A DNA stretch of 64,000 nt, taken from Actinobacillus indolicus. Lineage in GTDB: Bacteria; Pseudomonadota; Gammaproteobacteria; Enterobacterales; Pasteurellaceae. The stretch's first letter is position 1; every line of letters starts with the position of its first letter. Position numbers and translations under genes: made by a program. The notes under the pieces were generated by a model, which made no database searches, had not been told where the DNA came from, and saw nothing but the letters and a program-made list of their open reading frames with translations. This document shows positions 1 to 64,000 of this stretch, piece by piece. The DNA lies in NCBI RefSeq assembly GCF_901764975.1, contig NZ_CABFKH010000003.1, forward strand, positions 124,001 to 188,000, given 5' to 3'.

Positions 1-225
1 CTAGTATCTGGAAATTTTATTCCAAACAAAATTAGAGATATTGGTATAACTTATCATTTGACTGATGATAACGTTGATATTGCGGTCAAAATACTTAAGA
101 GTGAAAAATATAAAATGATGTGTATTAATGATACTTCATTTTTTCATGATTTTGAAATGGTTAAAAGGAAAATTAATTCCGCGTTAGAATATAAGTTTCC
201 TGAAAAATCTACTTTTGAGATATAA
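1..225 (+). CDS. Stealth-family polysaccharide phosphotransferase, C-terminal part (5' truncated)
   Basis: The window opens inside a gene; codons run in frame from base 1 to the TAA at 223-225, giving 74 residues. The visible tail reads CINDTSFFHDFE followed 19 residues later by KFPEKSTFEI. This resembles the last conserved region of Stealth proteins, which transfer sugar-1-phosphates during capsule or exopolysaccharide assembly. The stop is one base before the ATG of the next gene, so the two are probably co-transcribed. The assignment rests on a short fragment with none of the catalytic regions visible, so it is tentative; another glycosyltransferase is possible. Confidence 0.5.
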   Translation, partial: LVSGNFIPNKIRDIGITYHLTDDNVDIAVKILKSEKYKMMCINDTSFFHDFEMVKRKINSALEYKFPEKSTFEI

Positions 226-226
226 T

Positions 227-1303
227 ATGTTAGCAACTTATCTTATTTATAATCTAACATTAATCTTTGGAGGAGGATTAGCCTTTTTATCCCAGATAGA
301 AAATAAAAAAGTATATAAAGATGTATTATATACTTTATCTTTTTTTATTGTGTGGCTAGTAGGAGCTTTTCGTTATAATGTTGGGACAGATTATCCAAAT
401 TATGTATATATTTTTGAAAATATAGATGAATATGAATTTGGAAAGCTTGAACCATTATACTATTTGTTAAATCAACTAATTTTATATCTTAATTTAGATG
501 CTCAGTGGTTATTTTTTGTTACATCTTTTATTATTACCTTTTTTGTATATAAAGTAGGTAAGAATTATCACAGAGGGTGGTTTGTTGTTTTCTTTATCTT
601 ATTATTTTATTTTCAATCTTTTAACATAGTTAGGCAAATAGTTGCAATGAGTATTATGTTATATGGTATCCATAGTTTAATACATTCATCTAATTGGAAG
701 TTTCTTATCTGTATATTGTTTGCAGCAGGATTTCACTATAGTGCATTTATCTTTTTACCTCTTTTTATTTTTAGAAAAGTTAGGATTGGTTGGTTTACGG
801 GAATTATAATGTTATGTCTTTGTTTATTTATTATAACTAAACTGGATATAGTCAATATTATATTGCAAAATCCTATAATTCAAGACTCCAAATATGGTGT
901 TTATGCATTTAATGAATATAATAAAGAAACTGAAATTGGAAGTGGTGTAGGTATTGTTATTCAGCTCCTTATCCCTATATCTTTTTTATTATTGGTTATT
1001 TTTATGAAGGATCTAAAAGGATATTCTATTATATCTTTATTATGTATTGGTTTTATTATAAGTATGTTAATGACTTTAAATGTATATATTTTTACAAGAG
1101 TTATGGTTATGTTATCCTCTTGTTATTTATTTGCTGTAAGTTATATTTATAATAGCACATTTAGGCTAAAAAACATCTTATTAATTTTTTTGTTATTAAT
1201 AAATGTGATAATGTTTGAACATACGATTAATATTGCCCAATTCAATTTATATAGCGGGTTAGGGATATCTCCTTATCAATCTATTTTAGGGTTTTTTCTA
1301 TGA
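227..1303 (+). CDS. EpsG-family polysaccharide polymerase (Wzy-like)
   Basis: This is a 358-residue, very hydrophobic protein with about ten membrane segments. The short motif FRYNVGTDYPNY near residue 45 is the hallmark of the EpsG family, inner-membrane proteins thought to polymerise or extend polysaccharide repeat units, playing the part of Wzy. I chose the ATG at 227, which follows the upstream stop directly; the frame stays open to a TTG at 215, but that would overlap the preceding gene. Its last four bases overlap the start of the next gene (ATGA), so translation is probably coupled. The gene is very AT-rich, as is usual for O-antigen and capsule polymerases. The polymerised linkage cannot be predicted. 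Confidence 0.75.
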   Translation: MLATYLIYNLTLIFGGGLAFLSQIENKKVYKDVLYTLSFFIVWLVGAFRYNVGTDYPNYVYIFENIDEYEFGKLEPLYYLLNQLILYLNLDAQWLFFVTSFIITFFVYKVGKNYHRGWFVVFFILLFYFQSFNIVRQIVAMSIMLYGIHSLIHSSNWKFLICILFAAGFHYSAFIFLPLFIFRKVRIGWFTGIIMLCLCLFIITKLDIVNIILQNPIIQDSKYGVYAFNEYNKETEIGSGVGIVIQLLIPISFLLLVIFMKDLKGYSIISLLCIGFIISMLMTLNVYIFTRVMVMLSSCYLFAVSYIYNSTFRLKNILLIFLLLINVIMFEHTINIAQFNLYSGLGISPYQSILGFFL

Positions 1304-2514
1304 AAATAATGCAAGTTAATTCAGTTTATAACTTTGGCAGCACTGGCCGCATTGTTAAAGATCTAAAAGAGGTTATTCAATCTCAAGGAGCGGAAGGGGT
1401 AATCATCTATGGCAGAGGAAATGATAGTTCAGACAATAATGTATTTAAAATAGGAGCTGATCTAGATTTTAAATTGCATGTTATTTACTCTAGGTTGACT
1501 GATAAATCTGGTTTTTTCTCTAGTTATTACACAAGAAAAGTAATAAAAAAAATAAAAGAGTATGCGCCTGATTTAATTCATTTACATAATGTCCATGGAT
1601 ATTATATAAATATTGAATTGTTGTTTAATTTCATAAAAGAGTATGGGAAACCAATTGTGTGGACACTACATGATTGTTGGCCATTTACAGGGCATTGTGC
1701 TTATTATGATGCTGTTAGTTGTCAGAAATGGCAAGAAGAGTGTAAAAAGTGTCCCCAGACTCATGAGTATCCTAAAAGTTTTATTGATAATAGTTTAGAC
1801 AATTTTCATAGAAAAAAAATTTTATTTACATCTATAGAACAACTATACTTAGTTACACCTTCTGAGTGGCTTAAGCAAGAGGTTAAAAAAAGTTTTTTAA
1901 AAGAATATCCTTGCTATGTTATACCTAATGGTATTGATTTAAAGGAATTTAACTCAAATAATTTTTCTCAGGAAAATAAAAATATATTTCAGCCTTGTAA
2001 GAAACTAAAAATATTGGGGGTTGCTAGTGTTTGGGACAATAGAAAAGGACTCAACGATTTTATAAAATTGTCTAAATTATTAGATTTGAACAAGTATCAA
2101 ATAACGATGGTTGGTGTGAATAAGAAACAAAAAGCAATGTTGGAAGAGTGTGGTATTATAGCGATAGAGAGGACTAATAGTATTCAGGCATTGGTTGATT
2201 TATATCAACAAGCGGATGTATTTTTTAATCCGACTTATCAAGATAATTTCCCGACCACTAACTTAGAATCTCTTGCTTGTGGCACTCCAGTATTAACTTA
2301 TAGAACTGGTGGTAGTCCTGAGAGTTTAACTGAAAAATGCGGTGTAGTTGTAGATAAAGGTAATCTTGAACTTGTTGTCTCCTGCCTTCAATCTTGGGAA
2401 TCCTACCAGTTTCAAGCTAATGATTGCATTACACAGGCAAGAAAATTTGATAAGTTTTTGAAATTTAATGAATATTATGAGCTCTATAATGATATTCTTT
2501 ATGGTATAAAATAG
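1300..2514 (+). CDS. Glycosyltransferase family 4 (GT-B fold)
   Basis: This 404-residue protein matches the family-4 retaining glycosyltransferases of polysaccharide clusters. It begins MKIMQVNSVYNFGSTGRI, the N-terminal acceptor-side strand and loop. WTLHDCWPFTGHC and a cysteine-rich stretch (about residues 124-151) follow, a pattern seen in WcaC-like transferases. The C-terminal half has the donor-site block PTYQDNFPTTNLESLACG, where the glutamate of the E-x7-E-type motif lies. It probably adds one sugar to the lipid-linked repeat unit at the cytoplasmic face. The start overlaps the polymerase stop by four bases. Donor and acceptor sugars cannot be read from the sequence; it could be an L-FucNAc or rhamnose transferase given the neighbours. 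Confidence 0.8.
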   Translation: MKIMQVNSVYNFGSTGRIVKDLKEVIQSQGAEGVIIYGRGNDSSDNNVFKIGADLDFKLHVIYSRLTDKSGFFSSYYTRKVIKKIKEYAPDLIHLHNVHGYYINIELLFNFIKEYGKPIVWTLHDCWPFTGHCAYYDAVSCQKWQEECKKCPQTHEYPKSFIDNSLDNFHRKKILFTSIEQLYLVTPSEWLKQEVKKSFLKEYPCYVIPNGIDLKEFNSNNFSQENKNIFQPCKKLKILGVASVWDNRKGLNDFIKLSKLLDLNKYQITMVGVNKKQKAMLEECGIIAIERTNSIQALVDLYQQADVFFNPTYQDNFPTTNLESLACGTPVLTYRTGGSPESLTEKCGVVVDKGNLELVVSCLQSWESYQFQANDCITQARKFDKFLKFNEYYELYNDILYGIK

Positions 2515-2550
2515 GGTAATTCTTTAACTTAAAATTGATATGGAGTAATA

Positions 2551-3585
2551 ATGTTTAAAGATAAAATTTTACTTATCACGGGCGGCACAGGTTCTTTCGG
2601 TAATGCTGTGCTAAAGCGTTTTCTGAAAACAGATATTAAAGAGATCCGTATTTTTTCTCGCGATGAGAAAAAACAAGATGATATGCGTAAAAAATATAAC
2701 TCACCTAAGTTAAAGTTTTATATAGGTGATGTGCGAGACTATAATAGTGTATTAAATGCTATTCGTGGTGTTGACTATATTTATCATGCAGCTGCATTAA
2801 AGCAAGTTCCATCTTGTGAATTCTATCCAATGGAAGCAGTCAAAACAAATGTATTAGGGACAGAAAACGTTCTTGAAGCTGCGATTCAAAATAAAGTAGA
2901 AAAAGTTGTTTGTTTAAGTACGGATAAAGCCGTGTATCCAATCAATGCTATGGGTATTTCTAAAGCAATGATGGAAAAAGTTATTGTGGCTAAATCTCGT
3001 AATTTAGAGGGAACAGGGACAACTATTTGTTGTACCCGTTATGGTAATGTAATGGCCTCTCGAGGATCTGTTATCCCGTTATTTGTAGATCAAATTCGCC
3101 ACGGTAAAGCATTTACTATCACGGATCCAGAGATGACTCGCTTTATGATGACATTAGATGATGCAGTAGATCTTGTTCTATATGCTTTTGAAAATGGTCA
3201 AAATGGTGATATTTTTGTTCAAAAAGCCCCTGCTGCAACTATCGCAACTTTAGCAAAAGCTATTACAGAGTTACTTTCTGTACCAAATCACCCAATTGAC
3301 ATTATCGGAACACGTCACGGAGAGAAAGCGTTTGAAGCTTTATTAAGTAGAGAAGAAATGCTTCACGCAATTGACCAAGGTTATTATTTCAGAGTCCCAG
3401 CAGATCAGCGAGATCTAAATTATGGTAAATATGTTGAAACGGGAAATCTAAGAATTTCTGAAGTGACAGATTATAATTCGCATAACACAGAGCGTTTAGA
3501 TGTTGAAGGAATGAAAAAATTACTTTTAAAACTAGAATTTATTCGCTCAATGGTTAAAGGTGAATATATTTCTCCAGAGGAATAA
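2551..3585 (+). CDS. fnlA: UDP-GlcNAc 4,6-dehydratase/5-epimerase, first step to UDP-L-FucNAc
   Basis: This 344-residue extended short-chain dehydrogenase starts with the NAD(P) loop TGGTGSFGNAV (residues 10-20). It carries the family signature FSRDEKKQDDMRKKY (about 36-50), where CapE/WbjB/FnlA-type enzymes read IFSRDE. STDKAVYPINAMGISKAMME supplies the modified catalytic region with methionine and lysine. Enzymes of this type convert UDP-GlcNAc to a 4-keto-6-deoxy-L-sugar. The next two genes are the reductase and 2-epimerase of the same pathway, which fixes the role. A clear ribosome site (TGGAG) precedes the ATG at 2551. The gene family is also called capE or wbjB in other organisms. Confidence 0.9.
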   Translation: MFKDKILLITGGTGSFGNAVLKRFLKTDIKEIRIFSRDEKKQDDMRKKYNSPKLKFYIGDVRDYNSVLNAIRGVDYIYHAAALKQVPSCEFYPMEAVKTNVLGTENVLEAAIQNKVEKVVCLSTDKAVYPINAMGISKAMMEKVIVAKSRNLEGTGTTICCTRYGNVMASRGSVIPLFVDQIRHGKAFTITDPEMTRFMMTLDDAVDLVLYAFENGQNGDIFVQKAPAATIATLAKAITELLSVPNHPIDIIGTRHGEKAFEALLSREEMLHAIDQGYYFRVPADQRDLNYGKYVETGNLRISEVTDYNSHNTERLDVEGMKKLLLKLEFIRSMVKGEYISPEE

Positions 3586-3586
3586 T

Positions 3587-4699
3587 ATGAAAGTTTTAGT
3601 TACTGGCTCAAATGGTTTTATTGCCAAAAATTTAATCCAATATCTTTCTGAAAAAAATGATATTGAGATAATGCTATTTAATCGTCAGTCGTCAGAAGAA
3701 GAATTTAATTCTATGTTGTTAGAGGCTGATTGGATAGTTCATTTAGCTGGGATTAATCGTCCTAAAAATGAGCAAGAATTTATCGAGGGTAATATTGAAT
3801 TAACTCAAAAAATAGCTAAATTTTTGCAAAAAAATAATAAAAAAACACCGCTTATTTTATCTTCATCTATTCAAGCTGAAAGAGATAATGCTTATGGAAG
3901 AAGTAAATTAGCTGGTGAGGATATTATTTCTAACTTATCTAAATTAAACGGTAATCCTATATATATTTGTCGTTTGGCTAATGTTTTTGGTAAATGGTCT
4001 AAGCCTAACTATAATTCTGCTGTTGCTACATTCTGTTATAATACAGTACACAATTTACCTATTGAAATCCACGATCCGAATGCCGTAATTAGATTGGTTT
4101 ATATTGATGATGTTGTAGAATGTTTTTGGAATATTATTCAAGGTTTATATCAACCTACAGGCATTTATCAAGTTGAACCTGAATATAAGGTGACAGTTAG
4201 TGAGTTAGTTGAAATTTTAGCTTCATTTAAACACTCAAGACAATCATTAGTAACAGATGAAGTAGGTGTAGGGCTAAAACGAGCTTTATACTCGACTTAC
4301 TTAAGTTTTTTTACTCCCGAGCATTTCGATTATTCTGTGCCTAAATATGGCGATGAGAGAGGAGTCTTTGTTGAAATGCTAAAAACACCATCAGCAGGTC
4401 AATTTTCTTATTTTACTGCATACCCAGGAATTACAAGAGGCGGGCATTACCATCATTCAAAAAATGAGAAATTTTTAGTAATAAAAGGAAAAGCTTTATT
4501 TAAATTTAAGCACATTGTAACTGGAGAGTATTATCAATTAGAGACAAATGGCGATGAACCAAGAATTGTAGAAACAGTTCCAGGATGGTCTCATGATATC
4601 ACTAATATTGGTAATGAAGAGATGGTTGTAATGTTATGGGCAAATGAAATTTTTGATAGAGAAAAGCCCGATACTTATTTTATGCCTTTAACTCAATGA
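3587..4699 (+). CDS. fnlB: Bifunctional cupin/short-chain reductase of UDP-L-FucNAc synthesis
   Basis: This is a two-domain, 370-residue protein. The N-terminal Rossmann domain begins MKVLVTGSNGFIAKN and has YGRSKLAGE, the tyrosine-lysine pair of a reductase. The C-terminal cupin (from about residue 250) has GGHYHHSKNEKF, the metal-binding histidines seen in CapF. In CapF/WbjC/FnlB the cupin epimerises C3 of the 4-keto intermediate and the Rossmann domain reduces it to UDP-L-talosamine (2-acetamido-2,6-dideoxy). I start at the ATG at 3587, two bases after the fnlA stop and behind AGAGGA; an upstream in-frame start at 3560 lies within fnlA and is unlikely. Confidence 0.9.
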   Translation: MKVLVTGSNGFIAKNLIQYLSEKNDIEIMLFNRQSSEEEFNSMLLEADWIVHLAGINRPKNEQEFIEGNIELTQKIAKFLQKNNKKTPLILSSSIQAERDNAYGRSKLAGEDIISNLSKLNGNPIYICRLANVFGKWSKPNYNSAVATFCYNTVHNLPIEIHDPNAVIRLVYIDDVVECFWNIIQGLYQPTGIYQVEPEYKVTVSELVEILASFKHSRQSLVTDEVGVGLKRALYSTYLSFFTPEHFDYSVPKYGDERGVFVEMLKTPSAGQFSYFTAYPGITRGGHYHHSKNEKFLVIKGKALFKFKHIVTGEYYQLETNGDEPRIVETVPGWSHDITNIGNEEMVVMLWANEIFDREKPDTYFMPLTQ

Positions 4700-4714
4700 T
4701 GAAGAGAAATATGT

Positions 4715-5845
4715 ATGAAAAAATTAAAATTAATGACTGTGGTTGGTACGCGGCCTGAAATTATTCGTTTATCTAGGGTAATGTCCGCATGTGATAAATA
4801 TTTTGAACACATTTTAGTTCATACAGGTCAAAATTATGACTATGAGCTGAATGAAATCTTTTTTACTGATCTTGGTATTAGAAAACCAGACTATTTTTTA
4901 AATGCTGCAGGTTCTACCGGAGCTGAAACAATAGGAAAAGTTATTATTTCAGTAGATCAAATTTTAGAACAAGTAAATCCTGATGCGCTACTTGTCTTAG
5001 GCGATACAAACAGTTGTATGTCCGTATTACCAGCTAAACGTCGTAAAATTCCAACATTTCATATGGAGGCAGGGAATCGCTGTTTTGATATGCGTGTACC
5101 TGAAGAAATTAATCGTAGAATCGTAGATCATACTGCGGATATTAATTTAACATATAGTTCTATTGCGAGAGATTATTTACTGGCGGAAGGACTTAGACCT
5201 GATCAAGTAATTAAAACAGGGAGCCCAATGTTTGAAGTGCTAAATTATTATAAAGATAAAATTTATGCTTCAGATGTTTTAACAAGATTAAATTTAAAGG
5301 AAAATGAATATTTTGTTGTTAGTGCACATCGAGAAGAGAACATAAATTCAGATAAGAATTTTTTAGATTTAGTTGAAATGTTAAATGCCGTTGCAGAGAA
5401 GTATAAATATCCTGTTATTGTATCTACTCACCCTCGTACTCGCAAGAGAGTTGAGGAAATGGGGGTTAAGTTTCACCCACTAGTACAGCTGTTAAAACCA
5501 CTTGGTTTCAGCGACTATAATAAGCTGCAACTATCAGCTAAAGCAACTTTATCAGATAGTGGGACCATTAATGAGGAAGCTTCTATTCTAAATTTCCCCG
5601 CATTGAATTTACGCCAAGCTCACGAACGACCAGAAGGTATGGAAGAAGCTGCAGTAATGATGGTTGGGCTGACAACTGATAGAGTATTGCAAGGATTAAA
5701 CATTTTGGAATCTCAATCAAGAGGAGAAGTGAGAACATTACTCCTAGTTGAGGATTATAGTATGCCAAATGTAAGTGAGAAGGTTGCTCGTATTATTTTA
5801 AGTTACACTGATTATGTTAGCCGTGTTGTTTGGAGAAAATATTAA
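4715..5845 (+). CDS. fnlC: UDP-N-acetylglucosamine 2-epimerase-type enzyme (UDP-L-FucNAc forming)
   Basis: This 376-residue member of the WecB-like UDP-HexNAc 2-epimerase family carries [14 protein letters not shown] at the N-terminus, [15 protein letters not shown] (about 36-50), [10 protein letters not shown] with the conserved glutamate, and [10 protein letters not shown] near the C-terminal domain. In the CapG/WbjD/FnlC branch it inverts C2 of the UDP-L-talosamine derivative to give UDP-L-FucNAc, completing the three-gene pathway. The usual UDP-ManNAc role of WecB is possible on family grounds alone, but the position directly after fnlA-fnlB argues for the FucNAc role. The ATG at 4715 is preferred over an out-of-frame ATG at 4711. 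Confidence 0.88.
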
Positions 5846-5847
5846 TA

Positions 5848-7065
5848 ATGAGAATCGCCCTAGTTACTCAGTATTTTTGGCCTGAAACTTTCTCTATTAA
5901 TGACCTTGTGAAAGAATTAGTTTCACAAGGTCATACTGTTGATATTTTTACTGGTAAACCAAATTATCCTGATGGGAATATTTTTGAAGGTTATGACAAA
6001 AATGGATTACAAATAGAAGAGTTTATACCTGGAGCAACGATATATAGAGTACCGTTATATCCAAGAGGACAAAAAAGTGCTAAGGGATTAGCTATTAATT
6101 ATTTGTCTTTCATTTGGTATGGGGTTCGTAATTTCTATAGGTTCGCAGAATATAAAAATTATGATCACATATTTACTTTTAATATATCTCCACTTACAGC
6201 AGCTATACCGGCTATTTACTTAAAGTATAAAACAAAAACACCACTTACATTATGGATTCTTGATTTGTGGCCCGAAAGTTTAAGCGCTACGGGGTATATT
6301 AAAAATAAATTTATATTAAATGGCGTGGGATACATGGTTAAATGGATCTATTCAAAGGCTGACAAGATATTTGTACAGTCAAGGGGATTCATAGATTCTG
6401 TTGCAGAGTATTCTGAACGAAATAAAATTACATATTTCCCAAATTTTGCAGTAGATGAATTGCCAGATATATCTCGACCAACAAAAGTGCCAAAAGAAAT
6501 TTTAGATTTATTGGACAATAATTTTTGTATTGTATTCACTGGCAACTTAGGGACGGCTCAAGCAGTAGAGACTATCGTTGATGCAGCTACATATTTACAG
6601 GATATAGGAGATATAAAATTAGTGCTTGTGGGGTCTGGTAGTATGTCTTCTTGGTTAGAAGAAAAGATATCTATAAATAATATTAAAAATATTATTTTGA
6701 CCGGGAGATATAGTTCAGATGAAATGCCACAGTTTTTGTGTAGAGCTAAAGGATTATTAGTAACATTAAAAAATGAATATATTTATAGTCAGACTATACC
6801 AGCTAAGGTCCAAACTTATTTAGCTTCAGGGAAGCCTATAATTGCAAGTCTTAATGGAGAAGGTGCAAGGATTGTTGATGAGGCAGAAGCTGGATACACT
6901 TGTGAAGCAGAAAATGCAGTTGCTCTTGCTCAAATTATTAAGAGATTATACAAAAGCTCAGATGAAGAACGAAGGGTTTTAGGAATGAATGGAAGAAAAT
7001 ACTTTCTAGAACAATTTGAAATAAAAAAACAAGTAAAGAAGTTAGTTGAGCTTCTTGATAAATAA
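5848..7065 (+). CDS. wbuB: Glycosyltransferase WbuB-like (probable L-FucNAc transferase)
   Basis: This 405-residue family-4 glycosyltransferase has the N-terminal block VTQYFWPETFSIND and then FTGKPNYPDG, both typical of WbuB/WbjE proteins encoded beside fnlABC in E. coli O26 and Pseudomonas O11 clusters. The C-terminal donor domain shows IVFTGNLGTAQAVET (about 227-241) and the late acidic stretch GEGARIVDEAEAGY. It probably transfers L-FucNAc from UDP to the growing undecaprenyl-linked unit. The ATG at 5848 lies two bases after the fnlC stop; the frame is open upstream to a TTG at 5830 inside fnlC, which I reject. The sugar assignment is inferred from gene order. Confidence 0.78.
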   Translation: MRIALVTQYFWPETFSINDLVKELVSQGHTVDIFTGKPNYPDGNIFEGYDKNGLQIEEFIPGATIYRVPLYPRGQKSAKGLAINYLSFIWYGVRNFYRFAEYKNYDHIFTFNISPLTAAIPAIYLKYKTKTPLTLWILDLWPESLSATGYIKNKFILNGVGYMVKWIYSKADKIFVQSRGFIDSVAEYSERNKITYFPNFAVDELPDISRPTKVPKEILDLLDNNFCIVFTGNLGTAQAVETIVDAATYLQDIGDIKLVLVGSGSMSSWLEEKISINNIKNIILTGRYSSDEMPQFLCRAKGLLVTLKNEYIYSQTIPAKVQTYLASGKPIIASLNGEGARIVDEAEAGYTCEAENAVALAQIIKRLYKSSDEERRVLGMNGRKYFLEQFEIKKQVKKLVELLDK

Positions 7066-7087
7066 TTTTTTTGCTAGAGTTATATAA

Positions 7088-7942
7088 ATGAAAAAGATTT
7101 TAATTACAGGTAAAAATAGTTATATCGGTTCATCAGTAGAGTATTGGTTATCTAAGTATAATGTATATGATACTACTACATTAGATCTACGAAATTTAGA
7201 TTGGAAAGATTACGATTTCTCCGAATATGATGTGGTATTTCACGTTGCAGGTATTGCTAATTTTTCGAAAGATTCTTCAAAACAAGAATTATATAGAAAA
7301 GTTAATACGTTATTAGCTATAGATGTGGCAGAAAAAGCTAAAGCAGAAGGTGTTAAACAATTTATTTTTATGAGTAGTATTATTGTTTATGGAGATAGTG
7401 AATTAACTCATAGGATTATTACATCTTCAACAATACCGGAGCCTAGCGATTTCTATGGCGAGAGCAAATTACAAGCCGAAATAGGGTTGAGTAAATTAGC
7501 TGATAGTACCTTCAAAATTGCTATTCTTCGTCCCCCAATGATTTATGGTAAAAATTCGAAAGGTAATTATCCTAAGTTATCTAAATTTTCAAAATTATTA
7601 CCAATTTTTCCTGATTTTTATAATCAGAGAAGTATGTTACATATTGATAATCTTTGTGAGTTTGTTAAACAAATTATTGATAATGAAAAAGGAGGGGTAT
7701 TTTTTCCTCAAAATGAGGAATATGTATCAACCTCCAATTTAGTGAAAGAAATTGCAGATGTAGCTCATAAGAAGATAATCTTAGTGAAGTTCCTTAATCC
7801 AATAATTAAGTTAATGTTCAAGTTTGATCTTGTGAAAAAATTGTTTGGAAATTTAGTTTATGAGAAATCTATGAGTCAATACGATTTTGAATATCAGATT
7901 AGAGATTTTAAAACGAGTATTAAATTAACTGAAGAAAAGTAG
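7088..7942 (+). CDS. NAD-dependent epimerase/4-ketoreductase for a UDP-6-deoxy-HexNAc
   Basis: This 284-residue short-chain dehydrogenase has the nucleotide loop TGKNSYIGSSVE (residues 7-18), MSSIIVYG and the tyrosine-lysine pair in FYGESKLQAE. It is shorter than a UDP-glucose 4-epimerase. Position is the best guide: it lies between a WbuB-like transferase and an initiating sugar-phosphate transferase, with a WbpM-type 4,6-dehydratase just beyond. That trio (reductase, priming transferase, dehydratase) matches wbpV-wbpL-wbpM, which makes D-FucNAc, and wreQ-wreU-wreV, which makes D-QuiNAc. I infer that this enzyme reduces UDP-4-keto-6-deoxy-GlcNAc to one of those two; the stereochemistry cannot be read from sequence. 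Confidence 0.7.
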   Translation: MKKILITGKNSYIGSSVEYWLSKYNVYDTTTLDLRNLDWKDYDFSEYDVVFHVAGIANFSKDSSKQELYRKVNTLLAIDVAEKAKAEGVKQFIFMSSIIVYGDSELTHRIITSSTIPEPSDFYGESKLQAEIGLSKLADSTFKIAILRPPMIYGKNSKGNYPKLSKFSKLLPIFPDFYNQRSMLHIDNLCEFVKQIIDNEKGGVFFPQNEEYVSTSNLVKEIADVAHKKIILVKFLNPIIKLMFKFDLVKKLFGNLVYEKSMSQYDFEYQIRDFKTSIKLTEEK

Positions 7943-7951
7943 AGAATTGTT

Positions 7952-8500
7952 ATGATTAGAGTTTTAGATTTACTATTGTCTATAGTAGGATTGATTTTAA
8001 CATCACCAATCTTAGTTATAGTGACTATTCTAGGTTATTTTGAAACAGGCTCACCTATTTTTATTCAAGAGCGAGTCGGTAAGAATAAAAAACCATTCAA
8101 GTTAATTAAATTTCGTACAATGAGTGTTGATACAAAATCTGTTGCGAGTCATTTGGTTGGTACTGCTTCAATTACCAAATTAGGAGGTTTTTTACGCAAA
8201 ACTAAAATTGATGAATTACCACAATTAATCAACGTACTAAAAGGTGAAATGAGTTTAGTTGGACCTCGTCCAAATTTGTTTAATCAAGAAGAGCTTATTC
8301 TCGAGAGAGAGAGTCGAGGTGTATATAATGTTTTGCCGGGGATTACCGGTTTAGCTCAAATCAATGATGTTGATATGTCAACTCCAGAACTTCTTGCTAA
8401 AATAGATGAGGATATGATTCGAACATTGACTTTAAAAAAATATTTTCAATATATCATTGCTACAGCGTTAGGAAAAGGTGCTGGAGATAAAGCAAAATAG
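7952..8500 (+). CDS. Initiating sugar-1-phosphate transferase (short bacterial sugar transferase)
   Basis: This 182-residue protein is the catalytic core of the polyprenyl-phosphate hexose-1-phosphate transferases (PglC/WbaP C-terminal type). A single N-terminal hydrophobic hairpin (about 3-30) is followed by [41 protein letters not shown] and [13 protein letters not shown]; the Asp-Glu pair in KIDELPQ is the catalytic dyad of the family. It would load the first sugar onto undecaprenyl phosphate in the inner membrane. It has none of the extra membrane spans found in full-length WbaP or WcaJ. From its neighbours I infer that it loads D-FucNAc or D-QuiNAc phosphate. Confidence 0.85.
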
Positions 8501-8509
8501 GATAACAAT

Positions 8510-10399
8510 ATGTTTGGTTTTATTATTAATTTACCAAGAACTGTTAAGCGAATAATTACAGTAGTATTAGATACGTTTTTTATTGGCTTAGCGTTTTTTG
8601 GTTCTTTAGGTATTCGATATGATAATAGTTCTGCATTTTACTCTTATCACTATTGGAGTGTATTATCTATTGTATTGTTTATTACGTTAATTATTTTTAT
8701 CAAACTGGGACTATATAGAGCGGTATTACGTTTTATTACTATTAGTATTCTTAGAACAGTTTTGATCGGGACTTTAATTTCAACTGTTATTATGATGTTG
8801 GTAGCATATTTGTCCCAAGTTACTATCCCTAGAACAGTACCTTTTCTATATTTTGTATTGTTGACTTTATTAGTGGTGGGTAGTCGTTTGTTTTTTAGGA
8901 CATTGTTAAATAGTGAACGTGATACTAAAAAATCTGTGATTATTTATGGTGCAGGAGATTCTGGTCGTCAGTTATTAACAGCCCTTAATCAAATGACAGG
9001 ATATTTTGTTTCTGCATTTGTTGATGATGATAGGAAACTCCATAAACTTACATTACATGGTATTAAGGTTTATTCTCCGACAAAATTGAAAGAATTAATT
9101 TCACAACATAATGTAGAGCAAATTCTCTTAGCAATTCCTAGTGCTCCAATTTCTCGCCGTAAAGAAATTATTAATCAATTAGCTACTTTACCTTGTGAGG
9201 TTTTAACTGTCCCAGGTATGGAAGATATTGTGACAGGTAAAGCTAAATTAACAACTTTAAATAAAGTGTCTATTGATGATTTATTGGGGCGGGAGCCGGT
9301 TGCTCCAGTCCAAGAGTTATTGTCTGCAAATATTCAAGATAAGATTGTAATGGTGACTGGGGCGGGCGGTTCTATTGGTTCGGAACTATGTCGCCAAATA
9401 ATTCAACAAAAACCTAGTAAACTTATTTTATTTGAATTAAATGAGTTTAGCCTTTATTCCATAGAGTCTGAACTGCGAGCAATGATTAAGCAAAAAGAGC
9501 TAGATGTTGCCCTTTTGCCTATTATGGGCTCTATCCAAAATAAAGCATATTTATCCAATATTATGGCTACGTTTAATGTCGAAACAGTTTATCATGCAGC
9601 AGCTTATAAACATGTTCCTTTAGTTGAATATAATGTAGTTGAAGGTGTTAGAAATAATGTTTTGGGGACACTAAATTGTGCTTTATCTGCGATAGAAAAC
9701 AAAGTAGAAACTTTCGTATTAATTTCTACGGATAAAGCCGTTAGACCAACAAATACAATGGGGACAACAAAACGTATCGCAGAGCTAATTTTGCAAGCAC
9801 TTGCAAATACACAATCAAATACTCGTTTCTGCATGGTTCGTTTTGGTAATGTGCTTGGTTCATCAGGTTCAGTAGTCCCGCTTTTTAGAAAGCAAATTGA
9901 ACAAGGTGGTCCTATTACTCTAACCCACCCTGAAATAACGCGTTATTTTATGACGATTCCTGAAGCATCTCAGCTTGTTATTCAAGCAGGAGCGATGGGT
10001 AAAGGTGGGGATGTTTTTGTTCTGGATATGGGAGAGTCAGTTAAAATCATTGATCTTGCAAGACGTATGATTCAGTTAACCGGGCTAAAAGAAAAGACTC
10101 AGGAAAATCCTAATGGCGATATTGAAATTAAGATTTCAGGATTGCGTCCAGGAGAAAAATTGTATGAAGAATTACTTATTGGAGATAATGTTCATAGGAC
10201 AACACATCCAAGAATTATGACAGCAACAGAAGTCATGCTTGATTGGGAACGTTTATTTCCAATATTACAGCAATTAGAGTCTTGTTGTGATAAATATGCA
10301 GTTGAAGAAATTAGAGAAATATTATTGAAATTACCAACTGCTTTTAATCCAGTTGATAATATTTGTGATTTAATCTGGCGTGAATCTAATTCACATTAA
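8510..10399 (+). CDS. WbpM/CapD-type membrane UDP-GlcNAc 4,6-dehydratase
   Basis: This 629-residue protein has four membrane segments in roughly the first 130 residues and then a nucleotide-binding linker domain (VIIYGAGDSGRQLL, about 144-157). The catalytic dehydratase domain starts at VTGAGGSIGSELCRQ (about 283) and carries LISTDKAVRPTNTMGTTKR with the methionine-lysine pair, as in WbpM and FlaA1/PglF-type enzymes. It makes UDP-4-keto-6-deoxy-GlcNAc at the membrane. Together with the reductase and priming transferase just upstream it forms a second nucleotide-sugar branch distinct from fnlABC. Length and domain order are normal for the family. The gene names wbpM, capD and wreV are all used for homologues, so I give no symbol. 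Confidence 0.88.
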   Translation: MFGFIINLPRTVKRIITVVLDTFFIGLAFFGSLGIRYDNSSAFYSYHYWSVLSIVLFITLIIFIKLGLYRAVLRFITISILRTVLIGTLISTVIMMLVAYLSQVTIPRTVPFLYFVLLTLLVVGSRLFFRTLLNSERDTKKSVIIYGAGDSGRQLLTALNQMTGYFVSAFVDDDRKLHKLTLHGIKVYSPTKLKELISQHNVEQILLAIPSAPISRRKEIINQLATLPCEVLTVPGMEDIVTGKAKLTTLNKVSIDDLLGREPVAPVQELLSANIQDKIVMVTGAGGSIGSELCRQIIQQKPSKLILFELNEFSLYSIESELRAMIKQKELDVALLPIMGSIQNKAYLSNIMATFNVETVYHAAAYKHVPLVEYNVVEGVRNNVLGTLNCALSAIENKVETFVLISTDKAVRPTNTMGTTKRIAELILQALANTQSNTRFCMVRFGNVLGSSGSVVPLFRKQIEQGGPITLTHPEITRYFMTIPEASQLVIQAGAMGKGGDVFVLDMGESVKIIDLARRMIQLTGLKEKTQENPNGDIEIKISGLRPGEKLYEELLIGDNVHRTTHPRIMTATEVMLDWERLFPILQQLESCCDKYAVEEIREILLKLPTAFNPVDNICDLIWRESNSH

Positions 10400-10415
10400 T
10401 ATATTTTATGAGAAC

Positions 10416-10434
10416 CTAATGCATGCTACATTAG
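10416..10434 (+). terminator. Weak hairpin between the dehydratase gene and rmlB
   Basis: CTAATG and CATTAG form a 6-bp stem around a 7-base loop, followed by ATTTTC. The T tract is poor, so this may be partial termination or chance. It lies in the 80-base gap where the AT-rich polysaccharide block gives way to the rml genes. Confidence 0.25.
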
Positions 10435-10479
10435 ATTTTCTTATCTTATTTTCTCTACAGTTCTTAATTGATATTCTTC

Positions 10480-11547
10480 ATGAAGAAATTATTAGTCACA
10501 GGCGGAGCCGGCTTTATTGGCTCTGCAGTCGTTCGCCATATCATTAACGACACTCAAGATTCAGTGATTAACGTAGATAAATTAACCTACGCTGGTAATT
10601 TAGAATCACTCAAATCTGTTGAAAATAACCCACGTTATGCTTTTGAACAAGTTGATATTTGTGATAAAGCTGAATTGGAACGTGTATTTGCTCACCATCA
10701 GCCTGATGCAGTAATGCATCTTGCGGCGGAAAGTCACGTAGATCGTTCTATTGATGGTCCAGCAGCTTTTATTGAAACCAATATTGTTGGTACTTACACT
10801 TTGTTAGAAGTAGCTAGAGCTTATTGGAATAACTTACCTGAAGAAAGAAAATCAGCTTTCCGTTTCCACCATATTTCAACTGATGAAGTTTATGGTGATT
10901 TGGAAGGCACTGACGATCTTTTTACTGAAACTACGCCTTATGCCCCTTCTAGCCCTTATTCCGCTTCAAAAGCATCAAGCGATCACTTAGTTCGAGCTTG
11001 GTTACGTACCTATGGTTTACCAACCATTGTAACTAACTGCTCAAATAACTATGGTCCGTTCCATTTCCCTGAGAAATTGATCCCGTTAATGATTTTAAAT
11101 GCGTTAGAAGGTAAAAAATTACCAGTATATGGAAATGGTATGCAAATTCGCGACTGGTTATTTGTAGAAGATCACGCTCGTGCATTATATAAAGTGGTTA
11201 CAGAAGGTGCTGTCGGCGAAACTTACAATATTGGTGGACACAACGAGAAAGCTAATATTGAAGTAGTTCGTACGATTTGCGGTTTATTAGAAGAGTTAGT
11301 ACCAAATAAACCTGCTGGAGTAGCAAAATACGAAGATTTAATCACTTATGTGACTGACCGCCCAGGGCACGATGTGCGTTATGCGATTGATGCAACCAAA
11401 ATTGGTAATGAATTAGGTTGGAAGCCACAAGAAACCTTTGAAACCGGCATTCGTAAAACGGTGGAATGGTACTTAAATAATAAAAAATGGTGGAGCCGTG
11501 TATTAGATGGTTCTTATAATTTAGAACGTTTAGGTACAAATAAGTAG
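10480..11547 (+). CDS. rmlB: dTDP-glucose 4,6-dehydratase
   Basis: RmlB converts dTDP-glucose to dTDP-4-keto-6-deoxyglucose, the second step of dTDP-L-rhamnose synthesis. The 355-residue protein shows [14 protein letters not shown] at the NAD site, [25 protein letters not shown] with the catalytic Asp-Glu pair, and [10 protein letters not shown] with tyrosine and lysine. I start at the ATG at 10480 (MKKLLVTGG); an in-frame TTG at 10468 adds four hydrophobic residues and lacks a ribosome site. It is followed six bases later by rmlA. Codon choice here is visibly less AT-rich than in the genes before it. Confidence 0.96.
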
Positions 11548-11553
11548 GCTAAT

Positions 11554-12432
11554 ATGAAAGGTATTATTCTTGCAGGCGGCTCAGGCACTCGTCTTTATCC
11601 AATTACCCGTGGCGTGTCAAAACAGCTTCTTCCCGTTTACGATAAACCAATGATTTATTATCCGCTATCAGTTTTGATGTTAGCGGGAATTCGTGATGTC
11701 TTGGTTATCACAACGCCAGAAGATAATGACGCATTTAAACGCTTATTAGGCGATGGTTCTGATTTTGGAATCAATATTCAGTATGAAATTCAACCAAGCC
11801 CAGATGGTTTAGCACAAGCTTTCTTAATTGGTGAAAAGTTTATTGGCAATGATAGTGTCTGCTTGGTACTTGGTGATAACATTTTCTATGGTCAGCATTT
11901 TACTGCGGCTCTCAAAGAAGCAGCTGAACATGCAAATAATAAAGGTGCATCAGTGTTTGGTTATCAAGTAAAAGATCCTGAACGTTTCGGTGTAGTTGAA
12001 TTTGATGAAAACTTTAAGGCGATTTCAATCGAAGAAAAACCAACTCAGCCAAAATCTAATTATGCTGTAACAGGTTTATATTTCTATGATAGTCGTGTTG
12101 TAGAGTTTGCTAAGCAAGTGAAGCCTTCTGCGCGTGGAGAGTTAGAAATTACTACATTAAATGAAATGTATTTAAACGATGGAACGTTGAATGTTCAATT
12201 ACTAGGACGTGGTTTTGCTTGGTTGGATACAGGAATACATGAAAGTCTTCACCAAGCGGCCGCTTTTGTACAAGCTGTACAAAATATTCAAAATATGCAA
12301 ATTGCTTGTTTAGAAGAAATTGCGTGGCGTAATGGTTGGCTTACTTCTCAACAAGTAGAAACTCTTGCGAAACCCATGGCTAAAAATGAATACGGTCAGT
12401 ACTTATTACGTTTAGTAAAAGGTGGTAAATAA
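11554..12432 (+). CDS. rmlA: Glucose-1-phosphate thymidylyltransferase
   Basis: RmlA couples glucose-1-phosphate and dTTP to dTDP-glucose, the committed step of rhamnose activation. The 292-residue sequence has the nucleotidyltransferase loop [20 protein letters not shown] (residues 8-27), [14 protein letters not shown], and VLGDNIFYG with the metal-binding aspartate. It overlaps rmlD by the last base of its TAA. The order here is rmlB-A-D followed by two foreign genes and then rmlC, unlike the E. coli order B-D-A-C. Confidence 0.96.
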
Positions 12433-13310
12433 TGGCTAAGTTTCTAATTACTGGTGCAAAAGGTCAAGTTGGATATTGTCTAACAGAGCAATTAACAGGC
12501 AAAGGAGATATTTTAGCAGTAGATCGTGATGAGTTAGATATTACTGATAGGGATGCTGTTTTTAGTGCAGTTAAAACATTTAAACCTGATGTCATTATTA
12601 ATGCGGCTGCTCATACAGCCGTTGACCGAGCAGAAAGTGAAGTTGAGTTATCAGAAGCAATCAACGTAAAAGGTTCACAATATCTCGCGGAAGCTGCAAG
12701 TGAAATTGATGCTGTTATTTTACATATTTCTACCGATTATGTTTTTGAAGGTACTGGCACGGGCGAATATAAAGAAGGCGATCAAACCAATCCGCAAGGC
12801 GTTTATGGGCGTACAAAATTAGAAGGCGAAATTGTCGTTCAACAAGCAAATTCTCGTTCTATTATTTTACGCACAGCTTGGGTATTTGGTGAACACGGAC
12901 ATAATTTTGTCAAAACGATGCTTCGTTTAGCGAAAGATCGTGATAGCTTAGGTATTGTAGGCGATCAATTTGGTGGCCCAACCTACGCAGGCGATATTGC
13001 AAAAGCATTAATTGAAATTGCCAATCAAATTCTTGCTGGCAAAGAAAATGCTTTTGGTGTTTACCACTTTACCGGTAAGCCTTATGTGAGCTGGTATGAA
13101 TTTGCCAAAGCGATTTTTGCCGAAGCAGAATTGCAAAATATTCTTGAAAAGTCACCGCTTGTAAACAGTATTGCAACCAGTGATTACCCAACACCAGCAA
13201 AACGCCCTGCAAATTCACGTTTAGATTTGACGAAAATTAAACAAGTATTTAACATTGAAGCAAGTGATTGGCGAAATGCCTTAACGAATATTAAAGCATA
13301 TCAAAGTTAA
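12432..13310 (+). CDS. rmlD: dTDP-4-dehydrorhamnose reductase
   Basis: RmlD performs the final NAD(P)H reduction to dTDP-L-rhamnose. The 292 residues begin [20 protein letters not shown]. They contain INAAAHTAVDRAESE, ISTDYVFEG, and YGRTKLEGE with the catalytic tyrosine and lysine, then RTAWVFGEHG. The ATG shares a base with the rmlA stop (TAATG). A perfect uptake signal (reverse ACAAGCGGT) lies in the coding sequence at 13154-13162. It is the only one I found before 16858, which suggests the rml part has had a longer stay in this lineage than the genes before it. Confidence 0.96.
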   Translation: MAKFLITGAKGQVGYCLTEQLTGKGDILAVDRDELDITDRDAVFSAVKTFKPDVIINAAAHTAVDRAESEVELSEAINVKGSQYLAEAASEIDAVILHISTDYVFEGTGTGEYKEGDQTNPQGVYGRTKLEGEIVVQQANSRSIILRTAWVFGEHGHNFVKTMLRLAKDRDSLGIVGDQFGGPTYAGDIAKALIEIANQILAGKENAFGVYHFTGKPYVSWYEFAKAIFAEAELQNILEKSPLVNSIATSDYPTPAKRPANSRLDLTKIKQVFNIEASDWRNALTNIKAYQS

Positions 13311-13325
13311 ATAGAGGGAGGCGAC

Positions 13326-13922
13326 ATGAGCTTAATTCCAATGAATGAAATTACTCGCTTAGATCAATTAGATCCGAAAGGTAGCTACAGCTATGCAGAC
13401 TATCTTGTTTGGCAATTGAAAGAGCGGGTAGAAATTATCAAAGGTAAAATTATGGCAATGTCGCCATCACCAAATAGGTTACATCAGCGAATTTCGATGA
13501 AATTAACGAAAGCATTCCTTGATGTGTTTTCCGGTCATCAATGTGAGTTGTATGTAGCCCCATTTGATGTTCGTTTTCCAGATAAAAATGGCAATGTTAA
13601 AACGGTGGTACAGCCCGATTTATGTGTCATTTGTGACCCAAGTAAATTAGATGAAAGGGGATGCCTTGGTGCGCCAGATTTAGTCGTGGAAATTCTTTCT
13701 CCAGGGAATTCTAAGCGAGAAATGAAGGATAAATACGATCTCTATCAAGAACAAGGTGTCAGTGAGTATTGGGTTGTTCGCCCTGAAGAACAGAATATTC
13801 ATATCTATATTTTGAAAGACGGACAATATATCGGGATCGCTCCTGTCGTTGAGGGAGATACAATTACATCGATTAAATTCCCTGCATTAAGTTTCTCAAC
13901 CGCAGGGTTATATGATTTATAA
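13326..13922 (+). CDS. Uma2-family (DUF820) nuclease-like protein inside the rml operon
   Basis: This 198-residue protein has the Uma2/DUF820 layout of the PD-(D/E)xK superfamily. VVQPDLCVI (about 94-102) gives the first acidic residue, PDLVVEILSPGN (about 117-128) gives Asp118 and Glu122, and KDKYDLYQEQGVSEYWVV (about 134-151) gives the lysine and the family's GV-EYW end motif. All putative catalytic residues look intact. Uma2 proteins are abundant in cyanobacteria and have no settled function. Here one sits 15 bases after rmlD with its own ribosome site (GAGGGAGG), abuts a RelA/SpoT-domain gene with no gap, and precedes rmlC. Nothing links it to rhamnose chemistry. The family call is firm; the function is unknown. 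Confidence 0.85.
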   Translation: MSLIPMNEITRLDQLDPKGSYSYADYLVWQLKERVEIIKGKIMAMSPSPNRLHQRISMKLTKAFLDVFSGHQCELYVAPFDVRFPDKNGNVKTVVQPDLCVICDPSKLDERGCLGAPDLVVEILSPGNSKREMKDKYDLYQEQGVSEYWVVRPEEQNIHIYILKDGQYIGIAPVVEGDTITSIKFPALSFSTAGLYDL

Positions 13923-14486
13923 ATGATGATAGAAAAAATTGAACGTTTAATTGATGAAATTAATAAAGTTCATCTTGCATTTTCACAGGATTATTTTGAA
14001 ACAGGTAAAGTGGAAAAAATAAATTTGAAGCATACCCTGTCAAAAGTACCCGTTAAACATATTTTATCTTATCGTCTGAATTTGCACGAAGCGATCAACG
14101 ACTATCTTTATCGGGCAAATTTATATGATGTGGCTTATTTTTATCGAGTTAAAACCTCTGAATCTATTTTAGATAAGATCGAACGTTTTAGCCTTCGTAG
14201 TGATGGATATCCCGTTAATAGTATTTTGAATGATATTTTTGGTGCAAGAATGATTGTATCAAGCGATGATATTAGTCAAGTTATGGAAAAGCTTGATGAG
14301 TGGAAGGAAAAATATGGCTTAAAAAATTGGTATCTAAGAGATAAAGAAGAATATATTGGTATTCATATTTATTTTAAAAACTCAAGCAACTTTTATTATC
14401 CTTGGGAATTACAAATTTGGGATAAAAAAGATGCCGAAAAGAATATTCAAAGCCATAGAAAATATAAACGTAACTTTGTGAAATAA
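13923..14486 (+). CDS. RelA/SpoT-domain protein (possible small alarmone synthetase)
   Basis: This 187-residue protein resembles a stand-alone RelA/SpoT synthetase domain without hydrolase, TGS or ACT domains. The order of motifs is right: YRVKTSESILDKI (74-86), LNDIFGARMIV (102-112) with the metal-binding aspartate, EYIGIHIYFK (143-152) in place of the usual GY-x-x-H loop, and WELQIW (161-166) with the catalytic-type glutamate. AEKNIQSHRKYKR (171-183) follows. This family includes (p)ppGpp synthetases and the toxSAS growth inhibitors, plus uncharacterised members. The gene begins immediately after the Uma2 stop, with ATGATG and no strong ribosome site, so translation is likely coupled. It ends eight bases before rmlC. 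Activity is unproven. Confidence 0.7.
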   Translation: MMIEKIERLIDEINKVHLAFSQDYFETGKVEKINLKHTLSKVPVKHILSYRLNLHEAINDYLYRANLYDVAYFYRVKTSESILDKIERFSLRSDGYPVNSILNDIFGARMIVSSDDISQVMEKLDEWKEKYGLKNWYLRDKEEYIGIHIYFKNSSNFYYPWELQIWDKKDAEKNIQSHRKYKRNFVK

Positions 14487-14494
14487 GAGTAAAA

Positions 14495-15037
14495 ATGAAA
14501 ATTATTGAAACAAAAATTCCTGATGTAAAATTATTGGAGCCACAAGCCTTTGGCGACGAACGTGGCTTTTTCATGGAAACCTTTCGCGATGAATGGTTTA
14601 AACAAAATGTCGCAGATCGTACTTTTGTACAAGAAAACCATTCGAAGTCAGTAAAAGGTGTTTTACGTGGGCTTCATTATCAAACTGAAAATACTCAAGG
14701 AAAATTAGTACGCGTGGTTCAAGGTGCTGTATTTGATGTTGCCGTAGATTTACGTAAAAGCTCACCAACGTTTGGACAATGGGTGGGGGAAATTCTATCT
14801 GCTGAAAATAAGCGTCAATTATGGGTGCCTGAAGGTTTTGCACATGGTTTTTATGTATTAACAGAAACTGCCGAATTTACCTATAAATGTACAGACTACT
14901 ATAATCCAAAAGCAGAGCATTCTTTAATTTGGAATGATAAAACTGTAGGGGTTGAGTGGCCTTTAGATGGCGAACCGAGTTTGTCAGCTAAAGATTTGGC
15001 AGGAAAGCTTTTGTCTGATGCAGTTGTATTTGAGTAA
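14495..15037 (+). CDS. rmlC: dTDP-4-dehydrorhamnose 3,5-epimerase
   Basis: RmlC epimerises C3 and C5 of the 4-keto intermediate between RmlB and RmlD. The 180-residue cupin shows GDERGFFMETFR (about 20-31), FVQENHSKSVKGVLRGLHYQ with the catalytic histidine, VFDVAVDLRKSSPTFGQW, and WVPEGFAHGFYVL. It is separated from the other three rml genes by the Uma2 and RelA/SpoT-domain genes but reads in the same direction and is followed by a strong terminator, so all six probably share a transcript. Confidence 0.96.
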   Translation: MKIIETKIPDVKLLEPQAFGDERGFFMETFRDEWFKQNVADRTFVQENHSKSVKGVLRGLHYQTENTQGKLVRVVQGAVFDVAVDLRKSSPTFGQWVGEILSAENKRQLWVPEGFAHGFYVLTETAEFTYKCTDYYNPKAEHSLIWNDKTVGVEWPLDGEPSLSAKDLAGKLLSDAVVFE

Positions 15038-15056
15038 TGTACAGATTAGATAGTAA

Positions 15057-15088
15057 AAAAAGCAGAAAGTCTTAAGCTTTCTGCTTTT
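15057..15088 (+). terminator. Terminator shared by rmlC and the convergent ligase gene
   Basis: AAAAGCAGAAAG pairs with CTTTCTGCTTTT around a short CTTAAG-containing centre, with T-rich sequence after it and A-rich sequence before it. It lies between the rmlC stop and the stop of the minus-strand gene, so it can act in both directions. Confidence 0.85.
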
Positions 15089-15093
15089 GTTTT

Positions 15094-16353
15094 TTAAGAT
15101 TTTGAATTTTCTTTAATTTTAATCAGGCTATAAAATATAACCACTAAAAAGAAATAAAAGATAGAACCTGAGTTATGTGCTAAGAAGGTTTGGCTTAGGA
15201 AATAGAACATCGTAGAAAAAATATGTATAAAGCCTAGAATGGCAATAGACTTGATCTCTAAGTTTGCTGAATTCATTTTCCTAAAAAAGTAGTGTAATGG
15301 CATAAGGATAATTAGTATTAAACCAAGAAATCCTAAAAATCCACGTTTTACAAAGGCATCTAAATATTGATTGTGTGTGTCGTTAAAACGCAATGTAGAT
15401 TTTGCCATAGTTTTATTTGCTACTTGTTGCTTTTTAAGTTCAATATAACCTTTACTCCCCCAACCGAATATAGGTTTTTCTTGTATCCCTAGGAAGGCAT
15501 TTTCCCACATATCAAAGCGAGCTCCTAAAGAAGTATACTTATGCCCTTTTTCTAGATAGCGAGTAATATCAGTTTTAGCTGCTGTATAGCGTTGCATTAC
15601 GCCAAGTCTAGGGATACTTGCAACGGCGATAATTAATATTGCTGCACAAGATAATGACATAATGACCAACTTTTTATTTAGAAAATGTCGATAGCAGAAT
15701 AGAATCGCTAAAATAACAAAAGGAAACCCAACCCATCCTCCTCGAGCCCCTGATAAAGCACTTGCTAGCATACCAAATACAGCACTAAGAATAGATATTG
15801 CCATCCATCTATACTGCTTTTGGATTCCCCAATATATTGCAATTACAATACTAAAAGAAGCTAAGGAAATAGATACATTTCCTGCTTGGATGCTCATAAT
15901 TTCAGGAAAGGGTTTCGGTAAACCTAAATAAAATTTTTGGATGAGTGCTAATAAACCTGTTGTGATCGCACCAACTGGAATTGCATAAAAAATAAAATGA
16001 ATACAGCGAGACAACTGGGTAAGTAAAAGAATAATCGGAATAAACAACAAAACTCGACTTGGATTATCCACTTCCCTAAATCCATCCCCATGTACAATAG
16101 CCGACATCACAAAAGTGGAAAAATAGGCTAAAAAGGCAAAAATTAACCATTTGTCATTTTTATCTAGCACCCATTTTTTCTTGAATTTGAAAATGTAGAG
16201 GAGAAGATAGATAACGCTTATTCCGCCTAATGTCATTGGCACGTAGCTATAACCTTTTTTGAACATTAAAACGGTGATAAAAAAGAGTGAGACTAAAATA
16301 TTCAGCATGAAAGAGATGTGTTTTGTCTCAATTCTGGTTAGAAAAGTTGGCAT
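15094..16353 (-). CDS. waaL: O-antigen ligase / Wzy superfamily membrane protein (WaaL-like)
   Basis: This 419-residue polytopic protein has about eleven hydrophobic segments and the Wzy_C-type periplasmic loop. The loop contains LSGARGGWVGFPF (about 203-215), FGWGSKGY and NDTHNQYLD (about 324-332); the arginine and histidine in these blocks are typical of WaaL/RfaL ligases. Such enzymes move finished O-antigen from undecaprenyl pyrophosphate onto lipid A-core at the periplasmic face. It converges on the polysaccharide cluster, which supports an LPS rather than capsule destination. Start: ATG at 16353 behind AGGA. An O-antigen polymerase or a protein-glycan ligase of the same superfamily is the main alternative. 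Confidence 0.75.
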   Translation of the reverse strand: MPTFLTRIETKHISFMLNILVSLFFITVLMFKKGYSYVPMTLGGISVIYLLLYIFKFKKKWVLDKNDKWLIFAFLAYFSTFVMSAIVHGDGFREVDNPSRVLLFIPIILLLTQLSRCIHFIFYAIPVGAITTGLLALIQKFYLGLPKPFPEIMSIQAGNVSISLASFSIVIAIYWGIQKQYRWMAISILSAVFGMLASALSGARGGWVGFPFVILAILFCYRHFLNKKLVIMSLSCAAILIIAVASIPRLGVMQRYTAAKTDITRYLEKGHKYTSLGARFDMWENAFLGIQEKPIFGWGSKGYIELKKQQVANKTMAKSTLRFNDTHNQYLDAFVKRGFLGFLGLILIILMPLHYFFRKMNSANLEIKSIAILGFIHIFSTMFYFLSQTFLAHNSGSIFYFFLVVIFYSLIKIKENSKS

Positions 16354-16453
16354 ATAAGGTGTCCTATCAATAATCTATTTGGTCATTTTATCGGAAATTT
16401 ATCATGAACAGTAGCTCTCTTTCATGGATAATTGATTTCCACTAAATCCACCC

Positions 16454-16482
16454 TTTACTTCTTAATCAGTCTAGGCTAAAAT
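16454..16482 (+). promoter_or_regulatory. Probable sigma-70 promoter of rpsU-dnaG-rpoD
   Basis: TTTACT at 16454-16459 and TAAAAT at 16477-16482 are separated by 17 bases, about 80 bases before the rpsU start. A GCCGC/GCGGC hairpin at 16505-16525 then lies in the leader. Confidence 0.6.
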
Positions 16483-16560
16483 GCACCACCTTTTTTAGTT
16501 CTATGCCGCTACCCATTTGTGCGGCTTCATTTAAACATATATTTCCTGAGGTGATGGCTT

Positions 16561-16776
16561 ATGCCAGTAATTAAAGTTCGTGAAAATGAATCATTTGACG
16601 TAGCATTACGTCGTTTCAAACGCTCTTGCGAAAAAGCAGGTCTTTTAGCTGAAGTTCGTGCTCGTGAGTTCTATGAAAAACCAACAACAATTCGTAAACG
16701 TGAAAAAGCATCTTTAGCTAAACGTCACGCTAAACGTAACTTCCGTGAGAACGCACGTAACACTCGTTTATACTAA
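16561..16776 (+). CDS. rpsU: 30S ribosomal protein S21
   Basis: This 71-residue basic protein begins [19 protein letters not shown] and ends in the arginine-rich [10 protein letters not shown], identical in layout to bacterial S21. It sits at the 30S platform near the anti-Shine-Dalgarno region and is needed for initiation. It leads the classic macromolecular-synthesis operon rpsU-dnaG-rpoD. A strong ribosome site (CTGAGGTGATGG region) precedes the ATG at 16561. Confidence 0.98.
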
Positions 16777-16803
16777 TTTTTAATTAGGTAATAGAAGTTA
16801 AAA

Positions 16804-16840
16804 TTGAGACCGTGAAACCTTTAAGGAATCACGGTTTCAA
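16804..16840 (+). terminator. Hairpin between rpsU and dnaG
   Basis: TTGAGACCGTGA pairs with TCACGGTTTCAA (one G-U pair). In E. coli an internal terminator at this place lowers dnaG expression relative to rpsU. Here no long T run follows, so it may be a partial terminator or a processing site. Confidence 0.6.
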
Positions 16841-16857
16841 TGTTTATACAGTCCATA

Positions 16858-16903
16858 ACAAGCGGTCACTTTTGCAAAAAAATTTGCAAATCCGACCGCT
16901 TGT
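16858..16903. repeat. Inverted pair of DNA-uptake signals before dnaG
   Basis: ACAAGCGGTC at 16858-16867 faces its exact complement GACCGCTTGT at 16894-16903, with TTTGCAAA-type tails meeting in the 26-base centre. Each half is the Pasteurellaceae Apl-type uptake sequence; the pair can also form a hairpin in the dnaG leader. Confidence 0.85.
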
Positions 16904-16922
16904 ATCAGCAAGGAGATAATCA

Positions 16923-18671
16923 ATGAAAGGCTCTATCCCTCGTTCATTTATTGATGATCTTGTTGCTCGAACCGATATTGTCGAGCTGATCAATAGTCGT
17001 GTTAAACTCAAAAAAGCAGGGCGAGATTACCAAGCCTGCTGTCCTTTTCATCATGAAAAAAGTCCTTCCTTTACGGTGAGTCAATCTAAACAGTTTTATC
17101 ACTGTTTTGGCTGTGGTGTACACGGTAATGTCATTAGCTTTTTAATGGAATACGACAAGTTGGAATTTCCTGAAGCGATTGAGGAACTTGCCGCATTACA
17201 TGGGTTAGAAGTACCCCGTGAAAATGCAATCAATCGAGATGGCAAACCACAAGCCAGTTATAAAACTCGCCGTAACCTTTATGAATTGTTAGATTTAGTT
17301 GCCAAGTTCTATCAACAGCAATTAACACAAGACAGTGCTAGCCAAGCTTATTTACAACAACGTGGTTTATCTCCAGAGATTATTGATCGTTTTGAAATCG
17401 GTTTTTCGCCAAATGCGATGGATGCGGTACTTCGCCGTTTTGGAAATAATCCTGAAGAAGTACAAAAGCTACTTGATACAGGGATACTCTCTAAAAATGA
17501 TCGTGGTAATGTGTATGATCGTTTCCGTAATCGTGTGATGTTTCCGATTCGAGATAAACGTGGTCGTGTGATTGCGTTTGGTGGGCGAGTGTTAGGCGAT
17601 GAAAAACCGAAATACCTGAATTCCCCTGAATCTGCCACTTATCATAAAGGTAACGAACTCTACGGCTTATATCAAGCACTTCAACATAATGAAAACCTTG
17701 AGTTTTTATTTGTGGTGGAAGGCTATATGGACGTAGTTGCTTTAGCTCAATTTGGAGTCAATAACGCCGTTGCTTCACTTGGTACAGCGACAACAGGTGA
17801 ACAGATTCAGCTTATGTTTAGAGCCACAGAACAAGTGATCTGTTGCTACGACGGCGACCGTGCAGGACGAGATGCGGCATGGCGTGCATTGGAAAATGCA
17901 TTACCGTATTTACATGATGGCAGACAGCTGAAATTTATCTTCTTACCCGACGGGGAAGACCCTGATACCTTTATTCGTTCACAAGGGAAAGAGGGCTTTG
18001 AACGTTATCTTGAAAAAGCACAAACCTTAAGTGAGTTTCTGTTTGATTCTTTATTAGCTCAAGTGGATCTTTCAACCAAAGAAGGCGCATCAAAATTGGC
18101 CTCCTTGGCAATTCCTTTGATTAAGCGAATCCCTGGGGAAATGCTACGCCTCTATTTAAGAAATATGCTTGGACAGAAATTGGGAATTCTTGATCCAACG
18201 CAACTAGAAGCAATGTTGCCACAGAAGTCAGTTGAAAAAGTAGAAACTCGCCACCATATGCCAAGAATTGAGCGCACCCCAATGCGCTTGTTGATTGCAT
18301 TATTATTACAAAATCCACAATTAGTGCAGCATGTCCCCGAAGATGTGAGTTTTTTGCAAAGCTTAGAAGAGAAGGGCTTTGATCTTTTTTTAGCGCTTGT
18401 ACAAATTTGTCACGATAATTTGGGGATCTCAATGGGAGGTCTACTCGAACATCTTAGGGAAAGTCCACAGTATCGTCACTTAGTGGTGCTTGCAAACTGG
18501 GATCATTTGGTTTCCCCTGAAAATGTGGAAAATACGTTTATTGATACGTTAGATTTTTTCTATAAAAAACTTGTCGAACGACAAATTGAAATCCTGATGG
18601 CAAAAGACCGTACCACAGGATTAAATCAGCAAGAAAAACAGGAATTAATGTTATTACTTGCAGGGCGTTAA
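16923..18671 (+). CDS. dnaG: DNA primase
   Basis: DnaG makes the RNA primers for replication at the fork with DnaB. The 582-residue protein has the N-terminal zinc ribbon (Cys40, His43, Cys61 and Cys64 in CCPFHHE and YHCFGC). The RNA-polymerase and Toprim core follows, with FVVEGYMDVVAL and CYDGDRAGRDAAW, the acidic metal sites, and then a C-terminal DnaB-interacting region from about residue 430. Length is normal. A GGAG-containing ribosome site (AAGGAGATAATCA) precedes the ATG. It lies between rpsU and rpoD as in most gammaproteobacteria, behind the hairpin and uptake-signal pair described above. Confidence 0.98.
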   Translation: MKGSIPRSFIDDLVARTDIVELINSRVKLKKAGRDYQACCPFHHEKSPSFTVSQSKQFYHCFGCGVHGNVISFLMEYDKLEFPEAIEELAALHGLEVPRENAINRDGKPQASYKTRRNLYELLDLVAKFYQQQLTQDSASQAYLQQRGLSPEIIDRFEIGFSPNAMDAVLRRFGNNPEEVQKLLDTGILSKNDRGNVYDRFRNRVMFPIRDKRGRVIAFGGRVLGDEKPKYLNSPESATYHKGNELYGLYQALQHNENLEFLFVVEGYMDVVALAQFGVNNAVASLGTATTGEQIQLMFRATEQVICCYDGDRAGRDAAWRALENALPYLHDGRQLKFIFLPDGEDPDTFIRSQGKEGFERYLEKAQTLSEFLFDSLLAQVDLSTKEGASKLASLAIPLIKRIPGEMLRLYLRNMLGQKLGILDPTQLEAMLPQKSVEKVETRHHMPRIERTPMRLLIALLLQNPQLVQHVPEDVSFLQSLEEKGFDLFLALVQICHDNLGISMGGLLEHLRESPQYRHLVVLANWDHLVSPENVENTFIDTLDFFYKKLVERQIEILMAKDRTTGLNQQEKQELMLLLAGR

Positions 18672-18769
18672 GCGGTCAGATTGTTATAATTTTTTGCAAA
18701 ACTAGTTATCAGACGAAAAGCGGTGGTATAATCCACTACTTATTTTTGCTCTAAAGAATGGATAAAACT

Positions 18770-20638
18770 ATGGAACAAAACTCTCAATTAGAAGAACAAC
18801 AATCTCAGTTAGAACTTCTTATCGCCCAAGGGCGTGAGCAAGGATATTTGACGATTTCGGAAGTGCATGACCATTTACCTGAAGAATTGGTCGATGCAGA
18901 TCAAATTGAAGATATCATTCAGATGATCAATGACATGGGCATTAAAGTACTTGAGACTGCACCAGATGCGGACGATTTAATGCTCGCAGGCGGAATTGCT
19001 GATGAAGATGTTGTAGAAGAGGCAACAAAAGTACTTTCCACGGTAGAATCTGAACTTGGTCGTACCACAGACCCAGTACGTATGTATATGCGTGAAATGG
19101 GAACGGTAGAATTGCTCACCCGTGAAGGTGAAATTGATATCGCAAAACGTATTGAAGAAGGTATCAATGAGGTGCAATGTGCCATTGCAGAATATCCCGA
19201 AGCATTGAGTGACTTGATTGCTCGTTATGATCAGGTAGAAGAAGGCGCAGTTCGTTTATCTGATTTAGTGACTGCCTTCGTAGATCCAAATGCAGAAGAA
19301 GCTGCACCAGTTGAAGATCTAGAGTCAGATTTAGATGAAGATGAGGAAAGTGAAGCTGTCGCTACCTTAGATGATGAGAGTGAAGATGAAGAAGGGGATT
19401 CTTCTGGCGATAGTGGTGATGACAATTCGATTGATCCTGAATTGGCTCGAGAGAAATTTACGCTTTTAAAAGAGCAGCATCAAAAAGCCTTACAAACAAT
19501 TCAAAAACATGGTCGCACAAGCAAACGTTCAAGAGATCAAATCCAAGCTTTATCGGATATTTTCCGCGAATTCCGTTTAGTACCAAAACAATTTGATTTA
19601 CTTGTAGAATCTATGCAACGAATGATGAAACAAGTACGAGCGGAAGAACGTCAGATTCAACGCTATGCAGTAGAATATGCGGGGATGAAAAAATCTGATT
19701 TCGTGAAAGCATTCCAAGGGCATGAATTATCTGAAGCATGGATTGAAAAAGCTATCAATGCGAAAAAAGGTGGCGTGCCGAAATTAGCTAACTATGTTGA
19801 TAATATTCGAGTCAATATCCTTAATCTTCAAAAATTAGAAGAGAACACGGGGCTAACTATTTCTCAAATTCGTGAAATTGGTGGGCGTATTGCAGATGGT
19901 GAACTAAAAGCTCGTAAAGCGAAGAAAGAGATGGTAGAGGCCAACTTACGTCTTGTTATCTCTATTGCTAAAAAATATACCAACCGCGGTTTACAATTCC
20001 TTGATTTAATTCAGGAAGGTAACATCGGCTTAATGAAAGCGGTAGATAAATTTGAATACCGCCGTGGTTATAAATTCTCAACTTATGCAACTTGGTGGAT
20101 TCGTCAGGCAATTACACGTTCCATTGCAGATCAGGCTCGTACGATTCGTATTCCTGTGCATATGATTGAAACGATTAACAAATTAAACCGTATCTCTCGT
20201 CAATGCTTACAAGAAATGGGGCGTGAAGCAACACCTGAAGAATTGGCAGAAAAAATGGGAATGCCTGAAGATAAAATTCGAAAAGTTCTCAAAATTGCAA
20301 AAGAGCCTATTTCTATGGAGACCCCAGTCGGAGACGACGACGATTCACATTTAGGCGACTTTATCGAGGATAGTTCATTAGAATTACCACTTGATTCTGC
20401 AACTGCAGAAAGCCTGCGTATCGCAACTAATGAGGTGCTAGAAGGTTTAACGCCTCGTGAAGCTAAAGTATTACGTATGCGTTTTGGTATTGATATGAAT
20501 ACTGATCATACCCTTGAAGAAGTGGGTAAACAGTTTGATGTAACCCGTGAGCGTATTCGTCAAATTGAGGCGAAAGCGTTACGTAAACTTCGTCACCCAA
20601 GTCGTTCAGAAACATTACGTAGCTTCTTAGATGATTAA
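18770..20638 (+). CDS. rpoD: RNA polymerase primary sigma factor (sigma-70)
   Basis: RpoD directs RNA polymerase to housekeeping promoters. Region 1.1 is at the N-terminus ([13 protein letters not shown]-like). A very acidic non-conserved stretch follows (about residues 165-220, rich in Asp/Glu/Ser). Region 2 has [19 protein letters not shown] and [13 protein letters not shown], and region 4.2 has [21 protein letters not shown] take the ATG at 18770 (MEQNSQLEE), matching known RpoD N-termini; an in-frame ATG at 18758 adds MDKT and cannot be excluded. It is the third gene of the rpsU-dnaG-rpoD operon. Confidence 0.97.
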
Positions 20639-20645
20639 TACAAAA

Positions 20646-20676
20646 ATCCCTAGCCATTTCGCTAGGGATTTTTTTC
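20646..20676 (+). terminator. First rpoD terminator
   Basis: ATCCCTAGC and GCTAGGGAT form a perfect 9-bp stem around six bases, followed by a run of T. It is a textbook intrinsic terminator eight bases after the rpoD stop. Confidence 0.93.
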
Positions 20677-20683
20677 TTTAGTT

Positions 20684-20711
20684 GGCACCGCTTGATGATA
20701 CAAGCGGTGCC
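20684..20711. terminator. Second terminator built from paired uptake signals
   Basis: GGCACCGCTTG and CAAGCGGTGCC form an 11-bp stem around ATGATA, followed by CCTTTTCTTTT. Each arm holds an AAGCGGT uptake-signal core, so uptake sequence and terminator coincide. It also lies just past the end of metS on the other strand. Confidence 0.75.
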
Positions 20712-20732
20712 TTTTCTTTTATATTTTACAAA

Positions 20733-20831
20733 TTATTTCTCTTCTTTCGGGAGACGTTTAATTGCGTAAACTAATCCACCCCAAATAATGACAAGAGCGA
20801 CACACATCATTGTAATTGCGATAGAGCTCAT
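20733..20831 (-). CDS. metS: NSS transporter small subunit MetS-like (32 aa)
   Basis: This tiny minus-strand frame encodes 32 residues: MSSIAITMMCVALVIIWGG, then LVYAIKRLPKEEK. It is one membrane helix with a short positively charged tail. That is the form of the MetS small subunit found beside methionine/alanine NSS transporters (MetP), where it is needed for transport in Corynebacterium. The start lies two bases after the stop of the transporter gene, with AGGAG just before it, so translation is coupled. The tail motif after the helix, RLPKEE, is typical of the family. Confidence 0.85.
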   Translation of the reverse strand: MSSIAITMMCVALVIIWGGLVYAIKRLPKEEK

Positions 20832-20833
20832 CT

Positions 20834-22348
20834 TTATTCTCCTTTATGTTCAGCTAAAGTTTCGTCTTTCCATTTCAAACGAGAAAGGAAGAACGCAACA
20901 ACCATTAAACTGATCGACATACCCCAGCCAAATGTATTTACAAACCAGCTTGGATAGCCCTCATAACCTTCAGATAGTACTTTAGCGCCTTCACTAAATA
21001 ACATGAATGCAAGTACACCTGTGGTGAGAACGATACATAAACGCCATAGGAAGCCGACTTTGAATGAAGAAGTTTCATTTAAGTGATTGCCTAAGGTACT
21101 TAATTTTTCATCTGTCACAATAACAACGAGAGACACAAATGCAACAGCGACGATACCAAAATAGTTCACAAATTTATCGAGTACATCCAACATTGGTAGG
21201 CCAGTTGTGGTTCCAAATAAAATGACAGAGACAAACATCATTGGAATACCCACAATAAAGGTCACTTTTGAACGGCTGACACGTAATTTATCTTGAACAG
21301 CAGAAATAATTACTTCAATAACGGAGATAAAGGATGTTAATGCTGCAAAAGTTAATGAGCCGAAGAAAAGTACACCAACAAGTTCACCAAATGGTGCTTG
21401 GTTAATGATGGTTGGGAATGCAAAGAACGCAAGGCCAATACCACCTTTTGCTACTTCACTTACCTCTTGACCTGCAGCAGTCGCCATAAAACCAAGGGCT
21501 GCGAATACGCCGATACCTGCTAACACTTCGAAACTACTGTTTGCAAAGCCTACGACTAAACCGCTACCCGTTAAGTCAGAATCTTTCTTCAAGTATGATG
21601 CATAAGTGATCATAATCCCGAAACAGATAGAGAGTGAGAAAAAGATTTGTCCATAAGCGGCAATCCACACACTTGGATCAGATAGTTTAGACCAGTTTGG
21701 TGTAAATAATGCATCTAAGCCTTTTGCAGCACCTGGTAAGAATAGGGAGTAAACCACAAGTACCACAAACATCACTACTAATAGTGGCATTAAAATCCCT
21801 GATGATTTTGCAATCCCCTTTTGAATACCTAGAGCTAAAATGCCTAAAGCAATTAGCCATACAGCAATTAATGGACCTGTCACCATACCGACAAATTCAA
21901 AGCTAATCCCTTGGTTAATATCGCTCATTTTTAGGAATTCACCAATAAAGAAATCAATAGGTTTATCGCCCCAAGCACCATTAATAGAGAAGAAGGTATA
22001 GCTCGCTGCCCAGCCAAGTACGACAGCATAGTAGATGCCGATAATGACATTAACTAATACTTGCCACCAACCAAACGTTTCAAATTTCTGATTAAAACGA
22101 CGATACGAAAGCGGTGCACCACCACGGTGACGGTGACCAATGGCATAATCTAAAAAGAGTAATGGAATACCAGCGGTTAAAAGCGCAATGATATAAGGGA
22201 TGATGAACGCACCACCACCATTTTCATAAGTAACATAAGGAAAACGCCAAATATTTCCTAATCCAACAGCAGAACCGATGGCTGCCATAATAAATGCACT
22301 ACGACCAGAGAAGGTTTCTCTAGGGGCATTAGATTTCACACTAGACAC
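20834..22348 (-). CDS. metP: Sodium-dependent NSS-family amino-acid transporter (MetP-like)
   Basis: This 504-residue inner-membrane symporter of the neurotransmitter:sodium family has about eleven or twelve helices. Its N-terminal signature [18 protein letters not shown] lines the sodium and substrate sites, followed by [12 protein letters not shown] start at GTG 22348 (VSSVKSNAP), which has GAGG nine bases upstream; the open frame extends 22 hydrophobic residues further to 22414 without a ribosome site. The metS gene directly downstream marks it as the MetP type, which imports methionine and alanine; tyrosine or tryptophan transport is a less likely alternative. Confidence 0.88.
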
Positions 22349-22606
22349 GGTAAATACCTCAAAAAATGTAATTAAACAAAAATTTAAAACGAGCAATACT
22401 CGTAGGCTTTGCAATATGCCTAAGAAATACTAAAAAGTAAAGGCTGGAAATGTTGTATGAGATGGGGAATTGGTGTTTTTGATAGATTAAAAAACTACTT
22501 ACATGCGTGTTTAATAGTTTTTTAATCTAAATTAATTGGGTTTCTAGAGGTTTATCTGTTTTGTGAGGTGGCTATTTAGCACAAGAATTTTTTTAAATAA
22601 AAGCTG

Positions 22607-23629
22607 TTAATCTCTCCAACGGATTTGGCATTCAACTTTTATATTCTCGGGCAATTTTCCTTGTAGCTTTCTTCTTATTAATGAAAAAGTTTGTTGGGCT
22701 ATTTGCTCATGATTTTGTTTGATTGAGTGAATATGAAAAGGCAATGCGTTTAATAAATTATGATCATCAAATGTCGCTAAGTGTAACTTTTTCTCAAGTA
22801 ATTTATCCATTTGATCATGTTCAGTAAGATAACGTAACACGCCTTCTAATATTGTATAAGAAGCAGTAAAAACGGCTTCGGGCAAACGACCTAAATGTTT
22901 AACAAGATCTTCCATTAATTGGTAGCCAGATTCTGATTGGAAATCTTTATGTCGAACCCAATCATTTTTTTCTGCGAGATTAGCTTGTTTTAGCCCTTGT
23001 CGGAATCCATTTAAGCGCGATTGACTTGGAGAGAGCGAAAGCTGTCCACCGAAATAAAAATATTCTTTAAGTTGATAGCGTTGAACGGTTAATGCGACTA
23101 ACTCTGCAATTTTATCAGTATCAGCACTAATCACATAGCCAAGATCAAGGTTTGGAACATAGCGATCGAGTTGTAATACTAAGGTATGTTTAAGGACGGA
23201 TTTATAATATTTAGGGTCTTGATGTGTTGGCGCGGTAATTAACAGATCAATTTGGCGGTCAAGCAAACGGTCGATAGCTTGTTTTTCTTGTTGGGGATTG
23301 TCATCAGAGCAAGCAATCACTAACTGTAAACCATTCTCTCTACACAGTTTCTCTAAAGTCTTTGCGGTAGAGGCGAAACCATAGTTTGTCAAATCAGGAA
23401 TGACAAGCCCAATTACATTGGTTCTACGCATTTTGAGTGCTTTTGCATGGACATTGGCTCGGTAACCATATTGTTTTGCAATATGCTCTACTTTCTCGCG
23501 TGTTTCTTGCTTAATTCTAAATTGTTCTGATTGTCCATTTAATACCATGCTGGCCGTTGTTTTAGAAACGCCAGCAAGTGTTGCAATGTCATTTAGCGTT
23601 AATCGCTTCCCTTGAGTTTTAATATCCAT
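22607..23629 (-). CDS. scrR: LacI-family repressor of the sucrose genes (ScrR-like)
   Basis: This 340-residue LacI/GalR regulator has the N-terminal helix-turn-helix LNDIATLAGVSKTTASMVLN (17-36) and hinge ALKMRRTNVIGLVIPDL. A periplasmic-binding-protein fold with LDRYVP and ATFDDHNLL follows. It is the last gene of scrK-scrB-scrR, 67 bases after scrB. I infer that it represses the operon by binding the LacI-type palindrome in the scrK promoter (26245-26258) and is released by fructose, fructose-1-phosphate or sucrose-6-phosphate. The N-terminal layout resembles Cra/ScrR proteins. Confidence 0.85.
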   Translation of the reverse strand: MDIKTQGKRLTLNDIATLAGVSKTTASMVLNGQSEQFRIKQETREKVEHIAKQYGYRANVHAKALKMRRTNVIGLVIPDLTNYGFASTAKTLEKLCRENGLQLVIACSDDNPQQEKQAIDRLLDRQIDLLITAPTHQDPKYYKSVLKHTLVLQLDRYVPNLDLGYVISADTDKIAELVALTVQRYQLKEYFYFGGQLSLSPSQSRLNGFRQGLKQANLAEKNDWVRHKDFQSESGYQLMEDLVKHLGRLPEAVFTASYTILEGVLRYLTEHDQMDKLLEKKLHLATFDDHNLLNALPFHIHSIKQNHEQIAQQTFSLIRRKLQGKLPENIKVECQIRWRD

Positions 23630-23696
23630 ATTTTCTCCTTTTAAAATAAAATGGGGGATGTTTATTATTTGTGGTATACCCCCAAATCAATAGATG

Positions 23697-25139
23697 CTAT
23701 TTTTCGCAAATTTTAGCGACAGTTGCAACCTGAATTTCAATATTTCTTGATGTTTCTAAACAATTTACTCGTCCTTCAATAAAGAAGCGAGAAGTCATCG
23801 CTTTTTCACCATCATTGAGGAAAATCTCTACCACAGAACGGTCAAAGAAGATCTCTACACTTTCCAATTTTTCGACTTCACAATGACGTTGTTCACCAAA
23901 TTGCTTCATCAGATCCGTTTGGTCGGTCGCTGAACGATCTAGGGTAACTCGCCCATTTTCATAACGAAAGGTGAGATGTTGCCCCTGTTCGTTATCAAAG
24001 AAACGGATCACAAGCGGTCGGTTTCCTACAGAAATTTGCAAATAAGCGGTGTCTAGGTTTTCTACTTCTGTAATCCCATTCACACTCAACGACACTTTAT
24101 TCTGTAATTGTGCATAAATCTCTTTGACTGGCTGTTGGAAAATTTTACCCTGTTTAACGGAAAGCTGGCGAGGCATTGTCAGCATTGAGTGCCATTTATA
24201 CTTATCCGTTGGATAAGTCAAATCCGGCAAGCCAACCCAACCATATAAAATCCCTTCTGCATTCTGTACTGTCTGCGGTGCATAAAAATCAAAGCCATAA
24301 TCTAGCTCTTCAATATGTTCTGCTGTCAGCGTTGAACCCGTTAATTGACCTAATGCATAGGTGGCGTGGTAATTATTTTGGAAACGTGTTGCTTCACGCA
24401 ATTTACCCTGTGGCGACCAGACGAACAGATCTTTACCTGCCAATTTGAATAAATCAGGGCATTCCCACATAAATATGTTGCTGTTATCAAAATCATTAAT
24501 CGCAATTTCAGAGAGTAAACGTGGGGTAGCTTCTAGGTTATCCATTTCATAGAGCAAGCCTGTGCCTGTCAGATTTTCACGTTGAGCGCCTAATACAAAA
24601 CGGATTTTGCCTTCTGCGGTAACAAAAGGTTTTGGATCACGAACGTGTTCCGTATAGCCTTGGGGAGCTTGGTCGATAATACAACGCTTTTCAAGCAATT
24701 TGCCCGATTTATCAAAAATAGCAATATTTTGATGTGGGACACGCTGATTATCGCTTGCTCGACGCGTATTGCCTGTATAGAACGCAACAATCTTATCTTG
24801 CCATAAAATCGCCCCACCCGAATAACAACCGTGGGATTCAAACATCTCATCAGGAATAAGCGGATCAGCTTCAGTAAATGTTTGGAAATCCTTTGTCATC
24901 AGATGTTTCCAGTGTTTCATTCCGTGCAACGCATCGTAAGGAAACCATTGATAAAAAATATGATATTTTTCACCGTCAAAAATTAAGCCATTTGGATCGT
25001 TGAGCAATCCCGTTGGCGGGGCGAGATGGTAGGTAGGACGGAAATCCTGATCCTGTTCAACCGCTTGACGAACTGCATCAAGTTCACCGACTTCTTGAGC
25101 GTGCAGGCTTTTGTATTTACCTTGATTGAAAATGTGCAT
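23697..25139 (-). CDS. scrB: Sucrose-6-phosphate hydrolase (GH32)
   Basis: ScrB hydrolyses sucrose-6-phosphate to glucose-6-phosphate and fructose in the cytoplasm. The 480-residue protein has the family-32 motifs: GLLNDPNGLIF (nucleophile aspartate, about 44-54), YTEHVRDPKPF (stabilising aspartate) and MWECPDLF (acid-base glutamate). A C-terminal beta-sandwich ends the protein, with FFDRSVVEIFLNDGE. A strong ribosome site (CAGGAGGAAAATACT) precedes the ATG at 25139. The substrate is normally made by a sucrose PTS permease (ScrA), but no permease gene is visible next to it. A plain sucrase or fructan hydrolase is a lesser possibility. Confidence 0.93.
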   Translation of the reverse strand: MHIFNQGKYKSLHAQEVGELDAVRQAVEQDQDFRPTYHLAPPTGLLNDPNGLIFDGEKYHIFYQWFPYDALHGMKHWKHLMTKDFQTFTEADPLIPDEMFESHGCYSGGAILWQDKIVAFYTGNTRRASDNQRVPHQNIAIFDKSGKLLEKRCIIDQAPQGYTEHVRDPKPFVTAEGKIRFVLGAQRENLTGTGLLYEMDNLEATPRLLSEIAINDFDNSNIFMWECPDLFKLAGKDLFVWSPQGKLREATRFQNNYHATYALGQLTGSTLTAEHIEELDYGFDFYAPQTVQNAEGILYGWVGLPDLTYPTDKYKWHSMLTMPRQLSVKQGKIFQQPVKEIYAQLQNKVSLSVNGITEVENLDTAYLQISVGNRPLVIRFFDNEQGQHLTFRYENGRVTLDRSATDQTDLMKQFGEQRHCEVEKLESVEIFFDRSVVEIFLNDGEKAMTSRFFIEGRVNCLETSRNIEIQVATVAKICEK

Positions 25140-25166
25140 AGTATTTTCCTCCTGTGAGGTTTAGTT

Positions 25167-25225
25167 CCCTCTCCCGTAAGCGGGAGAGGGTAGAGAAAAT
25201 CCGTAGGATTTTCTGAGGGAGAGGG
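25167..25225. repeat. Compound hairpin repeat between scrK and scrB
   Basis: Three related arms lie here: CCCTCTCCCG (25167-25176), CGGGAGAGGG (25181-25190) and GGGAGAGGG (25217-25225). A separate AGAAAATCC-GTA-GGATTTTCT hairpin lies at 25194-25214. The first arm can pair with either of the others. It occupies the scrK-scrB spacer just upstream of the scrB ribosome site and resembles the CCCTCTCCC-type intergenic repeats of many proteobacteria. Confidence 0.7.
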
Positions 25226-25274
25226 CTTGCAAATATTTAGAGAAATCTAACCGCTTGTTGCTCTCTCAGATATA

Positions 25275-26201
25275 TTATTCTTTTAAAAACGCCTCTAACT
25301 CAGCCTTATTTGGTAGAGCAGACATAGCCCCTTTTGCCGTTGTTGCTAAAGCACCAGACGCATTCGCCTTGCGGATCACGTCAACTAATACCGCTTCATT
25401 CTCTTTCCAGTTTGGCGCTTGCGATAAACCCGCTAACAAACCGCTCACAAAGGCATCGCCAGCTCCAGTGGTATCTACCGGTTTCAAGGCTTTACCAGCA
25501 ACTACTTGGCTTTTTCCATTTAAGTGATAAATCGCCCCATCTTTGCCGAGGGTGATGATAATTAATTTTTCAGGGTAGAGAGAGGTAACGGCTTTCGTTG
25601 CCTCTTCAAGGTTGGTGGTATTGGTTAGTAGGGTTAATTCTTCTTCGGAGAATTTTAATACGTCCGCCATTGCCACGACGCTGTTGACCACTTTTTTCAT
25701 CTCATCAAGGCTTGACCAAAGTGATTCACGCAAATTTGGATCAAACGACACAAATCCACCCGCTTGTTTGACACGACGAATGGCTTCAATCGTAGTAGAA
25801 CGTGAAGGATCATTGATCAACGCAATCGAACAGCAATGTAGCCATTCACCTTGTTGGAAATTTGGCAAATCATTGACTTCTAAAAACTGATCCGCACTTG
25901 GATTCACCATAAAGGTAAAACTACGCTCGCCTTCATCTAAGCCTACAACGACTGTCGATGTACGTTGCTTTGGATCGAGAATCATCTGTTTTGTTGACAC
26001 TTTTTCGGCTTGTAAGGTTTGCTGCATAAACTGACCAAGCGGATCATTACCCACACGCCCGATAAATCCAGCCTCAACCCCTAAACGAGAAACTCCGACT
26101 GCAACATTCGCAGGCGCACCACCGGCACAACGTAAATAGTGGTTTTCACCATCTGGAATTAAATCGACAACCGCATCACCTAACACCCAAATTTTGCTCA
26201 T
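25275..26201 (-). CDS. scrK: Fructokinase (PfkB family)
   Basis: ScrK phosphorylates the fructose released by ScrB to fructose-6-phosphate. The 308-residue ribokinase-family protein starts MSKIWVLGDAVVDLIP. It has GGAPANVAVGVSRLG (27-41), the sugar-binding signature, and DTTGAGDAFVSG (about 243-254) with the catalytic aspartate and anion hole. It is the first gene of scrK-scrB-scrR. The promoter and an embedded operator are described at 26238-26266. Family members differ in sugar preference, but the scrB neighbour makes fructose the clear choice. Confidence 0.93.
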   Translation of the reverse strand: MSKIWVLGDAVVDLIPDGENHYLRCAGGAPANVAVGVSRLGVEAGFIGRVGNDPLGQFMQQTLQAEKVSTKQMILDPKQRTSTVVVGLDEGERSFTFMVNPSADQFLEVNDLPNFQQGEWLHCCSIALINDPSRSTTIEAIRRVKQAGGFVSFDPNLRESLWSSLDEMKKVVNSVVAMADVLKFSEEELTLLTNTTNLEEATKAVTSLYPEKLIIITLGKDGAIYHLNGKSQVVAGKALKPVDTTGAGDAFVSGLLAGLSQAPNWKENEAVLVDVIRKANASGALATTAKGAMSALPNKAELEAFLKE

Positions 26202-26237
26202 AAATTAACCTTTCAAAGTCTAAAAATAATCTTGTGC

Positions 26238-26266
26238 ATAGTAGCTAAAACGGTTTAGTTTTGCAA
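26238..26266 (-). promoter_or_regulatory. scrK promoter with LacI-type operator in its spacer
   Basis: On the minus strand TTGCAA (26261-26266) and TACTAT (26238-26243) are exactly 17 bases apart. The spacer holds the near-perfect palindrome CTAAAACGGTTTAG (26245-26258, plus-strand reading) with the central CG of LacI/GalR operators. A bound repressor would cover the promoter. It starts 37 bases before the scrK ATG. Confidence 0.75.
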
Positions 26267-26299
26267 TTTAAGAATCTGTTTCGGATCAAAATTTTTGTA

Positions 26300-26331
26300 T
26301 AAAAAATGCCAATATTAAGTAATATTGGCAT
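26300..26331 (-). terminator. Terminator of the 224-residue lipoprotein gene
   Basis: ATGCCAATATT and AATATTGGCAT form a perfect 11-bp stem around four bases, followed on the minus strand by a T run. It lies 19 bases after the lipoprotein stop. Confidence 0.9.
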
Positions 26332-26350
26332 GAGAAACTAACATTGTAGA

Positions 26351-27025
26351 CTATTTCGCTTCAGCAGGTTTTTCCGTTTCTTTTGTTTCCGTTACCGCTT
26401 CTTTAACTGCTTCTACTTTTTCTGTAATAGATTGTTTAATTGTTTCCAAGGTTTCAGATGCTTTCTCTGAATCAGCTTTTTCTGGATTAGCTTTTTCTGC
26501 ATCTTTAGAACCCGCATTTGAATCGGAGGCAACATTTTGAATGACTTTACCAAAATCATTCATTTTCTCTGAGATAGCAGCTTTCGCTTCGTTCATAGAT
26601 GAACCGAGACTATCTTTGACTGCATTCCATTTATCTTCATAAACTTTTACTGCTTCAGCAATGCGTCCTTCTACTGAATTTTTCATTTCAGTTACTTTCG
26701 CTTCAGCTTCAGCAATTTTACTTTCAGCACTTTTTTGAATTTCAGCGATTTTGGTATCGGTTTGTTTCTGAAGTTCTGCAATTTTTTCATCTGCTGTTTT
26801 TTGAGCTGCTGCTATTTTTTCATCAGCGGCTTTTTGTACTTCTGCAATTTTTTCTTGGGCTTGTTTTTCTGCGAGTGCAATTTTCTCATCCGCTTGTTTT
26901 TGGACTTCGACGAGTTGTGATTGTGTCGCTTTGAGATCAGCTTCAACTTTAGATTTACCATTATCACAAGCAACGAGAGAAAATGTTGAACCTAGAACAA
27001 GTAGTGCTAAGAGTGATTTTTTCAT
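26351..27025 (-). CDS. Coiled-coil lipoprotein with 11-residue repeats
   Basis: This 224-residue predicted lipoprotein has signal peptide MKKSLLALLVLGSTFSLVAC with the lipobox LVAC (17-20), so Cys20 should be lipidated. The mature part is almost wholly helical and charged. Residues 43-108 are six tandem 11-residue units of the form K-x-A-D-E-K-I-A-x-x-Q, a hendecad coiled coil. A glutamate- and lysine-rich tail follows without repeats. Its signal peptide resembles that of the next lipoprotein gene upstream, suggesting paralogues. Each has its own terminator. Periplasmic, envelope-tethering or surface roles are possible; I recognise no characterised family. Confidence 0.75.
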   Translation of the reverse strand: MKKSLLALLVLGSTFSLVACDNGKSKVEADLKATQSQLVEVQKQADEKIALAEKQAQEKIAEVQKAADEKIAAAQKTADEKIAELQKQTDTKIAEIQKSAESKIAEAEAKVTEMKNSVEGRIAEAVKVYEDKWNAVKDSLGSSMNEAKAAISEKMNDFGKVIQNVASDSNAGSKDAEKANPEKADSEKASETLETIKQSITEKVEAVKEAVTETKETEKPAEAK

Positions 27026-27051
27026 AGGTGTATCTCCTTAAATTTTGTTAT

Positions 27052-27078
27052 AAAAAAGGCACAGTATTGACTGTGCCT
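27052..27078 (-). terminator. Terminator between the two lipoprotein genes
   Basis: AGGCACAGT and ACTGTGCCT form a stem (27057-27078) followed on the minus strand by a T run. It ends the transcript of the upstream 199-residue lipoprotein gene 20 bases after its stop. Confidence 0.9.
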
Positions 27079-27098
27079 AATTATTATACTAAAAGAAA

Positions 27099-27698
27099 TT
27101 ATTTAGTTTCTACTGCTGATTTTACTTCTTCAGCTTTTGCTTCAATTGCTTTCTTTGCTTCTTCAACTTTAGTTGCTGCTGCATCTTTAGCTTCAGTTGC
27201 TGCTTGCTTAGCTTCTTCAACTTTAGTTGCTGTTGCATCTTTCACTTCAGTTGCAGTATTTGTTACTGCTTGTTTAGCTTCTTCAACTTTAGTTGCTGCT
27301 GCATCTTTCACTTCAGTTGCAGTATTTGTTACTGCTTGTTTAGCTTCTTCAACTTTAGCTGCTGCAGCATCTTTAGCGTCAGTAACAGCATTTGTTACTG
27401 CCTGTTTAGCTTCTTCAACTTTAGCTGCTGCTGCATCTTTAGCCTCAGTAACAGTGTTTGTTACTGCTTGTTTAGCTTCTTCAGCTTTAGCTACAACTGC
27501 TTCTTTTGTTTCTGTCGCTGCTTTTGATACAGCATCTTTTGCCTCTTCAGTTTTTGCTGCGACAGTATCTTTCACTTCAGTTGCTGCTGCTTGTGCAGAT
27601 TCTTTAACTTCTGCTGCTTTTTCTTTTGCTTGATCACAAGCTGCTAAAGAAATTGTTGCTACACCTAATACTAAAGCCGTTAATAATGATTTTTTCAT
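27099..27698 (-). CDS. Alanine/lysine-rich lipoprotein with 22-residue repeats
   Basis: This 199-residue predicted lipoprotein has signal MKKSLLTALVLGVATISLAAC with lipobox LAAC (18-21). From about residue 72 the protein is built of 22-residue units of the form x-EEAKQAVTN-x-x-T-x-x-KDAAAxK. There are four near-identical copies, then one shortened by four residues, then a divergent last unit. Smaller degenerate units fill residues 22-71. The pattern resembles LEA-like or apolipoprotein-like amphipathic helices. Copies three and four are nearly identical at DNA level over 66 bases. Its role is unknown; the low-complexity plus-strand frame opposite it is an artefact. Confidence 0.75.
   Translation of the reverse strand: MKKSLLTALVLGVATISLAACDQAKEKAAEVKESAQAAATEVKDTVAAKTEEAKDAVSKAATETKEAVVAKAEEAKQAVTNTVTEAKDAAAAKVEEAKQAVTNAVTDAKDAAAAKVEEAKQAVTNTATEVKDAAATKVEEAKQAVTNTATEVKDATATKVEEAKQAATEAKDAAATKVEEAKKAIEAKAEEVKSAVETK
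27102..27485 (-). repeat. Tandem 66-bp coding repeats in the lipoprotein gene
   Basis: The DNA of the 22-residue units repeats with a 66-base period, most nearly identical around 27220-27360. The unit length is a multiple of three, so slippage would change protein length without a frameshift. Confidence 0.8.
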
Positions 27699-27724
27699 GT
27701 AAACTTTCCTATAAAAGTAAGAAT

Positions 27725-27754
27725 AAAAAGACGCTCTATATTGAGCGTCTTTTT
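27725..27754 (-). terminator. Terminator of rne
   Basis: AAAAAGACGCTC and GAGCGTCTTTTT form a strong stem with T tracts on both sides, between the rne stop and the start of the 199-residue lipoprotein gene. It can act in either direction. Confidence 0.9.
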
Positions 27755-27805
27755 AGAGTCTAAACTAAAAGTTTAGTTCCTTGTATTTTTCTATTTGCTT
27801 ATTTG

Positions 27806-30745
27806 TTAAGCAGTTGTTTTAGCAACACGAGGAGCAGAGTAAACATGGCTTACTGCGCTACTATGTCCACCAAAGCCTTTACCATAGAAATAATATTTAG
27901 AGTTTTGCCACTCTTTGACTTGAATGATTTCAATCTCTTCTACTGGTGCGCTCGCTACAGTCATTGTTGATTGAGTGTGTTGTACGCGAGAAAAAGTCCC
28001 TAATTTTCCAACAAACTGATACTGGCTTTGATATACCTCAGTAGGTTGTTCTACTTGGATTTCTGTTTCACTCTGTTCAGTCATTTTTGTTGTTACATGA
28101 GCAGATTTTTTGCGTTCATGATTCTCTTTAACCAAATCACGATCTGTTGATTGTGATACAACGAGTCCAAAAGGTTTTGCGGACAATGCAACGGCTTTTT
28201 CATCCACTTCGTCAATGGTATTTTCTGCTTTAGGACGGCGTTTATGGTTGTCTTTCACTAAATCACGGTCAGCTTCTTGTTTAACAAAATAACCGAAAGG
28301 CACGGTAGATTCTTTATTTTCTACATTAACCGTTTGTACTGTTTCCTCTTGTTCAACAACCGGTTGCTCTTGTTGTTGTAGGATTTCATCAACGGACAAG
28401 AAACGTGGTTTCTCTTCTACCACTGCTTTTGGCGGTTCGCTAAATTTCACCCAGATCTTACCGCTTGCAAGTTCAGGCGAAGCGACAGCTGAAGTTAATG
28501 GCATTGCTGCTTTCACTTCTTCACGACGTTCGCGGCGACGTTGATTGCCCACACGTAAATGACGTGGTAAACGACGCTGACGAGACTCACGTGGTTCGCT
28601 ACGCTCTTCTGCAATGTTCTCTGTACCTTCAATTACATTTTCAGTTACTGGCGCAATCACTGGCTCGCTAACAAATGGATTTACGTTAACATCTTCTGTT
28701 GTTGCTAAAGATGCCGTCATTTCTGTTGGGTTTTCCCCAGACTCAACACGCACTTTTTTACGTAAATCACGACGCTGACGACGTTCTGCCACTTTAGTTT
28801 CACGCTGTACAGGCTGATGTTGCTCCGCAGGTTGTTGCACGACTTCTTCGACAATTTCACGACGTTTTTTCGATTCAGCTTGAACAGCTACAGAGTCTTT
28901 TGTTACTTCTACCGTCGTTGCCTTACGTTCTTGGCGTTCATTGCGATTCGGGCGTTCACGGCGTTGCTGACGACGTTCACGTTGATTGCGAGCTTTGCCT
29001 TTACCTTGTTTCTTCTCAGGTTCTTTCTCTTCGCTTGCAAACATTGCTTTGATTTTCGCAATAATTCGACTGATTAACGAAGGTTTTGCTGGCTCAACTG
29101 GTGTTGGTGCAGGCTGTAAATTTAACTCTGAGCTTTGTAATACTGATTCAACGGTAATCACTGGCTCATTACGGCTGACCAACGCTTCTTCTGAATGGTG
29201 ATGATGAACGTGATTTTCTTCATCTTGTTCTTGGTAGCGTTTCGCTAAATCGTAACTTAAGGTCGGAACGATCTCGTTCTCACGCAGGCGATACACGCTA
29301 AAGTGTGGGGTTTCCATACTTTCGGTTGGTACCACAATCACTTGAACATCGTGACGTTTTTCAATGTCACTAATCGCCTTACGTTTTTCATTTAACAGGT
29401 ACGAAGCAATTTCCACAGGCACGATAGCGTGAACCTGTACTGAGTTTTCTTTAATCGCTTCTTCTTCTAACAAACGTAAAATGGAGAGTGCAATCGACTC
29501 GTTATCACGAATTTTTCCAGTACCTTGACAGCGTGGGCAAACGTGTGACGACGCTTCGCTTAACGACGGACTTAAACGCTGACGGCTCATTTCGAGCAAG
29601 CCGAAACGAGAAATACGTCCAAACTGGATTCTTGCACGGTCTTGACGCGTTGCTTCACGGATACGGTTTTCCACTTCACGTTGATGACGAACTGGGGTCA
29701 TATCAATAAAGTCGATCACTATTAAACCGCCCAAGTCACGCAAACGTAACTGACGAGCAATTTCGTCTGCCGCTTCCAAGTTGGTATTTAATGCGGTTTC
29801 TTCAATATCGCCACCACGAGTTGCGCGGGACGAGTTGATGTCGATAGCCGTCAATGCTTCAGTCACATCAATTACAATAGAACCGCCTGATGGCAAACGC
29901 ACTTCACGTTGGAATGCTGATTCAATTTGTGACTCGATTTGATAGTGACTGAACAACGGTACTTCACCTTCATATAGGCGAACACGGTTGATAAAATCAG
30001 GACGGACAAGACGGATATGATTTTTCGCTTTCTCAAATACCTTGCGGTTGTCGATCAAAATCTCACCAATATCACGGCGAAGATAATCACGGATTGCACG
30101 CACAATCACATCACTTTCCTGATGAATTAAGAAGGGTGCTGGGCGAGACTCTGCTGCTTTTTTGATTGCTTCCCAATGATGTAATAAAACTTTCAAGTCC
30201 CATTGTAACTCTTCAGGGGATTTACCCACCCCAGCGGTACGCACAATTAAACCGACATCTTCAGGCACATCTAAGCAATCTAACGCTTCTTTCAGCTCTA
30301 AACGTTCGTCCCCTTCAATACGACGAGAAATACCGCCAGCACGGGGATTATTTGGCATTAAAACAAGATAGCTACCTGCCAAAGAGATAAAGGTCGTTAA
30401 AGCTGCTCCTTTATTACCACGTTCTTCTTTGCTGACTTGAACAATAACTTCCGCCCCTTCTTGAATAATATCTTTAATGTTTGGGCGACCTTGGAACACA
30501 TAGCCTTCAGGGAAGTATTCACGCGAAATCTCTTTTAACGGAAGAAAACCATGACGCTCTGCACCGTAATCAACGAATGCTGCTTCAAGACTAGGTTCAA
30601 CACGGGTAATTTTACCTTTGTAGATATTCGCTTTCTTTTGTTCGTGTCCTGGGCTTTCAATATCCAAGTCGAACAGTCGCTGTCCATCAACAAGGGCAAC
30701 ACGCAACTCTTCTTTTTGAGTTGCATTGATTAACATTCTTTTCAT
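27806..30745 (-). CDS. rne: Ribonuclease E
   Basis: RNase E is the main endonuclease of mRNA decay and of rRNA and tRNA processing, and the scaffold of the degradosome at the inner membrane. The 979-residue protein has the N-terminal [17 protein letters not shown], an S1 domain (about 35-125) and DNase-I-like metal residues in [12 protein letters not shown] and [10 protein letters not shown]. The zinc-link CPRCQGTG is near residue 404, and a long Arg- and Glu-rich, low-complexity C-terminal half begins at about 530. It ends with a short conserved-looking tail, [13 protein letters not shown]. The C-terminal half is shorter and different from E. coli, as usual. Expression is probably autoregulated through the leader at 30781-30855. 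Confidence 0.97.
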
Positions 30746-30780
30746 TGTGTTTTCTCATTTTATTTTTGTTAGTGCTATTC

Positions 30781-30855
30781 ATAGGGTTCGGGTTTGTATT
30801 TTTGCTAATCTGTCAATCTCCCGACTGTCTAAGGACAAACTGACGTGAACCCTAT
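30781..30855 (-). promoter_or_regulatory. Structured 5' leader of rne mRNA
   Basis: In the 384-base gap between mscS and rne, ATAGGGTTC (30781-30789) is the exact complement of GAACCCTAT (30847-30855). They close a roughly 75-base domain with a smaller TGTC/GACA hairpin inside. In E. coli, hairpins in the rne leader bind RNase E and give autoregulation; I infer the same here. The rest of the gap holds an AAGCGGT-type uptake signal near 30937, a perfect reversed one at 31112-31120, and no gene I can support. Confidence 0.5.
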
Positions 30856-31129
30856 GATCTAAGGTGATCTATTTTATGTCTTACACTCAACATTTGACTG
30901 CATAATCAATCACGATATTTGCATTTTTAACCGTTGCAAGCGGTACTTTTTGTCTAATTTTTTACAAATTTATTCAGTAAAATTCAATAGACAGAAAAAG
31001 CGAACCATTATGGCATTTTAAGAGAAAAATAGAAAGGTAAAAGTAGGGGTATTCGGGAGAAAAAATCAAGCGATCGGATTTCTCTGATTTGTAAAAAACA
31101 GCACAAAACCGACCGCTTGTAAAATGCGA

Positions 31130-32044
31130 TTAAGATTTCGAGAACGTCACCGATGTTTCAGCTGGCAAATGTAAATCCAACTGATTATACGGAATCGAAA
31201 TCCCAGCCTTATCAAAGCCAATTTTTACTTTTTCCAAAATCGCAAATTGTGTACTTGAATAGTTATTCGTCTGCACCCACGGACGCACAAATAACTGCAC
31301 ACTGCTTGCCGCTAAGTTACCGACCGCAATGGTAGGCTCTGGATAGTGTAAAACATTTTCATCTTCAAACAGAATTTGAGCAATAATCTCTTTGGCTTTC
31401 TCAATATCGGACTCATAGCTAATGTCAAAAATAAAATCAATGCGACGAGTTTCATTGCGAGAATAGTTGGTGATACTGTCGGCGAACACCTTTCCATTTG
31501 GGATCAGTACCGTTTTGTTGTCGCCCGTTCTTAGCTCCAACATCAAAATCCCCATTTGCTCAACTTTGCCTGATTTACCGCCCGCTTCAATAAAATCGCC
31601 TTTTTTGAACGGTTTAAAGATCAGCAACATCACGCCCGCCGCAAAGTTTTGTAATGAATTCTGTAACGCCAAACCGATAGCCAAACCCGCCGCACCGATT
31701 AACGCCACCAGCGAGCTAGTGTTGATTCCAAGTTGAGAAAGGGTGGCGATGATGGTTATCAGCAAGAAGAGAAAATAAGCGATAGACATCACAAAGCTCT
31801 GCAACATCTCATCTTTACTTGAAACTAATACCGCCTTACCAATGACTCGGCTAAAGAATCTTGCCAAATAGCGCCCAATGATAAAAATTGCGATAGCGAT
31901 CAACAATTTTGTTCCGTAGGGAATAATCCAATCATGTAAAAGCCCTTGAAAATCTAAATTTTTTACATCACTGATAATTTCTTTTGCTTCTGGTGGGAGC
32001 GTAAGTTCTGGGGTTTCTTTTGCTTTGTCAGCCGTTGTGGTCAT
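31130..32044 (-). CDS. mscS: Small-conductance mechanosensitive channel, MscS family
   Basis: This 304-residue MscS-type channel has an N-terminal periplasmic stretch and then three membrane helices. The third is the pore helix, with LVALIGAAGLAIGLALQNSL, rich in the glycine-alanine packing pattern. The cytoplasmic beta domain has FKPFKKGDFIEAGGKSGKVE and VLIPNGKVFADSITNYSR, and the C-terminal domain follows. It releases solutes during hypo-osmotic shock. I start at the ATG at 32044 (MTTTADKAKE), which has GGAG eight bases upstream; the frame is open 14 residues further. Length is close to E. coli MscS (286). Confidence 0.92.
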   Translation of the reverse strand: MTTTADKAKETPELTLPPEAKEIISDVKNLDFQGLLHDWIIPYGTKLLIAIAIFIIGRYLARFFSRVIGKAVLVSSKDEMLQSFVMSIAYFLFLLITIIATLSQLGINTSSLVALIGAAGLAIGLALQNSLQNFAAGVMLLIFKPFKKGDFIEAGGKSGKVEQMGILMLELRTGDNKTVLIPNGKVFADSITNYSRNETRRIDFIFDISYESDIEKAKEIIAQILFEDENVLHYPEPTIAVGNLAASSVQLFVRPWVQTNNYSSTQFAILEKVKIGFDKAGISIPYNQLDLHLPAETSVTFSKS

Positions 32045-32154
32045 GGTTTTCTCCAATGAATCAATAAAATCAGCATATTCTATCATGTGTAAGCCGAATT
32101 CTTCGGGGAATTTATGGTAGAATTCGACTAATTTTCCTTATTTTTGAAATCAAA

Positions 32155-33117
32155 ATGACCACAGAAAAAGTAATTAGTGCCAGCGTTCAATTTTTTACGA
32201 TCAGTGATGATGAGGCTGGACAACGTTTGGATAACTTCTTACTCGCCAAGCTCAAAGGCGTGCCAAAAAGCCTGATTTACCGCATTGTGCGTAAAGGCGA
32301 AGTGCGAGTGAACAAAGGGCGGACTAAACCCGAATATAAATTGCAAGCGGACGATATTGTACGAGTGCCGCCTGTGCGTGTAGCAGAAAAAAATGAAGCC
32401 CCGATTTCGACCAAACTCAACAAAGTCGCCGAACTTGAACATCAAATTCTTTATGAAGATGATGTAATGTTAGTGATTAACAAACCGTCTGGCATTGCCG
32501 TTCACGGCGGTAGCGGTTTAAGTTTTGGTGTGATTGAAGCCTTACGAGCATTACGCCCTGAAGCTCGTTTTTTAGAACTAGTTCACCGTATCGACCGAGA
32601 TACATCAGGGTTGTTGTTGGTTGCGAAAAAACGTTCCGCATTGCGTAATTTGCACGAACAGTTGCGTGAGAAAGTGGTACAGAAAGATTATCTCGCACTC
32701 GTACGTGGGCAGTGGCAATCGCACGTTAAAGTGATTAAAGCCCCGCTATTGAAAAATGAATTAGCCAGTGGCGAACGCATTGTACGAGTAAGCGAAGAAG
32801 GCAAACCGTCCGAAACTCGATTTGTGATTGAAGAACGTTATCCGACAGCGACTTTAGTCAAGGCTTCGCCAGTTACAGGCAGAACGCACCAAATCCGTGT
32901 ACATACTCAATACGCAGGGCACCCGATTGCCCTTGATGATAAATACGGTGACCGTGAATTTGACCAAAAAATGCAACAAGCGGGTTTAAACCGTCTATTT
33001 TTACACGCCCATTCTATTCGATTTGTTCACCCAAAAACAGGTGAAGAAATGGTTGTGACAGCACCGTTGGATAAACAACTGAAAGCCGTATTGGCGAAGT
33101 TGAGGGCAGAGAAATAA
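32155..33117 (+). CDS. rluC: 23S rRNA pseudouridine synthase RluC
   Basis: RluC makes pseudouridines 955, 2504 and 2580 of 23S rRNA. The 320-residue protein has an N-terminal S4 RNA-binding domain (QRLDNFLLAKLKGVPKSLIY, about 23-42). The catalytic motif VHRIDRDTSGLLL has Asp147, and GRTHQIRVH is near residue 242. It begins the run rluC-folP-chrA-yffB-orf-dapE-M15, and its TAA overlaps the folP ATG by one base. RluD-type enzymes share the motifs, but the length and the S4 spacing favour RluC. Confidence 0.93.
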   Translation: MTTEKVISASVQFFTISDDEAGQRLDNFLLAKLKGVPKSLIYRIVRKGEVRVNKGRTKPEYKLQADDIVRVPPVRVAEKNEAPISTKLNKVAELEHQILYEDDVMLVINKPSGIAVHGGSGLSFGVIEALRALRPEARFLELVHRIDRDTSGLLLVAKKRSALRNLHEQLREKVVQKDYLALVRGQWQSHVKVIKAPLLKNELASGERIVRVSEEGKPSETRFVIEERYPTATLVKASPVTGRTHQIRVHTQYAGHPIALDDKYGDREFDQKMQQAGLNRLFLHAHSIRFVHPKTGEEMVVTAPLDKQLKAVLAKLRAEK

Positions 33118-33968
33118 TGCAAATCCATTACAAAAATTTCCAAGGATCTGACCGCTTGTTAGATCTCAGTTCCCCGAAAATTATGGGGATTTTGAATTTT
33201 ACCCCTGATTCATTCTCCGATTCGGGCAAATTTTTTACCCTTGATAAAGCCCTGTTTCAAGTGGAGAAAATGCTCAATGATGGGGCGGATATTATTGATA
33301 TTGGTGGCGAGTCTACCCGTCCGAATGCGGAAATTGTTACCCTTGAGCAAGAGTTGGAACGGGTTGTGCCGTTGGTTGAAGCAGTTCGCAAGCGGTTTGA
33401 TTGCTTGATTTCGGTAGATAGCTCAAAGGCGGAAGTATTTCGTCAGTCGGCACAAGTTGGGGCGGATATTCTCAATGATATTCGTGCATTACAAGAGCCG
33501 AATGCCCTAGAAACTGCCGCAGAATTAGGCTTGCCTGTTTGTTTAATGCATATGCAAGGCACACCGCAAAATATGCAACAAAATCCTGAATATGACGATG
33601 TGGTGGAAGAAGTCGCGGATTTTCTCAACCAACGCATTTTTGCTTGCACAATGGCTGGCATTCCCAAAGAGCATATTATTTTAGATGTCGGCTTTGGTTT
33701 TGGTAAAACGGTGCAACATAACTATCAACTGCTGAAACATCTAAACGCCTTTGTCGCTTCGGGCTATCCTGTGTTAGCTGGGCTTTCCCGTAAATCGATG
33801 ATCGGCAATGTGATCAATAAACCTGTCGATCAACGTGTCGCAGGCAGTGTCGCAGGGGCATTGCTTGCGGTACAAAATGGGGCGAAGATCGTGCGAGTTC
33901 ACGATGTGGCGGAAACTGCTGACGCTTTGAAAGTGTGGCAAGCGATGGTGAATGCAGATAACATTTAG
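33117..33968 (+). CDS. folP: Dihydropteroate synthase
   Basis: FolP joins p-aminobenzoate to 6-hydroxymethyl-dihydropterin pyrophosphate in folate synthesis and is the sulfonamide target. The 283 residues show GILNFTPDSFSDSG (24-37) and DIIDIGGESTRPNA, the two signature loops, then LMHMQGTPQNMQ and GFGFGKTVQHN. It is translationally coupled to rluC (TAATG). A perfect uptake signal (33151-33159) lies in the coding sequence near the start. pabB-pabC and folB, other folate genes, occur elsewhere in this window. Confidence 0.96.
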   Translation: MQIHYKNFQGSDRLLDLSSPKIMGILNFTPDSFSDSGKFFTLDKALFQVEKMLNDGADIIDIGGESTRPNAEIVTLEQELERVVPLVEAVRKRFDCLISVDSSKAEVFRQSAQVGADILNDIRALQEPNALETAAELGLPVCLMHMQGTPQNMQQNPEYDDVVEEVADFLNQRIFACTMAGIPKEHIILDVGFGFGKTVQHNYQLLKHLNAFVASGYPVLAGLSRKSMIGNVINKPVDQRVAGSVAGALLAVQNGAKIVRVHDVAETADALKVWQAMVNADNI

Positions 33969-33980
33969 CGGAGGTAAACC

Positions 33981-35165
33981 GTGCAACAGTTGCAATCTTT
34001 TCATGCTACATGGCAAGTTTTTCTGACTTTTTTACGTTTGGGGCTGACTTCTTTTGGCGGGCCTGTCGCCCATTTAGGCTATTTTCATCATGAATTTGTT
34101 GAGCGTAAAAAATGGCTTACGGAACAAGAGTATGCGGATTTGGTTGCTCTTTGCCAATTTTTGCCCGGCCCTGCCAGTAGCCAAGTCGGTATGGGCATTG
34201 GTTTAATGCGTTCGGGCTATTTAGGCTTGGTTGCGGCATGGGTTGGCTTTACTTTGCCATCAGCTCTGGTGCTGATTTTATTTGCGTTAGGGGCTGTTCA
34301 TTTTCAAGAAATCATTCCAGCAGGCTTGTTACATGGTTTGAAAGTTGCGAGTGTGGCAATCGTAGTACAAGCGGTTTGGGGTATGATGAAAATGTTCTGT
34401 AAAGATCAAAAACAGATTGCGACCATGGTCTTTGCCACAACCGTGGTGTTACTGTTCCCATCTGCGTGGGTACAAGTGTTAGTGATTGTTTTGGCGGCAT
34501 TCATCAGCTTAGCTTGGTTACCACAACCGCAAGTCAGCCAAACATCATCAAGCTCAACAGGTTCCAAAAAAATGGCTTTGTTTAGCCTAGGGCTATTTTT
34601 TATATTGTTAGTAGGCTTACCGCTTTTGGCTTATCACGGATCTTCCCATTATTTAGCGATGATCGATGCCTTCTACCGAAGCGGTGCGTTAGTCTTTGGC
34701 GGCGGGCACGTGGTATTGCCGTTATTACAGACGGAAACCGTAAGCACAGGGTGGATCAGCGATGATCTCTTTTTAGCCGGATATGCCTTAGCGCAAACTG
34801 TACCAGGCCCATTATTTACCTTTGCTGCCTTTTTAGGTGCGGCCGATCAAGGTTGGCTTGGCGGCGTGGTAGCATTATTGGCAATCTTTCTGCCGTCAGC
34901 ATTATTGGTATTGGGTGCATTACCGTTTTGGGCAACATTAAGAACGAATCCATTGGCTCAAAAAGCGTTGGTCGGCGTGAATTCCGCCGTGGTCGGTTTA
35001 TTATTAGCTGCCCTTTATAATCCTATTTGGATCAATGCAATTTTACACCCTAAAGACTTTTGCCTAGCATTAATCGCTTTCGTCGCATTAATGTTTTGGA
35101 AACTTCCTGCATGGCTTGTGATTGTTGCAAGCGGTGCGATCAGTGCAATTTTTTACACATTTTGA
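33981..35165 (+). CDS. chrA: Chromate transporter (ChrA, CHR family)
   Basis: This 394-residue membrane protein has the two-domain long form of the CHR family. The first half has RLGLTSFGGPVAHLGYF (about 21-37) and FLPGPASSQVG. The second half repeats the pattern with FGGGHVVLPLLQTE and AQTVPGPLFTFA. Family members export chromate in exchange for sulfate or protons; many chromosomal copies have not been tested. It starts at GTG 33981 with GGAGG seven bases upstream, 12 bases after folP. No chromate regulator is nearby. Confidence 0.88.
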   Translation: MQQLQSFHATWQVFLTFLRLGLTSFGGPVAHLGYFHHEFVERKKWLTEQEYADLVALCQFLPGPASSQVGMGIGLMRSGYLGLVAAWVGFTLPSALVLILFALGAVHFQEIIPAGLLHGLKVASVAIVVQAVWGMMKMFCKDQKQIATMVFATTVVLLFPSAWVQVLVIVLAAFISLAWLPQPQVSQTSSSSTGSKKMALFSLGLFFILLVGLPLLAYHGSSHYLAMIDAFYRSGALVFGGGHVVLPLLQTETVSTGWISDDLFLAGYALAQTVPGPLFTFAAFLGAADQGWLGGVVALLAIFLPSALLVLGALPFWATLRTNPLAQKALVGVNSAVVGLLLAALYNPIWINAILHPKDFCLALIAFVALMFWKLPAWLVIVASGAISAIFYTF

Positions 35166-35171
35166 GGATAT

Positions 35172-35516
35172 ATGACAAAAATCTACGGCATTAAAAACTG
35201 CGATACCGTGAAAAAAGCGATCAAATGGCTTGCGGATAACAACTTAAACCCACAACTTCACGATTACCGTGTTGATGGCTTAGATCCTGCGTGGTTAGCT
35301 GAAATGGCAGAGAAATTTGGCTGGGAGAACTTAGTCAATAAACGTAGCACCACTTGGCGTGGGCTTGATGATGAGATTAAAAATAATCTCAACAAAGAGC
35401 TGGCATTAAAGGTGTTAAACGAACAACCAACCTTAATCAAACGTCCGATTGTGATTGCTGATAATGTGGCGTTGATTGGGTTTGATGAAAAAGAATATGC
35501 TCAAGCATTTAAGTAA
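35172..35516 (+). CDS. yffB: ArsC/Spx-family protein YffB
   Basis: This is a 114-residue thioredoxin-fold protein of the ArsC-like/Spx family. It has YGIKNCDTVKKAIKWL (5-20) with the single redox cysteine, NKRSTTWRGLD (about 57-67) with the family arginine, and LIKRPIVI near residue 90. YffB homologues are thought to act as glutathione-dependent thiol reductases. In many gammaproteobacteria yffB lies directly before dapE, as it does here apart from one small inserted frame. Confidence 0.9.
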   Translation: MTKIYGIKNCDTVKKAIKWLADNNLNPQLHDYRVDGLDPAWLAEMAEKFGWENLVNKRSTTWRGLDDEIKNNLNKELALKVLNEQPTLIKRPIVIADNVALIGFDEKEYAQAFK

Positions 35517-35811
35517 AAGGCTGTTTACTCTCAGCATTATTGCTTTATTTATTGCCGTTCCTTTGGCTTTTTCTGCCTCGTATTCTCATTTCCGAGATAT
35601 TGTTGATATCATGGACATTACTGGGTGTGAGACAATGGAGTTATGTGAGCAACTTTATGAAAAACCCTTTACGATTTTTCTAAAATACGATTTACCAGTT
35701 ATATTCGGATTTATATTTTTTTGCCTTTTGGTATTGTATTTTTTATCAAAAGGGGCAAATCAACTGTTTAATATTTTGAGAGCAATATGGAAAAACAAAT
35801 CATCACATTAG
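35497..35811 (+). CDS. Small two-helix membrane protein of unknown function
   Basis: This is a 104-residue frame from ATG 35497 ([13 protein letters not shown]); an ATG at 35485 is also possible. It overlaps yffB at its 5' end by about 20 bases and dapE at its 3' end by 25. Two hydrophobic helices ([17 protein letters not shown] and [16 protein letters not shown]) flank a roughly 35-residue extracytoplasmic loop with two cysteines ([16 protein letters not shown]). The basic C-terminus suggests both ends are in the cytoplasm. I recognise no family. It is likely real because it fills the yffB-dapE space with coupled overlaps and has normal codon use. Confidence 0.6.
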
Positions 35812-36914
35812 CCCAAGCCCTTATCCAACGTAAATCTATCAGCCCGAACGATGAAGGTTGCCAACAACTGATTGCTGAACGACTACAAGCGGTCGGATTT
35901 AAGCTGGAATGGTTGCCTTTTGGCGACACCTTAAATTTATGGGCAACCCACGGCGAAGGCGAGCCTTGTTTAGCCTTTGCAGGACATACTGACGTTGTTC
36001 CTGAAGGCGATGAAAGTCAATGGACTTATCCGCCATTTTCCGCCGAGATTGTTGATGATGTACTTTATGGGCGTGGTGCGGCGGATATGAAAGGGTCTTT
36101 AGCAGCAATGGTAATCGCTTGTGAAACCTTTGTAAAAAACAACCCTAACCATCAGGGCAAAATTGCCTTGCTTATTACGTCTGACGAAGAAGCTGCCGCC
36201 AAAGACGGTACAGTGAAAGTCGTAGAAACCCTAATGCAACGCCAAGAGCCGATCCACTATTGTGTAGTGGGCGAGCCGTCCAGCACCAAACAGCTAGGCG
36301 ATGTAGTGAAAAACGGTCGCCGAGGTTCGATTACCGCCAATCTTTATATTAAAGGTATTCAAGGACACGTTGCTTATCCCTATTTAGCCGAAAACCCTGT
36401 TCATACGGCTCTGCCGTTTTTAAGCGAACTGACCGCTTACCAATGGGATAACGGCAACGAATTTTTCCCACCGACAAGTCTGCAAATCGCCAATATCAAA
36501 GCAGGCACGGGCAGTAATAACGTGATTCCAGGCGAGCTTTATGTGCAGTTTAATTTACGTTATTGCACCGAAGTGAATGATGAAATTATTAAAGCTAAAG
36601 TTGCCGAAATGTTGCAAAAACACGGTTTAAAACATCGAATTGAGTGGAACTTGTCGGGAAAACCATTTTTAGCAGGCAACGGAAAACTGGTTCAAGCCAC
36701 AATACAAGCGGTCGAAAACGTGACACAAATTACGCCTAAATTAGACACTGGCGGTGGTACATCAGACGGGCGCTTTATCGCCTTAATGGGCGCAGAAGTA
36801 GTTGAGTTCGGTCCAATCAACCAAACCATTCATAAAGTAAATGAATGTGTGAATGTCAATGATTTGGGTAAATGTGGTGAGGTGTATTACCAAATTGCCG
36901 AAAAATTACTGTAA
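35787..36914 (+). CDS. dapE: Succinyl-diaminopimelate desuccinylase
   Basis: DapE releases L,L-diaminopimelate from its succinyl form in lysine and peptidoglycan precursor synthesis. The 375-residue M20-family zinc enzyme has [12 protein letters not shown] (about 65-76) with the metal histidine and aspartate, GRGAADMKG with the bridging aspartate, and [11 protein letters not shown] with the catalytic and metal glutamates. GGGTSDGRF and [12 protein letters not shown] near the end complete the second metal site. The start overlaps the small membrane gene. Two perfect uptake signals are embedded (35885-35893, 36704-36712). Confidence 0.97.
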
Positions 36915-36929
36915 CAAGCGGTCTGATTT

Positions 36930-37616
36930 ATGCCAAATTTTACAAATTTACCTGAAATCCTCACGGGCAAGAGCCGTGAGCATTTAGTACCACTGCCAAA
37001 TAACTTGTCGGATAAACACGCCTTACAAGCAGAAGTCGTAGAGGCTTTTTTACAGCTACAACAAGCGGCAAAACAGGCGGGCTTTAATCTTCAACCCGCC
37101 AGCACCTATCGTGATTTTGAACGGCAAAAACTGATTTGGAATGCAAAGTTTAACGGCGAACGAAAAGTTCACGATGACAATGGTTGTGCCTTAGATTTGA
37201 CTTGCTTAGACGATTGGAAAAAATGCCAAGCGATTTTACGTTGGTCGGCTGTGCCAGGGGCGAGTCGCCATCATTGGGGAACGGAAATTGATATTTTCGA
37301 TCCCGATTTACTGCCTGAAGGACAAAAGTTGATGTTAGAGCCGTGGGAATATCAAACAGGCGGTTATTTCCAGCGTTTGACAAATTGGCTGTTAGTCAAT
37401 GCAGAACAGTTTGGTTTCTATTTTCCGTTTATGGAAGATCACGGCAAACAAATTGGCTTAGAGCCTTGGCATATCAGTTATTTCCCAATCGCAGAACAAT
37501 ACGAGCGGTTACTTTCGCCTGAAATTTTGCAAATAGCGTGGGAAGGTGAAGATGTGGCTGGAAAAGATAGTTTAAGTCAGCACATTAATGATGTATTTAA
37601 AGATTATATTTTGTAG
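36930..37616 (+). CDS. M15-family D-alanyl-D-alanine carboxypeptidase (VanY-like)
   Basis: This 228-residue peptidase of the VanY/M15B family has STYRDFERQKLIWNAKF (about 58-74) and the zinc motif SRHHWGTEIDIF (His-x6-Asp). LEPWHISYF near residue 184 supplies the third zinc ligand and catalytic glutamate. It has no obvious signal peptide from this start, as in several Pasteurellaceae and E. coli relatives. It probably trims peptidoglycan stem peptides. The TAG stop (37614-37616) is made of bases belonging to the end of an inverted-repeat element, so the C-terminus may have been changed by the element's arrival. Confidence 0.85.
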   Translation: MPNFTNLPEILTGKSREHLVPLPNNLSDKHALQAEVVEAFLQLQQAAKQAGFNLQPASTYRDFERQKLIWNAKFNGERKVHDDNGCALDLTCLDDWKKCQAILRWSAVPGASRHHWGTEIDIFDPDLLPEGQKLMLEPWEYQTGGYFQRLTNWLLVNAEQFGFYFPFMEDHGKQIGLEPWHISYFPIAEQYERLLSPEILQIAWEGEDVAGKDSLSQHINDVFKDYIL

Positions 37617-37687
37617 GGACACACTGCGTGTGTCCGCACATTTATAGCGGTATGGTAATTTTCGGACACACACAGTGTGTCCCTACA
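37612..37687. repeat. GTAGGG-ended inverted-repeat element, copy 1
   Basis: Two 24-base arms (37613-37636 and 37663-37686) are inverted copies differing at one central base. Each arm is itself a hairpin of the form GGACACAC-TGY-GTGTGTCC. A 26-base AT-rich centre separates them. It fills the M15 peptidase-rsmJ gap, supplies the peptidase stop codon and ends 11 bases before the rsmJ start. Copies 2 and 3 lie at 52173-52268 and 53777-53854. Confidence 0.9.
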
Positions 37688-37697
37688 TAAAGAAAAA

Positions 37698-38450
37698 ATG
37701 ACAAAAATCCAATTAATTAACGAAAGCGATTTTGCCGAACAATTTCAACAAACCTGTGAAAAATGGCAACTTCAACATAATCCCGATGCAATTTTAGCTT
37801 TAGTTCAAACTAATGAACGTTTGGAGCTTCGTAAACTAGATGAGCCAAAACTGGGGGATATTGCGGTGAATTTTGTGGATGGCACAATGGCTCATCGGCG
37901 TAAATTTGGTGGCGGACGTGGTGAAGCAGTAGCAAAAGCAGTTGGAATTAAAGGCGATTATTTGCCAACGGTGATTGATGCAACAGCAGGGCTTGGGCGA
38001 GATGCTTTTGTGTTAGCGGCAGTGGGTTGCCAAGTTAAATTGGTTGAGCGAAATCCCGTGGTCAGTGCGTTGTTGGAAGATGGTTTAAATCGAGCTTATC
38101 AAGATGCAGAAATTGGCGACTTTATGCGAGAGCGAATGATTTTGTTGCCCGTACACTCTATTGCGGAGCTTGATCCAAACAGTGATTTTGCTGATGTGGT
38201 TTACCTTGATCCAATGTACCCACATAAACAAAAAAGCGCTTTAGTTAAAAAAGAGATGCGAGTGTTTCAGCATTTGGTAGGGGCGGATTTAGATTCCGAT
38301 GATTTCTTTTTCCCTGCAAAACAGTTAGCTCGTAAACGAGTGGTGGTTAAACGCCCCGATTATGCTCCGTTTTTAGCAGAGCAGAAGCCTGATTTTAGCC
38401 AAGAAACGAAGAATCATCGGTTTGATGTTTATTTATCTCATATGAAATAG
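37698..38450 (+). CDS. rsmJ: 16S rRNA (guanine-1516-N2)-methyltransferase
   Basis: RsmJ methylates G1516 of 16S rRNA using S-adenosylmethionine. The 250-residue protein has [14 protein letters not shown] (SAM loop, near residue 94), [10 protein letters not shown] with the ribose-binding acidic residue, and [13 protein letters not shown], the NPPY-like catalytic motif of this family. I use ATG 37698 (MTKIQLINE); an earlier in-frame ATG at 37677 lies inside the inverted-repeat element and is unlikely. Confidence 0.93.
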
Positions 38451-38525
38451 AACCATTATTTCCTTGTATTGACAAATATTCGTGAGTAAACTGCTCATGT
38501 TTTTAACCCTTATAGGAGTTTCATT

Positions 38526-39044
38526 ATGAAAAAATTAGCAATGGTGACTTTAGCATTAGCTTCAACAGCAGCTTTTGCTGCCCCTGTTGGCGAAACCTTT
38601 ACTGGCTTAGGTGTTGGAATTGATGCAACTACAGTCAAATATAAAAGTGCTGGTTTAGAAGGTAAACAAGCCACAGGAGCAAACTTGATTGTTGATTATG
38701 CGATGGATTATGGCAACAATTTAGTGGGTGTTGCTGAAGGTAAAGTAAAATTAGGTAGCACAAAAATTTTCAATGATGTGAAACAAAAATCACAATTTAG
38801 CGCAGGTTATTTACAAGGCTATCGTGTATTACCTGATTTACTGCCTTATGCGAAATTAAATTATAGTGTAAGTAAAGTGGGCGATGTGGGTAGCTTTAAA
38901 GGGATCGGCTATGGCGCAGGCGTGAAATATGCGGTGTCAAACGATATTGAAATCGGTGCTGAATACTTAAGAAGTAACTTAAAACATAGCGGCACAAAAT
39001 TAAAAGGTAATGCATTTAGCGCAAGCGCTGCTTATCGTTTCTAA
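38526..39044 (+). CDS. Small outer-membrane beta-barrel protein
   Basis: This 172-residue protein has signal peptide MKKLAMVTLALASTAAFA and cleavage before APVGET. The mature chain has alternating polar and aromatic or glycine residues in short strands and ends in AYRF, the terminal phenylalanine read by the BAM complex. It resembles opacity-type or OmpA-like eight-stranded barrels seen in Pasteurellaceae. No enzymatic motif is present. It has its own ribosome site (TAGGAG) and is followed by a hairpin terminator. Its role is unknown; adhesion or envelope function is a guess from the fold. Confidence 0.75.
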   Translation: MKKLAMVTLALASTAAFAAPVGETFTGLGVGIDATTVKYKSAGLEGKQATGANLIVDYAMDYGNNLVGVAEGKVKLGSTKIFNDVKQKSQFSAGYLQGYRVLPDLLPYAKLNYSVSKVGDVGSFKGIGYGAGVKYAVSNDIEIGAEYLRSNLKHSGTKLKGNAFSASAAYRF

Positions 39045-39048
39045 TCTT

Positions 39049-39106
39049 ACAAGCGGTGAGTTTCTCTGAAAATTTTGCAAATTTTTAGGTTAAACTCACC
39101 GCTTGT
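39049..39106. terminator. Terminator made of an inverted uptake-signal pair
   Basis: ACAAGCGGTGAGTTT (39049-39063) is the exact complement of AAACTCACCGCTTGT (39092-39106), a 15-bp stem with a loop holding TTTTGCAAATTTT. CTTATTTTTTT follows on the plus strand. It separates the convergent barrel-protein gene and plsY. Confidence 0.85.
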
Positions 39107-39107
39107 C

Positions 39108-39704
39108 TTATTTTTTTAGTTTCTTCCAAATCTTATCTTCTTGCCCACGCCATAAACGTTGAATATTATCGTGATGACGATAAACCAATAAACAGCAAAC
39201 TAAGGCGACAGGGAAAGTTAGTTCAGGTTTAAACCACCATACATAAACAGGTACAACAAGCGCTGTGATAACGGCACTTAGCGATGAATAACCTGAAATT
39301 AAAAAGACCAATAACCAAGTGCCAACGGCACAACCTGAGATTGCATATCCCATTGGAATGATCGCTCCAAATGCAGTGGCTACGCCTTTTCCCCCTTGAA
39401 ACTTAAAGAAAATCGGGAAAATATGTCCAAGGCAGGCCGCTAATGCAATAAAGCCGATGACAGATATCGGTAATTCAAAATAGAAGCCAAGTGAAACGGG
39501 TAACATCCCCTTTAAAATATCCGCAAATAGCACGCCTAATGCGGATAATTTTCCGCCTATGCGTAACACGTTTGTTGCCCCTGGATTATGCGAGCCGTAT
39601 TCTCGAGGATCGGGTAGTCCTGCCAATTTGCAAAAAATGACGGCACTTGAAATAGAACCGAGCAAATATGCCCCAAGAATGAGTAAATAGGCGATAACGC
39701 TCAT
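39108..39704 (-). CDS. plsY: Acyl-phosphate:glycerol-3-phosphate acyltransferase
   Basis: PlsY makes lysophosphatidic acid from acyl-phosphate in the inner membrane. The 198-residue protein has about five helices and the three family motifs: [20 protein letters not shown] with [32 protein letters not shown] in the middle, and a C-terminal [10 protein letters not shown]. Length is typical. It is divergent from folB, with about 76 bases between the starts. Confidence 0.96.
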
Positions 39705-39780
39705 TTTTTTCCCTTATTTGTTACCTACTTTGTGCTATATTCTACCTTAACTTTCAAAAAGAAAAACAAGGAAAGATCCG

Positions 39781-40140
39781 ATGACTGATAAAGTTTTTAT
39801 TCACGAACTCACTACCTTTGCTTCAATCGGCGCTTACGATTGGGAACATACGATTAAACAACGCCTAGTTTTTAATATTGAAATGGCGTGGGATTTTAGT
39901 CGAGCTGTCGCAGATGATGATGTGAAATACTGCTTAAACTATGCGGAAGTATCACAAAAGATTATTGATTTTGTCGAATCAACCCCCTTTAAACTTGTTG
40001 AAACGGTGGCTTATCGTGTAGCGGATCTTCTTCAAAAAGAATATGCGATTCAATGGCTTAGAATTGAGCTACATAAACCTAAAGCCGTTGCACAAGCCTC
40101 AAGTGTGGGAGTAATTGTTGAGCGAGGTAAATGTGCTTAA
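39781..40140 (+). CDS. folB: Dihydroneopterin aldolase
   Basis: FolB cleaves dihydroneopterin to 6-hydroxymethyl-dihydropterin and glycolaldehyde in folate synthesis. The 119-residue protein has LTTFASIGAYDWEHTIKQ at the N-terminus, CLNYAEVSQKI with the pterin-binding residues, and ELHKPKAVAQASSVGVIVER with the catalytic lysine. Length and the divergent plsY-folB neighbourhood (ygiH-ygiG in E. coli) agree. Its stop overlaps the start of the EamA gene by eight bases. Confidence 0.95.
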   Translation: MTDKVFIHELTTFASIGAYDWEHTIKQRLVFNIEMAWDFSRAVADDDVKYCLNYAEVSQKIIDFVESTPFKLVETVAYRVADLLQKEYAIQWLRIELHKPKAVAQASSVGVIVERGKCA

Positions 40141-41035
40141 CCTACGTTTAGGCTATGTCAGTTTAATCATGGCAACTCTCTTTTGGGGTGGTAATTTTGT
40201 GCTAGGGAAAGTCTTAAGCGGCGTTATTCCCCCGATCACTCTCACTTATTTACGTTGGTTACCAGCATTTCTGATTCTTTTTTTCCTCTTTTATCGCCCA
40301 GCAATTCAAGCCTTTTCACAGGTGAAATCATCCTTTTGGGTAATGCTTAGCTTAGGGATATTGGGAGTAGTCTTATTCCCTGCCACCTTATATCAAGGAT
40401 TAAAAACGACCTCATCGTTAAATGCGAGCTTGTATCTCGCTGTCGTGCCTGTATTAGTGCTGCTCTTAAATCGGCTTGTCTTTAAAGAAAAAATTAACCC
40501 TATGATTTTCGTTGGGGCAGTCATCAGTTTAATTGGCGTATTTTGGCTATTAACTCAAGGAAACCTAGAACATTTACTGACATTAACGGTAAATCATGGT
40601 GATTTATGGACTATCGTCTCCGCAATAAGCTGGGCTGTCTATTGTTGTATCATTCGTTTAAAACCCAACAATATCAGCCATTCTGCCTTTTTAACTTGGT
40701 TAGTTGGATTAGCGGTATTTGTATTAACACCACTCTTTATTTACGAATTCATACAAGAATCTGCAAAACTTTTGCCGAATCTGACCGCTTTACAGTGGAG
40801 TGGTATTGGCTATTTGATAATAGGACCATCGATTCTCTCTTATGCCTTTTGGAATTTTGGGATTGCGATTGTTGGCTCAGCCAAAGGTGCGGTAATGACA
40901 AATTTTACGCCATTATTCGCCGCATTATTCAGTATTTTGTTGTTAAATGAACCAGTTAAAGTATTTCATCTTATCAGTGCGATCCTGATCACAGTTGGAA
41001 TTTTGATTTGTAGTTATAATAAGAAGAGATTTTGA
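40133..41035 (+). CDS. EamA/DMT-family transporter
   Basis: This 300-residue protein has ten predicted membrane helices in two EamA repeats. The first starts at MATLFWGGNFVLGKVLSG and the second at VSAISWAVYCCIIR. Family members export amino acids, metabolites or drugs; the substrate cannot be read. I use GTG 40133, with GAGG seven bases upstream in the end of folB; an in-frame TTG at 40115 is less likely. Translation is probably coupled to folB. The next gene, cdd, follows after 17 bases. Confidence 0.85.
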   Translation: MLNLRLGYVSLIMATLFWGGNFVLGKVLSGVIPPITLTYLRWLPAFLILFFLFYRPAIQAFSQVKSSFWVMLSLGILGVVLFPATLYQGLKTTSSLNASLYLAVVPVLVLLLNRLVFKEKINPMIFVGAVISLIGVFWLLTQGNLEHLLTLTVNHGDLWTIVSAISWAVYCCIIRLKPNNISHSAFLTWLVGLAVFVLTPLFIYEFIQESAKLLPNLTALQWSGIGYLIIGPSILSYAFWNFGIAIVGSAKGAVMTNFTPLFAALFSILLLNEPVKVFHLISAILITVGILICSYNKKRF

Positions 41036-41052
41036 GATAAAAGGAGCGAATT

Positions 41053-41946
41053 ATGCCAAGTATGATGGATATTCAAGAACGTATTATTCAGTTGATGGCA
41101 GAAAACCAATCACCCATTGTGCATCGTGTTATTGAACAAATAACATTACAAAAATCGAAAGGGGTTATTTCATCAGAATTAGTAGCTCAGTGGTGTCAGG
41201 AGTTTCAAGTCTCTCCCATTGAATTAGCTTTGGCTTGTTTACCTGTTGCCGCATGCTATGCTCGAGTACCGGTTTCTCATTTTTATGTTGGTGCCGTTGC
41301 AATAGGAAAATCAGGCACATTCTATTTTGGTGCAAATCAAGAATTTGAATGTGATGCAATACAGCAATCTGTTCATGCAGAGCAAAGTGCTATATCTCAC
41401 GCGTTAATAGCAGGTGAGGATGGACTCACTGATATGGTGGTGAATTACACTCCATGCGGGCATTGTCGTCAATTTATGAATGAACTTAACAGCGCAAGCC
41501 AGTTAAAGATTCATTTACCTCATAGCCAAAATAATTTACTTCATAGTTATCTTCCAGATGCCTTTGGCCCGAAAGATTTAAATATTGATCATGTTTTATT
41601 TGATCAACAAAATAATGGTTTTACACCAAGTGGTGATGAGTTAGAACAGGCCGCAATTTCTGCAGCAAATTTGGCTTATGCACCTTATAGTCAGGCAGTA
41701 AGTGGCGTGGCGTTACAATGTGGTGAGAATATTATTACAGGACGCTATGTAGAGAATGCAGCCTTTAATCCAAGTTTCTTACCTTTACAAAGTGCATTAA
41801 ATTTCCGTCGTATGCAGGGGTTAGAAGGGGCTGGTGTAAGCCGAATTGTATTTGCAGAGCGAAGCGCGATTTTAAGTCATCAATCCATGACAAAATCTCT
41901 TGCTTGGCATCTGTTTGAATTACAAGTAGAATATCTATCGCTTTAA
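41053..41946 (+). CDS. cdd: Cytidine deaminase
   Basis: Cdd deaminates cytidine and deoxycytidine to uridine forms in nucleoside salvage. The 297-residue protein is the long dimeric form as in E. coli. The N-terminal catalytic domain has VHAEQSAISHAL (zinc histidine and proton-shuttle glutamate, about 111-122) and YTPCGHCRQFMNE (two zinc cysteines). The C-terminal domain repeats the fold without the zinc ligands (AYAPYSQAVSGVAL). A strong ribosome site (AAGGAG) precedes the ATG. deoC, deoD and nupC, other salvage genes, lie close by on the other strand. Confidence 0.95.
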   Translation: MPSMMDIQERIIQLMAENQSPIVHRVIEQITLQKSKGVISSELVAQWCQEFQVSPIELALACLPVAACYARVPVSHFYVGAVAIGKSGTFYFGANQEFECDAIQQSVHAEQSAISHALIAGEDGLTDMVVNYTPCGHCRQFMNELNSASQLKIHLPHSQNNLLHSYLPDAFGPKDLNIDHVLFDQQNNGFTPSGDELEQAAISAANLAYAPYSQAVSGVALQCGENIITGRYVENAAFNPSFLPLQSALNFRRMQGLEGAGVSRIVFAERSAILSHQSMTKSLAWHLFELQVEYLSL

Positions 41947-42114
41947 CAAAAATTAAACAAATCAACTACAATTCTATTAATAATTGTAGGGAATTTGATT
42001 AAAGCCAAGCAAATACAAAATAAGCTATTCCGAAGCGTGAAAATGCCAAGTAGAATAGCTCGATTTTGCAACGTTCTTGTTGTAGTGATTTATTGTGTGA
42101 AATAAGGTGATAGA

Positions 42115-42834
42115 ATGCAAAACCCACAAATTCTCATTGTTGAAGATGAAATCGTTACCCGTAATACGTTAAAAAGTGTTTTTGAAGCGGAAGGTTATGA
42201 CGTCTTTGAAGCGACAGACGGTAATGAAATGCACGCAATTCTAGATAGCCAAACCATTCATCTTGTGATTATGGATATTAATTTGCCAGGGAAAAATGGG
42301 TTGATGTTAGCACGAGAATTACGTGAAAATACCGATATCGCGTTGATGTTTCTGACTGGGCGTGACAATGAAGTCGATAAAATTCTTGGGCTCGAAATTG
42401 GTGCCGATGATTATATTACTAAGCCATTTAATCCGAGAGAATTGACGATTCGTGCAAGAAATCTATTACAACGTACGATGGCAGAAAGAGATAAGCAAAA
42501 TAAAGATACTGCTCAATCTAACGAAAATTATTGTTTTAATGGCTGGACATTAGATGTCAATAGTAGAAGTCTTATCAATCCTGAAGGGGTTCAAATTAAA
42601 TTGCCTCGTTCTGAGTTTAGAGCGTTGCTCCACTTCTGTGAAAATCCAGGCAAGATTCAAACCCGAGAAGATTTACTTAAACGTATGACAGGGCGTGAAC
42701 TTAAACCGCACGATCGTACCGTAGATGTCACGATTCGCCGTATTCGTAAGCATTTTGAAGATCACCCGAATACACCAGAAATTATTGTGACCATTCATGG
42801 TGAAGGTTATCGATTCTGTGGTGAAATCGAATAA
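42115..42834 (+). CDS. arcA: Aerobic respiration control response regulator ArcA
   Basis: ArcA is the OmpR-type regulator that ArcB phosphorylates under low oxygen to repress respiratory genes. The 239-residue protein has a receiver domain with ILIVEDE, the phosphorylation site Asp54 in [12 protein letters not shown], and lysine in [14 protein letters not shown] winged-helix domain follows with [12 protein letters not shown] and [15 protein letters not shown]. The N-terminus [17 protein letters not shown] and the overall match are ArcA-like rather than another OmpR member. A 168-base leader precedes it, in which I see only a weak AGCTATTC/GAATAGCT inverted repeat near 42022-42060. Confidence 0.93.
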
Positions 42835-42838
42835 GATG

Positions 42839-42867
42839 AAAAACCTCAGCAGTTGCTGAGGTTTTTT
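42839..42867 (+). terminator. Terminator of arcA
   Basis: AAAACCTCAGCA and TGCTGAGGTTTT form a long perfect stem around GT, followed by a T run, five bases after the arcA stop. The A run at its 5' side lets it also serve the convergent deoD. Confidence 0.93.
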
Positions 42868-42897
42868 TGTAAAAAATTGATAAGATCTTACCGCTTG

Positions 42898-43617
42898 TTA
42901 GCCTTGTTTATCACCGATTAATACAGATTCTAAGGCAATTTCAATCATATCATTGAACGTTAATTGACGCTCTTCTGCGGTAGTTTGTTCGTGTGTACGA
43001 ATGTGATCTGACACAGTACAAATCGTTAACGCTTTTGCACCAAACTCTGCCGCTACGCCGTAGATACCGGCAGCTTCCATTTCAACACCTAAAATGCCGT
43101 ATTTCTCCATAACATCAAACATTGATGGATCTGGCGTATAGAAAAGATCTGCAGAGAATAAATTACCCACACGGACATTGACACCTTTTTCTTTCGCTGC
43201 TTGAACAGCTGCTGCTGTCATATCGAAATCAGCAATAGCTGCAAAGTCGTGATCTTTAAAACGCATACGGTTTACTTTAGAATCGGTACAAGCACCAACA
43301 CCAATAACTACTTCACGTAATTTCACATCTTGGCGAACTGCACCACAAGAACCAACACGAATAATTTTTTTCACGCCATATTCGGTGATTAACTCTTTTG
43401 CATAGATTGAGCAAGATGGAATACCCATACCGTGTCCCATGACAGAGATACGACGGCCTTTGTAGGTGCCTGTGTAACCGAACATATTACGGACATTTGT
43501 GACTTGTTCCGCGTTTTCTAAGAAAGTTTCAGCGATATATTTAGCGCGAAGTGGGTCACCTGGCATTAAAACAACATCGGCAAATGCACCAGCAGGTGCG
43601 TTAATATGTGGAGTCAT
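42898..43617 (-). CDS. deoD: Purine-nucleoside phosphorylase DeoD
   Basis: DeoD cleaves purine (deoxy)nucleosides with phosphate to the base and pentose-1-phosphate. The 239-residue hexameric-type enzyme starts [20 protein letters not shown]. It has phosphate-binding [19 protein letters not shown], and [10 protein letters not shown] with the ribose-binding glutamate, and ends with SDHIRTHEQ. It is the last gene of nupC-deoC-deoD. The stop codon overlaps the end of a perfect uptake signal (42890-42898). Confidence 0.97.
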
Positions 43618-43646
43618 AGTCTGTTCCTCTTTTGTTTGTTGAGAGA

Positions 43647-44426
43647 TTAATATCCCGTTACATTTTGATTTACTTGCCCATCATTTAGGGTAGCAAGTAA
43701 GTTGGCTAATAAACTGGATGCACCAAAACGGAAATGTGCTTGGTTAATCCAATCTTTTCCTAAAATTTCAGCGGCTAATGCAAGGTACTGCTCCGCTTCT
43801 TCGGTTGTTTTTACACCGCCAGCGGCTTTAAAACCAACGCTATCCGCAACGCCTAAATCACGAATCGTTTCTAGCATAATACGAGCAGATTCAAGGGTTG
43901 CATTCACAGGCACTTTACCCGTTGACGTTTTGATAAAATCCGCCCCTGCTTTAATTGAAATTTCACTCGCTTTGCGAATCAATTCGGCAGTTTTTAGTTC
44001 GCCCGATTCAATAATCACTTTTAAAGTCACATGAGCTTCTGCACAAACGGCTTTACATTGTTTGACTAATTCAAACCCAACTTGTTCATTTCCAGCCATT
44101 AATGCGCGATATGGGAAAACCACATCGACTTCATCCGCACCATAAGCTATTGCTGCTTTAGTTTCTGCTACAGCAATGTCAATATCATCGTTACCGTGAG
44201 GGAAATTGGTGACAGTCGCAATTTTAACTTGTTCTGTACCTTGTGCTTTTAAGGTTTTGCGAGCGATAGGTACAAATCGAGGATAAACACAAACCGCTGC
44301 TGGCGTACCAAATTCAGTATTGCCTTGTTGACACAAAATAATCACTTTTTCATCTGTGTCATTATCATTTAATGTGGTTAAATCCATTAAAGATAAGGCT
44401 TGTTGTGCAATTTGTTTTAAATTCAT
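43647..44426 (-). CDS. deoC: Deoxyribose-phosphate aldolase
   Basis: DeoC splits deoxyribose-5-phosphate to acetaldehyde and glyceraldehyde-3-phosphate. The 259-residue TIM barrel has [24 protein letters not shown] and [10 protein letters not shown], in which Lys166 is the Schiff-base residue. A phosphate-binding [10 protein letters not shown] lies near residue 198. It lies 29 bases upstream of deoD and is separated from nupC by a hairpin (44482-44507). Length is normal for the E. coli-type long form. Confidence 0.97.
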
Positions 44427-44481
44427 TGTTGGACTCCTCTTTTGTTCAGGAAAAGCAAACGTTTAGCTAGGCTATAAATGA

Positions 44482-44507
44482 CAACACCACAGTTTCCTGT
44501 GGTGTTG
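44482..44507 (-). promoter_or_regulatory. Perfect stem-loop between nupC and deoC
   Basis: CAACACCACAG and CTGTGGTGTTG form an 11-bp stem. Read on the transcribed minus strand the loop is GAAA, a stable GNRA tetraloop. No T run follows, so it is more likely a processing or stability element than a terminator. Confidence 0.65.
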
Positions 44508-44529
44508 AGTATTCATTTTATGGAATAGA

Positions 44530-45798
44530 TTATAACACAGCTCCACCGAGACCGATAAATAATCCTGCAATTGCTGCACTCATTAAGTTAGAAAGAGAAC
44601 CTGCAAGTACTGCTTTTAAACCCATGCGAGCAACATCACTACGACGATTTGGTGCCATACCACCTAAACCACCAATTAAGATAGCGATTGAGCTAAAGTT
44701 TGCGAAACCACAAAGTGCAAAGGTAATAATTGCAATGGTTTTTTCACTTAATACAACGGTTGATTCAGGTTTTAAGTAGTTAACAAAATCAACATAAGCC
44801 ACGAATTCGTTAATTACTAATTTTTGTCCGATTAATGAACCTGCAACTTGTGCTTCAGCACCCCATGGAACACCTATAACCCAAGCTAATGGTTGGAATA
44901 CATAGCCAAATAATGATTGTAAGGTCACACCTTCAAAGCCAACTAAGCCTCCAATCCAACCGATTAAACCATTTAACATGGCAATTAATGCAACGAATGA
45001 AATTAACATCGCACCCACATTCATTGCTAATTGCATACCTGAGAAGGTACCTACTGCTGCAGCTTCGATAACATTAGATGGTTTATCTTCAATATCATCT
45101 TCTGCTAATTCATCTTTAAATGTTTCTGTTTGTGGATGAAGAATTTTAGCAAACAATAGACCACCTGGAGCAGCCATGAATGATGCCGCAATTAAATAAG
45201 TTAATGGAACACCCATACCCGCGTAGCTAATCATCACGGCACCCGCTACAGACGCAACACCACCACACATTACTGCGAATAATTCAGAGTTAGTCATTGA
45301 TTTAATGTATGGTTTAACTAATAAAGGTGCTTCTGTTTGACCTACGAAGATATTTGCAGCTGCAGACATAGATTCTGGTTTTGATGTGCCTAATACTTTT
45401 TGTAATGCACCACCGAGAATACGGATGACAAATTGCATGATACCTAAATAGTAGAGAACAGAAATAAGTGCAGAGAAGAAGATGATAGGAGGAAGAACAC
45501 GGAGTGCGAAGACGAAACCACCGCCACCGAAGACTTCAAACATCTTATCACTTACTAAGCCACCGAATAAGAAGCTGATACCATCATTACTATAGCCAAT
45601 TACTGCGCTAACACCTTCAGCAGCAGCAAGTAAAGCTTGACGGCCAGCAGGGACATAAAGAATCAATGCACCAATACCAATTTGGATGGCTAACGCACCA
45701 AATACAGTACGAAAGTTAATTGCTTTCTTATTATTAGAAAATAAGAATGCAATGAAAAGGAGTGCTGCAATGCCTACAAGGCTCATTAATGCATCCAT
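44530..45798 (-). CDS. nupC: Concentrative nucleoside transporter NupC
   Basis: This 422-residue CNT-family proton- or sodium-coupled nucleoside importer has an N-terminal helix pair (MDALMSLVGIAALLFIAFLF). It carries FVFALRVLPPIIFFSALISV, the substrate motif FVGQTEAPLLVKPY (about 152-165), and GSLSNLMSAAIAGLF near the end. It feeds the deoC-deoD enzymes encoded after it. The 256-base space to the divergent nanE gene holds the promoters of both; I could not find a convincing CRP or CytR box for nupC by eye. Confidence 0.94.
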   Translation of the reverse strand: MDALMSLVGIAALLFIAFLFSNNKKAINFRTVFGALAIQIGIGALILYVPAGRQALLAAAEGVSAVIGYSNDGISFLFGGLVSDKMFEVFGGGGFVFALRVLPPIIFFSALISVLYYLGIMQFVIRILGGALQKVLGTSKPESMSAAANIFVGQTEAPLLVKPYIKSMTNSELFAVMCGGVASVAGAVMISYAGMGVPLTYLIAASFMAAPGGLLFAKILHPQTETFKDELAEDDIEDKPSNVIEAAAVGTFSGMQLAMNVGAMLISFVALIAMLNGLIGWIGGLVGFEGVTLQSLFGYVFQPLAWVIGVPWGAEAQVAGSLIGQKLVINEFVAYVDFVNYLKPESTVVLSEKTIAIITFALCGFANFSSIAILIGGLGGMAPNRRSDVARMGLKAVLAGSLSNLMSAAIAGLFIGLGGAVL

Positions 45799-45983
45799 TT
45801 TGAAACTACCTCTAAATGTGAAAATTAATGTTAATTTTTATATACAAAAACCAACGGGTAAAAAAAGTTCCGTAACTATACAGATTTTTTTTGTCAAAAT
45901 CTTCAGTTTTTTATAATCCTGATTGAAAAGTCAGAGGCAAAATAAAAAAATTTGATCCACCTCTCACTTTTTAATGCTATTGA

Positions 45984-46012
45984 TTGCATTACTTCATTTG
46001 TAGGGGTATGCT
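45984..46012 (+). promoter_or_regulatory. Possible promoter of nanE-nanK
   Basis: TTGCAT (45984-45989) and TATGCT (46007-46012) are 17 bases apart, 42 bases before the nanE start. Both boxes are moderate matches to sigma-70. Confidence 0.4.
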
Positions 46013-46054
46013 TTGGAGCAAATTTTCTTTTTGCTTAATGCTAATGGAGTTTTT

Positions 46055-46750
46055 ATGTCGAGATTAACCAAACAACAAATTTTAGAACAATTAAAAAATG
46101 GTTTAATTGCTTCTTGCCAACCTGTTGATGACGGTCCGATGGACTCGCCAGAGATTGTTGCAGCAATGGCAAAAGCATCAGTCATTGGCGGAGCGGCAGG
46201 GCTTCGTATTGAAGGCATTGATAATTTAAAAGCCGTACGTAAAGTCGTTGATGTGCCGATTGTCGGTATCGTAAAACGTGATTTACCTGACAGCCCTGTT
46301 CGTATCACCCCGTTCTTACAAGATATTGATGATTTGTATCACGCAGGGGCAGACATTATTGCCTTTGATGGTACAGATCGTGTTCGTCCAACGACGATTG
46401 AAGCCTGTGCAAGACGTATCCAAGAGTTAGGGGCAATGTCAATGGCTGACTGCTCAAACTACAAAGAAGGTATGTATTGCCAAGAGTTAGGCGTAGATTT
46501 AATCGGTAGCACAATGTCAGGCTATACTGGCGGTGAAACCCCTGATGAACCAGATGTACAACTGGTGCGTGATTTAGTCGCAAGTGGTTGTCGTGTAATG
46601 GCTGAAGGGCGTTACAATACCCCTGAGCTTGCGGCAGTTGCGATTGAAAATGGGGCTTATGCGGTAACCGTTGGCTCTGCTTTAACTCGTCTTGAGCATA
46701 TCGTAAGCTGGTTTGTGACCGCCATTGATAATCGCAAAACAGGAGCCTAA
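46055..46750 (+). CDS. nanE: N-acetylmannosamine-6-phosphate 2-epimerase
   Basis: NanE converts ManNAc-6-phosphate to GlcNAc-6-phosphate in sialic acid breakdown. The 231-residue TIM barrel has [17 protein letters not shown] near the N-terminus, [18 protein letters not shown] with the catalytic lysine, and [20 protein letters not shown] and [10 protein letters not shown] follow. I use ATG 46055 (MSRLTKQQI) behind TGGAG; the frame extends 14 residues upstream to 46013 without a ribosome site. nanK follows after one base. The aldolase NanA and the transporter are not in this window. Confidence 0.94.
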
Positions 46751-46751
46751 T

Positions 46752-47636
46752 ATGACCGCTTGTTTAGCCATTGATGTGGGTGGAACCAAAATTGCCGCTG
46801 CTCTTGTTACCTTAAAGGGAAAAGAAGCGATAGTGGCGGAACGTACACAAATTCACACGCCACAAAATCCAAGTGCGGAAGCCTTAGACAGTGCTTTGGC
46901 ACAAATTTTAACGCAGTTCAAAGGGAAATTTGATCAGGTTTCGGTGGCTTCAACGGGAATTATTCAAAACGGTATTTTGACAGCACTTAACCCAAAAAAT
47001 TTAGGCAATTTGGCGTTCTTTCCCCTTGAGCAAAGTGTTGCCAAACACACAGACAAACCGATTACGCTATTAAATGATGCGCAAGCGGCAGGTTGTGCTG
47101 AATTTTTACGTCAAGACGACATTGAAAATTTTGCCTTTATTACCGTATCGACAGGTGTAGGGGGCGGTATTATCTTAAATCGCAAGCTCTTTACAGGCAC
47201 GAACGGCATCGCAGGGCATATCGGACATAGCCTTGCCGATCCAAATGGGGAAGTGTGTGGCTGTGGACGTGTCGGCTGTGTTGAAGCGGTAGCCGCAGGG
47301 CGTGCGATTGCTCGTGATGCATCTAAATGGGATAATCCATGTGAACCGCCTGAAGTGTTTGAACGTTTCAGAGCAGGCGATTTACAAGCGGTCAGATTAG
47401 TCGAAAAATCTGCAAAAGCGATTGCTCACTTAATCGCAGATCTTAAAATTAGCCTTGATATTCAACGTGTTGCTTTAGGTGGAAGCGTAGGATTAGCAGA
47501 AGGTTATTTAGATAAAGTGAAGCAGTTTCTTGCGGAAATGCCTGAAATTTATCGCCCTGATGTTGTGCCTGCGTATTATGCCCAAGATGCTGGATTGATA
47601 GGTGCAGCTTGGTGGGCAGAAAATCAACATGGTTAA
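46752..47636 (+). CDS. nanK: N-acetylmannosamine kinase (ROK family)
   Basis: NanK phosphorylates ManNAc to the substrate of NanE. The 294-residue ROK protein starts MTACLAIDVGGTKIAAALV with the phosphate loop. It has the zinc motif EVCGCGRVGCVEAVAAGRAI (about 175-194) and LGGSVGLAEGYL near the C-terminus. The ATG at 46752 is one base after the nanE stop, behind AGGAG. A perfect uptake signal (46755-46763) directly follows the start codon and so encodes residues 2-4 and part of residue 5 (T-A-C-L). Other ROK sugar kinases are possible on sequence alone, but nanE next door settles it. Confidence 0.93.
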   Translation: MTACLAIDVGGTKIAAALVTLKGKEAIVAERTQIHTPQNPSAEALDSALAQILTQFKGKFDQVSVASTGIIQNGILTALNPKNLGNLAFFPLEQSVAKHTDKPITLLNDAQAAGCAEFLRQDDIENFAFITVSTGVGGGIILNRKLFTGTNGIAGHIGHSLADPNGEVCGCGRVGCVEAVAAGRAIARDASKWDNPCEPPEVFERFRAGDLQAVRLVEKSAKAIAHLIADLKISLDIQRVALGGSVGLAEGYLDKVKQFLAEMPEIYRPDVVPAYYAQDAGLIGAAWWAENQHG

Positions 47637-47650
47637 TTTTTTGATTTAAG

Positions 47651-47689
47651 TAGGATCTGATAACGAAAAAATCAGATCCTATTTATTTT
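47651..47689 (+). terminator. Terminator of nanE-nanK
   Basis: TAGGATCTGAT and ATCAGATCCTA form a perfect 11-bp stem around nine bases, followed by TTTATTTTG, 14 bases after the nanK stop. Confidence 0.85.
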
Positions 47690-47700
47690 GTAACAAAGTT

Positions 47701-47709
47701 TGCTACAAT
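47701..47709 (+). promoter_or_regulatory. Extended -10 element of malT
   Basis: TG-C-TACAAT is an extended -10 box 29 bases before the malT ATG. No good -35 is visible, as is usual for extended -10 promoters. Confidence 0.45.
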
Positions 47710-47737
47710 CGCCCTCCATGATGTATTCGGAGGCAAA

Positions 47738-50455
47738 ATGCAAGTTGTAACAAAGCTCATACCTACCAAACTGATTTCAAGTAAATCAACTCACAACCCA
47801 CGCTCAGCAAATCAAAATATTGAGCGTAGTGAGCTTTTGAAAACGCTTTCCTCCGCCCAGCATTATCCCTTAACCGTCGTTATTGCCCCTGCAGGATACG
47901 GTAAAACAACGCTAGTTTCTCAATGGAAAGAGCGTTTACTTGCAAAGAATGAGCCGGTTGCTTGGTTTGCTTTAGACGAAAGCGATAATAATGCGGAACA
48001 GTTTTGTCACTATTTTTCTTCTGCGTTGGCGAAAGCCACGGGTATTTCGTTAAATGGTATTACTTATAAAACTAATTTAGTTGATTATTTGGGTCAGTTA
48101 TTAGTTTTGTTAGATAGCGTTCCTCGTCATTTTTATCTGATTATTGATGATTACCACCTAATTGAAAATCCAGAAATCCATGATGCACTTCGTTTTTGGT
48201 TAAAACATCAACCCGACACGATGAGCCTTGTGCTACTTTCTCGCCTTACCCCTCCGTTAAGTATTACTAATTTACGAATTCATGAAAAATTACTCGAAAT
48301 TGATGTTCATCAGCTTGCATTTACACCAGCAGAAACGCGCCAATTTTTTGAGCAAAAGCTAAACGAGCCTCTTAGTGATGAGGTGATTTTCGCTTTATGT
48401 GAGCGAGTAGAAGGGTGGGCAACCGCACTTCAACTAATGACATTTGCGATTAAGCAGAATGCGGAGCTTTTACAGTTCCCAGAAAAACTATTAACAAAGC
48501 TTAATCAGCAGCATATTGCTGACTATCTCAATGAAGAGGTTTTTCATTACGTCGATCCTGAAATCAAACGCTTTATGCAACGTTGTGCGATTTTACGTTC
48601 AATGAATGAAAAATTGATTGTGGCGCTAACACAAGACGAAAATGGGGTTAAACGCTTAGATGAGCTTGAGAAACTGGGCTTGTTCATTACTCGAATGACA
48701 CATGATGATGGAGAACTTTGGTGGAAATTCCACCCGATTTTAGCTGCCTACCTTTCTCAAAGTTGTCGCTTAGAATTACCGAATGAATGGCAACAGCTAC
48801 ACCAAACTGCCGCAATGATGTGGCTAAAATTAGGCTATGGTTCAGAAGCACTCTACCACGCTCAAATGTTAGACGATCCTCAAACGCTCTACCAAATACT
48901 GCAAGAACACGGCTGGGCGTTATTCCATCAAGGGCAACTAAAATTATTAGAAGATTGTTTAGGTCATTTGCCTTCTACACAATTATGGCAAGATGAAAAT
49001 TTAGTGCTTTTAAAAGCATGGCTTGCCCAAAGTCAGCACCGCCATCAAGAAGTGAGCGGTATCTTGCAAAAATTCCAGCCAAAGTTACCGCTTACCGAAA
49101 GTTTACAAGGACGTTTTGACGCATTAAAAGCCCAAGTGGCAATCAATGCAGGCGACGAAGAGCAAGCCTATTTAATTGCAAATCAAGCCTTAGCCAATTT
49201 GTCTGATGAATTTGACTATGCCCAAATTGTTGCTAAGTCGGTAATTGGCGAAGCTCAGCATTGTCGTGGTTATCTCAAAGAAAGTTTAGCCTTAATGCAA
49301 CAAGTTGAAAAAATGGCAACGAGCCAACGGGCGTATCACCACTGGCTTTGGTCTAAACTACAACAGTCTGAAATCTTGTCTGCACAAGGTTTTTGGCAAT
49401 CTGCCTATGATTTATTAAAAGAAACTACCTTACAAACCAAAGAATTTCATCAAATTCCGATGAATGAATTTTTGCTACGCTTAAAAGGGCAAATTCTATG
49501 GGAATGGCACCATCTTGACCAAGCCGAAGCAATGGCGAATGCAGGGATCGAGGTGTTAGACAAGGAAGAAGAACGTATTCAAAGCCTTGCTTTATTAGCT
49601 AAAATTTCCCTAACCAAAGGTGACTTAAACAATGCAGAACGTCTGATTGAGCAGTGCCGAATGCTACTGGCTCGTTGTTCGCCGCATAAAGATTGGGTAA
49701 CGGCACTTGATGAAATCCAGCTGATCTATTGGCAAATGCGTAATGAAACTCGCTATTTAGAAGGCTGGTTGGCACAAGCGAGTTTCCCTAGCCAAGAACA
49801 TAACCACTTTACCCAACGCCAATGGCGGAATATTGCCCGCTGTTACTTATTACAAGAAGATTACGAACAAGCGTTGCGTATTCTCAACAGCTTACTGCGG
49901 ACTACTGCGATTTTTAATTTAGTGAGCGATAGCCAACGTGCGTTAATTTTGCGTAATCGAGTTTATATGCTACAAGGAAAGCCGGATTTAGCTCAGCGTG
50001 ATTTAATTCAAGCCTTGAATTTGAGCCAACAAACCAACTTTATTAGTGCTTTTGTTATAGAAGGGGATCTCATGGCGCAACAAATTCGCCAACTCCTTCA
50101 GTTGAATGTCCTAGAAGATTTATCTACCCATAAGGCACAATTTATTTTACGCAGTATCAATCAACATAATCGTCATAAAATTGCACATTTTGATGAGGAG
50201 TTTGTCAAAAACTTGCTTGCCAATCCACAAGTGCCAGAACTGCTCAAAATCAGTCCGCTTACTCAACGAGAATGGCAAGTGTTAGGGTTAATTTATTCAG
50301 GTTATAGCAACGAACAGATCTCTCAAGAACTGGTAGTCGCAATGACTACCATCAAAACCCATATACGCAATCTCTATCAGAAAATCGGCGTGGCAAATCG
50401 TGCCGAAGCGATTGAATATACTCGCAGTTTATTGAGAATGATGGGATATAATTAG
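47738..50455 (+). CDS. malT: MalT, ATP-dependent activator of maltose genes
   Basis: MalT is the STAND-class, maltotriose- and ATP-activated regulator of maltose and maltodextrin operons. The 905-residue protein starts near LIPTKLISSKSTHNPRS. It has Walker A APAGYGKTTLVSQWK (about 51-65) and Walker B FYLIIDDYHLIENPE. A long TPR-like sensor follows, and a C-terminal LuxR-type helix-turn-helix (LTQREWQVLGLIYSGYSNEQ, about 848-867) with TIKTHIRNLYQKIGV. Length matches E. coli MalT (901). The ribosome site GGAGG precedes the ATG. No maltose gene is in this window, so its targets lie elsewhere. Confidence 0.94.
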   Translation: MQVVTKLIPTKLISSKSTHNPRSANQNIERSELLKTLSSAQHYPLTVVIAPAGYGKTTLVSQWKERLLAKNEPVAWFALDESDNNAEQFCHYFSSALAKATGISLNGITYKTNLVDYLGQLLVLLDSVPRHFYLIIDDYHLIENPEIHDALRFWLKHQPDTMSLVLLSRLTPPLSITNLRIHEKLLEIDVHQLAFTPAETRQFFEQKLNEPLSDEVIFALCERVEGWATALQLMTFAIKQNAELLQFPEKLLTKLNQQHIADYLNEEVFHYVDPEIKRFMQRCAILRSMNEKLIVALTQDENGVKRLDELEKLGLFITRMTHDDGELWWKFHPILAAYLSQSCRLELPNEWQQLHQTAAMMWLKLGYGSEALYHAQMLDDPQTLYQILQEHGWALFHQGQLKLLEDCLGHLPSTQLWQDENLVLLKAWLAQSQHRHQEVSGILQKFQPKLPLTESLQGRFDALKAQVAINAGDEEQAYLIANQALANLSDEFDYAQIVAKSVIGEAQHCRGYLKESLALMQQVEKMATSQRAYHHWLWSKLQQSEILSAQGFWQSAYDLLKETTLQTKEFHQIPMNEFLLRLKGQILWEWHHLDQAEAMANAGIEVLDKEEERIQSLALLAKISLTKGDLNNAERLIEQCRMLLARCSPHKDWVTALDEIQLIYWQMRNETRYLEGWLAQASFPSQEHNHFTQRQWRNIARCYLLQEDYEQALRILNSLLRTTAIFNLVSDSQRALILRNRVYMLQGKPDLAQRDLIQALNLSQQTNFISAFVIEGDLMAQQIRQLLQLNVLEDLSTHKAQFILRSINQHNRHKIAHFDEEFVKNLLANPQVPELLKISPLTQREWQVLGLIYSGYSNEQISQELVVAMTTIKTHIRNLYQKIGVANRAEAIEYTRSLLRMMGYN

Positions 50456-50463
50456 GGAAAATA

Positions 50464-50498
50464 AAAGGCATAGTCAGCAAAACTGAGACTATGCCTTT
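50464..50498. terminator. Bidirectional terminator between malT and groEL
   Basis: AAAGGCATAGTC and GACTATGCCTTT form a 12-bp stem around 11 bases, with A-rich and T-rich flanks. It lies between the convergent malT and groEL stops and can serve both. Confidence 0.88.
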
Positions 50499-50517
50499 GA
50501 TTGTTATTTGGACAAAA

Positions 50518-52164
<1,647 letters not shown>

Positions 52165-52172
52165 TTATTCCT

Positions 52173-52268
52173 TGTAGGGACACACTGCGTGTGTCCGTGA
52201 TTAATTTGTAAAAATATTTAATGATTTAACCGCTTGTTGTAGTTGGACACACGCAGTGTGTCCCTACA
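52173..52268. repeat. GTAGGG-ended inverted-repeat element, copy 2, in groES-groEL
   Basis: The left arm (52174-52197) is identical to the left arm of copy 1. The right arm (52245-52267) is its inverted partner, ending CCCTAC. Each arm folds as a GGACACAC/GTGTGTCC hairpin. The AT-rich centre carries a perfect uptake signal (52229-52237). The element takes up nearly all of the 110-base spacer between groES and groEL. Confidence 0.9.
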
Positions 52269-52271
52269 AAT

Positions 52272-52559
52272 TTATTCAACGATTGCTAAAATATTGTCTT
52301 CAGAAAGAATTAACACCGTTTCGCCGTCAATTTTTTCTTCTTTCACGCCATATTCATTGAAAATCACCACATCACCGACTTTCACATTTAACGGCAACAC
52401 AGTGCCATTATCTAAAGTACGACCATTGCCAACGGCAATCACAGTACCACGAGTAGATTTAGTTGCCGCAGAGCCAGTTAAAACGATACCGCCTGCAGAT
52501 TTAGTTTCGATTTCTTCACGTTTTAAAATCACTTTGTCGTGTAACGGACGAATTTTCAT
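52272..52559 (-). CDS. groES: Co-chaperonin GroES (Hsp10)
   Basis: GroES caps the GroEL chamber. The 95-residue protein reads [18 protein letters not shown], followed by the mobile loop [14 protein letters not shown] (19-32) that contacts GroEL, and ends [12 protein letters not shown]. It is first in the operon, behind a heat-shock promoter (52622-52649) and a leader hairpin (52591-52613). A strong TAGGAGCAACTC ribosome site precedes the ATG. Confidence 0.98.
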
Positions 52560-52590
52560 TGAGTTGCTCCTAAAATTTGATTGAAAAATT

Positions 52591-52613
52591 TTGCGTCACC
52601 TAACGTGACGCAA
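52591..52613 (-). promoter_or_regulatory. Hairpin in the groES leader
   Basis: TTGCGTCAC and GTGACGCAA form a perfect 9-bp stem around five bases, between the heat-shock promoter and groES. It is not the CIRCE sequence, whose arms differ. It may stabilise the mRNA 5' end. Confidence 0.6.
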
Positions 52614-52621
52614 CGATGGGT

Positions 52622-52649
52622 ATTTGGTGATTTGATTTGATATTTCAAG
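52622..52649 (-). promoter_or_regulatory. Heat-shock (sigma-32) promoter of groESL
   Basis: On the minus strand CTTGAAA (52643-52649) and CACCAAAT (52622-52629) are 13 bases apart. These match the sigma-32 -35 and closely approach the -10 consensus CCCCATNT. Confidence 0.7.
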
Positions 52650-52704
52650 GGGAAAAGCAAAAAATTTGCAAAATTTTATCGAAATCTGACCGCTTGTTAG
52701 CGAT

Positions 52705-53679
52705 TTAATTTGTTTCCACAAATTTCAATGCTTCAGTTACTACTTCTACGCCAGCCCCTTGTTTGCACGCATTTTCACTTAAATGCCTACGCCATTGTCT
52801 TGCCCCTTTACAGTTTTGGAATGCTCCAAGAATATGGCGGACAATGTGATTGAGATAAACGCCTTGTGAAAGTTGCTGTTCAATGTAAGGTAGCATTTTT
52901 TCAACGGCTTGTTTTGGTGTAACAATCTCGGTATTTGGGTCAAACAGCTCTCGATCAATATAACCGAGCAAAGACGGATTTTGATAGGCTTCACGCCCGA
53001 CCATCACGCCATCAACAAATTGCAAGTGATGTTTGATCTCTTCAATCGTTTTAATCCCGCCGTTAATGCTAATTTTAAGATGTGGAAAATCCCGCTTGAG
53101 TTGATAAACTCGTTCATAATCAAGCGGTGGGATTTCACGATTTTCTTTCGGACTTAAACCTGACAGCCACGCTTTACGTGCGTGAACAATAAAATCGTCA
53201 CAATAAGGCTGAATTTTCTCAATAAAATCGCATAGAAATTCATAGCTATCTAGATCGTCAATACCAATACGATGTTTAACGGTAACAGGAATACTCACCT
53301 CGTTTTTCATTGTTTCTACACAGCGAGCGACTAAATCCGCTTTTCCCATTAAACAGGCACCAAACATACCATTTTGAACACGATCTGACGGACAACCGAC
53401 ATTCAGATTGATTTCCGCATAGCCTCGTTCTTCCACTAATTTTGCACATTTCGCTAACTGTTCAGGATCGCTCCCCCCTAATTGCAACGCCATAGGATTT
53501 TCTGTGGGATCGTAAGCAAGCAGATCGTATTTTGCGTGTAAAATTGCGGGTGCGGTAATCATCTCACTATAAAGTAAGCTATGTTGAGTAAATTGACGAT
53601 GAAAATAGCGGCAGTGGCGGGTTGTCCAATCGAGCATTGGTGCAACAGAAAATCGTCCGCGATAGTAGTTTTCTTGCAT
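52705..53679 (-). CDS. dusA: tRNA-dihydrouridine synthase A
   Basis: DusA reduces uridine 20 (and 20a) of tRNAs using FMN and NADPH. The 324-residue protein starts [20 protein letters not shown], with the FMN-loop APMLDWT typical of DusA. It has [20 protein letters not shown] with the catalytic cysteine, [16 protein letters not shown], and ISINGGIKT in the phosphate site. I use ATG 53679; the open frame runs 14 residues further upstream without a good start. A perfect uptake signal at 52689-52697 lies just past its end. Confidence 0.93.
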
Positions 53680-53737
53680 TGATAAAATCCAGATAAATAA
53701 CAAGCGGTCAGATCTTAACAATATTTTGCAAAAAATA

Positions 53738-53900
53738 CGGTATTATGTAGCACTTGCACAAACATTAAATATTTTCGTAGGGGCGGGGTTTATCCCCGCC
53801 CGAATCTTATTCGAACATCAGGGCTTACGGGTGGGGATAAACCCCACCCCTACATAAATTTTCCTAAAATTGACTTTTGTGCAACTGCTACATAATACCG
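53738..53900. repeat. Nested inverted-repeat structure, outer arms
   Basis: A 25-base arm (53738-53762) has an inverted partner at 53876-53900 that differs at one base. Between them, separated by AT-rich spacers, lies copy 3 of the GTAGGG-ended element. The whole fills most of the gap between dusA and the divergent-side cation-efflux gene; no ORF lies inside. Confidence 0.85.
53777..53854. repeat. GTAGGG-ended inverted-repeat element, copy 3
   Basis: The arms at 53778-53803 and 53828-53853 are inverted copies differing at two positions. Each arm is a hairpin: GGGCGGGG/CCCCGCCC on the left and GGGTGGGG/CCCCACCC on the right. The two differences are paired with each other within each hairpin, so both stems stay perfect. 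The ends GTAGGGG are shared with copies 1 and 2 but the stem sequence is different. Confidence 0.88.
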
Positions 53901-53971
53901 AAAAAATAGGAAAGATCAAACCGCTTATGCACATTCATTGATCGCAATGATACTATAAATTTCAAATTTCG

Positions 53972-54889
53972 TTAATGATGATGAGCAATCTCCGCTTTTC
54001 CGTGCTGTTCAAAATAGACGGCTAAATCATTTTGCAATGTGGCGTGAATATCCATTTCGTGAAAACGTTTCGCAAGGTTATGCAAAATTTGTCTTTCTGT
54101 TTCTGTATCCACATCTTCGGCGAAGCAGAGTTGAGCAGAAAGGTAGATTTCATCTTCGGTTAATCCCCAAATTTGCATACGGGTGATCGATTTAATCTCT
54201 TTTGGCTCGAGCAACATTTGCTCTACTTTTGCCACATCTACATTCGTTGGCACGCCCTGCATTAACAAACGAATTGCGGTACGACAGACATTGAAACCAC
54301 TACGGAAGATAATAATACTCACCGCCGCACTCGCCACGGCATCTAGCCATAACCAGTTAAAGAAATACATTCCAAGCCCAGCAAGAATAGCCGCAACAGA
54401 ACCCAGCGTATCAGCCACAACGTGTAAATATGCCGCTTTCATATTTAGATTGCTCTGGTCGCTTGATAACATAATGCGAGCAACCACAATATTCATTATC
54501 AAACCAAGCACGGCAACGGCAACCATCGGTAGCGACATAATTGGGCTTGGATTGACTAAACGCCCGACGGCTTCAATGATAATGTAGATAGCAATGATCA
54601 CGAGTGTGCTTCCGTTTACAAGGGCAACCAGGGTTTCTGCACGGCGATAACCGAAATTCATTATTTTATTTGGCATTTTTTTGCCAATATAGAGTGCAAA
54701 AAGCGATAATAAGAGCGATAAACTATCACTTGCCATATGCCCTGCATCAGCAAGTAAGGCAAGGCTATTAAAGAAATAGCCAGAGATTGCTTCAACGACC
54801 ATAAAAGTCGTTATAATAGCTAAGCTAATCAATAGGATACGCTTATTTTGTGGGGCGTGCGACTCCATATAAGAATGTGAATGCGACAT
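53972..54889 (-). CDS. Cation diffusion facilitator (zinc/cobalt efflux)
   Basis: This 305-residue CDF antiporter has a histidine-rich N-terminus (MSHSHSYMESH) and six membrane helices. Helix II carries LADAGHMASDSLSLLLSLFA and helix V carries AYLHVVADTLGSVAAI; the aspartate and histidine pairs form the zinc site. A cytoplasmic dimerisation domain and a C-terminal HHxH-type tail (EIAHHH) follow. ZitB/CzcD-like export of zinc is most likely. Its ATG is only 32 bases from that of the divergent pabB. The terminal metal-binding histidines match a metal-efflux role. Confidence 0.9.
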   Translation of the reverse strand: MSHSHSYMESHAPQNKRILLISLAIITTFMVVEAISGYFFNSLALLADAGHMASDSLSLLLSLFALYIGKKMPNKIMNFGYRRAETLVALVNGSTLVIIAIYIIIEAVGRLVNPSPIMSLPMVAVAVLGLIMNIVVARIMLSSDQSNLNMKAAYLHVVADTLGSVAAILAGLGMYFFNWLWLDAVASAAVSIIIFRSGFNVCRTAIRLLMQGVPTNVDVAKVEQMLLEPKEIKSITRMQIWGLTEDEIYLSAQLCFAEDVDTETERQILHNLAKRFHEMDIHATLQNDLAVYFEQHGKAEIAHHH

Positions 54890-54921
54890 AGGTTTTAACT
54901 CCGAATAATAGAAATATCAAA

Positions 54922-55893
54922 ATGCAACAATTTATTCAACTAGCCAATCAATATGGAAAAATGGGTTTGCCTTTTTTCTTTTTAATTGATTTTGAAAAAC
55001 ATAAACCATTAATTTATCCTTTATCTGAAATAGCAGACAAAGGGCTTTATTTTGATTTTAATGGACAACAAAAGTTTATTCAACCATTAAAAATAAATGG
55101 AAGTTTTGAGTTAGAGATTATTCCACCTAATTACCCACAATATAAAAAATCCTTTGATTTTGTTCAACAACAAATCCAAATTGGGAATAGTTATCTTTTA
55201 AACTTAACTCAGCAAACTGAAATTAAAACAAATTATCATTTAGCACAAATTTTTCAGCAAAGTAAAGCTAAATACAAATTGTTATTAGATGAAAAATTTG
55301 TCTGTTTTTCCCCTGAGTGTTTCATTCGTATTAAAGAGAATAAAATCTATTCTTACCCGATGAAAGGCACAATAAGTTCAAATGAAGAAGATGCGGTAAA
55401 TAAATTATTAAATTCAGAAAAGGAGTTTACCGAACACAATACTATTGTTGATTTAATTCGGAATGATTTAGCTTTAGTATCAAAATATATTCAGGTCACG
55501 AAATACCGTTATGTTGAAAAAGTAGCAACACATCGTGGGGCAATTTATCAGACGAGTTCCGAAATTTGTGGGGAACTTGATGAAAATTGGCAAGAGAATA
55601 TTGGAACAATGCTTGATAAACTCTTGCCAGCAGGCTCAATTAGCGGTGCGCCTAAAGTGAAAACCGTTGAAATTATTCAGCAAGCAGAACAACAAGAACG
55701 TGGCTATTATACGGGGATCTTCGGTTATTTTGATGGGGAAAATGTAGAGAGTGCAGTGGCTATTCGTTATATTGAAAAACAAGGAGATAAATATTATTTT
55801 CGTAGCGGTGGCGGAATTACTGCATTAAGTCAGCTAGATGAAGAATATAATGAAATTTTAGAGAAAGTTTATGTGCCAATATCCACTCTTTGA
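54922..55893 (+). CDS. pabB: Aminodeoxychorismate synthase component I (PabB-like)
   Basis: PabB aminates chorismate to 4-amino-4-deoxychorismate, the precursor of p-aminobenzoate for FolP. The 323-residue protein is the short, chorismate-binding catalytic half only. It has SYPMKGTISSNEEDAVN (about 150-166), HNTIVDLIRNDLALVS, LPAGSISGAPKVKTVEII and YYTGIFGYFDG. No amidotransferase domain is fused, so it needs a PabA/TrpG partner or free ammonia. Motifs also fit anthranilate synthase I, but the overlapping pabC-like gene argues for PabB. The start codon has a weak ribosome site. Confidence 0.88.
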   Translation: MQQFIQLANQYGKMGLPFFFLIDFEKHKPLIYPLSEIADKGLYFDFNGQQKFIQPLKINGSFELEIIPPNYPQYKKSFDFVQQQIQIGNSYLLNLTQQTEIKTNYHLAQIFQQSKAKYKLLLDEKFVCFSPECFIRIKENKIYSYPMKGTISSNEEDAVNKLLNSEKEFTEHNTIVDLIRNDLALVSKYIQVTKYRYVEKVATHRGAIYQTSSEICGELDENWQENIGTMLDKLLPAGSISGAPKVKTVEIIQQAEQQERGYYTGIFGYFDGENVESAVAIRYIEKQGDKYYFRSGGGITALSQLDEEYNEILEKVYVPISTL

Positions 55894-56476
55894 AACAATT
55901 GCGATTATTGATGGTAAAATACAAAACATTTTTTATCACCAACAACGAATGAATAATGCATTTATATATTATTTTAAGCACGAAAATAGTTTTGAACTGT
56001 TAGATATTATTAAAGTGCCTGAAGCATATCAAAAAGGATTAGTGCGTTGTCGTATTGATTACAACACGAAAGAATATCAAATTAAATTTTTCAATTATAT
56101 TCCTAAAACAATAAGAACCTTTCAATGCGTTTATGTGGAAAATTTTGATTATCAATTCAAATATACTGACCGACTTGAATTAGAAAAATTAAAACAAACC
56201 GCTTGTGATGAAATTATTCTTGTTAATAATGGCTTTATTAGTGATTGCTCTATTGGCAATTTACTTTTTTTAAAACAAGGGAAATGGTATAGCCCAAACC
56301 ATTATTTATTAAAAGGCACACAGTTAAGTTATTTATTACATGAGCAAAAAATTAGCTTAGCTGATATACCTGTGGAAGCACTTTTTGATTATGAGCAGAT
56401 AATGGTGATTAATGCCTTAAATCCTTTTGATCTTCAAAGGGCAGTACCTATTACAAGCGGTCACATCTTGCGGTAA
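55871..56476 (+). CDS. pabC: Aminodeoxychorismate lyase (PabC-like, class IV aminotransferase fold)
   Basis: PabC releases pyruvate from aminodeoxychorismate to give p-aminobenzoate, using PLP. The 201-residue protein is shorter than E. coli PabC (269). It has PLFETIAIIDGKI and HQQRMNNAF at the N-terminus, DEIILVNNGFISDCSIGNLLF with the glutamate that supports PLP, and GKWYSPN. LLKGTQLSYLL is near residue 150. It starts inside the end of pabB, overlapping by 23 bases. The catalytic lysine is probably Lys93, Lys101 or a nearby residue (I could not assign it by eye). Compact PabC forms are known in Pasteurellaceae relatives. Confidence 0.78.
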   Translation: MCQYPLFETIAIIDGKIQNIFYHQQRMNNAFIYYFKHENSFELLDIIKVPEAYQKGLVRCRIDYNTKEYQIKFFNYIPKTIRTFQCVYVENFDYQFKYTDRLELEKLKQTACDEIILVNNGFISDCSIGNLLFLKQGKWYSPNHYLLKGTQLSYLLHEQKISLADIPVEALFDYEQIMVINALNPFDLQRAVPITSGHILR

Positions 56477-56521
56477 TTTTGCAAAATTTGTGACATCGAT
56501 CGAAAAACTTGAAAAAAACAG

Positions 56522-56549
56522 TTGAAACTGTATAGTTAAACAGTATAAT
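56522..56549 (+). promoter_or_regulatory. recA promoter with LexA box
   Basis: TTGAAA (56522-56527) and TATAAT (56544-56549) are 16 bases apart, and the spacer is exactly the SOS box CTGTATAGTTAAACAG (CTGT-N8-ACAG, 56528-56543). LexA would block RNA polymerase here until DNA damage. A perfect uptake signal is nearby at 56453-56461. Confidence 0.93.
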
Positions 56550-56620
56550 AATTTACAGTTAAGTGGCGACACTGTCGTCGAACGTCGAATAGAAACACTG
56601 AATAGATAAAGGAAAGCATT

Positions 56621-57733
56621 ATGGCTGATAACAAAAAGTCATCTAAAAATACCGCTGTAACAAAGCAAGCAGATCCAGAAAGCAAACAAAAAGCCCTTGA
56701 AGCCGCTCTTACTCAAATTGAAAAACAATTTGGTAAAGGCTCAATTATGAAATTAGGGCAGACTCAGCAATTAGATATTGAAGCTGTTTCGACCGGTTCT
56801 ATTGGTCTAGACCTTGCATTAGGTATTGGCGGTTTGCCAATGGGGCGTATTGTTGAAATTTATGGGCCTGAGTCTTCAGGTAAAACGACCTTGACGCTTT
56901 CTTTAATCGCTCAAGCACAAAAAACGGGTAAAACCTGTGCCTTTATTGATGCGGAGCACGCCTTAGATCCTATTTATGCAAGAAATTTAGGTGTAGATAC
57001 CGATGAATTATTAATTTCTCAGCCTGATAACGGTGAACAAGCACTAGAAATTTGTGATGCGCTAGTGCGTTCAGGTGCTGTTGATGTCATTATTGTTGAC
57101 TCCGTTGCTGCATTAACACCAAAAGCAGAAATTGAAGGTGAGATGGGCGATTCGCATATGGGCTTACAAGCACGTTTAATGTCGCAAGCATTGCGTAAAC
57201 TTACGGCAAATATCAAAAACACCAACTGTTTAGTAGTCTTTATTAACCAAATCCGTATGAAAATTGGCGTGATGTTTGGTAACCCAGAAACGACAACAGG
57301 CGGTAATGCACTGAAATTCTATGCTTCTGTTCGTTTAGATATTCGTCGTAGTGGTGTTGTGAAAGATGGCGATGAAGTCATTGGTAGCGAAACGAAAGTC
57401 AAAGTGGTGAAAAATAAAGTTGCACCGCCATTCCGTGAAGTACAATTTGATATTATGTATGGTGAAGGTATTTCACGAATGAATGAATTACTGATTTTAG
57501 CTGAAGCAAATGGTTTAATTCAGAAAGCAGGAGCATGGTTCTCTTACGAAGGAACGAAGATTGGTCAAGGTAAAAATAATGCAGTGACGTGGTTAAAAGA
57601 GAACCCTGAAATTGCTAATAAGATTGAACAAGAGATTCGTCAAACATTAATGAAAAATAATAGCTCACTGAAATCGTCTGATGCAGAAGTTGTGGAAGAT
57701 GATGCAGATGAGTTCAACGAAGAAGAACTATAA
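56621..57733 (+). CDS. recA: Recombinase RecA
   Basis: RecA forms the strand-exchange filament on single-stranded DNA and triggers LexA self-cleavage. The 370-residue protein has Walker [11 protein letters not shown] (about 86-95), [17 protein letters not shown], and Walker [15 protein letters not shown]. LoopL2 follows ([20 protein letters not shown]), and an acidic C-terminal tail ([14 protein letters not shown]) that tunes filament activity. A GGAAAG ribosome site precedes the ATG. recX lies just downstream past a hairpin. Confidence 0.99.
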
Positions 57734-57742
57734 TCTAATTTC

Positions 57743-57771
57743 AATGCGGTTTATCATAAACCGCATTTTTA
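57743..57771 (+). terminator. Terminator between recA and recX
   Basis: AATGCGGTTTA and TAAACCGCATT form a perfect 11-bp stem around TCA, followed by TTTATTTT. In E. coli a leaky terminator at this point makes recX a minor read-through product. Confidence 0.9.
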
Positions 57772-57789
57772 TTTTACCGCAGTAAATTA

Positions 57790-58245
57790 ATGACACATAA
57801 ATATTCTGCGAATAGCTATTTGCTTTATCTACTTTCTAAACGAGAATATAGCGAAGCTGAAATTCGCCACAAATTACAACTTAAAGAATATAATGCACAA
57901 GAAATTGAGCAAGCCATTGAACAAGCAAAAGCGAATAAATGGCAAAGTGATGAACGCTTTGCGATAAGTTACGTCCGTTATCGTTCACAACAAGGCTATG
58001 GACCACGCCGTCTAAAACAAGAGTTACAGCTCAAAGGGGTAAAAGAGTGGGTGATTAGCCAAGCTATTGATGAAGCGGAAGTTGATTTTTTTGAACTTGC
58101 AGAACGTCTTTTTGAGAAAAAAAGACCATCGCATTGGGATATAAAAGCAAAGCAAAAAATGTGGCGATATATGGTTAGCCACGGTTTTTATAACGATCAT
58201 TTTAGGCATTTATTGGATCTAGATTATGGTGACTATGATGAATAA
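57790..58245 (+). CDS. recX: Regulatory protein RecX
   Basis: RecX caps and inhibits RecA filaments. The 151-residue protein has the three-helix repeats of the family: YLLSKREYSEAEIRHKLQLK near the N-terminus, FAISYVRYRSQQGYGPRRLKQELQ in the centre (about 57-80), and WRYMVSHGFYNDHFRHLL at the end. It reads from recA past the terminator, presumably by partial read-through. Its last bases overlap the start of the next gene. Confidence 0.93.
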   Translation: MTHKYSANSYLLYLLSKREYSEAEIRHKLQLKEYNAQEIEQAIEQAKANKWQSDERFAISYVRYRSQQGYGPRRLKQELQLKGVKEWVISQAIDEAEVDFFELAERLFEKKRPSHWDIKAKQKMWRYMVSHGFYNDHFRHLLDLDYGDYDE

Positions 58246-58543
58246 AATTACTTTTTTTAGTCGTTTTGAAGCAGATATTGTCAGTGGTAAAAAGACCATT
58301 ACCATTCGAGATAAGTCAGAAAGCTATTTTCAAGCGGGTCAAGCGTTGAGTGTTTTTACAAATGAAACAGACCGCTTGTTTGCCCGTATTCGGGTACTGT
58401 CTGTTACCCCTATTCAGTTTGAACAGCTTAATGAAACACACGCTAAACAGGAAAATATGACACTTGCCGAACTAAAACAAGTGATCAAAGAGATTTACCC
58501 GAACGATAACGACTTTTTTGTGATTGAATTTGAGTTAATATAG
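58238..58543 (+). CDS. yqfB: ASCH-domain N4-acetylcytidine amidohydrolase (YqfB-like)
   Basis: This is a 101-residue ASCH-domain protein like E. coli YqfB, which hydrolyses N4-acetylcytidine. It has ITFFSRFEADIVSGKKTITIRDKS split across the first 30 residues and the later match HAKQENMTLAELKQVIKEIYP, followed by FFVIEFEL at the end. The Thr, Lys and Glu residues of the reported active site lie in SGKKTITIRD and TLAELKQ. Three ATGs in frame (58226, 58235, 58238) compete. I take the last, seen as MNKITFF, with GGTGA five bases before it. It overlaps recX by eight bases. Confidence 0.85.
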   Translation: MNKITFFSRFEADIVSGKKTITIRDKSESYFQAGQALSVFTNETDRLFARIRVLSVTPIQFEQLNETHAKQENMTLAELKQVIKEIYPNDNDFFVIEFELI

Positions 58544-58550
58544 TTTAAAA

Positions 58551-59081
58551 ATGAGCCTTTTTAAGTCCACGAGACAGACAGAATTATGTCCGCAATGCCA
58601 TTCCCCATTACAACTAAAACGGGGAAAGCAGGGACTTTTTTTAGGCTGTAGTAGCTATCCGCAATGCGATTATCTCAAACCTATCCACCAAGCAAGCCAT
58701 ATCATCAAAACCCTTGATGAACAATGCCCAGAATGTCAATCGCCATTGCAATTAAAACAAGGGCATTTTGGTATGTTTATCGGTTGTAGCCAGTATCCTG
58801 ACTGCCATTTTACGGTACACGAAGAAACTGAAATCGAAGAAGAATTTGACTGCCCAGAATGTCAGAAACATAAATTAGTGGCACGCACAGGGCGTTCAGG
58901 TAAAACATTTTATGGCTGTTCAGGTTTTCCTGAGTGCAAATTTACCTTGCCAACCAAGCCTATAAAGCAACAATGCCCACAATGTTTGGGTGAATTAGCC
59001 ACCATCAAAAAAGTGCGTGGAAAATCCTATTTTCTCTGTGCAAACAGAAAATGTCAGCATCTATTTAGTGAAAGCGAATAA
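58551..59081 (+). CDS. yrdD: Topoisomerase-type zinc-ribbon protein YrdD
   Basis: This 176-residue protein consists of four C4 zinc ribbons of the topoisomerase I C-terminal type. They start at CPQCHSPL (17), CPECQSPL (about 61), CPECQKHK (about 101) and CPQCLGEL (about 140), and the first three end in a C-S-x-x-P-x-C motif. There is no topoisomerase catalytic domain. YrdD homologues sit directly before tsaC in E. coli, as here, where the stop and the tsaC ATG share a base. The function is unknown; nucleic-acid binding is inferred from the ribbons. Confidence 0.9.
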   Translation: MSLFKSTRQTELCPQCHSPLQLKRGKQGLFLGCSSYPQCDYLKPIHQASHIIKTLDEQCPECQSPLQLKQGHFGMFIGCSQYPDCHFTVHEETEIEEEFDCPECQKHKLVARTGRSGKTFYGCSGFPECKFTLPTKPIKQQCPQCLGELATIKKVRGKSYFLCANRKCQHLFSESE

Positions 59082-59635
59082 TGTATTCTTTTAATCAACT
59101 TATTGAAAAACTTAAACAAAATCAAGTCATTGCCTATCCTACTGAAGCCGTTTTTGGACTGGGTTGCAATCCGCAAAGTGAACAAGCGGTGAGATCCCTA
59201 CTTCAATTAAAAAATCGCCCAGAAGACAAGGGACTGATTTTAATTGCTCACCACAAAGAACTGCTTCTGCCCTACATTGATGATACACATTTGACAGAGG
59301 TGGAATGGCAACGTTTTGAAACGCTCGGCGATCAGGCGATTACTTGGATAATGCCAGCCAAAGCAACAGTTCCACGTTATCTAAAAGGGCAGTTTGAAAC
59401 CATTGCCGTGCGATTATGCCAAGTTCCAGCCGTTGTTGAACTTTGTACAGCGACGGGTTTTGCACTCACGTCTACCAGTGCAAATTTAACGACGCTCCCA
59501 CCTTGCCGAACTGCCGACGAAGTGCGACAGCAATTTGGAGCTGAGTTTCCTGTATTAGATCAAGCCACCGGCGGAAAATCAAATCCGTCTGAAATCCGTG
59601 ACATTTTTAGCCAACATATTTTTCGACAAGGATAG
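59081..59635 (+). CDS. tsaC: Threonylcarbamoyl-AMP synthase
   Basis: TsaC makes threonylcarbamoyl-AMP for t6A37 modification of tRNA. The 184-residue YrdC-fold protein has IAYPTEAVFGLGCNPQSEQA (about 17-36), LKNRPEDKGLILIA with the KxR-S/T-like nucleotide-binding stretch, and TSTSANLTTLPPCRT near residue 130. It is the short TsaC type, without the Sua5 C-terminal domain. A perfect uptake signal (59182-59190) lies in the gene. It is translationally coupled to yrdD and followed three bases later by aroE. Confidence 0.94.
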   Translation: MYSFNQLIEKLKQNQVIAYPTEAVFGLGCNPQSEQAVRSLLQLKNRPEDKGLILIAHHKELLLPYIDDTHLTEVEWQRFETLGDQAITWIMPAKATVPRYLKGQFETIAVRLCQVPAVVELCTATGFALTSTSANLTTLPPCRTADEVRQQFGAEFPVLDQATGGKSNPSEIRDIFSQHIFRQG

Positions 59636-59638
59636 ACA

Positions 59639-60457
59639 ATGAACCAGTACGCAGTTTGGGGAAATCCGATTGCACAAAGCAAATCCCCAAGAATACATAC
59701 ACTTTTCAGACAACAAACGGGTAAAGCGATTTCGTATGTAGCGAAATTAGGCGATGAACAACAGTTTGAACAGCAACTCAAACAATTTTTTGCAGAAGGG
59801 GCTAAAGGTGCAAATATCACAGCTCCTTTCAAAGAGAGAGCCTTTGCTCTAGCGGATATTTATAGCGAAAGTTGCTTACAAGCCGAAGCCTGTAATACGC
59901 TCAAGCGGTTAGATGATGGGCGTTTATATGCGGATAATACAGATGGTGTTGGGTTAGTGTCCGATCTTGCCCGTTTAGGTTGGCTTAAACCGCATCAACG
60001 CATACTGATTTTAGGGGCTGGTGGTGCAACCAAAGGCGTACTTTATCCCTTATTACAAGCTCAACAGCAGATTACCGTTTACAATCGAACTGCAGATAAA
60101 GCGGTCAGTTTAGCTGAAAAATTTGCAAAGTTTGGGCAAATTCAATCCGCTTGTTTCAATGAACTTCTCGAACAGTCGTTTGATTTAATTATCAATGCTA
60201 CATCGCTTGGCTTGCAAGGCAAGTGCGTCGAATTGCCAGCGCAGTTGCTTACGCACGCCAAAATTTATGATATGCAATATGCCCCAAATATGCAGACCCC
60301 ATTTCTTGAATACTCCCGTTTACAAGGGGTAACACAATGCCAAGATGGTTTAGGAATGTTAGTTGGACAAGCGGCTTATGCGTTTCAGTTGTGGGAAGAT
60401 GTATTACCAGACGTTGAGCCTATATTGAAACAGATAAAACAAGAAATGGAATTTTAA
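59639..60457 (+). CDS. aroE: Shikimate dehydrogenase
   Basis: AroE reduces 3-dehydroshikimate to shikimate with NADPH, towards chorismate used by menD and pabB products. The 272-residue protein has VWGNPIAQSKSPRIHTLF (5-22) binding shikimate and GANITAPFKERAF with the catalytic lysine. It also has LGAGGATKGVLYPLL (about 125-139) for NADP and GLGMLVGQAAYAF near the end. It ends the operon yrdD-tsaC-aroE, which has the same order in E. coli. Confidence 0.97.
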   Translation: MNQYAVWGNPIAQSKSPRIHTLFRQQTGKAISYVAKLGDEQQFEQQLKQFFAEGAKGANITAPFKERAFALADIYSESCLQAEACNTLKRLDDGRLYADNTDGVGLVSDLARLGWLKPHQRILILGAGGATKGVLYPLLQAQQQITVYNRTADKAVSLAEKFAKFGQIQSACFNELLEQSFDLIINATSLGLQGKCVELPAQLLTHAKIYDMQYAPNMQTPFLEYSRLQGVTQCQDGLGMLVGQAAYAFQLWEDVLPDVEPILKQIKQEMEF

Positions 60458-60578
60458 AACGGCAATCGTTAACTTATTATAAAATCAGTCTTTTATAGAG
60501 ATTTTTGCTGTTTTTTCTGACAATCTGCCGAATCTCTAGTCAAACAAGCAGAAAAATTTACTTTTTTCAAAAAAGTAT

Positions 60579-60607
60579 TTGACGAGATAGGGTGAAATCA
60601 GCATAAT
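60579..60607 (+). promoter_or_regulatory. Promoter of the tRNA cluster
   Basis: TTGACG (60579-60584) and CATAAT (60602-60607) are 17 bases apart, followed by a GC-rich ACGCCCCGC discriminator as in stable-RNA promoters under stringent control. The first tRNA starts 32 bases on. Confidence 0.8.
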
Positions 60608-60639
60608 ACGCCCCGCAAAGCCGATATGGTGACGCAAAT

Positions 60640-60716
60640 GGCTACATAGCTCAGCTGGTTAGAGCACAACACTCATAATGTTGGGGTCACAAGTTCGAAT
60701 CTCGTTGTAGCCACCA
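60640..60716 (+). tRNA. metT: tRNA-Met (CAT), elongator type
   Basis: This 77-base cloverleaf has acceptor GGCTACA/TGTAGCC, anticodon CAT at 60674-60676 in loop CTCATAA, T-arm GTTCGAATC, and an encoded CCA (60714-60716). The first acceptor pair G-C marks elongator rather than initiator Met. Order Met-Leu-Gln-Gln matches the start of the E. coli metT operon. Confidence 0.96.
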
Positions 60717-60719
60717 TTT

Positions 60720-60804
60720 GCGGGACTGGCGAAATTGGTAGACGCACCAGATTTAGGTTCTGGCGCCGAGAGGTGTGTGGGTTCAAGTCCCTCGTCCCGC
60801 ACCA
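60720..60804 (+). tRNA. leuW: tRNA-Leu (TAG)
   Basis: This 85-base cloverleaf has a long variable arm, acceptor GCGGGAC/GTCCCGC, anticodon TAG at 60754-60756 in loop TTTAGGT, T-arm GTTCAAGTC, and encoded CCA. It is three bases after tRNA-Met. Confidence 0.96.
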
Positions 60805-60828
60805 TTATAAGCTTGCAAATAAAACGAC

Positions 60829-60903
60829 TGGAGTATCGCCAAGCGGTAAGGCACTGGGTTTTGATCCCAGCATTCCTAGGTTCGAATCCTAGTACTCCAG
60901 CCA
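60829..60903 (+). tRNA. tRNA-Gln (TTG), copy 1
   Basis: This 75-base cloverleaf has acceptor TGGAGTA/TACTCCA, anticodon TTG at 60861-60863 in loop TTTTGAT, and encoded CCA. Its D-stem region contains an AAGCGGT uptake-signal core, which is part of the normal tRNA-Gln sequence. Confidence 0.96.
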
Positions 60904-60922
60904 TCTTATTTCAAATCGAATG

Positions 60923-60949
60923 AACTAACGCAAGTTAGTTTTTTTCTTT
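60923..60949 (+). terminator. Terminator-like hairpin between the two tRNA-Gln genes
   Basis: AACTAAC and GTTAGTT form a 7-bp stem around a GCAA tetraloop, followed by TTTTTCTTTT. No promoter is visible before the second tRNA-Gln, so read-through or RNA processing is implied. Confidence 0.65.
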
Positions 60950-61024
60950 TGGGGTATCGCCAAGCGGTAAGGCACTGGGTTTTGATCCCAGCATTCCTAG
61001 GTTCGAATCCTAGTACCCCAGCCA
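60950..61024 (+). tRNA. tRNA-Gln (TTG), copy 2
   Basis: It differs from copy 1 only at acceptor position 4 and its partner: TGGGGTA/TACCCCA instead of TGGAGTA/TACTCCA, a compensatory A-T to G-C change. The anticodon TTG is at 60982-60984, with encoded CCA. Confidence 0.96.
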
Positions 61025-61142
61025 TCCTATTTATTTTTTTAGATCAAATAATTCCTTAATTTTCCTCTTTTCTGATACGCTTTTGCTTTTTATCTTCTCA
61101 TAAATTCTTTAGAATTACCCTCCAGTTTATTAGGGGAATATT

Positions 61143-63061
<1,919 letters not shown>

Positions 63062-63085
63062 CAGATAATTAAGTTTATCTTTAGA

Positions 63086-63126
63086 AGGGTAGTAACCTGT
63101 TTCTTTGGGAAATAGGTTGCTACCCT
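63086..63126 (+). other. 18-bp stem-loop downstream of pgi
   Basis: An arm at 63086-63103 pairs over 18 positions with 63109-63126. As plus-strand RNA the two non-Watson-Crick positions become G-U wobbles, while as minus-strand RNA they would be A-C mismatches. No T run follows, so it is probably an mRNA 3'-end or stability structure of pgi. Confidence 0.65.
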
Positions 63127-63220
63127 AAATGACATCTCAATATTCCTTTTCTAATATAAGAATTTCGATAAATAATCGCGACAAGCGGTGAAATTCGCTC
63201 ATTTTTTTACAAAATTTTGT

Positions 63221-63226
63221 TACAAT
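63221..63226 (+). promoter_or_regulatory. -10 box of menD (extended type)
   Basis: TACAAT preceded by TG-T forms an extended -10 38 bases before the menD ATG. A perfect uptake signal (63181-63189) lies upstream. The -35 is not clear. Confidence 0.4.
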
Positions 63227-63263
63227 CTCATTATTTAGTTTTTCACAGCAAAAAGAGACGATA

Positions 63264-64000
63264 ATGATAAATACCAGTACCTTTAACCGCTCTTGGTCAC
63301 GTGTTGTATTAAATGCCTTACTTCGTTATGGCGTTAAACATTTTTGTATTGCGCCTGGCTCTCGTTCTACGCCGTTAACACTCGAAGCGCTTTATTTACA
63401 AAAACAGAACCAAGCGGAATGTCATAGCCATTTTGATGAACGTGGTTTAGGTTTTTTCGCATTAGGTTTAGCCAAAGCAACCAATGAGCCTGTTGCGATT
63501 ATCGTGACATCGGGTACCGCTGTCGCAAATCTTTATCCTGCGGTGGTTGAAGCAAGTATTTCTCATCAAAAATTAATTGTGCTTTCGGCAGATCGTCCCG
63601 TAGAGTTGATTGACTGTGGTGCAAACCAAGCCATTCAACAGCAACATATTTTTGCACAATATCCCGTTGCTAGTTTAAATTTACCTAAACCAAGCCCACA
63701 ATATAGTGCAAATTGGTTAATTGGTAGAATAGAACACGCTTGCTCTGTTCAAGCCATCGAAGGCGGTGTTGTTCATCTCAATTTACCTTTTGAAGAACCA
63801 TTATATGAAGCTGATGAAGATGAAATTGCACAAACGCCATGGTTCAACACGATTTTAGGTTGGTTAAATAAACCAAAAACAAAATGGTATGATCAACAAG
63901 CGACCCAAAAAGATGTGCTGATGCATGAAAATTGGGATTATTGGCGTACTAAACGTGGCGTTATTGTGGTTGGGAAATTACCCCTTGAACAAGGTATGGG
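63264..64000 (+). CDS. menD: SEPHCHC synthase MenD (3' truncated by window end)
   Basis: MenD adds the succinyl-semialdehyde unit to isochorismate in menaquinone synthesis, using thiamine diphosphate. The first 245 residues are visible. They include FCIAPGSRSTPLTLEAL near residue 28, the ThDP-enzyme segment HFDERGLGFFALGLAKA with the conserved glutamate, and IIVTSGTAVANLYPAVVEAS with SADRPVEL. The frame stays open to the end of the window. An AAAGAGACG ribosome site precedes the ATG. Confidence 0.93.
   Translation, partial: MINTSTFNRSWSRVVLNALLRYGVKHFCIAPGSRSTPLTLEALYLQKQNQAECHSHFDERGLGFFALGLAKATNEPVAIIVTSGTAVANLYPAVVEASISHQKLIVLSADRPVELIDCGANQAIQQQHIFAQYPVASLNLPKPSPQYSANWLIGRIEHACSVQAIEGGVVHLNLPFEEPLYEADEDEIAQTPWFNTILGWLNKPKTKWYDQQATQKDVLMHENWDYWRTKRGVIVVGKLPLEQGM

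What the first reader, a model, noticed from the sequence alone, without database searches (positions are those of the whole stretch)
13326..14486. Uma2-like nuclease and RelA/SpoT-domain protein paired inside the rhamnose operon
Two genes with no known link to sugar activation sit end to end (no gap) between rmlD and rmlC. Seen: intact-looking PD-(D/E)xK residues in the first and intact-looking alarmone-synthetase motifs, including the two acidic catalytic positions, in the second. Known: Uma2 proteins have no settled role, and stand-alone RelA/SpoT domains include (p)ppGpp synthetases and toxSAS growth inhibitors. Inference: they may form a two-gene stress, toxin or defence module hitchhiking in a variable surface locus, or a control unit tying O-antigen supply to stress. 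The split of the otherwise continuous rml set supports insertion.
Basis: partly seen in the sequence, partly recalled or inferred. Interest (0 to 1): 0.8.

Follow-up and report, generated by a model that had tools for sequence, protein, structure and literature searches.

The report
Solo toxSAS-like gene in sugar operon
Two unrelated single genes, a likely nuclease and a likely tRNA-modifying growth inhibitor that lacks the usual antidote gene beside it, have each landed in the same gap of a sugar-making operon that often collects genes of the kind bacteria use against viruses.

Summary
In detail: an intact Uma2-family gene (13326-13922) and an intact RelA/SpoT-domain gene ("rel", 13923-14486) lie end to end between rmlD and rmlC. 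The two-gene reading fails: of 140 Pasteurellaceae genomes rel occurs in 32, uma2 in 15, both in 6 (p = 0.11), adjacent only here.

Each is a solo gene. The rmlD|rmlC gap of 39 genomes holds rel alone in 10, uma2 alone in 2, both in 1, other ORFs in 1, and is at most 228 bp in 25. The rmlB|rmlA gap holds other compact defence-type genes in 4 of 39.

By sequence, predicted fold and active site, rel is closest to the tRNA-pyrophosphorylating toxSAS toxins FaRel2 and PhRel2. Unlike those it has no antitoxin gene beside it and no antitoxin domain. It is strongly conserved (dN/dS mostly 0.03-0.08), 76-78% identical between the window and streptococcal prophages, and changed genomic site at least 23 times on the tree.

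Best explanation: a mobile solo toxSAS, probably an infection-triggered translation blocker. Enzyme class is well supported; substrate, trigger and defence role are inference. New variant of a known kind.

The parts
13923..14486 (+). rel: 187-aa solo toxSAS-like RelA/SpoT-domain protein (predicted ATP-dependent pyrophosphokinase)
   Evidence: PF04607 6.3e-07; phrog_4012 1.7e-80; FaRel2 best by profile 2.6e-07 and by fold Z 14.2; active-site residues conserved
13326..13922 (+). uma2: 198-aa Uma2-family (putative PD-(D/E)xK nuclease) protein, independent insertion in the same gap
   Evidence: PF05685 2.9e-33; PADLOC candidate family PDC-S03 1.4e-49; solved relatives 9y1l 1.4e-21, 6okh 9.3e-19
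13920..13928 (+). uma2 stop abutting the rel start codons (TAA ATG ATG); no separate ribosome site obvious, so translation is probably coupled here (inference)
   Evidence: sequence; relatives start at the second ATG
14145..14414 (+). rel active-site span R75 to Q164: R75, K77, S81, K85, R88, D104, G107, R109, G-loop Y144, E162, Q164
   Evidence: alignment to FaRel2, conservation over 58 rows, FaRel2 residue roles from PMC11782079 passages
14016..14036 (+). rel K32 to T38, the stretch that aligns with FaRel2 K28/R29 (tRNA acceptor-stem contact)
   Evidence: PMC11559606 passages
12432..13310 (+). rmlD, upstream edge of the insertion slot
   Evidence: PF04321 3.6e-105
14495..15037 (+). rmlC, downstream edge of the insertion slot
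   Evidence: PF00908 2.6e-73
11554..12432 (+). rmlA; the rmlA|rmlD junction has no insert over 150 bp in 0 of 39 genomes
10468..11547 (+). rmlB ORF; the rmlB|rmlA junction is the second slot in relatives (over 150 bp in 5 of 39), empty here

Best explanation
The two genes are separate, single-gene insertions that share one landing slot of the rml operon. The second (rel) is a solo, antitoxin-less relative of the tRNA-targeting toxSAS branch of RelA/SpoT proteins, nearest to FaRel2 and PhRel2. Shown: profile, predicted-fold and active-site match to FaRel2, strong purifying selection, repeated relocation as a bare ORF, and no recurrent partner gene. [quoted passage not shown] it is kept quiet by low, operon-driven expression or an intrinsically inactive state and becomes active on phage infection, giving abortive infection. 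It spreads among Pasteurellaceae, streptococci, Neisseria and Moraxella (many naturally competent, recalled) and by prophages: within a slot by homologous recombination through the flanks, and rarely to new sites. Uma2 is a candidate defence nuclease inserted independently.
For: Profile search of solved structures: FaRel2 2.6e-07, next relative (YwaC) 0.054. Predicted model (pLDDT 88.5) matches FaRel2 at Z 14.2, 157 residues aligned over residues 1-180, rmsd 2.9; RelQ only Z 7.8 over 44-187. FaRel2 ATP-site and catalytic residues are kept in 56-58 of 58 relatives (roles from passages of PMC11782079). Distant relatives at about 32% identity in Geobacillus phage GBSV1, Paenibacillus phage Bloom and a Ligilactobacillus plasmid carry a SocA_Panacea gene directly downstream, as PhRel2 toxins do (PMC8832971 passages). 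No shared immediate partner and no cassette-like flanking DNA across unrelated contexts. At least 23 context changes for 24 contexts over 60 tree rows; 10 for 11 contexts over the 26 Pasteurellaceae rows. dN/dS 0.014-0.147, mostly 0.03-0.08, where dS could be estimated. Defence-type neighbours: hsdS upstream and hsdR downstream in 6 loci of one tree clade, type IIG enzyme, AbiD, Fic, and the cI-integrase interval of streptococcal prophages. rel shares its slot with uma2, and other compact defence-type genes sit in the second rml slot.
Against: No activity, toxicity or phage protection has been measured. A toxin without antitoxin should be hard to tolerate, and no trigger, antitoxin or autoinhibitory part was found. 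FaRel2 K28 is S in 32 of 58 relatives and K in 23 (R29 is H/R/K in 57 of 58), so tRNA contact is not proven. Foldseek's TM-scores to FaRel2 are moderate (0.54 and 0.62, rmsd 4.0). Many of the 80 named loci lie beside housekeeping genes, and no background rate for defence neighbours was computed. PADLOC matches for rel are weak and partial (PDC-S33: 54 of 58 members at E up to 0.01, best 1.3e-08; window 7.3e-05 over part of a 349-aa model). The Lactococcus copy (53% identity) has a Phd/YefM-type ORF just upstream, so an antitoxin may exist in some lineages. Strong conservation also fits a non-toxic enzyme.
Confidence: 0.5

Rival explanations
1. rel is a non-toxic small alarmone synthetase that makes (p)ppGpp (or pGpp/ppApp) and modulates growth under stress; the operon position only supplies expression.
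For: RelA_SpoT domain with intact active site; carried by many housekeeping operons with no antitoxin found; strong purifying selection, at the level of the neighbouring rmlC.
Against: Fold match to RelQ/RelP is weaker and begins at residue 41-45, leaving out the part that matches the FaRel2 N-terminal extension; PMC11782079 passages say that this N terminus is unresolved in RelP and RelQ. No C-terminal helical bundle in the 187-aa model.
Confidence: 0.2
2. rel is a toxin of a toxin-antitoxin system whose antitoxin is encoded elsewhere or is an RNA.
For: toxSAS in the passages read have dedicated neutralisers in cis or trans. A Phd/YefM ORF lies just upstream of the Lactococcus copy.
Against: Gaps of a few bases, or overlaps, on both sides in several rml, glf and tsaD contexts leave no room for an adjacent gene. 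No conserved overlapping frame and no synonymous-site hot spot inside rel. Panacea antitoxin genes occur in 3 of 32 rel-bearing and 16 of 108 rel-free family genomes, and not in the window's genome. Other antitoxin families were not searched for genome-wide.
Confidence: 0.2
3. uma2 and rel form a two-gene stress, toxin or defence module.
For: They abut and rel translation may be coupled to uma2 here. Both occur in 6 of 140 genomes, somewhat more than the 3.4 expected, and in 3 of these within 3 kb of each other (window, G098, G127).
Against: Adjacent in 1 of 140; p = 0.11; each fills the same slot alone (10 and 2 of 39). In the flanks held for 80 named rel loci, uma2 is found in 1 (L047), on the far side of the operon, and adjacent in none.
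Confidence: 0.04
4. Selfish operon passengers without host function, kept by repeated transfer.
For: Patchy presence, at least 23 relocations, broken or fragmentary copies in 6 of 32 family genomes, lower G+C than flanks in 15 of 15 loci compared.
Against: dN/dS mostly 0.03-0.08 means that the protein's activity is selected; no transposition or homing machinery seen in the gene maps around the ORF and no shared flanking sequence.
Confidence: 0.1

Closest known systems
FaRel2 (Coprobacillus sp. D7 toxSAS)
   Same: Best match by profile and fold, including the N-terminal helices; same ATP-site and catalytic residues.
   Different: About 24% identity in the structural alignment; FaRel2 is encoded with antitoxin ATfaRel2, rel with none; K28 not conserved.
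PhRel2 (phage Lily, Bacillus subtilis la1a)
   Same: Phage Lily's protein is 32.3% identical over 96% of rel; PMC11782079 names the Lily toxin PhRel2 (passage).
   Different: The three related loci examined (GBSV1, Bloom, Ligilactobacillus; not Lily itself) have a SocA_Panacea gene downstream; rel falls in a separate, starred group without it.
CapRel (fused anti-phage toxSAS)
   Same: toxSYNTH-type fold (9erv Z 5.7, 7ztb Z 5.6); single gene; anti-phage role proposed here.
   Different: rel has no room for a pseudo-zinc-finger antitoxin/sensor domain: 187 aa, all in the synthetase fold.
RelQ/RelP small alarmone synthetases
   Same: Same catalytic fold and ATP site; solo genes.
   Different: Fold match Z 5.7-7.8 and only from residue 41-45 on; no C-terminal bundle in rel.
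Exported alarmone synthetases (SaEAS, VpEAS)
   Same: Solo SAS genes without immunity genes (PMC12691689 passages).
   Different: Those carry signal peptides and act outside the cell; rel begins directly with the helix of the synthetase fold (no signal-peptide program was run).
Uma2 family / PADLOC PDC-S03
   Same: Near full-length family match of the first gene.
   Different: No function established in what I saw; here and in relatives a lone gene in various gaps.

Membership tests
tRNA-targeting toxSAS (FaRel2/PhRel2 type) | toxSYNTH fold with intact ATP-site and catalytic residues | tested here: met
   Z 14.2 to FaRel2; residues kept in 56-58 of 58
tRNA-targeting toxSAS (FaRel2/PhRel2 type) | Ordered N-terminal helical extension, unresolved in RelP/RelQ | tested here: met
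   Model helices 2-27 and 44-62; FaRel2 aligned from residue 1, RelQ from 44; by prediction only
tRNA-targeting toxSAS (FaRel2/PhRel2 type) | Basic residues for the tRNA acceptor stem at FaRel2 K28/R29 | tested here: inconclusive
   Position of K28: S 32, K 23 of 58; of R29: H/R/K 57 of 58; the region is said to vary among toxSAS
tRNA-targeting toxSAS (FaRel2/PhRel2 type) | Pyrophosphorylates tRNA 3'-CCA and inhibits growth | not testable with these tools
   Needs enzyme and toxicity assays
toxSAS toxin-antitoxin system | Dedicated antitoxin gene adjacent (ATfaRel2-type, Panacea) or fused domain | tested here: not met
   No recurrent immediate neighbour over unrelated contexts; no room for a fused domain in 187 aa; Panacea not associated. 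An unlinked antitoxin is not excluded; the Lactococcus copy has a Phd/YefM ORF upstream.
(p)ppGpp small alarmone synthetases RelQ/RelP | C-terminal helical bundle for oligomerisation after the SYNTH domain | tested here: not met
   The protein ends six residues after its last helix, 168-181; feature described in PMC11782079
CapRel | C-terminal pseudo-zinc-finger antitoxin and phage sensor | tested here: not met
   Length and model; domain described in PMC9712102 passages
Uma2 (PF05685) | Family profile match over the whole domain | tested here: met
   2.9e-33, profile 3-168 of 172
Uma2 (PF05685) | Nuclease activity | not testable with these tools
   Needs an assay
Two-gene uma2-rel module | Partners co-occur and stay adjacent across genomes | tested here: not met
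   Both in 6 of 140, adjacent in 1 of 140, p = 0.11

The most novel reading that the evidence does not exclude
rel is a complete one-gene immune system: a 187-aa toxSAS that holds itself inactive without any antitoxin, senses phage infection directly and then pyrophosphorylates tRNA, and that travels as a bare ORF between the genes of core operons in mucosal bacteria and prophages across phyla.
Probability: 0.3. Interest if true: 0.85.

Novelty: new variant of a known kind. Interest (0 to 1): 0.62.

Why it matters
The toxSAS described in the passages I read are encoded with, or fused to, a neutraliser. A widely spread, strongly conserved toxSAS-like enzyme with no detectable neutraliser would show either that such enzymes can be self-restrained or that their product is tolerable, and it is small enough to test directly. 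It also shows a way for defence-type genes to settle: as single ORFs between the genes of ordinary operons, with the rml operon of Pasteurellaceae as a countable hot spot.

Tried and rejected
Two-gene module: rejected on co-occurrence and adjacency. O-antigen control unit: rejected because the contexts seen outside the family, and 8 of 26 intact ones inside it, have no polysaccharide link that I could see. Hidden antitoxin inside or beside rel: the synonymous-site scan and alternative frames showed no hot spot; flanks of unrelated contexts share little beyond hsdS ends, common host genes and short repeats. Unlinked Panacea antitoxin: no association. Uptake-sequence route: none of two 9-base Pasteurellaceae-type motifs in the Pasteurellaceae copies, one Neisseria-type 10-mer in five Neisseria copies (motifs recalled). 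E. coli: no match at DNA level in 5,426 genomes; no protein search is offered there. A phylum-wide sample gave 3 of 398 genomes: the window's, one of its family, and a weak partial match. Literature: ten searches listed no paper on this solo group that I recognised, but the 2020 toxSAS survey and the 2021 tRNA paper are not held, so I cannot say that it is undescribed. Corrected on checking: a first count of context changes (27 contexts, 26 changes) split two contexts in two and kept an unclear row; the corrected count is 24 contexts, 23 changes, 60 rows. The window-L120 value is out of register and was ignored; four other pairs there had saturated dS.

Full report
What is there. The window holds rmlB, rmlA, rmlD, then a 198-aa Uma2-family ORF (13326-13922), a 187-aa RelA/SpoT-domain ORF (13923-14486, called rel here) and rmlC (14495-15037), all on the + strand. 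Pfam gives Uma2 at 2.9e-33 and RelA_SpoT at 6.3e-07, just above its cut-off. PHROGs gives phrog_4012, a phage family of unknown function, at 1.7e-80 over the whole of rel.

They are not a pair. Among 140 genomes of the window's family, rel matches occur in 32 and uma2 in 15; 13 of the 15 uma2 matches are full or nearly full length, G019 has 81 residues and G159 a weak, broken one. Six genomes have both, against about 3.4 expected; Fisher p = 0.11. Only the window has the two side by side. In G098 and G127 they lie 2.6-2.9 kb apart: in G098 uma2 is upstream of rmlB and rel in the rmlD|rmlC gap; in G127 rel is upstream of an rmlB-like gene and uma2 beyond another ORF, with a small second uma2-like fragment between. 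In the flanks held for 80 named rel loci, uma2 is found in one, not adjacent.

A shared slot. In 39 genomes with rmlD and rmlC, the gap between them is -1 to 228 bp in 25, holds rel alone in 10 (one of them, G159, broken), uma2 alone in 2, both in 1 (the window), and a 2-kb stretch with DUF5672 ORFs in 1. The rmlB|rmlA gap exceeds 150 bp in 5 of the same 39: a DUF1016/YhcG nuclease (PADLOC PDC-S02, 1.6e-136) in G091; an AlbA_2/Fic-like_C protein in G035; a nucleotidyltransferase plus a NTase_sub_bind/HepT-like ORF in G094; a PD-T4-5 match (1.5e-14) in G019; and 222 bp in G157 in which I saw no ORF of its own. The rmlA|rmlD gap does so in 0 of 39. PD-T4-5 is described as an abortive-infection gene distantly related to AbiF/D (PMC9519451, passages). 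The rml operon is therefore a hot spot for compact, mostly defence-type genes; that 'PDC' marks candidates only is recalled.

Solo mobility of rel. Of 177 relatives found in named genomes, the best 80 were kept by the tool. A crude longest-ORF map puts an ORF on the same strand immediately upstream in 77 of 80 and downstream in 71 of 80; spurious small ORFs enter these counts. Contexts include parE-parC, deoB-punA, thiL-pgpA, rsmA, leuC-leuD and hsdS-hsdR; gene names without a Pfam call are read from N-terminal sequence by recall. In the window's family they include rmlD-rmlC, glf, tsaD, rpmE and (a broken copy) rbfA-truB, also partly named by recall. In the streptococcal phages Javan5 and phiGBSVK-D rel lies between a cI-like repressor and the integrase. 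For the tree, 113 loci gave 84 rows after 16 duplicates and 16 further streptococcal loci were left out and three Panacea-linked relatives added. The Pasteurellaceae copies form one group (26 rows, 98/98). With context labels assigned by me, 24 contexts over 60 rows need at least 23 changes, and 11 contexts over 26 Pasteurellaceae rows need 10. Flanks of unrelated contexts share no cassette-like sequence; the conserved unit is the ORF.

How it travels. Window rel is 76-78% identical in protein to streptococcal phage and satellite-phage copies and 72% in DNA to phage Javan5. rel has lower G+C than its flanks in 15 of 15 loci compared (of 80), by about 1 to 15 points. For G151/G120 and G151/G078, rel dS is 0.48 and 0.41 while rmlD and rmlC are at 1.4-2.3, and in some pairs high identity reaches into the last 100-200 bp of rmlD. 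So there rel was exchanged more recently than its flanks, most simply by homologous recombination inside the slot. Other pairs do not show this (window/G098: rel 1.43, rmlD 0.96, rmlC 1.45; G098/G094: rel 2.21, rmlD 1.43, rmlC 1.59). Competence as the route is recalled, not tested.

Selection. dN/dS is 0.014-0.147, mostly 0.03-0.08, in the pairs where dS could be estimated; rmlC has 0.03-0.06 and rmlD 0.05-0.15. Yet 6 of 32 family genomes carry only broken or fragmentary copies (G134, G064, G061, G159, G062, G068): G061 and G064 after tsaD, G062 just before cyaY in what looks like the same site, G068 beside rpmE, G159 in rml. The gene is functional where intact and dispensable.

What rel works like. 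A profile of 14 relatives finds FaRel2 first among solved structures (2.6e-07) with YwaC far behind (0.054); the single sequence alone found no RelA/SpoT relative there. The predicted model (58 sequences, pLDDT 88.5, pTM 0.85) matches FaRel2 at Z 14.2, rmsd 2.9, 157 residues from 1 to 180; RelQ reaches 7.8 and CapRel 5.6-5.7; Foldseek also ranks FaRel2 first, with TM-scores of 0.54 and 0.62. The residues that bind ATP and Mg or form the G-loop in FaRel2 (PMC11782079, passages) are R75, K77, S81, K85, R88, D104, G107, R109, Y144, E162 and Q164 here, kept in 56-58 of 58 rows. At the FaRel2 tRNA-contact pair K28/R29 (PMC11559606, passages) the first is mostly S or K and the second basic in 57 of 58. 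The phage Lily protein, named PhRel2 in a passage of PMC11782079, is 32% identical. Three loci of such relatives (GBSV1, Bloom, Ligilactobacillus) have a Panacea antitoxin gene directly downstream; rel does not.

No antitoxin found. In several rml, glf and tsaD contexts rel is separated from its neighbours by a few bases or overlaps them. No immediate neighbour recurs across unrelated contexts; generic ABC-transporter ATPases appear near several. There is no conserved overlapping frame or local excess of synonymous conservation. Panacea genes are found in 3 of 32 rel-bearing and 16 of 108 rel-free family genomes. One exception to tell: the deep-branching Lactococcus copy has a Phd/YefM ORF (3.9e-08) just upstream. 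An unlinked antitoxin is not excluded.

Mechanism offered. The most likely reading is an ATP-dependent pyrophosphokinase of tRNA 3' ends that stops translation when activated, serving as a one-gene abortive-infection function. The prophage position and some neighbours point that way: hsdS upstream and hsdR downstream in 6 loci of one clade, a type IIG enzyme (L067, with the same ORF in L082), AbiD (L102) and Fic (L089). Enzyme class: well supported. Substrate: inferred. Trigger and defence role: inference. Uma2 is a candidate defence nuclease by family only.

Novelty. It is a new variant of a known kind: toxSAS-like, but solo and mobile. Exported alarmone synthetases without immunity genes are known (PMC12691689, passages), but they are secreted. 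Two key surveys could not be read, so the group may already have a name there.

Noticed in passing
window 10468-15037 and loci L021, L235, L253, L254, L230: The rml operon of Pasteurellaceae is a hot spot: over 150 bp at rmlB|rmlA in 5 of 39, at rmlA|rmlD in 0 of 39, and a gene at rmlD|rmlC in 14 of 39 genomes, mostly compact defence-type genes.
   Followed up: partly
L057, L067, L071, L082, L085, L090: The streptococcal parE-parC interval holds rel with an adenylyltransferase-type gene, a type IIG restriction enzyme or unknown ORFs: a second compact variable island.
   Followed up: partly
L041 4709-4942: A Phd/YefM-type ORF, absent from the gene table, lies just upstream of the Lactococcus plasmid rel homologue; the segment with the homologue is present twice on the plasmid.
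   Followed up: partly
L109, L111, L116, L117, L119, L123: rel lies within type I restriction operons: hsdS upstream (adjacent in five, one ORF between in L117) and hsdR downstream, in methylotrophs, betaproteobacteria and a cyanobacterium; it recalls the tRNA nuclease PrrC (comparison recalled).
   Followed up: partly
L252 (G090 rmlD-rmlC): A 228-bp gap before rmlC has a short stretch resembling the end of rel by eye, beside an interrupted rmlD; possibly a decayed copy, but no significant match.
   Followed up: partly
L039 (NZ_CP119142.1): A 2.17-Mb Neisseria gonorrhoeae record is filed as a plasmid; its size is that of a chromosome.
   Followed up: no
L099 (BMPS01000006.1): A record named Streptomyces cinereus carries a rel copy that groups with Alysiella and Neisseria; possibly a misnamed or contaminated assembly.
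   Followed up: no
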